A DNA stretch of 37,295 nucleotides, taken from the IMG/VR virus record IMGVR_UViG_3300009164_000015, positions 1 to 37,295 of that record; one strand, 5' to 3'. Origin of the DNA: a virus. Positions 1-37,295 of this stretch are shown here, one piece after another. The notes beneath the pieces are model-generated. The model was not told the DNA's origin, ran no database searches, and worked only from the letters and a program-made list of their open reading frames with translations. Position 1 is the stretch's first letter. The number at the start of each line of letters is the position of its first letter. The position numbers and the translations under genes are program-made.

Positions 1-123
1 GGGGACCGGTGTGTTGGCCGGGAGCGGTGTGCCGTTGGCTGTCGTGGCGGTCACGCCCTCGCCAACCAAGATGTAGCACGCCTGATCGGACCAGACGACG
101 ACGCCCTGTGGGCCAGCGGGCCA
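1..123. repeat. Left copy of the 123-bp terminal direct repeat
   Basis: Bases 1-123 are identical to bases 37173-37295. The repeat lies wholly inside one minus-strand reading frame that continues without a break from 1 to 37172 when the ends are joined. This is what an assembler produces when it closes a circular or circularly permuted genome. The unique length is therefore 37,172 bp. A true short terminal repeat of the packaged DNA is possible but less likely, because it would cut a virion gene and P22-type terminases normally package by headful. Confidence 0.95.
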
Positions 124-207
124 GGTACCAGTCGAGCCAGCGGTGCCGGTGTAGGACACCGTGCGCGCTACAAACTGGTCGCCAATAAGCGGGTTCAAAA
201 GTTCCAT
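1..207 (-). CDS. Small structural or appendage protein, N-terminal 69 codons (gene crosses the map join)
   Basis: Begins at ATG 207 (MELLNPLIGDQF) with GAGG just upstream, 10 nt after the stop of the preceding gene. It reads 69 codons to base 1 and continues at 37172 for 32 more codons to a TGA at 37074, giving about 101 aa. The protein is rich in Thr, Gly, Ala and Val (TVSYTGTAGSTGTWPAG), has no membrane segment and looks like a small beta-rich virion protein. It lies between portal and fibre-like genes and overlaps the next gene by ATGA, so it belongs to the late operon. I do not recognise a family. A decoration or fibre-base role is inference from position only. Confidence 0.75.
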   Translation of the reverse strand, partial: MELLNPLIGDQFVARTVSYTGTAGSTGTWPAGPQGVVVWSDQACYILVGEGVTATTANGTPLPANTPVP

Positions 208-216
208 GTCAGAGCC

Positions 217-579
217 TCACGCCAAGAAGCGAAGTTTGTAAAGGGTCGTCAGGTACAGACCGACGATCTCGTCGATGATGTTCTGAATGGCCGTCTCGTC
301 TTTGCTACAGACCTTATACCGAGCTTCTTCAATCTCGGCCAAGCTTTCCGTCAAAAACTCGACGATATTAGTGGTCTTTTTGGCCGAATGCAACGTGATC
401 GGGCCAACCAGCCCGTGCCGGCCCTGATACGCTTCCGCAAAAGAGTCGGCTAGATCGACAATCTCGTCATAAAAGGCGTTCAAGGCCATGTGTTTGGCAT
501 AGCTGCGCGTGTTCAGGTGGACGGAATGGGCCACATCCCGCGCCAGAAACATGCAACCGATGAAGTCAGCGGGTTTCAT
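217..579 (-). CDS. Helical DUF5856-like protein downstream of portal
   Basis: 120 aa, starting MKPADFIGCMFLARDVAHS. The sequence is almost all helical, with the pattern HLNTRSYAKHMALNAFYDEIVDLADSF. This resembles the phage DUF5856 family, a short four-helix-bundle type loosely reminiscent of Dps/ferritin helices. I assign the family from memory of the motif, not from a search. Its ATG overlaps the portal stop (ATGA at 576-579), so it is translationally coupled to the portal gene in the late operon. It has no signal peptide or TM segment. Function is unknown; a small virion or assembly role is only positional inference. Confidence 0.75.
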   Translation of the reverse strand: MKPADFIGCMFLARDVAHSVHLNTRSYAKHMALNAFYDEIVDLADSFAEAYQGRHGLVGPITLHSAKKTTNIVEFLTESLAEIEEARYKVCSKDETAIQNIIDEIVGLYLTTLYKLRFLA

Positions 580-2786
580 TGGCCTTGTCCCATCATGTCA
601 GGCTGCGGAGGCTGTTCCATAGGCATCTCGCCCATCTGTGGGGCCATTGCAGGCGCGTCACCAAACTCGTTCTGCTCAAGCTGCCCACGGTCGGGCATGT
701 TGCTGATCAAATCGCCCGTGTCGATGGCCGCGTGGATGGTTCCCATCACGATATCTTGGATTTGTTCGGTGGACATGGACGCCTGCACGGCCGAAATGCG
801 CTTGGTTTCGGCATCGTACGCCTTCACCTGCGAGTCAAACTTCTTGATGTCCAGCTCCTGCGATTCCATCGACTGCTGGACGCGCTGCAACATGCCTTCC
901 ATCTGCTGCATGTGCTGCGTCATGGCCTCAATCTGCTGTTTGGCCATCTGCATTTCCGGCGACTGGTCTTCGCCATCCATGACCTTCGGATCGATAATCT
1001 TAGCGAACCGCTTGGCCATCTCCTGCGCACCAGGCCAGTCCATATTCTTGATGAACAGGTCACCCGCGACCTTCCAAAGGTCCGGGTTCGACTGGAGCAG
1101 CATCGACATGGCGTCCAGCGCCTCTTGGCGCTTGGTCATATAGCCCGGCCCGGTCGTGACGCACACGTCGTAGACGCCGACAGACGGGTTGTAGACCTTT
1201 TCGATCACGACGCCCATCTGGTCAACGATCTGCTTGACAGCTTCGGGCTGCTGCGGGTTGACCTTTACCATGCCGACCTCGCCGTCGAGGCCGACGATGC
1301 GCGCAATCCGCTCCGTGTCGTAAATCTTGGGAATCATGTCCACAAGCTGCCGCGTGACGTACCGGATGGCGCGCGACAGGTTGTCTACGTAGTGATACGT
1401 ACCTGTATCGCCCTGTTTTTCACGAGCCAGAATGGCTCTGCCAGACCGCTCGTTGCTGGTCGCGCCAAGCGAACTGTCGTACTGACCCGTGGTAGCCTTG
1501 ATGTCGTCAGAAGCCCCCATTTTCGCCTGTATGAGGCCAGTCTGTGCGAGCGGGGGCGCTGCGCGCTGCGGAAGCGGAAGAGCCGACCCAGCGCCATCAG
1601 TGACATCCGGGTTGACCTCCAAATAGGGCCAGTTGGTCGTGTTGGCCGTCTTCCATTGGTTCTCGTAGCCTTCAAACTGGCCGCCGTAACCAATGAAGGG
1701 CGCTTTGGGTGCCAGCGCCAGCATCTCGGCTTCCTGGCTGACCCAGTAGTTGTACATGCGCTGCGCGTCCTTGGCGTTGCGCACCAGACCGGACACGTAG
1801 AGTTGCCCGTCCACTTCCCATTCGTTGCCGACAACGCGGATGACCGGGATGTACTTGCCCGCCCAGTCCTGCTCTTGCAGAACCTCAAAACCGTTGGTCT
1901 TGAGCCACTTGACCTTGCGCTGGTCCACGTTGCGCGTGCGCAGCGGCTTCTGGAACATCAGCTTGAGCTGCTTGTCCTGCGGCGAGCCGTCGATGGCCGT
2001 CGAGTTACCCGGATACAGGTTCAGCTTGGCCGACTTGTGCTCGTAATAGAAGTATTCCGCGATGCGGACGGTGTCCTCGCTCAGCCACTGCGCAAGCGAC
2101 TGGTCGCCCACGCCCTGCGTCATCATGGAGCTGACCGGCGAGGCGTTCGGAAACATCCGTTCGTACTCGTCCTTGGTCATGTCTTCCGTCAGGAAGCACC
2201 ACTCGGCGTCAGACCCGCACGGGTCTTGAATGGTGGGGTCCATGTAGACCGAGAACGAGTTGCGGACGCGGCCAATCTTCAGATCCTGATCGAAGCTGTC
2301 GTCGCGGCAGTACTCCGTCAGAATGCGGATGTAGCCCTCGCCGTAGGTGACCTGGTTGTCGCAGGCCGTGTCGTAGGCCACGTCGGCGTCCGAGATGTAC
2401 TCGATGTGCCGCACCATGCCGTCGAAGATTTCCGCGACCTCCACGTCGGCCTTGTCGTCCGCCGGGATGACCTTGCCGGTCGGGCGATTCTGGCGCTGCT
2501 CGTTCGTCACCTGACGGACGTGCTGCGGCAACTTGTTGATCGTCAGGCACGGCCGCGCGTTGATCGTCTGGCCCTGCACCGAGCCACGGGTGGCCAGCAC
2601 GTCGGCGGGCCACTGCCACTGGTTGTCGGGCGATCCGGCCATAAAGCGCAGATCGTCCAACTCGTCCTCGCGGCTGTCCGAATATGCGGAAATAGCCATA
2701 GTGAACCGCGAACGCATCGTCGCCAGACGGTCGTGGTCGTCAGCTTCGGAGACCTTACCGGCGGCTTTTACGTCGTTCGCAGCCAT
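576..2786 (-). CDS. Portal protein, P22 gp1-like
   Basis: 736 aa from ATG 2786 (MAANDVKAAGKVSEADDHD), preceded by AAGGGC. An upstream extension in the same frame has no start signal and overlaps two other genes. The portal forms the dodecameric ring through which DNA enters and leaves the capsid, at the vertex shared with the terminase and tail. The N-terminal third matches P22-type portals (INARPCLTINKLPQHVRQV, then NRPTGKVIPAD), followed by a GEGYIRILTEY segment. The C-terminus is a long helical Gln/Met-rich barrel (about residues 620-736), as in P22 gp1. It is preceded by the terminase genes and a 53-codon gene and followed by the DUF5856-like gene, all overlapping. Confidence 0.93.
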   Translation of the reverse strand: MAANDVKAAGKVSEADDHDRLATMRSRFTMAISAYSDSREDELDDLRFMAGSPDNQWQWPADVLATRGSVQGQTINARPCLTINKLPQHVRQVTNEQRQNRPTGKVIPADDKADVEVAEIFDGMVRHIEYISDADVAYDTACDNQVTYGEGYIRILTEYCRDDSFDQDLKIGRVRNSFSVYMDPTIQDPCGSDAEWCFLTEDMTKDEYERMFPNASPVSSMMTQGVGDQSLAQWLSEDTVRIAEYFYYEHKSAKLNLYPGNSTAIDGSPQDKQLKLMFQKPLRTRNVDQRKVKWLKTNGFEVLQEQDWAGKYIPVIRVVGNEWEVDGQLYVSGLVRNAKDAQRMYNYWVSQEAEMLALAPKAPFIGYGGQFEGYENQWKTANTTNWPYLEVNPDVTDGAGSALPLPQRAAPPLAQTGLIQAKMGASDDIKATTGQYDSSLGATSNERSGRAILAREKQGDTGTYHYVDNLSRAIRYVTRQLVDMIPKIYDTERIARIVGLDGEVGMVKVNPQQPEAVKQIVDQMGVVIEKVYNPSVGVYDVCVTTGPGYMTKRQEALDAMSMLLQSNPDLWKVAGDLFIKNMDWPGAQEMAKRFAKIIDPKVMDGEDQSPEMQMAKQQIEAMTQHMQQMEGMLQRVQQSMESQELDIKKFDSQVKAYDAETKRISAVQASMSTEQIQDIVMGTIHAAIDTGDLISNMPDRGQLEQNEFGDAPAMAPQMGEMPMEQPPQPDMMGQGQ

Positions 2787-2947
2787 TATTTGCCCTTTTT
2801 GGCCATAGGCTTTGCTTTCGGGGCTTCCGCCGCGCGCTTGGTCGAGTACGCGATAGCGACCGCCTGTTTCAGCGGCTTGCCAGCCGCTACTTCCGCTTTG
2901 ACGTTGCTGCGGAAGGCCCCTTTGGAGGACGACTTGACCAGCGGCAT
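2786..2947 (-). CDS. Small basic conserved phage protein between structural gene and portal
   Basis: 53 aa (MPLVKSSSKGAFRSNVKAEV ... KPLKQAVAIAYSTKRAA ... AKKGK). ATG 2947 lies 6 nt after the previous stop, and the TAA overlaps the portal ATG (TAATG at 2784-2788). Small Lys-rich proteins with the pattern KSKS..AF..NVK.E...GKP.KQAVAIAY.. are common next to portal and terminase genes in proteobacterial phages. The function is not known. The tight junctions on both sides and the conserved motif make it a real gene despite its length. Confidence 0.85.
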   Translation of the reverse strand: MPLVKSSSKGAFRSNVKAEVAAGKPLKQAVAIAYSTKRAAEAPKAKPMAKKGK

Positions 2948-2953
2948 GGCTGA

Positions 2954-3382
2954 TTACGGCGCGTTGTGGATGATGGCGAAGTTGATCACCACCGCTTCCG
3001 ACAGCGAACCAGCAGTCATGTTGCGCAGCGTAATGACCGCCGAGCCAGCAGCCATGCTGGACACGTAGACCGTGTAGGCCGCTGCCGTCGCGCCGCCGCT
3101 GATGCACACGACAATCACGTCCTTGGCGCTCAGAATTGAGTTCGTCAGCGTGAACGACTCTGCGGTGTTGCCCGCCAGCGCCGCGCCGTTCATGGTGATG
3201 CGGCCTGCCGACTTGTTGAGCGTGACACCAGTGGCCTTGCTGGTAGCCTGCGTGACCGTGCCCTGCGCGGCCACGGCGTAGCCAATTTCGGCGGTAGCGT
3301 ACACTGTTCCGGCGCTAAGGAAATCCGCGCCGGTAATGTCCTGATCCAGAAACGCGACGCCGATTGCTTTTGTGTTAGCCAT
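2954..3382 (-). CDS. Putative virion structural protein after terminase
   Basis: 142 aa from ATG 3382 (MANTKAIGVAFLDQDITGADF) with GGGAGCC just upstream. The start lies at the 3' end of the terminase gene. The C-terminal part (ITMNGAALAGNTAESFTLTN ... SAVITLRNMTAGSLSEAVVI) has the alternating pattern of a small beta-sandwich. It matches a type of phage structural protein I recall from many podovirus and siphovirus genomes. No catalytic motif or TM segment is visible. Between terminase and portal it is plausibly a capsid decoration or head-fibre protein, but this is inferred. A longer upstream frame lacks a start signal. Confidence 0.8.
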   Translation of the reverse strand: MANTKAIGVAFLDQDITGADFLSAGTVYATAEIGYAVAAQGTVTQATSKATGVTLNKSAGRITMNGAALAGNTAESFTLTNSILSAKDVIVVCISGGATAAAYTVYVSSMAAGSAVITLRNMTAGSLSEAVVINFAIIHNAP

Positions 3383-3383
3383 G

Positions 3384-4907
3384 TCAGGCTCCCAGCCAAG
3401 AAGTTGAAATTCCTGCGCCAGAGTACCCTCTACGTGGGCCCGGGTCAACCGTGCCGCGGTGAGCAACGGGAAACGCGAACGTAACCGCTATGGCGTCGGC
3501 GGCGTCGGGCGAGGCTAGCCCCCTCGACTTCATGTCTTTTTTGCTTTCGAGGAAGATCGTCCCTCTTGAATCCGGCTTCATAAGGGGTCCAATCAGATCG
3601 CTCTTCAAGTAGCGGTCGCTTGGGATGCTCGCCGTCTTCAGCCATTCGCGCATCTCTCCCCACATCTCGGCGCGCTTGTTTCCCCACATCAGCGGGTTCT
3701 TCGACTTGGACCCGAAGTTCACGCCCCGGATCTTATACCGCTGTTCCTTCAGCCGGTCTACGACGCCCGCGCCCAGCCCGCCCTCGTCTACGACGACCAT
3801 GGCTGGCTTGTACTCCTCAATGGCCTCGATGACCCGCCCCACGGTCTCCATGGTGTCGTCGCCCTTGTGCCGCTTGATCGCGATGATGTCGCGCCCCTGC
3901 CGCACGGCGATGACCGTGCTGTCGGACCCAAACCGCGCCGGGTCCACGCCGATCACGATGGGTGCCGACTGGTCCTTGACCCGCTCGCGCTTCATCGCCT
4001 CGTCCACAATGATGGACCCGATGAACTGGTCGTCCGATGCGTTGGGGAATTGCCCGTACACCTCGACGTGCGCCTGGCTGCTGTCCGCGCCGTACTCGTC
4101 AATGATCTGTTGATAGACCTGCTTGTCGGTCCCCTCGACCGACCTGGCGTCTACGATCTTGTTGCGCCAGAAGTCCCGCTTGGAGTTGAAGCACTCGTAG
4201 AAGTACCCGCTATTCCGGCGCGGGTTGGAGAACGCCAGCCAGAAGCGGTTGGGCGTGTTCTCGGTAAAAAAACCGGAAGCCACCGACCAGATGGCGTCGT
4301 CGATGCCCGACGCCTCGTCGAACACCAGCATGACGCCCGCCATGTTATGCACGCCTGCGTACGAGTCGGGGTTCTCCGCCGACCACAGCCGCCCCTCGAC
4401 GCCCCAGTAGCGCGTGCCCATCTTGAGGTCGCGCTCGACCAACTCGGTCAGCCACTTGGCTGGCATCAGCCGGGTCGCGCTGACCTCGAACCAATGGCTG
4501 TTCAAGCTCATGCTGAGCCACTTGGTGATCTCCGCCCAAGTGACCGAGCGCAGCTGCGCCTCCGAGTTGGCCGACACGATCACCGACCCGCCGATGCGGG
4601 TGCTCAGCATCCAGATGACCAGCCAGCTCACCAGCGCCGACTTGCCGATGCCGCGCCCCGACGAGGTCGCCATCCTGAACGTGTCGTAGTCAATCTTGCC
4701 GTCGTTGGCCTTGATCGCCTCGCCTAGCTCGCGCAGCACCTCGCGCTGCCATTTGCGCGGGCCGGTGAAGTGCTCAAGCGGCGTCCCCTTCGCTCCCCAC
4801 GGGAACGTCAGCAACACGAACGCCAGCGGGTCGTTCTTGATCTGCTTGGACCAGAGACGGCTCATCAAGAGCATCTCTTCGTCTGCCGTGTATTGAGTCG
4901 TCTGCAA
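3384..4907 (-). CDS. terL: Terminase large subunit (ATPase and nuclease)
   Basis: 507 aa; it powers DNA translocation into the prohead and cuts the concatemer. The ATPase domain carries Walker A SSGRGIGKS (about 82-90) and Walker B VMLVFDEAS (D197, E198). The RNase H-like nuclease carries GVDPARFGSD (D322), VVVDEGGLGAG (D374) and SPDAADAIAV (about 466-475). The N-terminus (MQTTQYTADEEMLLMSRLW) aligns by eye with relatives if translation begins at TTG 4907, which has GAGGAA seven bases upstream. An ATG 11 codons later is the alternative. The first 134 nt overlap the end of the small-terminase frame, which is unusual. The 3' end overlaps the leader of the next gene. Confidence 0.95.
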   Translation of the reverse strand: MQTTQYTADEEMLLMSRLWSKQIKNDPLAFVLLTFPWGAKGTPLEHFTGPRKWQREVLRELGEAIKANDGKIDYDTFRMATSSGRGIGKSALVSWLVIWMLSTRIGGSVIVSANSEAQLRSVTWAEITKWLSMSLNSHWFEVSATRLMPAKWLTELVERDLKMGTRYWGVEGRLWSAENPDSYAGVHNMAGVMLVFDEASGIDDAIWSVASGFFTENTPNRFWLAFSNPRRNSGYFYECFNSKRDFWRNKIVDARSVEGTDKQVYQQIIDEYGADSSQAHVEVYGQFPNASDDQFIGSIIVDEAMKRERVKDQSAPIVIGVDPARFGSDSTVIAVRQGRDIIAIKRHKGDDTMETVGRVIEAIEEYKPAMVVVDEGGLGAGVVDRLKEQRYKIRGVNFGSKSKNPLMWGNKRAEMWGEMREWLKTASIPSDRYLKSDLIGPLMKPDSRGTIFLESKKDMKSRGLASPDAADAIAVTFAFPVAHRGTVDPGPRRGYSGAGISTSWLGA

Positions 4908-5319
4908 GGCTCTGTTCCTCTATGACGGTGTACACGCCCTCAAGCACGCGCCGTTCGGCCATCTCAAGCGCGCCCGTGATGCTGATGCGCTGTTCCACGT
5001 CCACGCTGATCTGCTGCTTCGCCACCCAGCCGTGAACGTGCTTCAGGATCTCCAGCGCCGCCTTGGCGTCGCCGCCTGCGGCTGCGTTGTGCAAGACAGA
5101 CGAAATCTCCATCTCGCCGTCCGCGCGGCCCTTCAGCTCTGCCAGTTCGGCCAATGGGTCAAATTGGCATAATTGGCGGTACTCCGCCGGGAGCAAGCCA
5201 GACGCTAACGCCAGCGTATCACCCTTCAGACCTTTACGTGCGGCCGCATAGATCGCGTCGAGACGCGCCTCGGTCGCGGTGAGTTTGCGCGGTTCGTGGG
5301 GTATGGAATGCCAGCTCAT
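4774..5319 (-). CDS. terS: Probable terminase small subunit
   Basis: 181 aa from ATG 5319 (MSWHSIPHEPRKLTATEARLD). The N-terminal half is a helical DNA-binding-type domain (RLDAIYAAARKGLKGDTLAL, then LLPAEYRQLC), followed by an oligomerisation-type helix (SSVLHNAAAGGDAKAALEILK). Both are usual for small terminase subunits that recognise the packaging site. It lies directly upstream of terL. Two oddities: no clear Shine-Dalgarno sequence precedes the ATG (the leader is A/T homopolymer), and the last 45 codons lie out of frame over the start of terL. The low-complexity Arg/Asp/Ala tail in that overlap may be an extension not present in relatives. Confidence 0.8.
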   Translation of the reverse strand: MSWHSIPHEPRKLTATEARLDAIYAAARKGLKGDTLALASGLLPAEYRQLCQFDPLAELAELKGRADGEMEISSVLHNAAAGGDAKAALEILKHVHGWVAKQQISVDVEQRISITGALEMAERRVLEGVYTVIEEQSLADDSIHGRRRDALDEPSLVQADQERPAGVRVADVPVGSEGDAA

Positions 5320-5490
5320 AGCTGTTTTTTAAAATAAAAAAAAAGTTTGTGCAAACCCTTCGTGACCGGTGACCGGCGCGGCTCGGCCCTCCCCCCCCCG
5401 CCCGGCTCCGGCCCTGCGCCGCCAGCCGACCAGCCGTCACCGGCTCGCGCCCTGCCGACCGCTATGGGCAATGCCCAGACCGCCAACGCG
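5320..5490. other. Leader of the terminase operon: homopolymer tracts, dyad and G-tract
   Basis: Non-coding stretch upstream of terS. Read on the minus strand it holds two TGGGCA/TGCCCA arms (5465-5477), a G-tract of the form G3-C-G9-A-G3 (5387-5403), a tandem GGTCAC-type repeat (5362-5375), an inverted repeat GTTTG-CA-CAAAC (5345-5356), then T9 and A6 tracts up to the terS ATG. The G-tract could fold as a quadruplex. The T9 run after a weak dyad could slow or end transcription from the upstream gene. A TTGCAC/TAAAAA pair with 17-bp spacing exists, but it would place +1 almost on the ATG. I cannot decide between these roles. Confidence 0.4.
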
Positions 5491-5736
5491 CTAGAGCAGC
5501 GCGATGCGCGCGGAGGGCGAGCTGCGCACGCAATACGCCTCACCATCCTCACGCTTGACGACGACGCGCACGACGCCGTTGGGCTTCTCTTGTTGAACGT
5601 CAATGCCAGCGGGCAGGAACTCGCGGACATACAAGAGCAGCGGGTCAAAGCGCCTGCGCGTCATGACCGGCGTAAACAGCAGCGCCTGGAGGTGTTCGAC
5701 GGTTTCAACGCGGGACGAACTGGCAACAGACTTCAT
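5491..5736 (-). CDS. Small uncharacterised protein upstream of terminase
   Basis: 81 aa from ATG 5736 (MKSVASSSRVETVEHLQALL), with AAAGGA eight bases upstream as a good ribosome site. Composition is balanced and soluble, with no TM segment: helical N-terminal half (EHLQALLFTPVMTRRRFDPL), then a short beta pattern (GVVRVVVKREDGEAYCVR). The product is not recognised. It is the first gene of the minus-strand late block, between the repeat-rich control region and terS, so a regulator of late transcription or packaging is conceivable but unsupported. A competing plus-strand frame over the same DNA (5347-5799) has no ribosome site and Pro/Arg-biased composition. Confidence 0.55.
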   Translation of the reverse strand: MKSVASSSRVETVEHLQALLFTPVMTRRRFDPLLLYVREFLPAGIDVQQEKPNGVVRVVVKREDGEAYCVRSSPSARIALL

Positions 5737-6318
5737 GGCGCAATCCTTTTGCAATTGCCCAACTTGCCTAGGTTAGTTGGGCGACACGGCGAGACATAGG
5801 TCAATTGGGCAAGGCCCAACCACATGGCAGATATGGTGCGCGCAGCTTGGCAGCGCAAGAGCGGCAAATCATGGGCAATGGTATGGGCAATCATTTTGGA
5901 GGTAAAAACCCATGATAAGCTTTTGATTTTAAAGCAAAAAAGCCCGTTTAGGCAGTATGGGCAATCGCAATGCCGGAGGCCGCAATCCTGCGGAAGATTC
6001 AGCGCGCGCCACGTTGCGGGGCGTACGGGGAATCCCACACTGTAGGATTCTACCTATATATTATTACACCTAATTAAAGTCTAAGATATCCATTACCTAT
6101 AATGCCAATCCCTCTACAATCTCAGGCGTTATCAGACACTTGCGCGACATTTCAAAACCGCCCAACCACTGCCCAACCACTGCCAATCCATGACCCAGAC
6201 GCTTCAAAGCCCCCAAAACAGGCATCAAAATTCTTTTTGAGCTATCTGCAAAACATTGCTTGACAACATGGCAGCGGCGCGCTAAATTCTGTCCATAGGC
6301 AAACAGGGGGACACGGGC
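5737..6318. promoter_or_regulatory. Divergent control region with TGGGCA repeats; candidate replication origin
   Basis: About 580 bp without a convincing gene, between the minus-strand late block and the plus-strand early block. The core TGGGCA or its complement recurs many times: 5755-5763, 5776-5782, 5804-5812 with 5814-5820, 5871-5879, 5883-5891, 5957-5965, and the tandem 11-mer CCCAACCACTG at 6161-6182. The 12-mer GTATGGGCAATC occurs twice (5881-5892, 5955-5966). GCCCAACT/AGTTGGGC (5757-5782) and TTGGGC-AAG-GCCCAA (5805-5819) are inverted pairs. A strongly AT-rich stretch lies at about 6043-6115. Iterons plus an AT-rich element suggest an origin; operator clusters for an early regulator are the alternative. 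Confidence 0.6.
6260..6288 (+). promoter_or_regulatory. Early promoter, sigma-70 type
   Basis: TTGACA at 6260-6265, a 17-bp spacer, then TAAATT at 6283-6288. This is a perfect -35 and a 5/6 -10 at optimal spacing. The predicted start is near 6295, 24 bp ahead of the first early gene at 6319. It is the best sigma-70 match I saw and probably drives the whole plus-strand early block using host RNA polymerase. Confidence 0.85.
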
Positions 6319-6492
6319 ATGAAAGTTTCTTGCGGATCTTGGATCGTCGTCAACATCGCCACTGGCGAAACGGTTGTGGAGTTGTTCAACGCGAAGACGT
6401 TGCAGCACATCAACCGCGACAAGTACCGCGTGATGTGCGCGCATCAGTACCTGACGGAATTGCACCGCAAGGTAAAAGCCGCCAACGCCTGA
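6319..6492 (+). CDS. Small conserved early phage protein
   Basis: 57 aa (MKVSCGSWIVVNIATGETV ... NRDKYRVMCAHQYLTELHRK) from ATG 6319, with AGGGGG upstream. It is the first gene after the strong early promoter. The sequence shows a short beta N-terminus and a basic helical C-terminus. It resembles a small protein I have seen at the start of early operons in other phages, but no function is known. Being first and most strongly transcribed, a host-takeover or regulatory role is plausible (inference). Confidence 0.75.
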   Translation: MKVSCGSWIVVNIATGETVVELFNAKTLQHINRDKYRVMCAHQYLTELHRKVKAANA

Positions 6493-6503
6493 CGACGCAA
6501 GTC

Positions 6504-6534
6504 TAAGCCGCGCGCCAGCAACGGGCGCGGCTTA
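6504..6534 (+). other. Intergenic hairpin without U-tract
   Basis: TAAGCCGCGC (6504-6513) pairs perfectly with GCGCGGCTTA (6525-6534) around an 11-nt loop, 11 nt after the stop of the first early gene. No T-run follows, so it is probably not a simple terminator. It may protect or process the mRNA, or act as an attenuator. Confidence 0.6.
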
Positions 6535-6569
6535 TGCGAGCGCCTTCGCTCAATAACAGGAGCACACGC

Positions 6570-6662
6570 ATGACAAACATCCTCTCCACAATCCTTGACG
6601 CCACCGTCGCGCTAATCGTCGTCGTCGCCGCCATCTGCCTGGCAATCGCGCTCAACCCCTAA
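6570..6662 (+). CDS. 30-residue single-pass membrane microprotein
   Basis: ATG 6570 with AGGAG eight bases upstream; TAA at 6660. The product MTNILSTILDATVALIVVVA continues as AICLAIALNP: a short polar start and one strongly hydrophobic helix over about residues 9-28. Such membrane microproteins in early operons often target host membrane proteins, but there is no direct evidence here. The ribosome site, the amphipathic start and the clean TM stretch support a real gene. It is followed by its own downstream promoter for the clamp gene. Confidence 0.65.
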   Translation: MTNILSTILDATVALIVVVAAICLAIALNP

Positions 6663-6690
6663 AAAAGATCGCCGGATCGCAAACAAACGC

Positions 6691-6719
6691 TTTACAGCAC
6701 TGCGCTCCGGCCTTACATT
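6691..6719 (+). promoter_or_regulatory. Second early promoter ahead of the sliding-clamp gene
   Basis: TTTACA (6691-6696), 17-bp spacer, TACATT (6714-6719). Predicted start near 6726, with the clamp ATG at 6750 and its GGGGAGA ribosome site inside the short leader. It would allow the clamp and downstream genes to be expressed independently of the first promoter. Confidence 0.7.
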
Positions 6720-6749
6720 GGAAAAGTAGTCAAAACGGGGAGAACCACC

Positions 6750-7391
6750 ATGCTTAAAGTCACACTCTCAATTCGCGCTTTGCGCGCTGTTCTGGTCGCC
6801 GTCTCAAGCGAGGAGACGCGCTACTATCTGAACGGGATCAACCTCGAATTCACGCCAGACGGCGTGATTATGGCAGCCACAGACGGGCATCGCATGATCG
6901 TGCTGCGCCAGCCCTACGGCGAGCATGGCGCGACAGGCGCCCATGCGTCAGTGATCGTGCCGCGCGATCTGGTCGCCAAGCTGAAGGTGAACAAGCGCGA
7001 CGGCGACGCAATGACGACGCTCACGATCGGCGATGACGGGCGCCTGACGTTCGAACATGCGGGCGAATCGTTTGGCGGCTCACGCATCGACGGGGCGTTT
7101 CCCGATTATCGCCGCGTCGTGCCGCAAAATGTGAGCAACGAAGCGGCGCAGTACAATCCCGCTTACTTGGCTGACTTCGCCAAGGCGCGCGTCGAACTTG
7201 GCGCGGAACCCACAAAAAAAGGCGGCGCAAGCCCTGTCGTGCGCTACAACGGCGGATCTCCGGCGATCGTCGACTTCGCCTACGGAACCAGCTTTCAAGC
7301 CATTGGCGTGATCATGCCGATCCGCGACCGCACCGACGTCACTTATTATTTGTGGGCCAGCACGCCAGCGCGGGAATGGCCAGCCGCCTGA
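6750..7391 (+). CDS. Sliding-clamp-like protein (DNA polymerase III beta family, two domains)
   Basis: 213 aa. Residues about 8-100 match domain 2 of bacterial DnaN: LRAVLVAVSSEETRYYLNGI, then IMAATDGHRM and ASVIVPRDLVAKL. IDGAFPDYRRVVPQN (about 110-124) is the signature at the end of domain 2, and the C-terminus has the family ending (IGVIMPIRD for the usual VVMPMRL). It would encircle DNA and hold the phage polymerase on the template. Bacterial beta has about 366 residues and three domains; here domain 1 is absent and the rest is compressed. A closed ring would therefore need three subunits, as in PCNA (inference). It starts at ATG 6750 after GGGGAGA. Confidence 0.8.
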   Translation: MLKVTLSIRALRAVLVAVSSEETRYYLNGINLEFTPDGVIMAATDGHRMIVLRQPYGEHGATGAHASVIVPRDLVAKLKVNKRDGDAMTTLTIGDDGRLTFEHAGESFGGSRIDGAFPDYRRVVPQNVSNEAAQYNPAYLADFAKARVELGAEPTKKGGASPVVRYNGGSPAIVDFAYGTSFQAIGVIMPIRDRTDVTYYLWASTPAREWPAA

Positions 7392-7406
7392 CGCTGACGC
7401 GCTAAG

Positions 7407-7424
7407 GCCGCCCTACGGGGCGGC
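7407..7424 (+). other. Intergenic hairpin after the clamp gene
   Basis: GCCGCCC (7407-7413), loop TACG, GGGCGGC (7418-7424): a perfect 7-bp GC stem 15 nt after the clamp stop. There is no following T-run. Probably an mRNA-stabilising or attenuating structure, like that at 6504-6534. Confidence 0.6.
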
Positions 7425-7464
7425 TCATAGCGCGCCAAGGGGCGACGCAACACGGGGGAATGAC

Positions 7465-7755
7465 ATGAAAAGCACATCGCCGCACGGCTGGTCCAACTTC
7501 GCAACTTGGCGCGTCTACGCGCGCGTCTTCGACAACTTCGACCTGCGCGACTGGCACAAGGGCGAAGACGAACCGATGCTTAGCCTGCCTAACTACATGC
7601 TCGTCACGGCGCTCGCGCACATCGAGACGCACATCGAGTCGGCCCTAGTGCGCGACTTCGCGTTCGAGATGTTCTCGGACGTAAACTGGCAGGAACTGGC
7701 CGACCACGTCTTGGACGCGGCGCAGCACGAACAGCAACAGGAGCTCGACCTGTGA
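7465..7755 (+). CDS. Conserved phage protein, HGWSN-type (DUF7249-like)
   Basis: 96 aa (MKSTSPHGWSNFATWRVYAR), with GGGGGAATGAC before the ATG. The N-terminal HGW.N..TW.V pattern followed by an acidic helical C-terminus is a recurrent small phage protein type; I recall it as DUF7249 but could not verify that. No catalytic motif is visible. The stop overlaps the GTG of the next gene as GTGA (7752-7755). Function unknown; early expression by position. Confidence 0.75.
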   Translation: MKSTSPHGWSNFATWRVYARVFDNFDLRDWHKGEDEPMLSLPNYMLVTALAHIETHIESALVRDFAFEMFSDVNWQELADHVLDAAQHEQQQELDL

Positions 7756-7865
7756 CGCACCTGCTAATCGCTGTCGTGCTGTTCGTCGTCATTCCGTTCG
7801 CGCTTGTCGGCGCGGCCTCACTCTGGGAGCATTTGTCTGATGACGACGACAACACGCTACGCTGA
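7752..7865 (+). CDS. 37-residue membrane microprotein
   Basis: GTG start at 7752 overlapping the preceding stop (GTGA). The product starts MTHLLIAVVLFVVIPFALVG and ends in an acidic tail (HLSDDDDNTLR). It has one TM helix (about residues 4-23) with the charged tail probably cytoplasmic. The coupled start and strongly biased hydrophobic composition support a real gene. Its last 26 nt overlap the next gene. Confidence 0.6.
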   Translation: MTHLLIAVVLFVVIPFALVGAASLWEHLSDDDDNTLR

Positions 7866-8037
7866 CGAGACGCGCACGGCGACGCATCGCGGTCGCGTCG
7901 TCGGCTACTACGCGCGCGCCATGCCGCTGACGACAGGCCCGCGCGCCTGGCGCGGCGTCACGACCGCTGGCGTGCTGGTGTACGCGGCCACACCGCGCGA
8001 CATCGTCCAGGCTTTGCGGGAAGCGGCCACGTCATGA
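7840..8037 (+). CDS. Small uncharacterised early protein
   Basis: 65 aa from ATG 7840 (MTTTTRYADETRTATHRGRV). A GGGAG lies 11 bases upstream, inside the previous gene. Basic, soluble, with a short beta-like middle (GRVVGYYARAMPL ... TTAGVLVYAATPRD). No known family. Its TGA overlaps the ATG of the DnaA-IV-like gene (ATGA at 8034-8037), so the two are coupled. A longer in-frame start exists upstream but lacks a ribosome site. Confidence 0.65.
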   Translation: MTTTTRYADETRTATHRGRVVGYYARAMPLTTGPRAWRGVTTAGVLVYAATPRDIVQALREAATS

Positions 8038-8489
8038 CCGACTGGATCGCGCACTACGCAGCCGTCAAAGCGAGAATAGCTGCCGGGCGGCCACGCCCGC
8101 CAGCACCACCGGCGCCGACGCCCGAGCCGGTGCCAGCCATCCAAGCCCTGCCCACGGCACGGGCGAGGCCACCACAGGCCAAGTCGCAAGCGCCACGGGC
8201 ATCGACCAGGCAGGCACGCAAGGACCGCGTAGCGGCCCGCGCGGCGCGCTACAGCATGACGCAAGAGCAGATCGAGACCATGTGCGACGACATCCTGACG
8301 GCGCACGATGTCACTTGGCTGACCGTCACCGGGCGCTCGACAAGCGGCGCGCTCATCCGGCCACGGCTGGAGATCTACCGACGCTTGCTCGCCCTCGGCT
8401 GGAGCTACTCAGCGATAGGGCGCGCTTGCAATCGCGATCACACCACAATAATTTATTACATCGAAAAATGGGGTAAAACAGATGAATAA
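8034..8489 (+). CDS. DnaA domain IV-like DNA-binding protein (first copy)
   Basis: 151 aa in two parts. The first is a Pro/Ala/Arg-rich linker (about residues 20-65, a run of AP and PAP repeats). The second is a C-terminal helix-turn-helix, RLEIYRRLLALGWSYSAIGR followed by ACNRDHTTIIYYIEK. The RDHTT motif is the signature of DnaA domain IV, the part that reads DnaA boxes. There is no AAA+ ATPase domain, so it cannot act as a complete initiator. It may bind the phage origin, compete with host DnaA, or act as a transcription factor. It is coupled by ATGA to the previous gene. Confidence 0.75.
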   Translation: MTDWIAHYAAVKARIAAGRPRPPAPPAPTPEPVPAIQALPTARARPPQAKSQAPRASTRQARKDRVAARAARYSMTQEQIETMCDDILTAHDVTWLTVTGRSTSGALIRPRLEIYRRLLALGWSYSAIGRACNRDHTTIIYYIEKWGKTDE

Positions 8490-8925
8490 GCACAAGCCGA
8501 CGACGACGACCGCAACAGCACCGGCGACGCATCCTGCCGCGCAGGCCGCGCCGTTGACGATTGAACAGACCTTGGCTGAGCGCGAGACGACGCACGGCGA
8601 CTTTGCCGACGTGGCGAGCTACGCGCAGCTTCTGAAGGACATCCTGCGCGAGTCGATGGGCTACATCAAGATGAACGACGCGCAGCGCGAGGCGTGCGAG
8701 GCGTGGCTCTGCAAGACCGCGCGCCTGCTGGCTGGCGACGTGGACCACATCGACCACGCGCACGACGTGGCGGGCTACGCGACGCTGTACGTGCGGGCCT
8801 GTGGAGCCCGGCGGGCCGACCGGGCAGCGGCTGACGCGGTCGCGGAGCTGGAGGCCGCGCTGGCTGCGCCGCGCTACGACGCGGGCGACGTGAGCGTGAC
8901 GCTGGTCGGCGGCACCGCCGCGTGA
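8482..8925 (+). CDS. DUF6378-like phage protein
   Basis: 147 aa (MNKHKPTTTTATAPATHPAA). After a low-complexity Thr/Ala/Pro leader comes the family core: LAERETTHGDFADVASYAQL, then LCKTARLLAGDVDHIDHAHD and VAGYATLYVRACG (about residues 31-110). That pattern matches the DUF6378 domain seen in phage replication and early regions (assignment from memory). The conserved His and Asp residues (GDVDHIDHAHD) suggest metal or nucleotide contact, but no activity is known to me. It overlaps the previous stop by 8 nt and couples to the next gene by GTGA. Confidence 0.75.
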   Translation: MNKHKPTTTTATAPATHPAAQAAPLTIEQTLAERETTHGDFADVASYAQLLKDILRESMGYIKMNDAQREACEAWLCKTARLLAGDVDHIDHAHDVAGYATLYVRACGARRADRAAADAVAELEAALAAPRYDAGDVSVTLVGGTAA

Positions 8926-9254
8926 AGCCGCACGCGACACGGGCGGCGTTCGAGGCGATCAAGCGCGACGCCTGCGTCGAGTGCGAGATCGACCCGGCGA
9001 CGTTCGACAGCGCATCCCGCGTCGCGGCCGCCAGCACCGCCAGGCACCTCGCCTGGTGGCGCGCGCGTGACCGCCTGACGGTCTCGTATCCGCAGCTGGG
9101 CACATGGTCAGGCGGGCGCGACCCGACGACGGTGTGGCATGGCGTCCACTCGCTGGATGCCTGGCTGAACGGGCGGGAATTCGAGGACGGCCTGCGCAAG
9201 CGCACGCGAGCGCGGGAACATTATCAAGCGAAGAAAGCAAAGGGCGAGATATGA
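8922..9254 (+). CDS. DnaA domain IV-like DNA-binding protein (second copy)
   Basis: 110 aa from GTG 8922, which overlaps the preceding stop. The core ARHLAWWRARDRLTVSYPQL followed by GTWSGGRDPTTVWHGVHSL (about residues 39-77) matches DnaA domain IV, where the usual form is ...[22 protein letters not shown].... The GGRDPTTV loop keeps the DNA-reading signature except for His to Pro. There is no ATPase domain. Together with the 8034 gene this makes two diverged DnaA-IV modules within 1.2 kb, consistent with origin binding or with interference with host DnaA. The stop overlaps the next ATG (ATGA). Confidence 0.75.
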   Translation: MKPHATRAAFEAIKRDACVECEIDPATFDSASRVAAASTARHLAWWRARDRLTVSYPQLGTWSGGRDPTTVWHGVHSLDAWLNGREFEDGLRKRTRAREHYQAKKAKGEI

Positions 9255-9733
9255 TCAGCATGGACAAGAAATACCGCACACGCGATGGGCGCGAGGTCCG
9301 CATCTACGCGGTTGATGGAGATGGTTCCCATCCTGTGCACGGCGCGATTAAAATCAACACGGGCTGGCGTTCTTGTACTTGGGAGCAAGAAGGATTTCAT
9401 TTGGTCGATGAGGGGTATTGCGATCTCATCGAAGTGAAGCCGCGCATCCAGCGCACGGACTGCATCGAGGTATCGTTGCATGAGGCTGGTGTAGAGATTG
9501 AGCGGCTGCGGGCGCTTTCGGCTGAGTATCTCAATTTGGCTGAACGCCACATGCACGAAAAGCATGACGCATTGGACGAGATCGAGCGGCTGCGGGAGGC
9601 ACTGACATCTGCCGCATCGTGGATTGATCGCTGGTGCTGTCATGTCGGTAACTGTTCCGGCAGCGACAGGACATGCACTTGCGGCAAGTCTGCCCTCGCT
9701 TTCGAAACGAGCGCCGCCCTCGCGCCCACATAG
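9251..9733 (+). CDS. MDKKYRTRDGREVR-type phage protein with coiled-coil tail
   Basis: 160 aa from ATG 9251 (MISMDKKYRTRDGREVRIYA), start overlapping the previous stop (ATGA). Residues 4-60 form a small beta domain seen in many phage early proteins. This is followed by a heptad-type helix (AGVEIERLRALSAEYLNL ... DEIERLREALTSA) and a Cys-rich end (WCCHVGNCSGSDRTCTCG, five cysteines) that may bind zinc. The N-terminal module is duplicated at 10441 with a 29-nt identical DNA stretch, and the DEIERLR helix recurs in the two genes that follow. Function unknown. Confidence 0.75.
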   Translation: MISMDKKYRTRDGREVRIYAVDGDGSHPVHGAIKINTGWRSCTWEQEGFHLVDEGYCDLIEVKPRIQRTDCIEVSLHEAGVEIERLRALSAEYLNLAERHMHEKHDALDEIERLREALTSAASWIDRWCCHVGNCSGSDRTCTCGKSALAFETSAALAPT

Positions 9734-9743
9734 GAGAAGACCA

Positions 9744-10004
9744 ATGATTGACGATATCGTGGCGCGGCTGCGCGCGCGAAATAAGCGTGTGTGCTATTCA
9801 TCATCAGCCACCTATTCATATGTTGATTGGAACATTGTCGATCCTCTGTGCGGAGCAGCCGCCGACGAGATCGAGCGGCTGCGGGCGGCGCTGTTTCAGA
9901 TCGCGCATCAGAAATACGGAAGCCAAATGAGTTGCGTTGATAACTACAACGCACTTCAGACAGCAGCCCTCGCCGCGCTTGAAGGGGAGAAGGCCAATGG
10001 CTGA
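9744..10004 (+). CDS. MxDDIVARLR/DEIERLRAAL paralogue 1
   Basis: 86 aa from ATG 9744 (MIDDIVARLRARNKRVCYSS), 10 nt after the previous stop with AGGAGA upstream. It has an N-terminal DDIVARLR helix and a second AADEIERLRAALFQIA helix. Both are shared with the next gene, and the second also with the gene at 9251. Short coiled-coil proteins of this pattern are frequent in phage accessory regions; the function is not known. It overlaps the following gene by 8 nt. Confidence 0.7.
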   Translation: MIDDIVARLRARNKRVCYSSSATYSYVDWNIVDPLCGAAADEIERLRAALFQIAHQKYGSQMSCVDNYNALQTAALAALEGEKANG

Positions 10005-10239
10005 CGACATCGTGGCGAGGTTGCGCGAAGGCGCTGATTACGAACATGACACTTGTGTTATGGAAGAAGCCGCCGACGAGATTGAACGGTTGCGGGCGGC
10101 GTTGAATGCTGACGCGCAAACGCTGCGGTTTCACTTAGGAGAAATGACAGCGCAGGAAATGCGGACGGTGCAGGCAGCGTTTGCTTGGGTGCTGGCTGCG
10201 AAGCATGTTGCCGACGCCACGCTAGGCGACCAGACATAG
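9997..10239 (+). CDS. MxDDIVARLR/DEIERLRAAL paralogue 2
   Basis: 80 aa from ATG 9997 (MADDIVARLREGADYEHDTC), with GGGGAGAAGG upstream inside the previous gene. It has the same two-helix layout as its neighbour: DDIVARLR, then EEAADEIERLRAALNADA, but an unrelated C-terminal half (MTAQEMRTVQAAFAWVLAAK). The shared 5' DNA and shared ribosome-site context indicate tandem duplication with divergence of the tail. Function unknown. Confidence 0.7.
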   Translation: MADDIVARLREGADYEHDTCVMEEAADEIERLRAALNADAQTLRFHLGEMTAQEMRTVQAAFAWVLAAKHVADATLGDQT

Positions 10240-10250
10240 AGGCGCGAACG

Positions 10251-10439
10251 ATGATGTTGCAACTTGACCCGCCCCTGCCCGTCGTCACGCCGAAGGGCAA
10301 GGGGCTAGCGCACGTCCTGATTGACTACGGTGCCGAGCACGATTTGTGTTGGGTGGTGTTCCAAGACAACCGCCAGTGCTGGACGTGGCGCAATCAGGAC
10401 ATCAGGGCGGAAACCAACGTCACTTTTGGGAGGGCGTAA
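10251..10439 (+). CDS. Conserved small phage protein, MLQLDPPLPVVTPKGKG type
   Basis: 62 aa from ATG 10251 (an ATG at 10254 is equally possible). The pattern MLQLDPPLPVVTPKGKGLAH, then VLIDYGAEHDLCWVVF and CWTWRNQDIR, is a familiar small beta-barrel-like protein found across many phages and prophages of proteobacteria. I recognise the type but know no function. It sits between two paralogous genes, with 1 nt separating it from the next ATG. Confidence 0.75.
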   Translation: MMLQLDPPLPVVTPKGKGLAHVLIDYGAEHDLCWVVFQDNRQCWTWRNQDIRAETNVTFGRA

Positions 10440-10440
10440 G

Positions 10441-10674
10441 ATGATCAGCATGGACAAGAAATACCGCACGCGCGACGGTCGCGAGGTCCGCATTTACGCA
10501 ACAGATGGTGGAGGGTCGCATCCTGTGCATGGTGCGATTAAGCGCGAAGAGGGCTGGGTTTGCCACGCTTGGAGAAGCACAGGTTGTTGGATGCACTCTG
10601 AGGGGCTGCTTGACCTGATTGAAGGGACGTGTGACCCGGTTGAAGCGAGCATCAAACGAAAAGCGTGGTTTTGA
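10441..10674 (+). CDS. MDKKYRTRDGREVR-type protein, duplicate of the 9251 N-terminal domain
   Basis: 77 aa from ATG 10441. The first 34 residues (MISMDKKYRTRDGREVRIYA then DGGGSHPVHGAIK) are nearly identical to the 9251 gene, including 29 identical bases at the start. The rest diverges and lacks the coiled-coil and Cys-rich parts. This is a recent partial gene duplication; the copies are separated by three other genes. A GGGAGGGCG ribosome site lies in the end of the preceding gene. Function unknown. Confidence 0.75.
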   Translation: MISMDKKYRTRDGREVRIYATDGGGSHPVHGAIKREEGWVCHAWRSTGCWMHSEGLLDLIEGTCDPVEASIKRKAWF

Positions 10675-10691
10675 GCTTTTGGAGCAAAAGC
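10675..10691 (+). other. Hairpin directly after a stop codon
   Basis: GCTTTTG-GAG-CAAAAGC forms a perfect 7-bp stem with a 3-nt loop, starting immediately after the TGA at 10672-10674. No U-tract follows, so termination is unlikely to be strong. Confidence 0.5.
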
Positions 10692-10710
10692 GGCCTTTGG
10701 GGGAAAATAA

Positions 10711-10929
10711 ATGGTTAGATGGTACGTAATTGTGGACAGCTCATGCAGCTACTTAGACGATCCAGACGCTAAAGTTTGGACCCTTAGCCGCGACCCGGAC
10801 GAGACAGGGTGGCGTACTGACAGCGGGCATAACGGGTACGGCTTAACGAAAGCTGACGCGGAAGAACTGGCAAATTCTGCAAACGAAATTTATCGCGCCA
10901 AAATGGGCGGCGCATTCGAAAGAAAATAA
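10711..10929 (+). CDS. Small uncharacterised early protein
   Basis: 72 aa (MVRWYVIVDSSCSYLDDPDA ... GYGLTKADAEELANSANEIY), with TTTGGGGGAAAATAA before the ATG. The layout is one beta strand, a Trp-rich middle and a C-terminal helix typical of small SPOR- or WGR-like folds, but I cannot assign a family. It is soluble. Two bases separate its stop from the ATG of the small HTH gene. Confidence 0.7.
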   Translation: MVRWYVIVDSSCSYLDDPDAKVWTLSRDPDETGWRTDSGHNGYGLTKADAEELANSANEIYRAKMGGAFERK

Positions 10930-10931
10930 AC

Positions 10932-11108
10932 ATGCGAAAAAACGCAGAGCGCGACAAAATTATCACACAGCACTATCTTGCCGGGCGCAAAACGCTCGAC
11001 ATCGCGCGGCTGTTCGGGCTGTCATGTCCTAGTTACGTCCGGCTCATCGCGCGACGCAACGGCGCACCGCCACGCAAGAACGGAAGGCCGCGCCATGCAG
11101 CCAACTGA
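10932..11108 (+). CDS. Small helix-turn-helix DNA-binding protein
   Basis: 58 aa (MRKNAERDKIITQHYLAGRK, then TLDIARLFGLSCPSYVRLIA). Residues 9-43 fit an HTH of the resolvase/Hin or Xre-like type: IITQHYLAGRKTLDIARLFG positions the first two helices, and SCPSYVRLIARRNG is the recognition helix. A basic tail follows (PPRKNGRPRHAAN). It is a plausible phage transcription regulator near the end of the early block. The last 14 nt overlap the next gene. No strong ribosome site is seen, so it may be translated by coupling to the gene before it. Confidence 0.65.
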   Translation: MRKNAERDKIITQHYLAGRKTLDIARLFGLSCPSYVRLIARRNGAPPRKNGRPRHAAN

Positions 11109-11403
11109 CCACAAGGCCGTCCTGCGCGCTTTGGCGGCCGTCGATGGCTGCCAGGCGTCCCTGAAGGCGGCGGCTCACATCGAATATTTGGAGCGCCAGC
11201 TCACGAGCGCCCGCGACTATCAGGAACAGCTACGCCGCAAGCTAGGCAAGGTGCGGCACCAACGCGACACGCTGCGGCGTCAACTCATGGGGGAAGAACA
11301 TGTTGGAAGCACTCGGGTTAATGATAGCAATTCCGCTTGTGGTGCTGGTTTGGGTTGCCATGATAGCGGTGTGCTGTCTGGCGTGGAGGGATCTGTTCAA
11401 TGA
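11095..11403 (+). CDS. Coiled-coil early protein
   Basis: 102 aa from ATG 11095 (MQPTDHKAVLRALAAVDGCQ), with GGAAGG ahead of the ATG. Residues 25-66 form a strongly charged helix (IEYLERQLTSARDYQEQLRR then KLGKVRHQRDTLRRQL) that should be a coiled coil. The last 34 codons (after RRQLMGEEH) are Gly/Ser-rich and lie over a second gene in another frame (11300-11407). The biologically relevant part is therefore probably residues 1-70. Function unknown. Confidence 0.6.
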   Translation: MQPTDHKAVLRALAAVDGCQASLKAAAHIEYLERQLTSARDYQEQLRRKLGKVRHQRDTLRRQLMGEEHVGSTRVNDSNSACGAGLGCHDSGVLSGVEGSVQ

Positions 11404-11407
11404 TTGA
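11300..11407 (+). CDS. 35-residue membrane microprotein A
   Basis: ATG 11300 with GGGGGAAG upstream; TGA at 11405. The product MLEALGLMIAIPLVVLVWVA continues MIAVCCLAWRDLFND. It has one TM helix (about 5-28) and a charged end. It lies out of frame over the tail of the coiled-coil gene and overlaps the next microprotein gene by 8 nt. The strong ribosome site and continuous hydrophobicity support translation. Confidence 0.6.
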   Translation: MLEALGLMIAIPLVVLVWVAMIAVCCLAWRDLFND

Positions 11408-11510
11408 ATTTCTGATTTACGCGCCGATCATCTTGGCGGTCTGGTCGATGGGCGCGGGCGCAATCGCGATAATGCTGGTCCTGCTGTGGAGGGTGCTTAA
11501 TGACCGATGA
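11400..11510 (+). CDS. 36-residue membrane microprotein B
   Basis: ATG 11400, overlapping microprotein A by 8 nt, with GGAGGGATC upstream. The product MIEFLIYAPIILAVWSMGAG continues AIAIMLVLLWRVLNDR. It has a hydrophobic helix through most of its length and a charged C-terminus ending in NDR, much like microprotein A ending in FND. The pair could be holin-like or act as partners in the membrane, but that is speculation. It overlaps the next gene by 11 nt. Confidence 0.6.
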   Translation: MIEFLIYAPIILAVWSMGAGAIAIMLVLLWRVLNDR

Positions 11511-11655
11511 CGAGCACGACGAACTGGACGAACTGGCGTTGGTGATTTGCGCCGCGATTGACGACGGCGAACCTTGCGACGACGGCCCTTGCGAAAGATG
11601 CGCGCGAACGGCGGAAGCCGTTATTGAGTTTCTAAGCGAACAAGTCGAACACTAA
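11500..11655 (+). CDS. Small acidic four-cysteine protein
   Basis: 51 aa from ATG 11500 (MTDDEHDELDELALVICAAI), with GGAGGG 8 nt upstream. It is strongly acidic, with four cysteines spaced C-x8-C-x4-C-x2-C (CAAIDDGEPCDDGPCERC) that could bind one zinc ion, then a helix (ARTAEAVIEFLSEQVEH). The acidic surface suggests a nucleic-acid mimic or a protein-binding inhibitor, but nothing proves it. It is the last gene of the early block; the terminator begins 6 nt after the stop. Confidence 0.65.
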   Translation: MTDDEHDELDELALVICAAIDDGEPCDDGPCERCARTAEAVIEFLSEQVEH

Positions 11656-11660
11656 AAAGA

Positions 11661-11687
11661 AACCCGGCTGATGAAGCCGGGTTTTTT
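11661..11687. terminator. Bidirectional rho-independent terminator between convergent blocks
   Basis: AACCCGGCT (11661-11669), loop GATGA, AGCCGGGTT (11675-11683), followed by a T-run to 11687 on the plus strand and preceded by AAAAAGAAA (TTTCTTTTT on the minus strand). It lies between the early plus-strand stop at 11655 and the primase stop at 11693, so it can end both transcripts. Confidence 0.92.
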
Positions 11688-11692
11688 ATTGC

Positions 11693-13996
11693 CTACTTGA
11701 CCACCTTCAAGCTTGGCGTTGCTGACGTCTCCAGCATGTTGCGCAGCTCCGACTTGCTGTGCTCGCGCGCCATGTCGGGCGCGGCGAAGACATGCTTCTT
11801 CGTCCCGTGCTGCAACGACGCCAGGCGGCCCATGTCGGTCCAGCCAGCCTCTTTGAGCGCGTGCAGCAGCGCCGCTTGCGGGATCTTGACGCCAGCCGGA
11901 GCCGACGCCACCAAACGGTCGCACAAAGCGAAGAAGGGCGAGCCGACCACACCGCGCGAGAACTCGCCAGCACGGACGCGGATCAGATCGACGAGGTACG
12001 ACTCGGCGATGCTCATGCCATGCTCGACCAGGTTGGCCTTAAATTCCGTAAACGGCGGCGCGGCCGCCGGATTGAACTTGGACACGTCACGGGCGTGCAT
12101 CCATGCCGCGACCTTCTCGAAGCCGCCCGACTTGTACCAACGCCACAGCTTGTCGGCCTCGGCGGGGTCCATCCGGGGCGCGGTTGACCACAGGCAGAAC
12201 CAGCGACGGTCTTGCGAGGGGATCGAAATCGGCACCGGATCGTTCGTAAACGCCAAGACGAACATGCGGTTGAGCATGTTATACGGGTGGAGACCCTTGC
12301 GGTTGATGACGATCATGTCGGGCGGGGCGGCGATGACGGGCTTCAACTTGTTGGCCAGCATCCGACGCGACGCCGCCTCTGGCTCCTTCAGCTCGTTCAG
12401 AATCAGGATTTCGCTCTCAAGCTGGTAGCCCCATTGGGACATCAGCGCATCCGCATCGATCAAGCCACGGTTGCGCAGATGAGGACCGCAGACGGCCCAC
12501 AAAAACGGTGCCCACATGCTATCCTTGCCGCAGCCCTCGTCGCCACCATGCAGCGCGGCGTGGTTGATCTTGACGCTAGGGTTCTGGACCTTGAAGGCCA
12601 TCATGTCCAAGACGTGCTCCAGCTCCGCTGGCTCCGGTACCAGCAGCTTGCAATGGTCCAGCCACGGACTGACGTTGCCGGGCGTCACGCTCGACACGTC
12701 AGGCCGCGCGTTGCGCCAACGGTTGCCGAATACCTCGCCGTCACGCGCAACCAGCACGGCCTCGCCAGCGGCGTAGGTAACACCGCGCAGCAACCGCGCG
12801 TTCATCGTTTGGCGGTTCTCATCAAAGCAGATCGACGCCTCAATTTTGCGGCCGTTGTGGATCGACTGGCAGGGGACGTGCCGATAGATGGCGTTGAAAG
12901 TCGTGCGCCCCAGCTCGCGACAGTCGCGAATGTCGAAGAACGAGTCGTCGTCGGAGATGTAAGCGAAGCGTTCGTACCAGTCAGCCTTTTCGACGCGGCC
13001 CAGCTCCTTGCGCTCAACCTCGGCGATGACCTTGGCGGCATCGTCCGAGAACATGTCGGATGGCGTCAGTTTGGCTAACGTGTTGCTCATATGCTCAGCC
13101 AGCAGCTCGTCGCGCAGGCCAGGATTGACGCGCGGCCCACCATTATCGCAGACCCAACCCAAGAACGCACGGCTGTTGAAGTCTTCGCAGTGGCCGTGAT
13201 AGCAGCAGAACGACCGGTCCAACGGCTTGTAGCGCGCTTCGATCTGGCCGTCCGTATGCTGCGCGCTGTTCGGGCAGACGACGCCCATCCAGCCCTCACC
13301 GTTGACGTTGGACAGGACCAAACCCTTGTCGTTCAGCCATTCAAGCACGCTGTCCTTGCCGATGTCGCGCAGGCGAAAGCTCACGCCCTGCGCTGTGTCA
13401 GCCTCGGCTGGCGTCACGCCAAGCGCGGCGCAGATCTCCGGCAGCGTGAACTCGCGCTCACGATGGAACGACACCAAACGCGACACGAAGCCGTCGCGGC
13501 CGGGCTTCAAATTGACCGATCCGGGAATGCGGAAGTTGCGCACCGCGTTGGTCGCGCCGGGGTCGGTGTAGCCTGCGGCCGCAATCGCCTTAATCGCCGC
13601 CGTAAACTCGCCCTTGGTTGGCTGGTCGCTGAAGGCGTAGCCCCATTGGAACGACCCCGGCGAGGTCTCGATGATCCACGTCGGCAGCAGCGGCGGCTCC
13701 TTCGCCTTCGTGCCAACATCGTCCAGCATCAACACAAGCACGAACTCGCAGTTGGCTGCGCTGGCGCTTGGCTGACCTTCGTTGAAACGGTCAACGATGA
13801 ACGACCCGGTGTTAAGATACCAGGCTTCGCCAGCCTTTGGCGTGCGCGTCGGCAGGTATGCGGGCCACGTATATTTCAGCGTCCCGTCGCCGTGCGTCAC
13901 CTGCTTGCCGTTGTGCATGACCGGCTTCTGTTTGACCAGCAGCGGCGTCTCGCCGTGCTCCGCCAGCCCTTGGATAAACTCGATAAAGTCTCTCAT
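11693..13996 (-). CDS. Primase-helicase (phage replicative, SF3-like helicase domain)
   Basis: 767 aa from ATG 13996 (MRDFIEFIQGLAEHGETPLL), following GGGAGAACGGG. The N-terminal 200 residues look like an AEP/RepB-type primase (LVLMLDDVG then SPGSFQWGYAF). A zinc-binding segment follows at about 241-270 (CPNSAQH, then CCYHGHC). The helicase has Walker A HGGDEGCGKDS (about 483-493), a Walker B-like EILILNELKE (about 529-538) and a motif C-like FVLAFTND (about 579-586), as in DUF5906/P4-type helicases. It would open and prime DNA for the phage polymerase, encoded directly upstream on the same strand. It ends the replication operon at the shared terminator. Confidence 0.88.
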   Translation of the reverse strand: MRDFIEFIQGLAEHGETPLLVKQKPVMHNGKQVTHGDGTLKYTWPAYLPTRTPKAGEAWYLNTGSFIVDRFNEGQPSASAANCEFVLVLMLDDVGTKAKEPPLLPTWIIETSPGSFQWGYAFSDQPTKGEFTAAIKAIAAAGYTDPGATNAVRNFRIPGSVNLKPGRDGFVSRLVSFHREREFTLPEICAALGVTPAEADTAQGVSFRLRDIGKDSVLEWLNDKGLVLSNVNGEGWMGVVCPNSAQHTDGQIEARYKPLDRSFCCYHGHCEDFNSRAFLGWVCDNGGPRVNPGLRDELLAEHMSNTLAKLTPSDMFSDDAAKVIAEVERKELGRVEKADWYERFAYISDDDSFFDIRDCRELGRTTFNAIYRHVPCQSIHNGRKIEASICFDENRQTMNARLLRGVTYAAGEAVLVARDGEVFGNRWRNARPDVSSVTPGNVSPWLDHCKLLVPEPAELEHVLDMMAFKVQNPSVKINHAALHGGDEGCGKDSMWAPFLWAVCGPHLRNRGLIDADALMSQWGYQLESEILILNELKEPEAASRRMLANKLKPVIAAPPDMIVINRKGLHPYNMLNRMFVLAFTNDPVPISIPSQDRRWFCLWSTAPRMDPAEADKLWRWYKSGGFEKVAAWMHARDVSKFNPAAAPPFTEFKANLVEHGMSIAESYLVDLIRVRAGEFSRGVVGSPFFALCDRLVASAPAGVKIPQAALLHALKEAGWTDMGRLASLQHGTKKHVFAAPDMAREHSKSELRNMLETSATPSLKVVK

Positions 13997-14027
13997 GTCC
14001 CGTTCTCCCTTTAGCCTACCCCGTAAC

Positions 14028-14045
14028 GCGCGCCTCAAAGCGCGC
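14028..14045 (-). other. GC hairpin in the primase leader
   Basis: GCGCGC (14028-14033) and GCGCGC (14040-14045) around CTCAAA, in the 54-bp gap between the polymerase stop and the primase ATG. It may be an mRNA-processing or stability structure; there is no T-run. Confidence 0.45.
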
Positions 14046-14050
14046 CAAGT

Positions 14051-16027
14051 CTATTTGTGATACCGCAGCATCACGTCGCCTTCGGCTCCAAGCGGGAAAT
14101 CGCAAGCCCACGAAGGCGGGTCGATCATAATGGCGTGAATTCGTGCCGCTGCAACATCTGCGGTAAGCGTATCGTGCTCAATGATTATTTCGTCGTGAAC
14201 GTGCGCGATGACGTTAAAACCTTCGGCGTCTAAACGGCGAAGCGACCCGCGCAGCATGTCGTGCGCGGAAGCCTGCGTTGCGTTCTCAACCAAAATACCC
14301 GCCCAAATTCGGGCGCGCGGCCATTCTTGGGCGTCAGCAGCGGGTTTCCATGACGCCTTAGCATATGTGATGCTGCCTTCGTCATCAAACCGCGCAAACG
14401 GGTAACAAAGAATGCGCCCGGATGGCAGCGCGTACCAAAGATGCACGCCGTCAAACATGTAGGTTATGCGCCCCGCCTTAAATTCATGGCCCTTATGGCG
14501 CATCGCGCGCCGAGATGCGTTGTCCAACGCGGACCAAAAAGGTTGCGCCCAGGGGTTGGCCCTGCGCCACAAGTCAACCATCCGCCGGGCTTCCGTTTCC
14601 GACAGACGCACGCCATACACTTTTGCCATAGCGTCAAACGCGCCGATACCGGAGGCGAACCCGCACGCGAGAACAGCAATTTTGCCTAGCTGCCTCTGAT
14701 CGGGCGTAACGTCTTCTTCGCGTACGTTAAACATGCGCGCGGCGGTACTTTTGTAAATGTCGCGCCCCTCGCGGAAAAGCTGAATTGTCGCCTCGCCATC
14801 GCCGGACAGCCAAGGGTTGACGCGCGCCTCAATTGACGACCAATCGTAAACGATCAGGCTCTTGCCTTTGTCGGGCAAAATCATTGGACGAAGCATACTC
14901 TTCAGCACATCCGTGACGCGCTTGCCGTACTGCGGCACAATCTTGTGCCCGCGCACTAGAGCCGCGCGGACATCCTCCGGTTCCTTGGCGCATTTGCGCG
15001 GAAAATTTTGCAACTGAAGCCCGTAAGACGAAGCCCTACCTGTTGCAGCGCCGCCCGCAAAGACAAACGCCCCCCTAACACGATGATCTTCCTCGTCCGA
15101 AAGAGCTGCGGCTCTCTGAAACTTCGCCACGCTGGACGCCCACAGGTCGTCGGCGCACTGGATGACCTCGGCCACGTCGTGCGGCACCTCGTCAGAATTC
15201 TCGCTGGCGAAGGTCAGCAGGTTGGCGCGGACGTTCTTGTCAATCGACATCTTCTCGACGCCGTCCTTGTGGACACTCATCAGCTTCAGCGCCTCAGGAC
15301 CGACACGGTCCTGCACCCACTGGCGCATCTTCGGGCTGCGCACGCTCGTGATGGCCCCCTCCGTCACCTCGGCCACGATCTGCTGGATCTCGGCCAGCTC
15401 GTCGCTGGCGTACTTGACCGCCGCGTTGCACAGCGCCAGATCGACGCGCACGCCTCTGTCGTTGATGCGCTCGTTGACGTGGTAGTCGGCCAGCTCCTCG
15501 GCGGACAGGTCGCGCAGGCTGCGGCTGATGGCGCGCATGGCACGGACATCCTGGCTGCAATAATCGATCATCTCGGCCATCAGCGCCGGATCGTCGTTAA
15601 ACGTCCCGTCACCGCGTGGAACCGACAGCGCCCGGATCAATTGCGAACCGCGATGGTCCTTCTTCATCGTCGCGCCAGCGAAGCGGCCCACGTCCTCCAG
15701 CGATCCTGGCGCGCAGTTGGCGCGGGCTTGCGTCGCCGTGCAATAGAACTGCGCCAGCGACGGCTCGCGGATGCCATGGTCCGGGCAGAGGACGAACCAA
15801 AAGATAAGCCGCTCGAAGGCGGCGTTGTGTGCTCGGATCTGGCCTGTGTGCTCCGCGACGCGACGCGGGAACGGCTGGTTTGGCGTCCACGTGACGACCT
15901 CTTCGTCGTCGAACGCATAGGACATGCACAGCACGGACGTGGAGCGGTCCTGTGCGTAATTGTAGACGCCGCGCGAGCGGAGGTCGCAGCGGCTGCGCGT
16001 CTCAAAGTCAAGCCAGAGCGTAGGCAT
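14051..16027 (-). CDS. polA-like: DNA polymerase, family A with 3'-5' exonuclease domain
   Basis: 658 aa from ATG 16027, with AAAGGA upstream. The DnaQ-type exonuclease has Exo I DFET (D8, E10), Exo II HNAAFE (67-72) and Exo III YCSQD (156-160). The polymerase has motif A DWSSIEAR (D395), a motif B-like RQLGKIAVLACGF (445-457) and motif C HVHDEI near 605. It is the phage replicase, working with the primase-helicase downstream and probably the clamp. Base usage changes sharply near 15115: the exonuclease part is strongly GC3-rich, the polymerase part is not, which suggests an intragenic recombinant. It overlaps the methyltransferase gene by 20 nt. Confidence 0.95.
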   Translation of the reverse strand: MPTLWLDFETRSRCDLRSRGVYNYAQDRSTSVLCMSYAFDDEEVVTWTPNQPFPRRVAEHTGQIRAHNAAFERLIFWFVLCPDHGIREPSLAQFYCTATQARANCAPGSLEDVGRFAGATMKKDHRGSQLIRALSVPRGDGTFNDDPALMAEMIDYCSQDVRAMRAISRSLRDLSAEELADYHVNERINDRGVRVDLALCNAAVKYASDELAEIQQIVAEVTEGAITSVRSPKMRQWVQDRVGPEALKLMSVHKDGVEKMSIDKNVRANLLTFASENSDEVPHDVAEVIQCADDLWASSVAKFQRAAALSDEEDHRVRGAFVFAGGAATGRASSYGLQLQNFPRKCAKEPEDVRAALVRGHKIVPQYGKRVTDVLKSMLRPMILPDKGKSLIVYDWSSIEARVNPWLSGDGEATIQLFREGRDIYKSTAARMFNVREEDVTPDQRQLGKIAVLACGFASGIGAFDAMAKVYGVRLSETEARRMVDLWRRANPWAQPFWSALDNASRRAMRHKGHEFKAGRITYMFDGVHLWYALPSGRILCYPFARFDDEGSITYAKASWKPAADAQEWPRARIWAGILVENATQASAHDMLRGSLRRLDAEGFNVIAHVHDEIIIEHDTLTADVAAARIHAIMIDPPSWACDFPLGAEGDVMLRYHK

Positions 16028-16730
16028 GTTCAATCCTTTCGCAGGCTATGTCAAAATATGCGGGGTCTTTCTCAATCCCAATAAACCGCCGCCCGGTGTT
16101 GGCGCACGCGACGCCGGTTGATCCGCTGCCCATCGTGTTGTCAAGAACCGTGTCGCCTTCGTTCGTGTAGGTGCGGGTCAGGTATTCGAGCAAGGCGACG
16201 GGCTTTTGCGTGGGGTGCTGCGGTTTTGTCTCGTGCGTAAAATAAAGAACCGAGCGCGGGAAACGAGTCCCTTTGTTCTCAAAACTATATTCTTTTACCT
16301 CGCCATAACATTCGCCTGCGTCGCCGGGCTTAGGATTGTTTTTGTATGGTTTTCCGGCGGTTAATTGCGGGTTATATGTGGGGTAAGACGCGTAAAAAAC
16401 CGTCACGTCTTCGTGCGCTTTAAGTGGCTTCCGGCGCGCATCAAGATGGCCGGTTGCTTTAGGTTTTTCCCATACCCATTGATACTTAAACATTGGCAAG
16501 TTACTCATTACTAGCGCGCTTGTGAACGGCTGTGAGGCCGTTAGAACGATAGCCGCATTCGGCTTTGAGATACGCTTGTATTCCGCCCACAGCGGCGCAA
16601 ACGGAATAACCGCATCCCATTTGTTTTGTGTTGTCCCGTAGGGCAAATCACATAGCACCATGTCAATGGAGCCGGGCGCGAGTTCGCGCATAACGTCAAG
16701 GCAGTCGCCTTCGATGAGATCGTATTTCAT
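16008..16730 (-). CDS. N6-adenine or N4-cytosine DNA methyltransferase
   Basis: 240 aa. Motif IV DLPYG (about 28-32) lies near the N-terminus, and the SAM-binding motif I (VLDNTMGSGSTGVAC, about 196-210) comes after it, which is the beta-class order (Pfam N6_N4_Mtase type). The C-terminus IGIEKDPAYFDIACERI is the usual motif near the end. It probably methylates phage DNA to avoid host restriction; no cognate nuclease is adjacent, so it is an orphan. DLPY instead of DPPY is common in adenine-specific members. Base usage is AT-richer than its upstream neighbours. A 13-bp-stem hairpin precedes the gene. Confidence 0.92.
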   Translation of the reverse strand: MKYDLIEGDCLDVMRELAPGSIDMVLCDLPYGTTQNKWDAVIPFAPLWAEYKRISKPNAAIVLTASQPFTSALVMSNLPMFKYQWVWEKPKATGHLDARRKPLKAHEDVTVFYASYPTYNPQLTAGKPYKNNPKPGDAGECYGEVKEYSFENKGTRFPRSVLYFTHETKPQHPTQKPVALLEYLTRTYTNEGDTVLDNTMGSGSTGVACANTGRRFIGIEKDPAYFDIACERIEHAYALA

Positions 16731-16748
16731 GATCTTGCACAGTTACTC

Positions 16749-16783
16749 GCGGGCGCTGCTGGGGGAGGGGCAGCAGCGCCCGC
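16749..16783 (-). other. Strong 13-bp intergenic hairpin
   Basis: GCGGGCGCTGCTG (16749-16761) pairs perfectly with CAGCAGCGCCCGC (16771-16783) around the loop GGGGAGGGG. It lies in the 65-bp gap between the stop of the 218-aa gene (16796) and the methyltransferase ATG (16730). On the minus strand there is no T-run after it, so a partial terminator, mRNA 3'-end protector or processing site is more likely than a complete stop. Confidence 0.8.
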
Positions 16784-16795
16784 TTTCACTCTCCC

Positions 16796-17452
16796 TTACG
16801 CGCGGCGACGGCGACGCGAATCAGCGGGAGCTTCAGCCGGAGCGTCAGCGACGGGAGGCGCGTCTGCTTCGGTCGAACCGCCATCCATGCCCATCCACTC
16901 CACGATGTCAAACACCGGAGTGTAGATGCGGCCGTAGGATTTGTGCATATAGTGCTCTTTCTTCAGACGAACGACCGGAACCGGCTTCGTCTGGTCCTTC
17001 TCGACCTGGCTGGCGATGGCGAGAGCCAGCGCCTGCACAGCACGCTTGCCACCAACGGACGTGACCGTATAGCGAGCTTCCATGTCCTTGTCATCACCGG
17101 ACACGCACTTCAGCGACATGCCGACCTGCGTCTCCCATCCACGCTTGGCACCCGCCGGGGCGGCGTCAAGCTCTGGCAGCGGCGACGACACCGGCACCAT
17201 CTTCTCGCCCAGCACGTCACCCTCGCCCCAAGCGATAAAGCCGTGGACGAACGAGAACGGGTTGATGGCCCAAGTTGCGCCGTCTTCGACCTCGGTCTGG
17301 TCAGCGCCGAACACCCAATGCCCGGTCTTGTCCATTTTCAGGATGACGTTGCCGCCAGCGTCAGACACGCCAGTCTTGATGCTGCGCAGAGAATCCGCCA
17401 ACGAAGCGGCAGAGGGAAGGTTAGCGTTGCCGAAAACAGTAAGGTTTGACAT
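16796..17452 (-). CDS. Conserved replication-region protein, possible ssDNA-binding or recombination accessory
   Basis: 218 aa (MSNLTVFGNANLPSAASLAD). The segments MDKTGHWVFGADQTEVEDG, then WAINPFSFVHGFIAWGEGD, and the C-terminal KKEHYMHKSYGRIYTPVFDI recall a conserved but mostly unnamed phage protein found beside DUF2800 genes. An acidic and Pro/Ala-rich tail ends in SRRRRRA. The beta-rich body and disordered tail fit a single-strand DNA-binding protein, which this replication set otherwise lacks; that is inference. It starts at ATG 17452 with AAAGGAAAACC upstream and follows the DUF2800 gene by 11 nt. Confidence 0.75.
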   Translation of the reverse strand: MSNLTVFGNANLPSAASLADSLRSIKTGVSDAGGNVILKMDKTGHWVFGADQTEVEDGATWAINPFSFVHGFIAWGEGDVLGEKMVPVSSPLPELDAAPAGAKRGWETQVGMSLKCVSGDDKDMEARYTVTSVGGKRAVQALALAIASQVEKDQTKPVPVVRLKKEHYMHKSYGRIYTPVFDIVEWMGMDGGSTEADAPPVADAPAEAPADSRRRRRA

Positions 17453-17463
17453 CTGGTTTTCCT

Positions 17464-18594
17464 TTAGACGAGTTTACCAAGAGCGGAAGCAAGCTGCTTT
17501 CCGATCTGCATCACCGCTGGGCGAGGATCATCCTCGGGTACCAGAGTGTTGCCCGTTGAGACGGAGACGACGAGGTCCGCAGGCAGCGCGATCTTCTGCT
17601 TCTTAAGCAGCTTCTCCGCCTTCGCCGGACTGACGACCGAAGTCTCCACCAATTCCTTTGCGTCCAGACCGAGACGCTCCAGCGCCTCAAGCGCCTTGTC
17701 GTCGTCGATCCACTTGCGCGTCGAACGCTTCGGCACCAGCTTATAGCCTGGCACCGACAGACCTTCATCAAGCATCTGATACGCGAGTTCGTTCACGCCG
17801 CTGATCCACGCTTCAAGCAGTTCAGCCTGCTTAAGATAGACACCAATCTGCGCCGCGTCTATGGCGTGCAACTTATTTTTTAGCGCCCTGTCCACAGCTC
17901 CGGTCATCACCGGGCAGACCGGCTTGGCGGCGCACCAGCGGCAGTGATCGCCAGACGACAGCGGCGCGTTGGGCAGTTGCGCGGTCTTGACCGCGATCAA
18001 CAGCTCGCGTTCAAACTGGACAATTCGGTCAAACGTCGTCACCCAACGCTTGACGCTGGGCGGCTGCACGATGATGCACTCGATCTCGGTCGCGCCTTCA
18101 AACGCCCATGCCGTCTCAGGCGTGCGCATGGCGGCAGCGGCGTAGAACATCGCCTGCGCGTTCTCCTCCACGTCCACGGCGACACCGGAGCCGAACTTCC
18201 AGTCGAGGACGATGGCGCGGTCGCCTCGCCGTCCGATCAGATCGGCGGAGCCGAACACGCCGGGCAGCAGATCGCCGAAGCCGACGACTTGCTCGACGGC
18301 GTATTCCATCGTCTTGTCGGGGTCGATGTCGTTCAGTGCGTCGAGCGCCGGGCGCAGCTTGGCGTCGATCAGGTCTTGGTCGAGCGTGACGCCCTCGTAG
18401 ACCGTGCCGAGATAGCTCTTAGGCGTGCGGTCGGTCGTCAAGATTTCCGCAATGACGTTGTGCAGCAACGTGCCTTCGTCTGCGTATTTGCTAGACGGCT
18501 TGGGCGGCATCTGCTGGACGAGCGCGACCGAGCCGGGGCAGGAGATGACGCGCTTGGCTGTGGAGCCGCCGACGATAGAGGAGTGTTGTGCCAT
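17464..18594 (-). CDS. DUF2800 / Cas4- and RecB-like PD-(D/E)XK exonuclease
   Basis: 376 aa from ATG 18594 (MAQHSSIVGGSTAKRVISCP), with AAAGG upstream. A longer frame to 18669 lacks a start signal and would cover the divergent promoter region. Nuclease signatures: DEGTLLHNVIAEIL (motif H, about 39-52), GSADLIGRRGDRAIVLDWKF (D then DWK, the PD-DxK site, about 117-136) and QAMFYAAAA (motif Q/Y). Cysteines CRWCAAKPVCP together with an early SCPGS Cys suggest an iron-sulphur cluster as in Cas4/AddB. Probable role in DNA-end processing or recombination during replication. First gene of the minus-strand replication block. Confidence 0.85.
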   Translation of the reverse strand: MAQHSSIVGGSTAKRVISCPGSVALVQQMPPKPSSKYADEGTLLHNVIAEILTTDRTPKSYLGTVYEGVTLDQDLIDAKLRPALDALNDIDPDKTMEYAVEQVVGFGDLLPGVFGSADLIGRRGDRAIVLDWKFGSGVAVDVEENAQAMFYAAAAMRTPETAWAFEGATEIECIIVQPPSVKRWVTTFDRIVQFERELLIAVKTAQLPNAPLSSGDHCRWCAAKPVCPVMTGAVDRALKNKLHAIDAAQIGVYLKQAELLEAWISGVNELAYQMLDEGLSVPGYKLVPKRSTRKWIDDDKALEALERLGLDAKELVETSVVSPAKAEKLLKKQKIALPADLVVSVSTGNTLVPEDDPRPAVMQIGKQLASALGKLV

Positions 18595-18683
18595 TTGTGA
18601 ACCTTTCGTGTTTTTGACAAGCCAGACGCTAGACAATGTTTGGCCCCCGTGCAATAGCTTTTCTTGCAACGGGAGCGGAAAAG
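18595..18683. promoter_or_regulatory. Divergent intergenic region with operator-like dyad
   Basis: An 89-bp gap between the divergent DUF2800 and VRR-NUC genes, which must hold the promoters of both blocks. Bases 18614-18636 form an interrupted palindrome TTGnCnAGC-n5-GCTnGnCAA (7 of 9 bases matched per arm), suggesting a regulator site. A plus-strand TTGACA (18614-18619) lies in its left arm but no good -10 follows at 16-18 bp. On the minus strand TTGCAC (18649-18654) with 17-bp spacing to TAGCGT is a weak candidate. The promoter calls are tentative; the dyad is visible directly. Confidence 0.5.
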
Positions 18684-18962
18684 ATGCTTGAGAAGGAAAT
18701 CGAAGCCTACTTCATCTGGACGGTCGCGCGCCTTGGCGGCAAGACCTACAAGTTCAAGTCGCCGTCAATGCGCGGCGTGTCGGATCAGGTCGCGTGCCTG
18801 CCCAACGGCCAGACGTGGTTCGTGGAGCTTAAGAAGAAGGGCGGGCGGCTGGCACCGCTCCAGACCAAGTTCGCCGCCGACATGCTGATGCTGCAACAGG
18901 ATTACGCCTGTCTGTGGTCGCGCGAAGAGATCAACGAGTGGGCGCGGGAGACGGGCTTGTGA
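18684..18962 (+). CDS. VRR-NUC domain nuclease
   Basis: 92 aa from ATG 18684 (MLEKEIEAYFIWTVARLGGK), with GGGAG upstream. The fold signature is complete: N-terminal E4 helix, GVSDQVACLPNGQTWFVELK with the D...ExK catalytic set (about D32, E45, K47), then KGGRLAPLQ, the usual end of the VRR-NUC core. Such stand-alone nucleases are Holliday-junction or structure-specific endonucleases linked with SNF2-type helicases in phages, and a helicase gene follows here. The stop overlaps the GTG of the methyltransferase gene (GTGA). Confidence 0.9.
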   Translation: MLEKEIEAYFIWTVARLGGKTYKFKSPSMRGVSDQVACLPNGQTWFVELKKKGGRLAPLQTKFAADMLMLQQDYACLWSREEINEWARETGL

Positions 18963-19852
18963 GCGCGTATTACAACGAGATGGAGCCTTACGCCGCCCAA
19001 TGGCTGCGTAACCTCATAGACAAAAATTTGATAGCTAAAGGGGAAGTTGATGAGCGGTCTATTCTCGACGTGGCTCCTGCGGACTTGCGCGGTTTCACCC
19101 AATGCCACTTCTTCGCCGGTATCGGCGGCTGGAGCCTCGCCGCCCGCCTCGCCGGATGGCCCGACGAGCGGCCCCTGTGGACCGGAAGCGCCCCCTGCCA
19201 GCCCTTCAGCACCGCCGGTCAGCAAAAGGGCACGGCGGACGAGCGCCACCTCTGGCCCGTCTTTTTCAACCGCATTAGAGCCTGTCGGCCCCCTGTCGTC
19301 ATGGGAGAACAGGTTGCGGCAGCGGTTGGCAAGGATTGGCTCGACGGAGTGTGTGCTGATCTGGAAGGCATCGGCTACGCCACAGGGGCTGTCGTTGTTC
19401 CGGCTTGTGCCGTCGATGCGCCCCATCGAAGAGATCGCCTATGGTTTGTGGCCGACGCCGACATCGGCGCACGTCGGGAACGATACGAACCTGACTTGTT
19501 CGGGGGACGGTCGGACAACGCCGAACAAGCTCGGATGGGCGGCGGCGATTTCGATGTGGCCGACGCCATGCGCGTCGGACGACAGGGACCGGGGGCGTTG
19601 GGAAGACCCAGCGATTCAACGGCGGGTGACGATGGGCAAGCAAGTGATGCTGTCAATGCTGGCGCAGGGTTCTGGAGCGGCCATAGATGGGCCATCGGAG
19701 CAGACGGAAAAGCGCGGCGCGTTAAATCCGGCGTTCGTCTCTTGGCTCATGGGGTTCCCGCCAGAGTGGGAAAACTGCGCGCCTACGGCAATGCCATCGT
19801 CCCGCAAGTCGCGGCAGAAGTCATAGGAGCGTACCTTGACGCTGCGCCTTAG
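18959..19852 (+). CDS. C5-cytosine DNA methyltransferase, Dcm type
   Basis: 297 aa from GTG 18959, overlapping the previous stop. An N-terminal extension typical of phage members (YYNEMEPYAAQWLRNLI) precedes motif I HFFAGIGGWSLA (50-61), motif IV APCQPFS with catalytic C80, EQV in place of ENV (117-119), motif VIII RRDRLWFVAD (157-166) and motif X YGNAIVPQVAAEVI near the C-terminus. The region between motifs VIII and X is short and Gly/Asp-rich, so the target-recognition domain is minimal. It overlaps completely with a second open frame (19050-19826). It is an orphan enzyme, probably for anti-restriction. The Asn to Gln change in ENV deserves testing. Confidence 0.9.
   Translation: MSAYYNEMEPYAAQWLRNLIDKNLIAKGEVDERSILDVAPADLRGFTQCHFFAGIGGWSLAARLAGWPDERPLWTGSAPCQPFSTAGQQKGTADERHLWPVFFNRIRACRPPVVMGEQVAAAVGKDWLDGVCADLEGIGYATGAVVVPACAVDAPHRRDRLWFVADADIGARRERYEPDLFGGRSDNAEQARMGGGDFDVADAMRVGRQGPGALGRPSDSTAGDDGQASDAVNAGAGFWSGHRWAIGADGKARRVKSGVRLLAHGVPARVGKLRAYGNAIVPQVAAEVIGAYLDAAP
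19050..19826 (+). CDS. Overprinted gene inside the cytosine methyltransferase (WPTP-type protein)
   Basis: 258 aa in the +1 frame relative to the methyltransferase, from ATG 19050 with AAGGGGA eight bases upstream. It has an N-terminal Ser/Thr/Pro/Ala-rich part, then ENRLRQRLARIGSTECVLIW, LWPTPTSAHVG and MWPTPCASDD, and a C-terminal LNPAFVSWLMGFPPEWENCA end. I know these segments as a recurrent phage protein type found with Dcm-like methyltransferases. The WPTP codons are the VADA codons of the methyltransferase read one base later. Both frames look constrained, so both may be translated. The alternative is that the second frame is a by-product that databases have repeatedly annotated. Confidence 0.5.
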   Translation: MSGLFSTWLLRTCAVSPNATSSPVSAAGASPPASPDGPTSGPCGPEAPPASPSAPPVSKRARRTSATSGPSFSTALEPVGPLSSWENRLRQRLARIGSTECVLIWKASATPQGLSLFRLVPSMRPIEEIAYGLWPTPTSAHVGNDTNLTCSGDGRTTPNKLGWAAAISMWPTPCASDDRDRGRWEDPAIQRRVTMGKQVMLSMLAQGSGAAIDGPSEQTEKRGALNPAFVSWLMGFPPEWENCAPTAMPSSRKSRQKS

Positions 19853-19928
19853 ACCGTACCAAGACGACGCTGCCGACTTCCTGTTCAAGCACGACACCGC
19901 CATGATCCTCGCGCCGGTCGGCGATTAA
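19836..19928 (+). pseudogene. Truncated original N-terminus of the SNF2 helicase (30 codons)
   Basis: TTG 19836 with AGGAG six bases upstream opens a frame translating as MTLRLRPYQDDAADFLFKHD, TAMILAPVGD, stop at 19926. It matches the intact helicase N-terminus at 20441 (LRPYQ, ADFLF, D, A, then LAPVG) and breaks off exactly before the GAGKT of the Walker A loop. DNA is GC-rich like the rest of the helicase body, unlike the AT-richer second copy. It is a remnant left when the HNH segment entered. It is still translatable as a 30-residue peptide and its stop lies ten bases before the HNH start. Confidence 0.85.
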
Positions 19929-20524
19929 GGAGAAACTTATGCTTGACTTTTCGGGTGTACCTGACGATTGGCGCGCGGTGTTTGATGTGTGGAAGTACCG
20001 CGATGGGGCGCTATTTTGGCGCATTGCTGCCGGACGCGGCGTGTCTGTAAAGCGACCCGGCGACCTAGTCGCAACTGTACCAGATGGCCTTGGCTATTGT
20101 TATGTCACCTATAAGCGCAAGCATTACGCCGTTCATCGCGTCGTGTTCGCGCTTACACGTGGGTGGCTGCCGGAGTGTATCGACCACATAGACGGTAACC
20201 CAGGTAATAATCGCGAGGAAAATTTACGCCCCGCTACGCGGCTGCAAAATCAACATAACCGCAGGCGTAACAAACGTTCAAAATCAGGAGTAAAAAATGT
20301 CCATTTGCATCGGGGGCGTTGGCACATTCGCTTTTCTATAAACGGTAAAACTAAACATTATGGCGGGCACGACACTTTAGAAAAGGCGACCGTTGAGGCG
20401 GCGCGCATACGATTAGCTTTGCATAGAGGTTTTGCGCGCCATGCTTGAGCTAAGACCTTACCAACATGAATCGGCGGATTTTCTTTTTGAGCGCGACAGA
20501 GCCCTTTTGTTGGCACCTGTTGGC
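19923..20524 (+). mobile_element. HNH homing-endonuclease insertion carrying a replacement helicase 5' end
   Basis: Aligning the truncated N-terminus (last shared codon GGC 19920-19922) with the second copy (GGC 20522-20524) defines about 602 inserted bases. They hold the HNH gene plus 84 bases that re-encode the first 28 helicase residues. The segment is AT-richer than its flanks. The left junction is sharp at the Walker A glycine. The right crossover lies somewhere between 20524 and about 20545, where base usage returns to GC-rich. No inverted repeats, transposase or intron core are visible. Confidence 0.75.
19939..20448 (+). CDS. HNH homing endonuclease with AP2-like DNA-binding tail
   Basis: 169 aa from ATG 19939 with AAGGAG six bases upstream. 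The HNH_3 core is HRVVFALTRGWLPECIDHID, then GNPGNNREENLRPATRLQNQ (about residues 67-106), with the HH/N/N metal-site residues in place. A C-terminal AP2-like segment follows (SGVKNVHLHRGRWHIRFSIN, then GKTKHYGGHDTLEKA), typical of free-standing HNH homing endonucleases in phages. It cuts DNA at a target site lacking the gene, so repair copies it in. Its 3' end overlaps the ATG of the reconstituted helicase by 8 nt. Confidence 0.93.
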   Translation: MLDFSGVPDDWRAVFDVWKYRDGALFWRIAAGRGVSVKRPGDLVATVPDGLGYCYVTYKRKHYAVHRVVFALTRGWLPECIDHIDGNPGNNREENLRPATRLQNQHNRRRNKRSKSGVKNVHLHRGRWHIRFSINGKTKHYGGHDTLEKATVEAARIRLALHRGFARHA

Positions 20525-21784
20525 GCGGGAAAAACGTGCGTTGCGCTGACCGCGCTGGCGGCGGCGGTGTCAGACGGCTACGCCCGGCGCTGGCTGATCC
20601 TCGCGCCCAAGCGGGTCTGCACGGACGTGTGGCCGGTCGAGCGGCCCAAGTGGGCGCCAAGGCTGACGATGGCGCTGGCGGTCGGCACACCGGCGCAGCG
20701 CGCGGCTGCGCTGGCGTCCGACGCGGAGGTGGTCGTGATGAACTACGACAACATTCAGACGCTGACGGAGGCCGACATGCGCCGCTTTGATGGCGTGGTG
20801 TTCGACGAGCTGACGCGCGTCAAGAACCCCAGCGGAAAGCGGTTCAAGGCGTTGGAGAAGCTCCTAAAGGGCGTGCGCTACCGCTGGGGCTTGACCGGAT
20901 CGTTCACGTCCAACGGCCTTGAGGACGTGTTCGGCCAATGCAAGATCGTGGACCAGAAGCTGCTGGGCCGGTCAAAGGGCGCGTTCCTGCAACGGTACTT
21001 CGTCTGTATCAACCGCGACTTTGGCGAGTGGTCGCCCCGCAAGGGATCGCTGGAGCAGATCATGGCGACGATTAAACCCGCCACGTTCGTGCTGGAACCT
21101 GGCGTGTACGCCGACAAGCTGCCGCCGCTCCACACGGTCGAGCTGGCGTGCGACATGGTCGACATCAAGCCTTACAACGTCATGAAGCGCGACCTGATGC
21201 TGGAGCTGGGATCGGATCAGGTCGTTGCGGCCAACGCGGCCGCCGTGACGAGCAAGCTGCAACAGATGGCGTCCGGGTTCGTCTACCACAGCACGTCAAC
21301 CGCCAGCGACAGGCCGGGCAAGTTTGACGTGGACAAGCGCGCGATCTGGATCAGCGGCCACAAGTTTGACCGGCTGGCCGAGCTGCTGGACGAGAACCAG
21401 CGGGCGAACACCATCGTCGTCTACAACTACAAGGAGGAGCTGGCCGAGCTGTTGCGGCGTTTCCCGCACGCCCAGACGATTGACGACGCCAACGCCATCG
21501 AACGCTGGAACGCGGGCCAGATCGAGCTGCTGCTGATCCATCCCAAGTCGGCGGGGCACGGCCTCAATCTGCAACACGGCGGCAACAAGATCGTCTTCGT
21601 GTCGCTGCCGTGGTCGCTGGAACTCTATGAGCAGACGGTCGGACGCCTGCACCGGGGCGGGCAGACGCAGCCGGTCTGGTGTTATCTGTTGCTTTGTAAT
21701 AAGACTATCGACGAACGGATTTGGTCCGCCCTGCGCGACAAGCGCGCGATTTCGGACATAGCCCTAGAGGAATTAAAAGCATGA
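20441..21784 (+). CDS. SNF2/DEAD-like superfamily 2 helicase with a chimeric N-terminus
   Basis: 447 aa from ATG 20441 (MLELRPYQHESADFLFERDR). Motif I is APVGAGKT (25-32), motif II VFDELTR (DELT in place of DEAH), motif III-like LTGSFTSN, motif V SAGHGLNLQ and motif VI QTVGRLHRGGQT. It is an ATP-dependent DNA translocase or remodeller, in phages of this type paired with VRR-NUC for branched-DNA processing. The first 28 to 35 codons are AT-richer and came with the HNH insertion; a truncated older copy lies at 19836-19928. It ends in ATGA overlap with a small gene. Confidence 0.92.
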   Translation: MLELRPYQHESADFLFERDRALLLAPVGAGKTCVALTALAAAVSDGYARRWLILAPKRVCTDVWPVERPKWAPRLTMALAVGTPAQRAAALASDAEVVVMNYDNIQTLTEADMRRFDGVVFDELTRVKNPSGKRFKALEKLLKGVRYRWGLTGSFTSNGLEDVFGQCKIVDQKLLGRSKGAFLQRYFVCINRDFGEWSPRKGSLEQIMATIKPATFVLEPGVYADKLPPLHTVELACDMVDIKPYNVMKRDLMLELGSDQVVAANAAAVTSKLQQMASGFVYHSTSTASDRPGKFDVDKRAIWISGHKFDRLAELLDENQRANTIVVYNYKEELAELLRRFPHAQTIDDANAIERWNAGQIELLLIHPKSAGHGLNLQHGGNKIVFVSLPWSLELYEQTVGRLHRGGQTQPVWCYLLLCNKTIDERIWSALRDKRAISDIALEELKA

Positions 21785-21984
21785 CGATGAACTGGCGCGA
21801 TCTTAACAAAAAGCTGCCCGAGCTGTCCGAAGCAGCGGTTGAGCGGTTGCTGCAGGACGAGCTGGTCGGGATGCGCCGGGGCACCGTCGTCGTGCGGCTG
21901 CACCAGCGATTCACAGCATTGCGCGCCTCACGCGAACGTGACGAGCTGCTGGCCTTGCTTACCGCAGCGCAGCCATCTCCCTAG
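21781..21984 (+). CDS. Small helical partner of the helicase
   Basis: 67 aa from ATG 21781, overlapping the helicase stop (ATGA). MTMNWRDLNKKLPELSEAAV and RGTVVVRLHQRFTALRASRE resemble a conserved small protein that follows phage SNF2-type helicase genes; function is not known. It is charged and helical. Its last 26 nt overlap tail-to-tail with the endolysin gene on the other strand (21959-21984), so no terminator separates the converging transcripts. Confidence 0.75.
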   Translation: MTMNWRDLNKKLPELSEAAVERLLQDELVGMRRGTVVVRLHQRFTALRASRERDELLALLTAAQPSP

Positions 21985-22477
21985 CCTGCACTTCCACCTC
22001 GTTGACGCGGCGGGTCCAGCCGCGCCCGAAGGTCTTGTATGTCGAGAGCCGGGCTAAGAACTGCACGCGCTCGCGGCACAGGTTGTCGATCACGACCGTT
22101 GGCGCGCTCATGCTGACGGCCTTCAGCGTGCGCGGGCCAATCATGCCGTCTGTCGTGATCGCCAGCGACGACTGCAACGTCCTGATGGCGCGCACGGGGC
22201 CGGAGTTCACCGCGAAGTCGAACATGGCGTAGTCCACGCCTGCGGGCAGCTCGTCGGCGCGCACGGCGTCCCAATACCGCTCCTTGTACAGCGGCGCGAC
22301 CTTGGCGGGCGTCAGCGCCCGCATCTGCGACTCCGTCACGTCGCAATCGACGTAGGCCTCCCACACCGCCTTGGTGACGCCAAGGTTGGTCATGCCTCCA
22401 GGGTCGCGCGGATTACACACGTAACCGCCTTCGTGCGCCAGCATCAGCTTTAAGGAACGGTCGAAGTTACCCTTCAT
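21959..22477 (-). CDS. Endolysin, glycoside hydrolase 108 muramidase
   Basis: 172 aa (MKGNFDRSLKLMLAHEGGYV). The GH108 signature HEGGYVCNPRDPGGMTNLGV (15-34) includes the catalytic Glu16. The central YKERYWDAVRADELPAGVDY followed by MFDFAVNSGP is also diagnostic, and the C-terminal half (RTLQSSL... DGMIGPRTLKAV) is the PG_binding_3-type domain. It cleaves the glycan strand of peptidoglycan for lysis. No signal or SAR sequence is present, so it depends on the holin encoded just upstream. It overlaps the holin gene by 4 nt and is the last gene of the late operon. Confidence 0.95.
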   Translation of the reverse strand: MKGNFDRSLKLMLAHEGGYVCNPRDPGGMTNLGVTKAVWEAYVDCDVTESQMRALTPAKVAPLYKERYWDAVRADELPAGVDYAMFDFAVNSGPVRAIRTLQSSLAITTDGMIGPRTLKAVSMSAPTVVIDNLCRERVQFLARLSTYKTFGRGWTRRVNEVEVQAREMAALR

Positions 22478-22866
22478 TTGCGCGCCACGCCTTTAACGCG
22501 CTCCAGCGTGCGAAGGCCGCCCATTCCGAGTAGGGCGAAGACCAGCTCCCACAGCATCCCGTCGAGCTTGGGCGGGGCCGCCACCGCGATGTGCAGGCTG
22601 GTCGCTACCCACATCAGGAGCGGCGCGGCCACGTACTGGTAGGCCAGCGCAAGACCGCAGACCCAGCCGATGAACGGACGCCAGCCGGACACGAACAGGT
22701 TCGGGTTAGCCGCCTCAACCGCGTTCACGTCGGTCTGACTCTTGTCCCATGCCTGAAGGCTGGACCGCAGCTCGCTCTCCGCCTTGGCCTTCGCCTCCGG
22801 GTCAGGAACGAATTTGTCAAGAACCTTGAGCGCTGCCGCAATGGCGTCGTCAAAACCGAATGCCAT
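22474..22866 (-). CDS. Holin, GTA 3TM type
   Basis: 130 aa. After a charged helical N-terminus (AKAKAESELRSSLQAWDKSQ) comes NPNLFVSGWRPFIGWVCGLA, the signature of the GTA_holin_3TM family, followed by hydrophobic segments at about 62-80, 82-95 and 106-120. It would form membrane lesions that release the endolysin. The start overlaps the previous stop by one base (TAATG) and its stop overlaps the endolysin ATG. The basic C-terminus (RTLERVKGVARK) is usual. Confidence 0.9.
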   Translation of the reverse strand: MAFGFDDAIAAALKVLDKFVPDPEAKAKAESELRSSLQAWDKSQTDVNAVEAANPNLFVSGWRPFIGWVCGLALAYQYVAAPLLMWVATSLHIAVAAPPKLDGMLWELVFALLGMGGLRTLERVKGVARK

Positions 22867-23099
22867 TATTTGTCCGCCTTTGCGTCTAGCTTGTCGTAGA
22901 TGCGTTGGAACATGTCTTCGATATGTTTCATCCGTGCGTCAATGTCTACGCGGGGGACGTAGGTCTTGGGCAGATCGACCTCAATCTTGTGCAGATCCTC
23001 GCGCAGATCCTTGACAGCGCCCCACAATTCTCGCGCCAGCCAGCCCACGACCGAGAGGACGAGGCCGCCAGTGATGTTGATAATGGTCTGAGGTTCCAT
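22866..23099 (-). CDS. Membrane-anchored lysis-cassette protein
   Basis: 77 aa (MEPQTIINITGGLVLSVVGW). It has an N-terminal TM segment (about 6-22) followed by a charged coiled coil (LWGAVKDLREDLHKIEVDLP, then YVPRVDIDARMKHIEDMFQR). This small protein often precedes GTA-type holins in phages. It may assist the holin or act like XhlA or an inner-membrane spanin fragment; no typical spanin partner with a lipobox is seen. It lies 1 nt after the stop of the large internal virion protein. Confidence 0.8.
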   Translation of the reverse strand: MEPQTIINITGGLVLSVVGWLARELWGAVKDLREDLHKIEVDLPKTYVPRVDIDARMKHIEDMFQRIYDKLDAKADK

Positions 23100-23100
23100 G

Positions 23101-25935
23101 TCACCGGGCCATTGCGTTGCGGTTTTCGGAAGATGGCGACAGAGCGTTGACGCGCTCCGAAACCGCGCCTATCGGCGCGACACGAATATCAAGCGCGCGA
23201 ACAGGCGTTCGGGCCGAAGGCCGCGCAACCCCCCGCGTGGCTGTTTTTTCTCTCACTCGCGCGGCAAGCGCGATAATTTCTTCCGGGTTTTCAATAAGCA
23301 AACGTGTCATCGCTTGCGAAGTTTTTTTGTTCATAAGCCCGACCATACGCCCGAGCGCATTTTTAGCTAAGGTATATTTGGGCATGAAGAAAGATGGCAT
23401 GTCTTTAGGGGCCGCGCCAATCTGTTCCGCAAATTCCGTGGCGACCTTTGCGCCGCTTTCTTTGGTGCCGGTAGCCTTAACCATGGCTTCTTGCTGGCGC
23501 ATACGTTGGATTTCGCGCGCTACATCTTCAATCTTGGCCAAATCCCCCGGCGCAAGCGCCGCGAGTTTGTCAGGCGTAACCATCGCGGATTTAGGCGCGG
23601 TCTTGAAAAGCTCTGCCAATTCGGTCTGGTTCTTGGCCAGCTCAACCATCTGCGCGTAGGACTTGTCGCCCTTGCCAAACGCAGCCTTGATGGACCGTTC
23701 GTTCTTCGTCAGGTACGCCAACGCCTTTTCAGGCGCGTTGTCCTTAATAAATTGTGCCGCCCGGTCGGTAACTTCCGCCACCAACGCCTGACGCGCGTCC
23801 GGCGTCAACCGTTGCTTGACGAAGTTCATGTCGGACGGGGACTTCAACGCCAGATCAACAACATCCTTAGCCGTGACCGCGTCGCGGAACTTTTTGGCCT
23901 CAGACGCCAGCGTCTCCATACCGCGCTGCACGATCTCAGCATCGCCCCGCACTTGCGCCATCGTGCCGCGTACGTCCACGCTTTTTAACGTATCAAGCTG
24001 CCGCGCGTATTTTTCTTCAAACGCAGCGGCTTCTTTAGGCTTAACAGCGCGCGTTACCGGATCAACAATGGCTTGGCGGTACTCGTCAAGCACACCTTGC
24101 TTCATAGAGTCCAGCGCCTTTACGTTATCGCCGTACAATCGAACAAATTGTTTTGCGCCTTCTTCAGTACCCAAAAACGATTTTACCTGCTCACTAGGCA
24201 ACGTGCCAGGCATGTTAAACCGGCCTTTTGCGCGCAGTTTTCCCGCTTCGCCGGTAAGCACAGGGACAACTATTTCTTTTTCAAAAAGGTCAAGAACCTT
24301 GCCATACCCTTCTTTTGCGCCTGCGGGAATCTCGGCTTTAGCAAGATCCTCGTCCATACCTGCAATGACGGACTTAATGTTGCGCGCGCGGGCACCGCCA
24401 TCAGAAGCGCGCAAAGCTTCTCGGTATGATTTGTTAAACGCTACGCGCGCTTTGTCAAAATCGCGCAACGTAACCTGCGCCGGGCCTTCAACGGCACCTT
24501 TTGCGTACCCCGCGCCGGGCGCAAGCTCTACCCATTCACCGGGCGTATTTGATGGCTCCAACCGAAGCGCCTTGCGCACGCTTGCGGGCACTAAACTTGC
24601 GTCAAGCAACGAACCAAGATCGTTTGTGACTCGTTTAGCCGCGTCCATCATGCCTGTAAGACTTATCGGTGCGTCGCCCGATTCGGCAAAAACTTTTTCG
24701 TACGCGGGGGTAATAATCTGCTTTCGTTTTTGCGATTCTATTTCTTTAGCTATCGTTTGAAGACTGCCGCCGACTTCGCTTTGGCTGACGTTGGGCAACC
24801 GTTGCGCCACGCCCTGCGCGGTGTTAGCCAGCGTTTGCTCTTCGTCGGCAAGATTGCGCAGCAGCGAGTCGCGCACTTTTTTAATCTCACCTGCGTCCGC
24901 CGACGTAAGCGCGCCCGCTTGCGTTTTGATCTGCTCGTCAAGCCCGGCAAGTTGGCGTTGGATAGCTTCAATGTTTTGTTGACGGCGCGCAAAAGCCGCC
25001 ACAGACATTTGAGGACTTGCCCCGGCCAAACTGGCTTCAAGACTCGCAAGCCCCACGTTGGGCTGGCCCACAGCGGCCAAATTTTCCGACGCCGTGCGTG
25101 CTGCCGCGCCAGGCAACACGGGTTGTTTTTGCGCCGCCTCAATGGCCCCCGCCATCTGCTGAAGATCGCCGTATTGCGCTAATTTAGCGGCCTGCAACGT
25201 ATCGGTCGGGCCAACAAAGGGGCTGGCTACTTTTGTTGCAAAATCCAATGCTGCAGCGGGAACGCCCGCGCGCGCGGCGTCAGAAACCTTGTTGAACGCG
25301 TTTACGCCGCTTGCGCCCGCTTTAATGGTGAGCGACAAAGGATCGGTATACCCCGCCGCCGTCGCTAGCGTATTGGCGACCTTGGGGGCTACGCGTCCTG
25401 CAGCCATCGCACCGCCCGTAAGGATGGTGGACAAATCAGCCATTGCGCCAACCGGATCGGTCGCGACTTTCCGCTTGATATTTTCATAAGACCCATAATC
25501 CGCCGCCAACTGCCCGCCAACAGCGGAAGCCGTTTCGCTGATGCGCTTGGTTGTTTCTGGGTTGTCAATCTGGTCAATGAACTTGACTACGTTTGGTGCC
25601 AGCGCCTGCACGCCCGCGCGCGTACCGCCGGCCGCAAGGTCGGCTAAACTTTTGGCCGTCTGTGGCAAGTTTGTCACGGCCTCGTACAGCCCTGTCGCAA
25701 ACTTGCCCGCGCTCGCGGGTGCGTTAAGAAGTGCTTTACCGGGAACGTCAGACAAACGTATTGACGCAGGCTCGCCACCGCGCGGCTGCCCGCCGCCTTT
25801 GGCGATCCCGGTTAGCTTTTGGTTAGGAAAATCTTTTTGCGCGCGGCCGTACACATCGTCAGGCGCAACCGTATCCGGCACGTTTTGGTAAACGTGTTGT
25901 TTTCCGTCTTCAAAAGTTATCGTGATGTCCGGCAT
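23101..25935 (-). CDS. Large internal virion / DNA-ejection protein
   Basis: 944 aa from ATG 25935 (MPDITITFEDGKQHVYQNVP); a GTG three codons upstream is the alternative start. The N-terminal 50 residues carry a motif common at the start of large phage virion proteins (VAPDDVYGRAQKDFPNQKLT). The rest is long, mostly helical and Ala/Lys/Glu-rich, with no lysozyme or protease motif that I can recognise. Third in a row of three ejection-type genes and next to lysis, it corresponds in place and size to P22 gp16/gp20-type pilot proteins. Base usage alternates between AT-richer and GC-rich stretches, suggesting mosaic history. Confidence 0.75.
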   Translation of the reverse strand: MPDITITFEDGKQHVYQNVPDTVAPDDVYGRAQKDFPNQKLTGIAKGGGQPRGGEPASIRLSDVPGKALLNAPASAGKFATGLYEAVTNLPQTAKSLADLAAGGTRAGVQALAPNVVKFIDQIDNPETTKRISETASAVGGQLAADYGSYENIKRKVATDPVGAMADLSTILTGGAMAAGRVAPKVANTLATAAGYTDPLSLTIKAGASGVNAFNKVSDAARAGVPAAALDFATKVASPFVGPTDTLQAAKLAQYGDLQQMAGAIEAAQKQPVLPGAAARTASENLAAVGQPNVGLASLEASLAGASPQMSVAAFARRQQNIEAIQRQLAGLDEQIKTQAGALTSADAGEIKKVRDSLLRNLADEEQTLANTAQGVAQRLPNVSQSEVGGSLQTIAKEIESQKRKQIITPAYEKVFAESGDAPISLTGMMDAAKRVTNDLGSLLDASLVPASVRKALRLEPSNTPGEWVELAPGAGYAKGAVEGPAQVTLRDFDKARVAFNKSYREALRASDGGARARNIKSVIAGMDEDLAKAEIPAGAKEGYGKVLDLFEKEIVVPVLTGEAGKLRAKGRFNMPGTLPSEQVKSFLGTEEGAKQFVRLYGDNVKALDSMKQGVLDEYRQAIVDPVTRAVKPKEAAAFEEKYARQLDTLKSVDVRGTMAQVRGDAEIVQRGMETLASEAKKFRDAVTAKDVVDLALKSPSDMNFVKQRLTPDARQALVAEVTDRAAQFIKDNAPEKALAYLTKNERSIKAAFGKGDKSYAQMVELAKNQTELAELFKTAPKSAMVTPDKLAALAPGDLAKIEDVAREIQRMRQQEAMVKATGTKESGAKVATEFAEQIGAAPKDMPSFFMPKYTLAKNALGRMVGLMNKKTSQAMTRLLIENPEEIIALAARVREKTATRGVARPSARTPVRALDIRVAPIGAVSERVNALSPSSENRNAMAR

Positions 25936-25937
25936 AA

Positions 25938-27416
25938 TCACCACCCACTGACGGATACGTTGCTCGGCACGTTAAGCGCCCCCGCACGGTTTTCAAATTT
26001 ACCTTTTCCCGGCGTTTTTGCGGCGAGCGTGGGTGGAAGCTGCGCCTGAATATCCGGCGGAAGCTCGCCATAGTCTCGAACATACGCGTCCATAAGCCGT
26101 TTTTGTGCGCCTTCGATATCTTTATCAAGCGTGTCAACAGCTTGGTTAAAGTCCGACGTGCCTTGCGTTTGGCTTAGCGCAGCTTTACTGGCTTCCAAAC
26201 GGCGGCCTTCCGTATCAGACGCGCCGCCAAGACCGCTGGCACCCGTAGGCGAACTTTGCTTAAGTTCTTGCAGCGCGGTCAAACCCGCCATAGATTTGAT
26301 TTGGTCAATCCGCGCTTGGGCAGCTCCCGAACCAGTAAAATCAAAAGGAGCAAGATTAGGCGCGCGTCCCAAAATTGGCCCAGTGGAAAAAAACGTACCA
26401 AAAGGACGTTCTTTTAAGTCTACGATAGCCTCGCGTTGACGCTGCAATTCCGCCATTGCGCTGACGAAGCTTGACTGAACCTTGGGCAGCTTTTCAAGTT
26501 TTTCGCCCTGAATTTGCGCGCGCTTAACAATAGCGGCGCGGTCGGCTTCGCGAACCAAGTTTTTCGCTTCTTGCGCGGCCAAGAACTCCTCTTGCGGGAT
26601 AACGCGGTCGCCGGGCGCAAGTGCGTTAACCCCACCATACGGCGACGGAGGCGGCGCGGCTTGTTGTCTGGGGGCAAGTGCGTTACCGGTCGCAGCGCCC
26701 GCGCCGCCCGCCATAAGCTCAGGCGCGAGTTGCTGGCCGCGCGCGGCCAGACTAGCCGCCGCGGCAGGGCGCATCGGAGATGAAGGCACGTTGGGCGGAG
26801 GGCTACCCATAGGAGATCGAACAGCAGCGGGCGTAAAGACGCCTGTGCTTTTATTAAGCAGGCCAACTTGACCGCCAAGGGTTGTCGTTTCAGGTTTAGC
26901 TTCGTCAATAAGTTGCGTGGTCGTACGCATACCGAGCGCGACAGCGGTCGGCGAGTATTGGCCAGGGTAAACGGTTTTAAGCTCAGGCGGCAACTGGCCA
27001 ATTAACTCGGCGTATTTTGTCGGGCGTTCTTCTTCGGGGTACGAGTCAATCATGCGGAGGCTAGTCTGAAAATTTTCGCCGTGTTTGGTGATGAGGTCGT
27101 GATGTCTAAGCGCCAAATCCGCCATTGAGACTTGCGTCTGCCGTTGCAAATGTTCATTTTGCCGCGCTGCGGTAAGAGCTTTAAGCCCAAGCTCAGCACC
27201 ACCATAAAAACTCAGGTCTCTAATACCTTGCGGCGAAGTTGGGTCAAAACCGGGTTTGGTGTACAATTGCCGTATTTGAGCGTCGCGAGCCGCCTCTTGC
27301 TGCATCAGTTGCGTTTTCATGGCGTTTGATTGCATCTGCTGGCCCTGCGCCGCCAGCGCCAAAAGGTTGGGCGCTTGGAACTGCTGGACCTGTGAAGCGA
27401 GCGAATAATCGACCAT
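25938..27416 (-). CDS. Putative internal virion / DNA-ejection protein
   Basis: 492 aa from ATG 27416 (MVDYSLASQVQQFQAPNLLA), with AAGGGG upstream; an earlier in-frame start has no ribosome site. The N-terminal third is a Gln/Ala/Met-rich helix (LAAQGQQMQSNAMKTQLMQQ), the middle is Pro/Ala-rich, and the C-terminus helical. This is the composition of ejection proteins that leave the head and form a channel in the host envelope. AT-richer than the head genes. The order (250 aa, 492 aa, 944 aa) mirrors the P22 gp7-gp20-gp16 set, but I see no direct sequence match. Confidence 0.7.
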   Translation of the reverse strand: MVDYSLASQVQQFQAPNLLALAAQGQQMQSNAMKTQLMQQEAARDAQIRQLYTKPGFDPTSPQGIRDLSFYGGAELGLKALTAARQNEHLQRQTQVSMADLALRHHDLITKHGENFQTSLRMIDSYPEEERPTKYAELIGQLPPELKTVYPGQYSPTAVALGMRTTTQLIDEAKPETTTLGGQVGLLNKSTGVFTPAAVRSPMGSPPPNVPSSPMRPAAAASLAARGQQLAPELMAGGAGAATGNALAPRQQAAPPPSPYGGVNALAPGDRVIPQEEFLAAQEAKNLVREADRAAIVKRAQIQGEKLEKLPKVQSSFVSAMAELQRQREAIVDLKERPFGTFFSTGPILGRAPNLAPFDFTGSGAAQARIDQIKSMAGLTALQELKQSSPTGASGLGGASDTEGRRLEASKAALSQTQGTSDFNQAVDTLDKDIEGAQKRLMDAYVRDYGELPPDIQAQLPPTLAAKTPGKGKFENRAGALNVPSNVSVSGW

Positions 27417-27420
27417 GTCG

Positions 27421-28173
27421 TTAACCCCTTGCGCCCAGCATCGGCGCACCTGACGCTGCGCGTTGCGCCATCGCGTTGTAGTAGTCAGTCTGCGCGTTCA
27501 GGTATGGCATCTGCGCGTACATGCTCGCGCCTTGGCCAAGCGCGTTTGTCAAAGCGTTGCCCATGCCGACGTACCCAGACGCGCGGGCCTGCCCCATGTT
27601 GCCGTAGCTCTGCGCCAAGCCCTGCCCAGTCTGTCCTGCGGCGTTCGACAACGTAGTGGCTGCGGTCTGACCGGACCCCATCATGCTCTGCAAAGGATTT
27701 AGACGCGCGGCGCGTTCGGTCTGGTACCGATTAAAAGCGTTGTTGTATTCTTGGCTCGCCATGCCCTGCCCGTAGTCCGTGATGCCTTTCAGCGTCGAAC
27801 CAGACGACAGCAAGCCTTTTGCAGCGGCAGACCGCTCCAGCCCCTTCATGCCTTCCGACATGCGGAAGGCGTAACCTGGATCAGCTTGAAACTGGTCCAT
27901 GCCAAAAGCTTTTGTTGCCGAACCGTAATCCGCCGCCCCAGTGTTGCCGCCCTGTAGGCCAAGCAACGTAAGGAGCTGGTTCTGCGATGCGATACCGCCT
28001 TGGCGGAAAGGTTCCTGAAGTTCAACCTGCTTGTTGAACATCTCGCGCTGAACATCTGCGCTCTGCCGCGCGGCCTGCTCCTGCGCGTCAGCGGCGCTAG
28101 AAGAGGCAAACGCCGAGCCTGCGGCTCCGAGAGCGCCTGCGCCGAGAATTGCGGCAGCGGTACCTATCGCCAT
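27421..28173 (-). CDS. Putative DNA-ejection protein with Gly/Ala-rich N-terminus
   Basis: 250 aa (MAIGTAAAILGAGALGAAGS). It has a hydrophobic Gly/Ala segment (4-24), then a charged helix (AADAQEQAARQSADVQREMF), a Gly-rich middle and a Gln/Gly/Met-rich C-terminus. The hydrophobic start followed by helical repeats is usual for small ejection or internal head proteins that enter the host membrane. Its ATG overlaps the stop of the acetyltransferase gene (TAATG). Assignment is from composition and position. Confidence 0.7.
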   Translation of the reverse strand: MAIGTAAAILGAGALGAAGSAFASSSAADAQEQAARQSADVQREMFNKQVELQEPFRQGGIASQNQLLTLLGLQGGNTGAADYGSATKAFGMDQFQADPGYAFRMSEGMKGLERSAAAKGLLSSGSTLKGITDYGQGMASQEYNNAFNRYQTERAARLNPLQSMMGSGQTAATTLSNAAGQTGQGLAQSYGNMGQARASGYVGMGNALTNALGQGASMYAQMPYLNAQTDYYNAMAQRAASGAPMLGARG

Positions 28174-28637
28174 TAGCGTAGTCCTTTAGCAAACGTGCGT
28201 TCCATAGGCCGAAACCCGGCGCGACGGTAGAATTTGCTGACTCGGTCAACGTTTTCGTCGTCAAGCGCGATCATAAACATGACGGTGGCGTTCTTGCTGG
28301 CGGCCCATCGTTCAATTTCTTTGAACATCATCTGCCCCGCTCCGCTGCCCCGCGCCGCCGGGGTAAGCCACCACCAAAGCTCTTGCACGATCATATGGTT
28401 CGGACGGAAGTATAGCGGATATGCTATCGCGCTGCAAATGCCCACCGGCAGACCGTCGCGCTCAGCGATCCACAGGCCCACATTCGGGTTCTGCAACGCT
28501 TCGGTTATGAACGCCGCCGTCGCTTGCGGCTCTTCGCCAACCAAAGCGCCGAGCGGCGACGCGCCGATAAACGCCTCGCCCATAAGTGTGTACGCGGCCA
28601 GATCGTCAATGGTCGCGGGGCGCACAACAATTGTCAC
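28173..28637 (-). CDS. GNAT-family N-acetyltransferase
   Basis: 154 aa (MTIVVRPATIDDLAAYTLMG). The GNAT core is clear: strand 4 LWWWLTPAARGSGAGQMMFK contains the acetyl-CoA loop (RGSGAG in place of R/QxxGxG/A, about 95-100), followed by VDRVSKFYRRAGFRPMERTF near the C-terminus. It transfers an acetyl group from acetyl-CoA to an unknown amine substrate. Its place inside the late operon, between fibre and ejection genes, is seen in other P22-like phages. It may modify a virion protein or a host target; neither is proven. Confidence 0.9.
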   Translation of the reverse strand: MTIVVRPATIDDLAAYTLMGEAFIGASPLGALVGEEPQATAAFITEALQNPNVGLWIAERDGLPVGICSAIAYPLYFRPNHMIVQELWWWLTPAARGSGAGQMMFKEIERWAASKNATVMFMIALDDENVDRVSKFYRRAGFRPMERTFAKGLR

Positions 28638-28906
28638 GGAGTCAAGGCCGTGATCTGCGCTTGCAGCGCGGTGAGCTGGGCTTGCAGTTCGTCCAGCGTC
28701 GGCGGCACGGGCGGCGGCGGCGCGGGCACGTCAACCGGGACGTAAGCCGCGACGGAACCGCTCGCGAGCAAGTCGGCGTAGATTGCCGCGCCGTGCGCCT
28801 CTACGTCGTCGGGCGACGCCGTGAACGGTATCCAGCCGAACATCGGGTGGTTGATCTCGCAGTCAATCGTTCCGTACTGGTTGTACGCCGCGTTGCGAAC
28901 GTCCAT
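28634..28906 (-). CDS. Small tail-fibre partner or assembly protein
   Basis: 90 aa from ATG 28906 (MDVRNAAYNQYGTIDCEINH), TAATG overlap with the fibre stop and GAGGATT as ribosome site. The beta-type N-terminal half (INHPMFGWIPFTASPDD) precedes a Pro-rich linker (PAPPPPVPP) and a C-terminal heptad helix (LDELQAQLTALQAQITAL). This layout is common in small proteins encoded right after fibre genes, sometimes acting as chaperones or fibre tips. A longer upstream frame is inside the fibre gene and unlikely. Confidence 0.75.
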   Translation of the reverse strand: MDVRNAAYNQYGTIDCEINHPMFGWIPFTASPDDVEAHGAAIYADLLASGSVAAYVPVDVPAPPPPVPPTLDELQAQLTALQAQITALTP

Positions 28907-30006
28907 TAGGAAATCCTCACAAAAAGGTTGGCGGTAGCAGTAGTGCCACCATTGGTCCCCAATGCGCGCCAAGTTCCGGTCGATACCGCGCCTGTGGACA
29001 CAACGCCGGAGTTGGCGTTTGTTCCTGAATCACCAAAAATGCCCGCGTAACGAAGCGAGGAACCGGCGACAGTGCCCCCCAAGGTTACGGCTGCGCCGCC
29101 GAGGGACATAAAAGCAAAGGTGCCGACTGCGCCCGCCGTCAAATTTGCCAACGCCGCCGTCACGTTGGTCACGTCAACCGTAGCCGCGATGGTAATCGTG
29201 CCGGAGCCGTTTGTGACCGTGACGTTAGTTCCGGCGGTCAGCGTCGTCTTGGCAAGCGTGTTGCCGGTCGTGTTGCCGATAAGCAACTGGCCGTCTGTGT
29301 ACGACGACTGCCCTGTGCCGCCATTGGCCACGCTCAGCGGCGCGGTCAAGCTGGTCACAGTCACGCCAACAAGGGTAGAGGACGTGATCGTTCCGCCCGT
29401 AATCGTCGCGTTGGCAACCGATCCGTTGTAAACGATGTTATTCAAAAGCTGAAACGCCGTGCCATCGTATTCGATCAGCATCAGCTTGCCCGCCTGAATG
29501 TCGCCAGCCGTCAGAGCTACGGAGCCGTTTTTGGTGATCGACTTGGCCGCCAAGCCGTCAATGCTAATCGTCGTCGCGCCCGTGTTGCTGTTGGCCGCGA
29601 TGAAGCTGTACGTTGCGCCCGCCGCGTAGGCCGTGATGGCCGGGGTCGCAACCGCCGCAATGGCGTTCGTGCCGGTGACGCTGCCTAGCAGTGCATTGAT
29701 GCTGTAAGGATCGTTGATAGCAGGAAGACCGTCATAAGTCCCCACCAGCACGTCAGCTGAAGTCTTGACAATGAATTTATAGAGGGTTCCAACGGCAAGC
29801 CAGATTTCATTAGGTGTGCGTCCCGCAGCGTCAAGGATAATGGGGTTTGCGTTGGCAACCGCGCCGGTCGTGGTCGTGTAGGTCGCCAGCGGCGTGGTCG
29901 TGCCAGCGGCGTAAGTAAAGACCTTGCCGCCGGTCAGCGGATTGCCGTTGTCGTCAAAGAACTGCGCACCAGCGCCAGCAAAGGAAGACAGATTGTAGGA
30001 GGTCAT
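28906..30006 (-). CDS. Tail fibre / appendage protein
   Basis: 366 aa from ATG 30006 after AGGATTGACAT. The N-terminal domain (GNPLTGGKVFTYAAGTTTPL, then ATYTTTTGAVANANPIILDA) is the widespread virion-attachment domain of podoviral fibres. It is followed by Gly/Thr/Val/Ser-rich repeats (ANATITGGTITSSTLVGVTV, VANGGTGQSSYTDGQL) of a trimeric beta fibre. It probably binds the host surface. It is followed at once by a small partner gene. Confidence 0.85.
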   Translation of the reverse strand: MTSYNLSSFAGAGAQFFDDNGNPLTGGKVFTYAAGTTTPLATYTTTTGAVANANPIILDAAGRTPNEIWLAVGTLYKFIVKTSADVLVGTYDGLPAINDPYSINALLGSVTGTNAIAAVATPAITAYAAGATYSFIAANSNTGATTISIDGLAAKSITKNGSVALTAGDIQAGKLMLIEYDGTAFQLLNNIVYNGSVANATITGGTITSSTLVGVTVTSLTAPLSVANGGTGQSSYTDGQLLIGNTTGNTLAKTTLTAGTNVTVTNGSGTITIAATVDVTNVTAALANLTAGAVGTFAFMSLGGAAVTLGGTVAGSSLRYAGIFGDSGTNANSGVVSTGAVSTGTWRALGTNGGTTATANLFVRIS

Positions 30007-30015
30007 ATGTCAATC

Positions 30016-30594
30016 CTATCTGATTTGCGCCACAGTCAAGGTTGTTCCGGGCGCTGCCGGATATGCTGGCGAAAGGCTGGCGGGAGTCGTTGCGATTTGA
30101 GCATACCCGAGCTTGGAAAGACCGTATAGCTCGAAATAGTCCCCCAAAATGAACTGCCGGGTGAAACTGACCGTCAGCAGCCCTCGCCCGGGCACACCGC
30201 CGACTTGCGCGGGCACGAACGCTGAGTTGGTCGTGGCGGCCGCGTCCACGCCGTTGACGCGGAGCCAGACCGACAGGCTGTCGCCATTGGAAACGTTGGC
30301 GTTCGTCAGTTGGATGTTGGCGGTCACGGTGTACAGCCCCTGCGTCTGGACGGTGACGACCGACGCAAGCACAGACACCCCCGACGCCACTTCAACAACG
30401 TCCAGCGGGACGAGCGACGGCGTGTCAGCCGCCCACGCTGTGTTCGACGTGCCGTAGGCGACGCCATACGCCGCGCGCTGCAAGAGCGTCTCGTAGACGT
30501 AATTGAAGAACCGGAACCACTCGCGGGTGATGATCCCGCCCTCCGCCCCGGTTATCGGGACGCGCGGTGCCGGGATCTGGCTGTCGCTAAGCAT
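30016..30594 (-). CDS. Virion structural protein near the tail
   Basis: 192 aa (MLSDSQIPAPRVPITGAEGG). The N-terminal ITREWFRFFNYVYETLLQR helix is a recurring attachment motif in phage structural proteins. The remainder is a predicted jelly-roll-type beta domain (GLYTVTANIQLTNANVSNGD, LRVNG, LLTVSFTRQFILGDYFEL) reminiscent of C1q/TNF-like phage domains. Placed between gp10-like and fibre genes, it is likely a tail adaptor or fibre base. Overlaps the gp10-like stop by 8 nt. Confidence 0.75.
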   Translation of the reverse strand: MLSDSQIPAPRVPITGAEGGIITREWFRFFNYVYETLLQRAAYGVAYGTSNTAWAADTPSLVPLDVVEVASGVSVLASVVTVQTQGLYTVTANIQLTNANVSNGDSLSVWLRVNGVDAAATTNSAFVPAQVGGVPGRGLLTVSFTRQFILGDYFELYGLSKLGYAQIATTPASLSPAYPAAPGTTLTVAQIR

Positions 30595-32017
30595 TGGTGC
30601 CGCTCATGATGATCTGCGCGCCCAAGATGTAGATCGGCACCGGGTCCGTGCCGGAGATCTCGTAGACGCGGTCGCGGATCTTCTGCGTCATGCCCAGCCG
30701 ACGCCAGAACACGCGCTTGCCGTACATGCCAATAGCGCCCATGGAGGACCAACGCTCGCGGCTCCAAGTGTGCCCGCCGTCGTCGGAGAAGCGCAGCATG
30801 ACCTGCGGGTCGCTGCCCTGCCCGTCGTTGAGGCCCACGCCCGACTCGCAGTCAAGCTGCAAGGTGTGGTTGGCCACGCGCTTGAGGTTGTTCTGGCCGG
30901 TCGGCAACGCCCGCCACGAGCGCAGCCACCGCTGCGTCTGGTCGTCGTCGGCGTAGAGCGTCAGGTCGTAAGCGTAGAGCTTGCCGTTCTGGTAGTCGCC
31001 CACGACGGTGTTGTCGTTGAAGAACATCTGCGTCGAGGCACGCTGGCGGGTAAACGCGCCGTTGTTGAAGCCCGCCCGTTCGTGCCACGCCTGTGTAGCC
31101 ACATCGTAGACCCACGTCGCGTTGGCAGACGGGAACGAGAGCACGTAGAAGGCGTGGCCGTCCTGCTGGTAGGTGTAGGCCGTGGCGTCTGCAATGTTGG
31201 CGTATTGCTGGATTTGCCATTCAATCGCGTGCGTGCTGACGCGGACGCCCGTGTAGCCGTTGGCGCGGTAGACGATGCCCTTGCCGCGTGCGTCAGCGCC
31301 CAGCCAGAACAGCGCGTTGTCAAGCTTGGCGACCGAGAACGTCGCAGCGCAGCCGATTTCGTTGAACGCGCCTTGGATGCGCTGGAGCGGGAACGCCGCG
31401 CCGCCTGCGTTGTACCAGACTTCGACCGAGTTGGTGCCGAACAGCCATACTTCCGAATGGTCCACGATGGATGACACGAGGCCGTCCGGGTCGCCTTCGG
31501 CGCTGGCGAAGTCCAACGGATCAATCGACGTGCCGTCCAGAAGCTGCGTCACCCACACCTTTTGGCTGTTCGGCTCAATGAAGACGAAATAGCCGTCAAG
31601 ATATGAAACCGTGACCGCGCCCGCGAAGTCCGGGTCGGTGATCTGGCCGTAAGCCAGCGTGCTGCTGTTGTAGATGTAGCTGGGGCCGTTGCACGCGATG
31701 AAGAGCTGCGTGCCGTTGTCGGCCATCGACACCGGGCCGTCGTTGGCGATGTTGCCAAGAAAGGTCGTGTTATAGCCGGTGTCAAGGCGGTAAAGCTCGT
31801 CACCAGACGCGACGTAAGCGTAGCCGCCAAAGGAATGCAGGCCACGGATAGGCCCAAGGCCAACCGTCGTCAGCCGACGCAAGCCTGGTGCACGCTGAAG
31901 GAACGCAGGCTCCTTGCCGCCCTCTGCCACGATCTCGGGGTAGAGGTTGACGCAACGGTTGTCCGCAGCGTTGACGCTGCGGGCCACGTAGCTGCTGCCG
32001 AGGATGGGCGACTGCAT
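30587..32017 (-). CDS. P22 gp10-like packaged-DNA stabilisation / tail hub protein
   Basis: 476 aa (MQSPILGSSYVARSVNAADN). Matches the P22 gp10 family: ADNRCVNLYPEIVAEGGKEP, then APGLRRLTTVGLGPIRGLHS, and repeated beta-propeller-like strands (YVASGDELYRL, GTQLFIACNG, SVEVWYNAG). It plugs the portal after packaging and joins the tail needle and fibres. It directly follows the gp4-like gene, TAATG overlap, the same order as in P22. Confidence 0.9.
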   Translation of the reverse strand: MQSPILGSSYVARSVNAADNRCVNLYPEIVAEGGKEPAFLQRAPGLRRLTTVGLGPIRGLHSFGGYAYVASGDELYRLDTGYNTTFLGNIANDGPVSMADNGTQLFIACNGPSYIYNSSTLAYGQITDPDFAGAVTVSYLDGYFVFIEPNSQKVWVTQLLDGTSIDPLDFASAEGDPDGLVSSIVDHSEVWLFGTNSVEVWYNAGGAAFPLQRIQGAFNEIGCAATFSVAKLDNALFWLGADARGKGIVYRANGYTGVRVSTHAIEWQIQQYANIADATAYTYQQDGHAFYVLSFPSANATWVYDVATQAWHERAGFNNGAFTRQRASTQMFFNDNTVVGDYQNGKLYAYDLTLYADDDQTQRWLRSWRALPTGQNNLKRVANHTLQLDCESGVGLNDGQGSDPQVMLRFSDDGGHTWSRERWSSMGAIGMYGKRVFWRRLGMTQKIRDRVYEISGTDPVPIYILGAQIIMSGTNA

Positions 32018-32730
32018 TAGTAGTTGCCCGCAAAGATATTAAATCTTTGGCGCGTCCCGACGATGCTATAGGGCAGTGCCATGATGTCGTCAGGATTGTT
32101 AATGCGCTTCAGATTGCGCTTGGACGCCATCGCGATGCGCGACACCGTGGGCGGCGGCTCGATGCCGAACTCCGGCGCGAACTCGCAGGCCAGATTGTAG
32201 CGGAACGCGCGGAGGTAGCCCGGCGGAAAGGCCAGCACGGTGGACAGCAGCGCGGGCTGCGTCAACTCCTCAACCGAAATGAAATGCCATTCCAGCACCT
32301 TGGTTGGCACCGGATAGACATACATTTCAATGTCGGGATAGCTCATATTGAGCCAGATCACCTGTGGGTAGGTGCTGGTCACAGTCTTGACGGCGATGCC
32401 GTCGTACTGCTGCTGGTTGATGATCTTGATGCCGTAGGAAATGCCGCTGGCCGGGTCTTTGAAGTATGTTGAGTCGTCCAGTAGGATTGGGCGGTTGCCG
32501 ACGAAGTTGCCGGTCGGGCCAAGCGTGCGCGAGATGAGGCCGGGTGCCCAACTGAACACTTGGTCCTGCGTGGAGAACACCGCAAGCCGTTCGGTGTTCC
32601 ATGAGTCAATCATCTGGTTGAGCGCCGTCAGCGCGTCCTGCGACGTGGCAGCAGACGGCGTTTCACCTTCGGCTAGAACGCCGAGGAGCCGAAGCGCACC
32701 ATTAATCTGATCGCCCGCTGTCGTTACCAT
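32017..32730 (-). CDS. P22 gp4-like head-completion / tail accessory protein
   Basis: 237 aa (MVTTAGDQINGALRLLGVLA). The N-terminal helical part (QDALTALNQMIDSWNTERLA) and the mid part (TYPQVIWLNMSYPDIEMYVY, PVPTKVLEWHFISVE) fit the P22 gp4 family, which closes the portal and starts the tail. Some gp4 proteins also cleave peptidoglycan; no clear active site is visible. It overlaps the upstream 70-codon gene by 29 nt and the gp10-like gene by one base. Confidence 0.88.
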   Translation of the reverse strand: MVTTAGDQINGALRLLGVLAEGETPSAATSQDALTALNQMIDSWNTERLAVFSTQDQVFSWAPGLISRTLGPTGNFVGNRPILLDDSTYFKDPASGISYGIKIINQQQYDGIAVKTVTSTYPQVIWLNMSYPDIEMYVYPVPTKVLEWHFISVEELTQPALLSTVLAFPPGYLRAFRYNLACEFAPEFGIEPPPTVSRIAMASKRNLKRINNPDDIMALPYSIVGTRQRFNIFAGNY

Positions 32731-32914
32731 CTGCCGCTACTTCCTCAACCAAAGGACGACGCCCGCGTCGTCTGGTGACCAGTTCGTTCGCCTGCGCGGC
32801 GGGCTGTTCGCCGGGAGTATAGCGCGTCCAGCCGTTCTCTTCATCATAAATCGCCTCAAGGTCCATCGTGGCGACCTTGGTGCCGTGGTCCGGGTGACGC
32901 AGATAGATGTGCAT
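32702..32914 (-). CDS. Small basic structural-region protein
   Basis: 70 aa from ATG 32914 (MHIYLRHPDHGTKVATMDLE), with AGGAAATTCT upstream, after the terminator-like hairpin at 32931-32956. The N-terminal half (YLRHPDHGTKVA, ENGWTRYTP) is a small beta module; the C-terminal half is Arg-rich, then acidic (TRRRGRRPLVEEVAADGND). I recall similar small proteins between coat and gp4 genes in P22-like phages, without known function. An upstream in-frame start lies before the hairpin and is less likely. Confidence 0.75.
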   Translation of the reverse strand: MHIYLRHPDHGTKVATMDLEAIYDEENGWTRYTPGEQPAAQANELVTRRRGRRPLVEEVAADGNDSGRSD

Positions 32915-32930
32915 AGAATTTCCTGAAAAG

Positions 32931-32956
32931 GTGGCCCCTGCCGAAGCAGGGGCCGG
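32931..32956 (-). terminator. Hairpin with UUCG loop after the second head gene
   Basis: On the minus strand GGCCCCTGC-TTCG-GCAGGGGCC is a perfect 9-bp stem with an extra-stable UUCG loop, followed by ACCTTTTC. It lies between the stop of the 138-aa gene (32962) and the ATG at 32914. It probably acts as a partial terminator that lowers transcription beyond the head genes, or as a 3'-end stabiliser of the coat mRNA. Confidence 0.85.
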
Positions 32957-32961
32957 TTTGC

Positions 32962-33378
32962 TTACGAGATCGCGTAGAGCGCCCAAGAACCGTCAGCAGT
33001 TTTACGGGCGCGGAAGGAGCGCACGGTGCCAGCCGTAGCCGCAATGGTCATAAGACCCTGCGAGCCGCTGCTGCCGATGGACCAACCGGTGTTGGTGGTC
33101 ACGGTGATGACGCCCGCCGTCGTCGTGTTGATGACGCGGAAGTCAAACGTGGAGTTAGGCTTGGCGTTCGTCAGCGAGGCGTCAAGGTCGGTCGCCAGAG
33201 GCAGCGTGTAGGCGGCCGTCGTCGTCGGCGTGCCGATGATGATGCCGTTGGTCAGCTGGGCGACCGTCAGCGTGGCGCTGTCGGTTGCCGTGGCCGGGAC
33301 AGCAGCAACGGTGAGTTTAACTTCGTTCAGGTTGCCATCGTTAAACTGATAGCCACCGCCAACAGAAGGAAGAGCCAT
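32962..33378 (-). CDS. Putative capsid decoration protein
   Basis: 138 aa (MALPSVGGGYQFNDGNLNEV). Thr/Ala/Gly-rich beta protein (VAAVPATATDSATLTVAQLT, TNTGWSIGSSGSQGLMTIAA) with no Cys or TM segment. It directly follows the coat gene and is enclosed by two strong hairpins, suggesting high separate expression with the coat. This fits a capsid-surface or stabilising protein; no family is certain. Confidence 0.75.
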   Translation of the reverse strand: MALPSVGGGYQFNDGNLNEVKLTVAAVPATATDSATLTVAQLTNGIIIGTPTTTAAYTLPLATDLDASLTNAKPNSTFDFRVINTTTAGVITVTTNTGWSIGSSGSQGLMTIAATAGTVRSFRARKTADGSWALYAIS

Positions 33379-33406
33379 GATAAGAGCCTTTCAAGAAAAG
33401 GAAATG

Positions 33407-33426
33407 CCCCCGGCGTTAGCCGGGGG
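33407..33426 (-). terminator. GC-rich hairpin after the coat gene
   Basis: CCCCCGGC-GTTA-GCCGGGGG (8-bp perfect stem), 9 nt after the coat stop. On the minus strand it is followed by CATTTCCTTTTC, a weak U-tract. It likely works as an attenuator or mRNA stabiliser that sets the ratio of coat to downstream products. Confidence 0.75.
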
Positions 33427-33435
33427 CGGGTTGGC

Positions 33436-34650
33436 TTAGCCCCAGAGGCGGGTGGCCATCTGCGGGCGGATCGTGCTGTAGCCGTACAGCACGTCAATAC
33501 GACACGGGAGACGGTCGTTGTTGATGTCGTACTGGCGGACAACGCGGAGCGAGATGCCGTTGTGGACCTGACGCGAGGCCATATCGACACCCTGCGGGAG
33601 CAGAAGGTCGGCGGTGGCGAAGGTGATCGCGTCCTTGTGGTACACAAGGTTCTGCGGGTAGTAGGTGCTGGCCGAACCAAGCAGCGTGACGGCAGCGTCA
33701 GCCACGGGGAACGCATCGACGGTCGCGAGAGCGTTCGTCGAGGTGTAGATCGCCGGGGAGAACGTGACGTTGGCGAACTCGGTGCCGGACGAGGTGACCG
33801 TGTTGGTCACAACGAACTGCTGGAGCGAGCCAGTGGACTCACGGACCTGCGGGTTGACCGCGTACACACCGGCAATCGTGAAGACATCGCCGGGGACGAC
33901 GGTCTTCGCGTTGGTGGCCGACTTGAACGTGATCGTGTTGACGCCCTGCGTGGACAGGGTGGTTTTGACGGCGAGCGAGTCAGAACGCACGGCCGAGCCA
34001 GTCAGGAACTGACGGATCGACTGGGACATGTTGACTTCTTCAAGGCCGAGGATGCCTTCGCCCATCATGCCGTTCTTGAACTGGCGGCTGATGGTGGAGG
34101 TCGGGTTGAAGAGACCCTTCATGCCTTCGACGAGGCCAGCGTTCGCAGCCGGGTTGACCGTCGCATAGCGCGGGGCCATCGGGGTGGCAAACTCGTTCAG
34201 CTTCTGCTGAGCCTGGAGCAGGACGAGCGAGGTGGACGGGACGGTGCCGGGCGTGCCAACCGAGTTGTAGATCGACTGGAACGAGTTGGCGACATCGGCG
34301 TCGATGCTGGAGGCGAGCTGCGAGATACGCGGCTTAAGAACACGTTCCGCGAAGTCGTCAAGCTGCATCGTCAGCTCAGCGGACGTGAAGTTCACGCCAA
34401 TGTGCTTCTGCGAGGAGACGGTCAGGGTCGTGAACTGCTCGTTGTCGTCCTGAACCTGGAGCGCAGCGCCGTCCGTGACCAGAGCGCGGTCGGGAAGGCG
34501 GATGCGGAGGGTCGAGCCGATCTTAGCGCCTTCAACGGCGAACGAGTCGTCGTACTGGCGGTTGACGTTGCGGGTGATAACCAGGTTGTTCTCGAGGATT
34601 TCGAGAGCCTTCCGGGTGATCATGTCGATAGTAAGGATCGAATTACCCAT
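33436..34650 (-). CDS. Major capsid (coat) protein, P22 gp5-like
   Basis: 404 aa from ATG 34650 (MGNSILTIDMITRKALEILE), with AAGGAA eight bases upstream. The N-terminus ILENNLVITRNVNRQYDDSF and the domain RIRLPDRALVTDGAALQVQD, then SSQKHIGVNFTSAELTMQLD, are characteristic of the P22 coat family (HK97 fold with an inserted domain). The C-terminus ends RIDVLYGYSTIRPQMATRLW. Forms the capsid shell on the scaffold encoded just upstream. An in-frame extension to 34725 lies in the scaffold gene and is not the start. Confidence 0.95.
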   Translation of the reverse strand: MGNSILTIDMITRKALEILENNLVITRNVNRQYDDSFAVEGAKIGSTLRIRLPDRALVTDGAALQVQDDNEQFTTLTVSSQKHIGVNFTSAELTMQLDDFAERVLKPRISQLASSIDADVANSFQSIYNSVGTPGTVPSTSLVLLQAQQKLNEFATPMAPRYATVNPAANAGLVEGMKGLFNPTSTISRQFKNGMMGEGILGLEEVNMSQSIRQFLTGSAVRSDSLAVKTTLSTQGVNTITFKSATNAKTVVPGDVFTIAGVYAVNPQVRESTGSLQQFVVTNTVTSSGTEFANVTFSPAIYTSTNALATVDAFPVADAAVTLLGSASTYYPQNLVYHKDAITFATADLLLPQGVDMASRQVHNGISLRVVRQYDINNDRLPCRIDVLYGYSTIRPQMATRLWG

Positions 34651-34669
34651 TGGACATTCCTTCAAAAAG

Positions 34670-35458
34670 CTAACGGTTGCGCTTCGCTTCCTGCTTCTTG
34701 ATCTGACGCATACGCTCAGCTTCAATCCACTCCGACGTGCTCATGGTCTTTACAGAGCGAGGGTCGGTCGTATCGTAAGCGGGCGTTCCAGACGATCTGG
34801 AGCTTGCAATCGGAGCAATCGGCGCGGGAGCATTCGATGTTTTCTTAACCGGAGGGCTTGCGGCCAGCTTGGCCTCAATTCGACCGATTTCTCGCGCTTG
34901 CAGGATAGGCGGAAGGGCAGAGATGCGACCGGCTTCTTTTGGGTTGGAACCGAGCCAATAGATGACATCGGGACCGTTGTCCGAAGCTTGGATCGTCTGG
35001 GCCATCACGTCCGTGACGGGGAGGTTCGGATTGTACGCGACCTGTTCAAAGTCGTCGTAGCGGCCCCGAGCGTCCTCTTCCTTTTCGTGATAGACATCCA
35101 GAAGAGCTGCCTGCTGCTTTGCCGAATCCCGTCTGGCGACCAACTCCTGAGCTTTGCGTTCCGCCAACGCTTCCGCGTAGGCTTGGGCATTGTCAAAGTC
35201 GTTGACATCAGGCGGGTTGATCGTGGGTGCCCTACGGGCTTCCAAATCGGCTAGACGTTGGGCCTGCTCTCGTTCCCATTTCCGCTGTTCGCGTGCAAGA
35301 CGCTTTCCGACAATGGCGTCAAGCTCTTCCTGCGAGAAAGACTTGGTCGCTTCCGTCGTGGATTCATCCGGCTGGGTATCAACAGGAGCAGGAGCCGCCG
35401 TGGCTTCAGCAACCGGCGCGGTGTCAACCGCTGATAGTTCTAGAGCTTCATCGCTCAT
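34670..35458 (-). CDS. Capsid scaffolding protein
   Basis: 262 aa (MSDEALELSAVDTAPVAEAT). It has an acidic, Ala/Pro-rich N-terminus, then FSQEELDAIVGKRLAREQRK and a long charged coiled coil (EREQAQRLADLEARR ... AEALAERKAQELVAR), ending in a basic helix (SEWIEAERMRQIKKQEAKRN) of the kind that binds coat. It directs prohead assembly and then leaves. Located immediately upstream of coat, 19 nt between them, and preceded by its own promoter. Confidence 0.9.
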   Translation of the reverse strand: MSDEALELSAVDTAPVAEATAAPAPVDTQPDESTTEATKSFSQEELDAIVGKRLAREQRKWEREQAQRLADLEARRAPTINPPDVNDFDNAQAYAEALAERKAQELVARRDSAKQQAALLDVYHEKEEDARGRYDDFEQVAYNPNLPVTDVMAQTIQASDNGPDVIYWLGSNPKEAGRISALPPILQAREIGRIEAKLAASPPVKKTSNAPAPIAPIASSRSSGTPAYDTTDPRSVKTMSTSEWIEAERMRQIKKQEAKRNR

Positions 35459-35481
35459 ATGCTATGCGTCCTTTCGGATAC

Positions 35482-35498
35482 CTGGTGAACCTCACCAG
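35482..35498 (-). promoter_or_regulatory. Dyad in the scaffold leader
   Basis: CTGGTGA-ACC-TCACCAG is a perfect 7-bp inverted repeat 24-40 bases upstream of the scaffold ATG and just downstream of the predicted promoter start. It may be an operator or a stabilising 5' hairpin in the mRNA. Confidence 0.55.
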
Positions 35499-35513
35499 TA
35501 CGGTTAGGGCTTG

Positions 35514-35542
35514 ACATTACGACAAGATGCCGTTGGCGTCAA
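35514..35542 (-). promoter_or_regulatory. Late promoter ahead of scaffold and coat genes
   Basis: On the minus strand TTGACG (35542-35537), 17-bp spacer, TAATGT (35519-35514): a 5/6 -35 and a good -10 at optimal spacing. It lies in the 87-bp gap between the stop at 35546 and the scaffold ATG at 35458. It would boost scaffold and coat synthesis separately from the terminase-portal transcript. Confidence 0.75.
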
Positions 35543-35545
35543 TAA

Positions 35546-35920
35546 TTAGACCAGCTCTTCAACCGGCGGCACTGGTTCCGGCGCGGGCGTCGGAATGTTC
35601 CACGGCAGGGGTGGCGTGACAGGCAAGTCGGGGGCCTGCTGGGCGGCGATAGCCGCGTCGCAGTCAGCCTGAGCTTTGGCGATGCCGTCCGGGCCGAGCG
35701 CGTCGGCCACCCAGCCGTTGACTTGATCAATGGTGAGGTCGCTGTATTGCGTGAAGGGCGATCCGGCGACGTAGGTCGTGTCAACCGAGCCGTAGGCGGC
35801 GGCGTTGTACGTGCCATCCGTGGCTGACAGTACCCAAGCGATCTGGAAGACGACGTTCTGTTCGCCCGCGTGCTCCGGGTACGCCGTCATGGAGTTCACG
35901 GCCCACTGGTACGTAATCAT
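35546..35920 (-). CDS. DUF7936-like phage protein
   Basis: 124 aa from ATG 35920 (MITYQWAVNSMTAYPEHAGE), which overlaps the previous stop as ATGA; an upstream ATG at 35932 is less likely. The N-terminal segment NVVFQIAWVLSATDGTYNAA, then YGSVDTT, is a small beta domain recurrent in phage structural regions. A helix (DQVNGWVADALGPDGIAKAQ) and a Pro-rich tail follow. I recall this as DUF7936, unverified. It may be a fibre partner by position. Confidence 0.75.
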   Translation of the reverse strand: MITYQWAVNSMTAYPEHAGEQNVVFQIAWVLSATDGTYNAAAYGSVDTTYVAGSPFTQYSDLTIDQVNGWVADALGPDGIAKAQADCDAAIAAQQAPDLPVTPPLPWNIPTPAPEPVPPVEELV

Positions 35921-36906
35921 GCGGACACCCATGCAGTTCCGTTGTCAAAAACAGGGCAGACGACAGCGCCGCCGCCGGTCAAAGTTCCAAGGTAAACAGG
36001 CGCTGAGGCGTCCGTCACGTAAGTGCGACGGCCAGCCGTCCCCGCTGCCGGAAGCGTGGCGACCGTGTAGCCTGTGCCAAGGCGGACAGTTTTGACGCTG
36101 TCAATGACCATGGCGTTAGCCAGCGTGTTTTGAATTGTAGCGCCGCCACCAGTATTAGCGGCTGCTGTCTGGAAGATAATGCTGCCGCCAACGCCCGAGC
36201 CAGTGCCCTGCGAGCCGGTGATCGTAAAGTTCGCGCCAGCGGTGTTGCTCGTCCCCGCCACAACAGACTGAACGGAGAGCGTCTGGGCTAAAGCCGTGGC
36301 TGCGTCTGCCTCGCCAAGCTGGAGGATGCGTGTGTTTTTGCGCGTTAGGAAAAGATCGGTCGATGTGCCACCAAGAACCGAAGCTCCGTTGACCCAACTC
36401 AGCGACGTGGTGGAGCCCAAGCGGACGCTGGAATACCCAACGCCAAAGAGGTTCCCGCCTGACGATGATGAAACAACTAGCCCAAACGCAGACACCGAAC
36501 CAAAACCGTTTCCGGCGGAACTGTAAAAAGTAGGGCTACTTCCGGCGGCATTTGCTTGCTCATTGAACTTTATTAAACCCGCCTTTGTAACATTAAACTG
36601 GCTCGTTCCACCAACCTGAAGGTCCATCAGCAACGACGCCGCAGCCGACGTGTCAGAGACGACATTGAACCGCATTCCGGTGAACGTCGTGCCAACGCTA
36701 TTCCACGTCTGCGTCAGGTTCAACACGGGCGCGCTCGCCGTCAGCGTGTCACCCGTCAGCGACGTGGACCCCAGCAGCGTCGTGGCGACAGTCTGCGTCG
36801 AGTAGACGGACGGGTCCGTAGTGGCCTGACTGTCCGCGCCAAACAGAAAGCCCGTCTTTGGCAGCGACGTGTCGGGCGTGAGGGTCTTAAGGTTGATGTC
36901 AGCCAT
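35917..36906 (-). CDS. Fibre or appendage protein between portal and scaffold
   Basis: 329 aa (MADINLKTLTPDTSLPKTGF). An N-terminal helix-strand segment, then beta-rich repeats with many Ser/Thr/Gly (TSLTGDTLTASAPVLNLTQT; SLLMDLQVGGTSQFNVTKAG) and a C-terminal TLPAAGTAGRRTYVTDASAP module found at the tips of phage fibres. It lacks a trypsin-like chaperone domain. It is a second receptor-binding or head-fibre candidate, separate from the 30006 fibre, in an unusual place among head genes. Confidence 0.78.
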   Translation of the reverse strand: MADINLKTLTPDTSLPKTGFLFGADSQATTDPSVYSTQTVATTLLGSTSLTGDTLTASAPVLNLTQTWNSVGTTFTGMRFNVVSDTSAAASLLMDLQVGGTSQFNVTKAGLIKFNEQANAAGSSPTFYSSAGNGFGSVSAFGLVVSSSSGGNLFGVGYSSVRLGSTTSLSWVNGASVLGGTSTDLFLTRKNTRILQLGEADAATALAQTLSVQSVVAGTSNTAGANFTITGSQGTGSGVGGSIIFQTAAANTGGGATIQNTLANAMVIDSVKTVRLGTGYTVATLPAAGTAGRRTYVTDASAPVYLGTLTGGGAVVCPVFDNGTAWVSA

Positions 36907-36909
36907 GTG

Positions 36910-37077
36910 TTAGCCCCAAGTCAAAAAGTTGCCGGTGTCCCAGACAAGGTAGTTGCCCGCGCCCCACACGAGGCCGTTGCCCGTGGGGCCGCCACCAAAA
37001 GCGTTCCTCGTCGCCAGCGTCGTGGACGCTAGCAGACCAAGCCCAAGGCCGTTTCGGACGGGGATGCCAAAGCTCAT
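36910..37077 (-). CDS. Small Gly-rich structural-region protein
   Basis: 55 aa from ATG 37077 (MSFGIPVRNGLGLGLLASTT), ATGA overlap with the gene crossing the join; stop 4 nt before the fibre-like gene. Gly/Leu/Asn-rich, with C-terminal repeats GNGLVWGAGNYLVWDTGNFL of a G-N-x-L-x-W pattern. The repeat suggests a small beta structure; I do not recognise a family. Position suggests a fibre or head-appendage component. Confidence 0.7.
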   Translation of the reverse strand: MSFGIPVRNGLGLGLLASTTLATRNAFGGGPTGNGLVWGAGNYLVWDTGNFLTWG

Positions 37078-37295
37078 CGGATGTTGATCGGCTTCGCGTA
37101 CAGCGTGCCGCCCGTGCTAACCTGAATGGCGCTGACACGCCAAGGCGCGCCCGTGCCGCTAGGCACGACGAAGGGGACCGGTGTGTTGGCCGGGAGCGGT
37201 GTGCCGTTGGCTGTCGTGGCGGTCACGCCCTCGCCAACCAAGATGTAGCACGCCTGATCGGACCAGACGACGACGCCCTGTGGGCCAGCGGGCCA
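37074..37295 (-). CDS. Same gene as 1-207: C-terminal part at the right end of the map
   Basis: Frame continuous with the gene starting at 207. The last 32 codons (FVVPSGTGAPWR ... YAKPINIR) end at TGA 37074-37076, and the 37173-37295 part is the repeated copy of 1-123. The stop overlaps the ATG of the next minus-strand gene (37077) as ATGA, which is typical of translational coupling in this operon. The 5' end lies outside the window on this copy. Confidence 0.75.
   Translation of the reverse strand, partial: WPAGPQGVVVWSDQACYILVGEGVTATTANGTPLPANTPVPFVVPSGTGAPWRVSAIQVSTGGTLYAKPINIR
37173..37295. repeat. Right copy of the 123-bp terminal direct repeat
   Basis: Exact duplicate of bases 1-123; joining the two copies restores an intact 101-codon minus-strand gene. 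Confidence 0.95.

Follow-up and report, generated by a model that had tools for sequence, protein, structure and literature searches.

An overprinted gene pair in phages and prophages that probably encodes a two-subunit cytosine-C5 DNA methyltransferase

A viral DNA sequence of 37,295 nucleotides (IMG/VR record IMGVR_UViG_3300009164_000015, hereafter termed the window) carries a cytosine-C5 methyltransferase gene, alpha (18959..19852, on the plus strand, like all parts of alpha and beta described below), whose GTG start overlaps the TGA of the gene upstream. A second frame, shifted by +1, is open inside alpha and could encode a protein of 258 amino acids, beta (19050..19826). The question raised by this locus is whether the nested frame is a gene and, if so, what its product contributes beside the methyltransferase. 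The initial annotation had described a 258-codon open reading frame nested out of frame, beginning with an ATG behind a ribosome-binding-like string and containing three segments said to be familiar from other phages. We recovered each of these elements: the +1 frame is open over 19050-19826 from ATG to TAG, the string AAAGGGGAA lies upstream of it (19037..19045), and the segments GSTECVLIW, LWPTPTS and LNPAFVSWLMGFPPEW are all found in beta, the last of them forming its C-terminal end. The WPTP codons are indeed the VADA codons of alpha read one base on (GTG GCC GAC GCC in alpha becoming TGG CCG ACG CC).

Coding selection in the nested frame

When the window was considered alone, the +1 frame was left open in approximately 15% of synonymous-codon shuffles (P about 0.15), which is not significant and, taken on its own, would suit a reading of the frame as an untranslated shadow produced by chance or composition in a GC-rich methyltransferase gene. 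The lack of a matching model for beta in Pfam, NCBIfam and PADLOC would also agree with such a shadow. Since the openness of a single sequence is unremarkable, the comparison of relatives is decisive. Besides other loci gathered through beta, eighty viral loci were picked by the alpha protein alone (they include near-duplicates and are not independent), and in these eighty stops were counted per sequence against a null of synonymous shuffles inside each gene. The +1 frame contained 14 stops for 214 expected, an approximately 15-fold depletion, and was fully open in 70 loci for 4.5 expected, whereas the +2 control frame contained 678 stops for 661 expected. In 142 other genes from these loci, +1 stops were likewise at expectation (1261 vs 1313), a result that speaks against a general influence of composition or of codon pairs. 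The depletion, confined to the +1 frame and to the alpha gene, is thus far beyond chance. Beta also matched PHROG 1008 (4.3e-27) and PHROG 31772 (5.9e-14), and the betas of its relatives matched these families in 112/112 and 110/112 cases, respectively.

Conservation of the beta frame was measured on 39 alphas of less than 65% identity against a synonymous shuffle null, with z-scores that ignore relatedness. It stayed at the null level (approximately 0) 5' of the beta start, reached z 16-24 across most of 19292-19469 and rose to z 41-47 across 19721-19790. The +2 frame was also raised, though in almost all blocks by less than the beta frame, since a base under double constraint stays conserved whichever frame is read.

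The use of each frame along the gene was determined by an approach in which the shuffle null is not involved, by assigning substitutions to alpha codon positions 1/2/3 in nucleotide alignments that favour neither frame. The upstream segment displayed proportions of 0.18/0.13/0.70, corresponding to ordinary coding in alpha only, and the overlap with motifs VI-VIII displayed 0.33/0.21/0.46, corresponding to dual coding. In the region of the WPTP units the proportions became 0.65/0.21/0.14, the pattern of a normal coding sequence when read in the beta frame and thus of coding in beta only, with an amino-acid identity of 0.82 for beta vs 0.56 for alpha. The segment of motifs IX/X was again dual-coding (0.40/0.21/0.39). 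Only beta therefore shows a clear pattern of amino-acid selection in the middle of the gene, where alpha, coding being confined to beta, is little more than a linker kept open through to motif X. A single gene used in turn by alpha only, by both frames, by beta only and by both again illustrates how overprinting divides selection.

Taken together, the stop depletion, the control on other genes and the substitutions by codon position refute the reading of the +1 frame as a shadow, to which we leave almost no probability; the beta-only substitutions of the unit region and the motif-IX match described below speak against it as well. The nested +1 frame is a genuine gene overprinted on alpha, with both frames under coding selection. 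A check of synonymous-site constraint in both frames, suggested in the initial annotation, has thus returned depleted stops, z-scores of 16-47 over the core segments of beta and dual coding, and its proposal of a genuine and widespread pair is borne out by stops, conservation and codon-position substitutions alike. This makes the nested frame a long same-strand phage gene that is strongly supported, widespread and largely unannotated.

The first 68 codons or so of beta (19050..19253) are weakly constrained (z 0-7) and precede a core N-terminal domain (GSTECVLIWKASATPQG..LVPS.RP, 19256..19448; z 10-24) that is dual-coding with alpha motifs VI-VIII. An ATG was present at the start site of the window's beta in 33/70 relatives, and a Shine-Dalgarno-like string accompanied it in 22/33 of these, compared with 4/37 of the relatives lacking the ATG (Fisher P 1.4e-6, with no correction for relatedness). 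The codon GAT at this site was only mildly enriched (39/70 vs 38% overall) because not every member starts there. In phage N15, stops interrupt the N-terminal stretch, the core is still present downstream and beta has a later ATG, near the DERHLWP codons of alpha; some other members also start later.

Probable division of the catalytic motifs between the two frames

Alpha matched the Pfam family DNA_methylase (PF00145) above cutoff (1.9e-16) and PHROG 363 (2.6e-79). The motifs that identify a cytosine-C5 methyltransferase are all present, namely I (FFAGIGG, 19109-19129), IV (PCQP, 19193-19204), VI (GEQV, 19304-19315), VIII (PHRRDR, 19421-19438) and X (GNAIVP, 19787-19804), and motif I, PCQ of IV, the E of VI, RxR of VIII and motif X are invariant or nearly so in A5. 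Motif IX is absent from alpha: no LxPxxxxxxMGxP precedes GNAIVP, and matches to solved enzymes stop at motif VIII, that of the alpha profile to M.HhaI being confined to 3-173. The AlphaFold model of alpha (pLDDT 77.7) is disordered over residues 183-233, the segment across the units, and of low confidence over residues 265-275.

Motifs II-III are also missing between I and IV. The first 49 residues of alpha (18962-19108), ahead of motif I, read YYNE..PYAAQWLRNLI..G.VDERSI.DV, resemble motifs II-III and are modelled by AlphaFold as strand-helix-strand-helix with a pLDDT of 96-98. This N-terminus is possibly a relocated motif II-III, for which the hhalign match is weak (E 0.05).

The counterpart of the absent motif IX was found in the other frame. 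The beta segment GALNPAFVSWLMGFPPEWENC aligned to one-piece methyltransferases of actinophages directly before their motif X (hhalign probability 92, E 5.6e-7), and alpha aligned with motifs IV-VIII of the same enzymes. The corresponding part of the window's beta, GALNPAFVSWLMGFPPEW (19716..19770), reaches z 41-47 and is followed by a C-terminal tail (..PTAMPSSRKSRQKS, 19771..19826) that is dual-coding with alpha motif X. A motif IX can be assigned to the small subunit indirectly, through hhalign, the actinophage segment before motif X itself having no match among solved enzymes. Judging from these alignments, beta is most likely the missing motif-IX half of the enzyme of alpha, a relationship that the initial annotation had not noticed. 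Solved structures gave no meaningful match to beta, and the quality of its AlphaFold model (pLDDT 60) does not allow its fold to be searched.

We retrieved 80 further loci from bacterial genomes using the C-terminal pattern of beta only, of which 74 could be scored. In 72/74, alpha spanned beta as an open frame and in the same register, and no stand-alone beta was seen among the 74. The two exceptions (L217 and L265) look like broken or odd copies. This bears on the alternative that beta is an independent protein, for example one acting in anti-restriction or regulation, and no methyltransferase subunit. The N-terminal domain of beta, without a match to a known fold, leaves some room for such a function, but a protein acting on its own would be hard to reconcile with 0/74 stand-alone copies and with a C-terminus that aligns to the motif-IX segment of the one-piece enzymes, precisely what alpha lacks. 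We regard this alternative as very unlikely.

The small subunit of M.EcoHK31I, a two-subunit m5C enzyme (YGGCCR), is reportedly encoded within the large gene in another frame, as described by Lee, Kam and Shaw in 1995, and such nesting of a small in a large gene is also seen for beta in alpha. Compared by published motif layout, M.EcoHK31I displays the same motif split as alpha and beta, its large subunit bearing motifs I-VIII together with X and its small one motif IX (PMC3404938); alpha correspondingly carries the I-VIII region and X without IX. The target-recognition domain of M.EcoHK31I is predicted in the large subunit (PMC3404938), whereas the recognition part appears to lie in the small subunit, beta, in the present case. 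By its motif split, the pair may be classed with M.EcoHK31I, as a variant. M.AquI (CYCGRG; PMC3404938), another two-subunit m5C enzyme, is likewise naturally split between motifs VIII and IX, but its small subunit carries motif X too; in the present pair motif X stays with alpha, and beta lies wholly inside the alpha gene.

On the basis of the coding selection on beta, its pairing in register with alpha in 72/74 loci, the motif-IX match and the M.EcoHK31I motif split, we propose, with a probability of about 85%, that overprinting allows one locus to encode both subunits of a cytosine-C5 DNA methyltransferase. The catalytic region of motifs I-VIII, and motif X, would come from alpha in frame 0. 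Beta, in frame +1, would start from its own ATG and ribosome-binding site within alpha and supply motif IX and, presumably, the recognition region as a chain of WPTP units of approximately 40 residues. Both products would be made and assembled, neither being active alone, and the enzyme would methylate phage DNA, probably as a protection against restriction. Single-protein tests or recodings of a phage 'DNA cytosine methyltransferase' may then look inactive for want of beta.

The same motifs could in principle be united by ribosomal frameshifting, joining the N-terminal half of alpha to the C-terminal half of beta and back, to give a one-piece enzyme with no separate beta. Along the DNA, VIII, units, IX and X follow one another as they would in a one-piece enzyme, and a 7-G tract in some prophages of Klebsiella type does fuse the alpha N-terminus in frame to the beta C-terminus. 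However, selection acts on the beta frame upstream of the joint, over motifs VI-VIII, where a frameshift has no need of it, the ATG at the beta start tends to be found together with a ribosome-binding string, and two shifts would be required for the return to motif X. We therefore consider frameshifting unlikely and retain separate synthesis of two subunits.

WPTP units and their probable role in target recognition

The WPTP-like units number mostly 1-6 per beta, with a median length of 40 residues (the largest cluster of units is over-merged by chaining). The window's beta contains two, the first of cluster M7 (19449..19556), which lies in the beta-only coding region and recurs in enterobacterial phages, and the second of cluster M18, with a linker (19557..19715), which is shared with L085 and L086. 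These two relatives, whose alphas are 81-83% identical to that of the window, have one unit added or one replaced. More generally, a comparison of 19449-19715 with L085-L088 and L005 showed close relatives differing by whole WPTP units that were gained, lost or replaced, a pattern which suggests recombination of units.

The recognition units of multispecific phage methyltransferases are about 40 residues long. Such enzymes of SPR and phi3T (Wilke et al. 1988, a reference in PMC8936443), likened here by layout, are one-piece proteins with tandem recognition units between motifs VIII and IX, where the WPTP units also lie. Because target-recognition domains sit between motifs VIII and IX (PMC5944983), the WPTP units are probably such domains, and the relaxed alpha frame and constrained beta frame over the unit region point to recognition in beta.

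The one-piece actinophage enzymes carry LPTP units in the methyltransferase frame, followed by the motif-IX-like segment and then motif X. Across these units and motif IX, no constraint is seen on their +1 frame, which contains 49 stops for 59 expected; further upstream, in a part where LPTP units are borne by the +1 frame itself, stops are depleted (5 for 25 expected). Related units are found in either frame, depending on the phage. A group of actinophage methyltransferases (L158, L169 and L171-L182) has LPTP units in both frames, with 1-2 units in the +1 frame and a stop near the onset of those in the methyltransferase frame.

From the selection on the beta frame, the related units in the methyltransferase frame of actinophages and the whole-unit differences among close relatives, we lean slightly towards a model in which the overprinted subunit would read DNA through interchangeable WPTP units of approximately 40 residues, which phages gain, lose or swap to change or add targets, while the catalytic frame is merely kept open. 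Should the WPTP units indeed serve in recognition, they would constitute a modular phage code for the choice of methylation targets.

Occurrence, annotation and neighbouring features

The arrangement is common to hundreds of phages and prophages, the phage hosts being Pseudomonadota, Bacillota, Bacteroidota and cyanobacteria and the prophages residing in many genera. Both open reading frames are already annotated in Escherichia phage K1ind2 and Paenibacillus phage Pagassa, where the nested frame at the position of beta is a 'Mte8-like protein' and gp60, respectively; neither record states a two-subunit arrangement. RefSeq annotates alpha only in the E. coli prophage loci examined, and PHROG 1008 and PHROG 31772 are both named 'DNA methyltransferase', a name that hides an overprinted motif-IX subunit. 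We found no paper describing the phage arrangement in the open-licence literature. The pair is thus mostly unannotated, its family is already in PHROGs and its kind is known from M.EcoHK31I. A search of E. coli genomes for a restriction-modification neighbour that might represent M.EcoHK31I led to four regions, which on examination were prophages.

Broken copies also occur, in L217 and L281 (E. coli EC20 prophage). Alpha ends early in L217 with beta still open, and L281 is annotated as two alpha pseudogene pieces.

A run of G, 7, 8 or 9 long, lies in the overlap of several loci (L116, L119, L126, L129-L131, L135, L139 and L150), all of them Klebsiella-type P2-like prophages, at about 2320-2660 of each locus. 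Eight G keep both frames, nine end alpha early and seven join the alpha N-terminus to the beta C-terminus, so that tract length could possibly bring about phase variation of the two-subunit enzyme.

Finally, at 19836-19928 and 19939-20448 of the window, alpha is followed by a truncated copy of the SNF2 helicase N-terminus (LTLRLRPYQDDAADFLFKHDTAMILAPVGD*), then by an HNH homing-endonuclease gene and then by the full helicase. This arrangement is likely the scar of a homing insertion.
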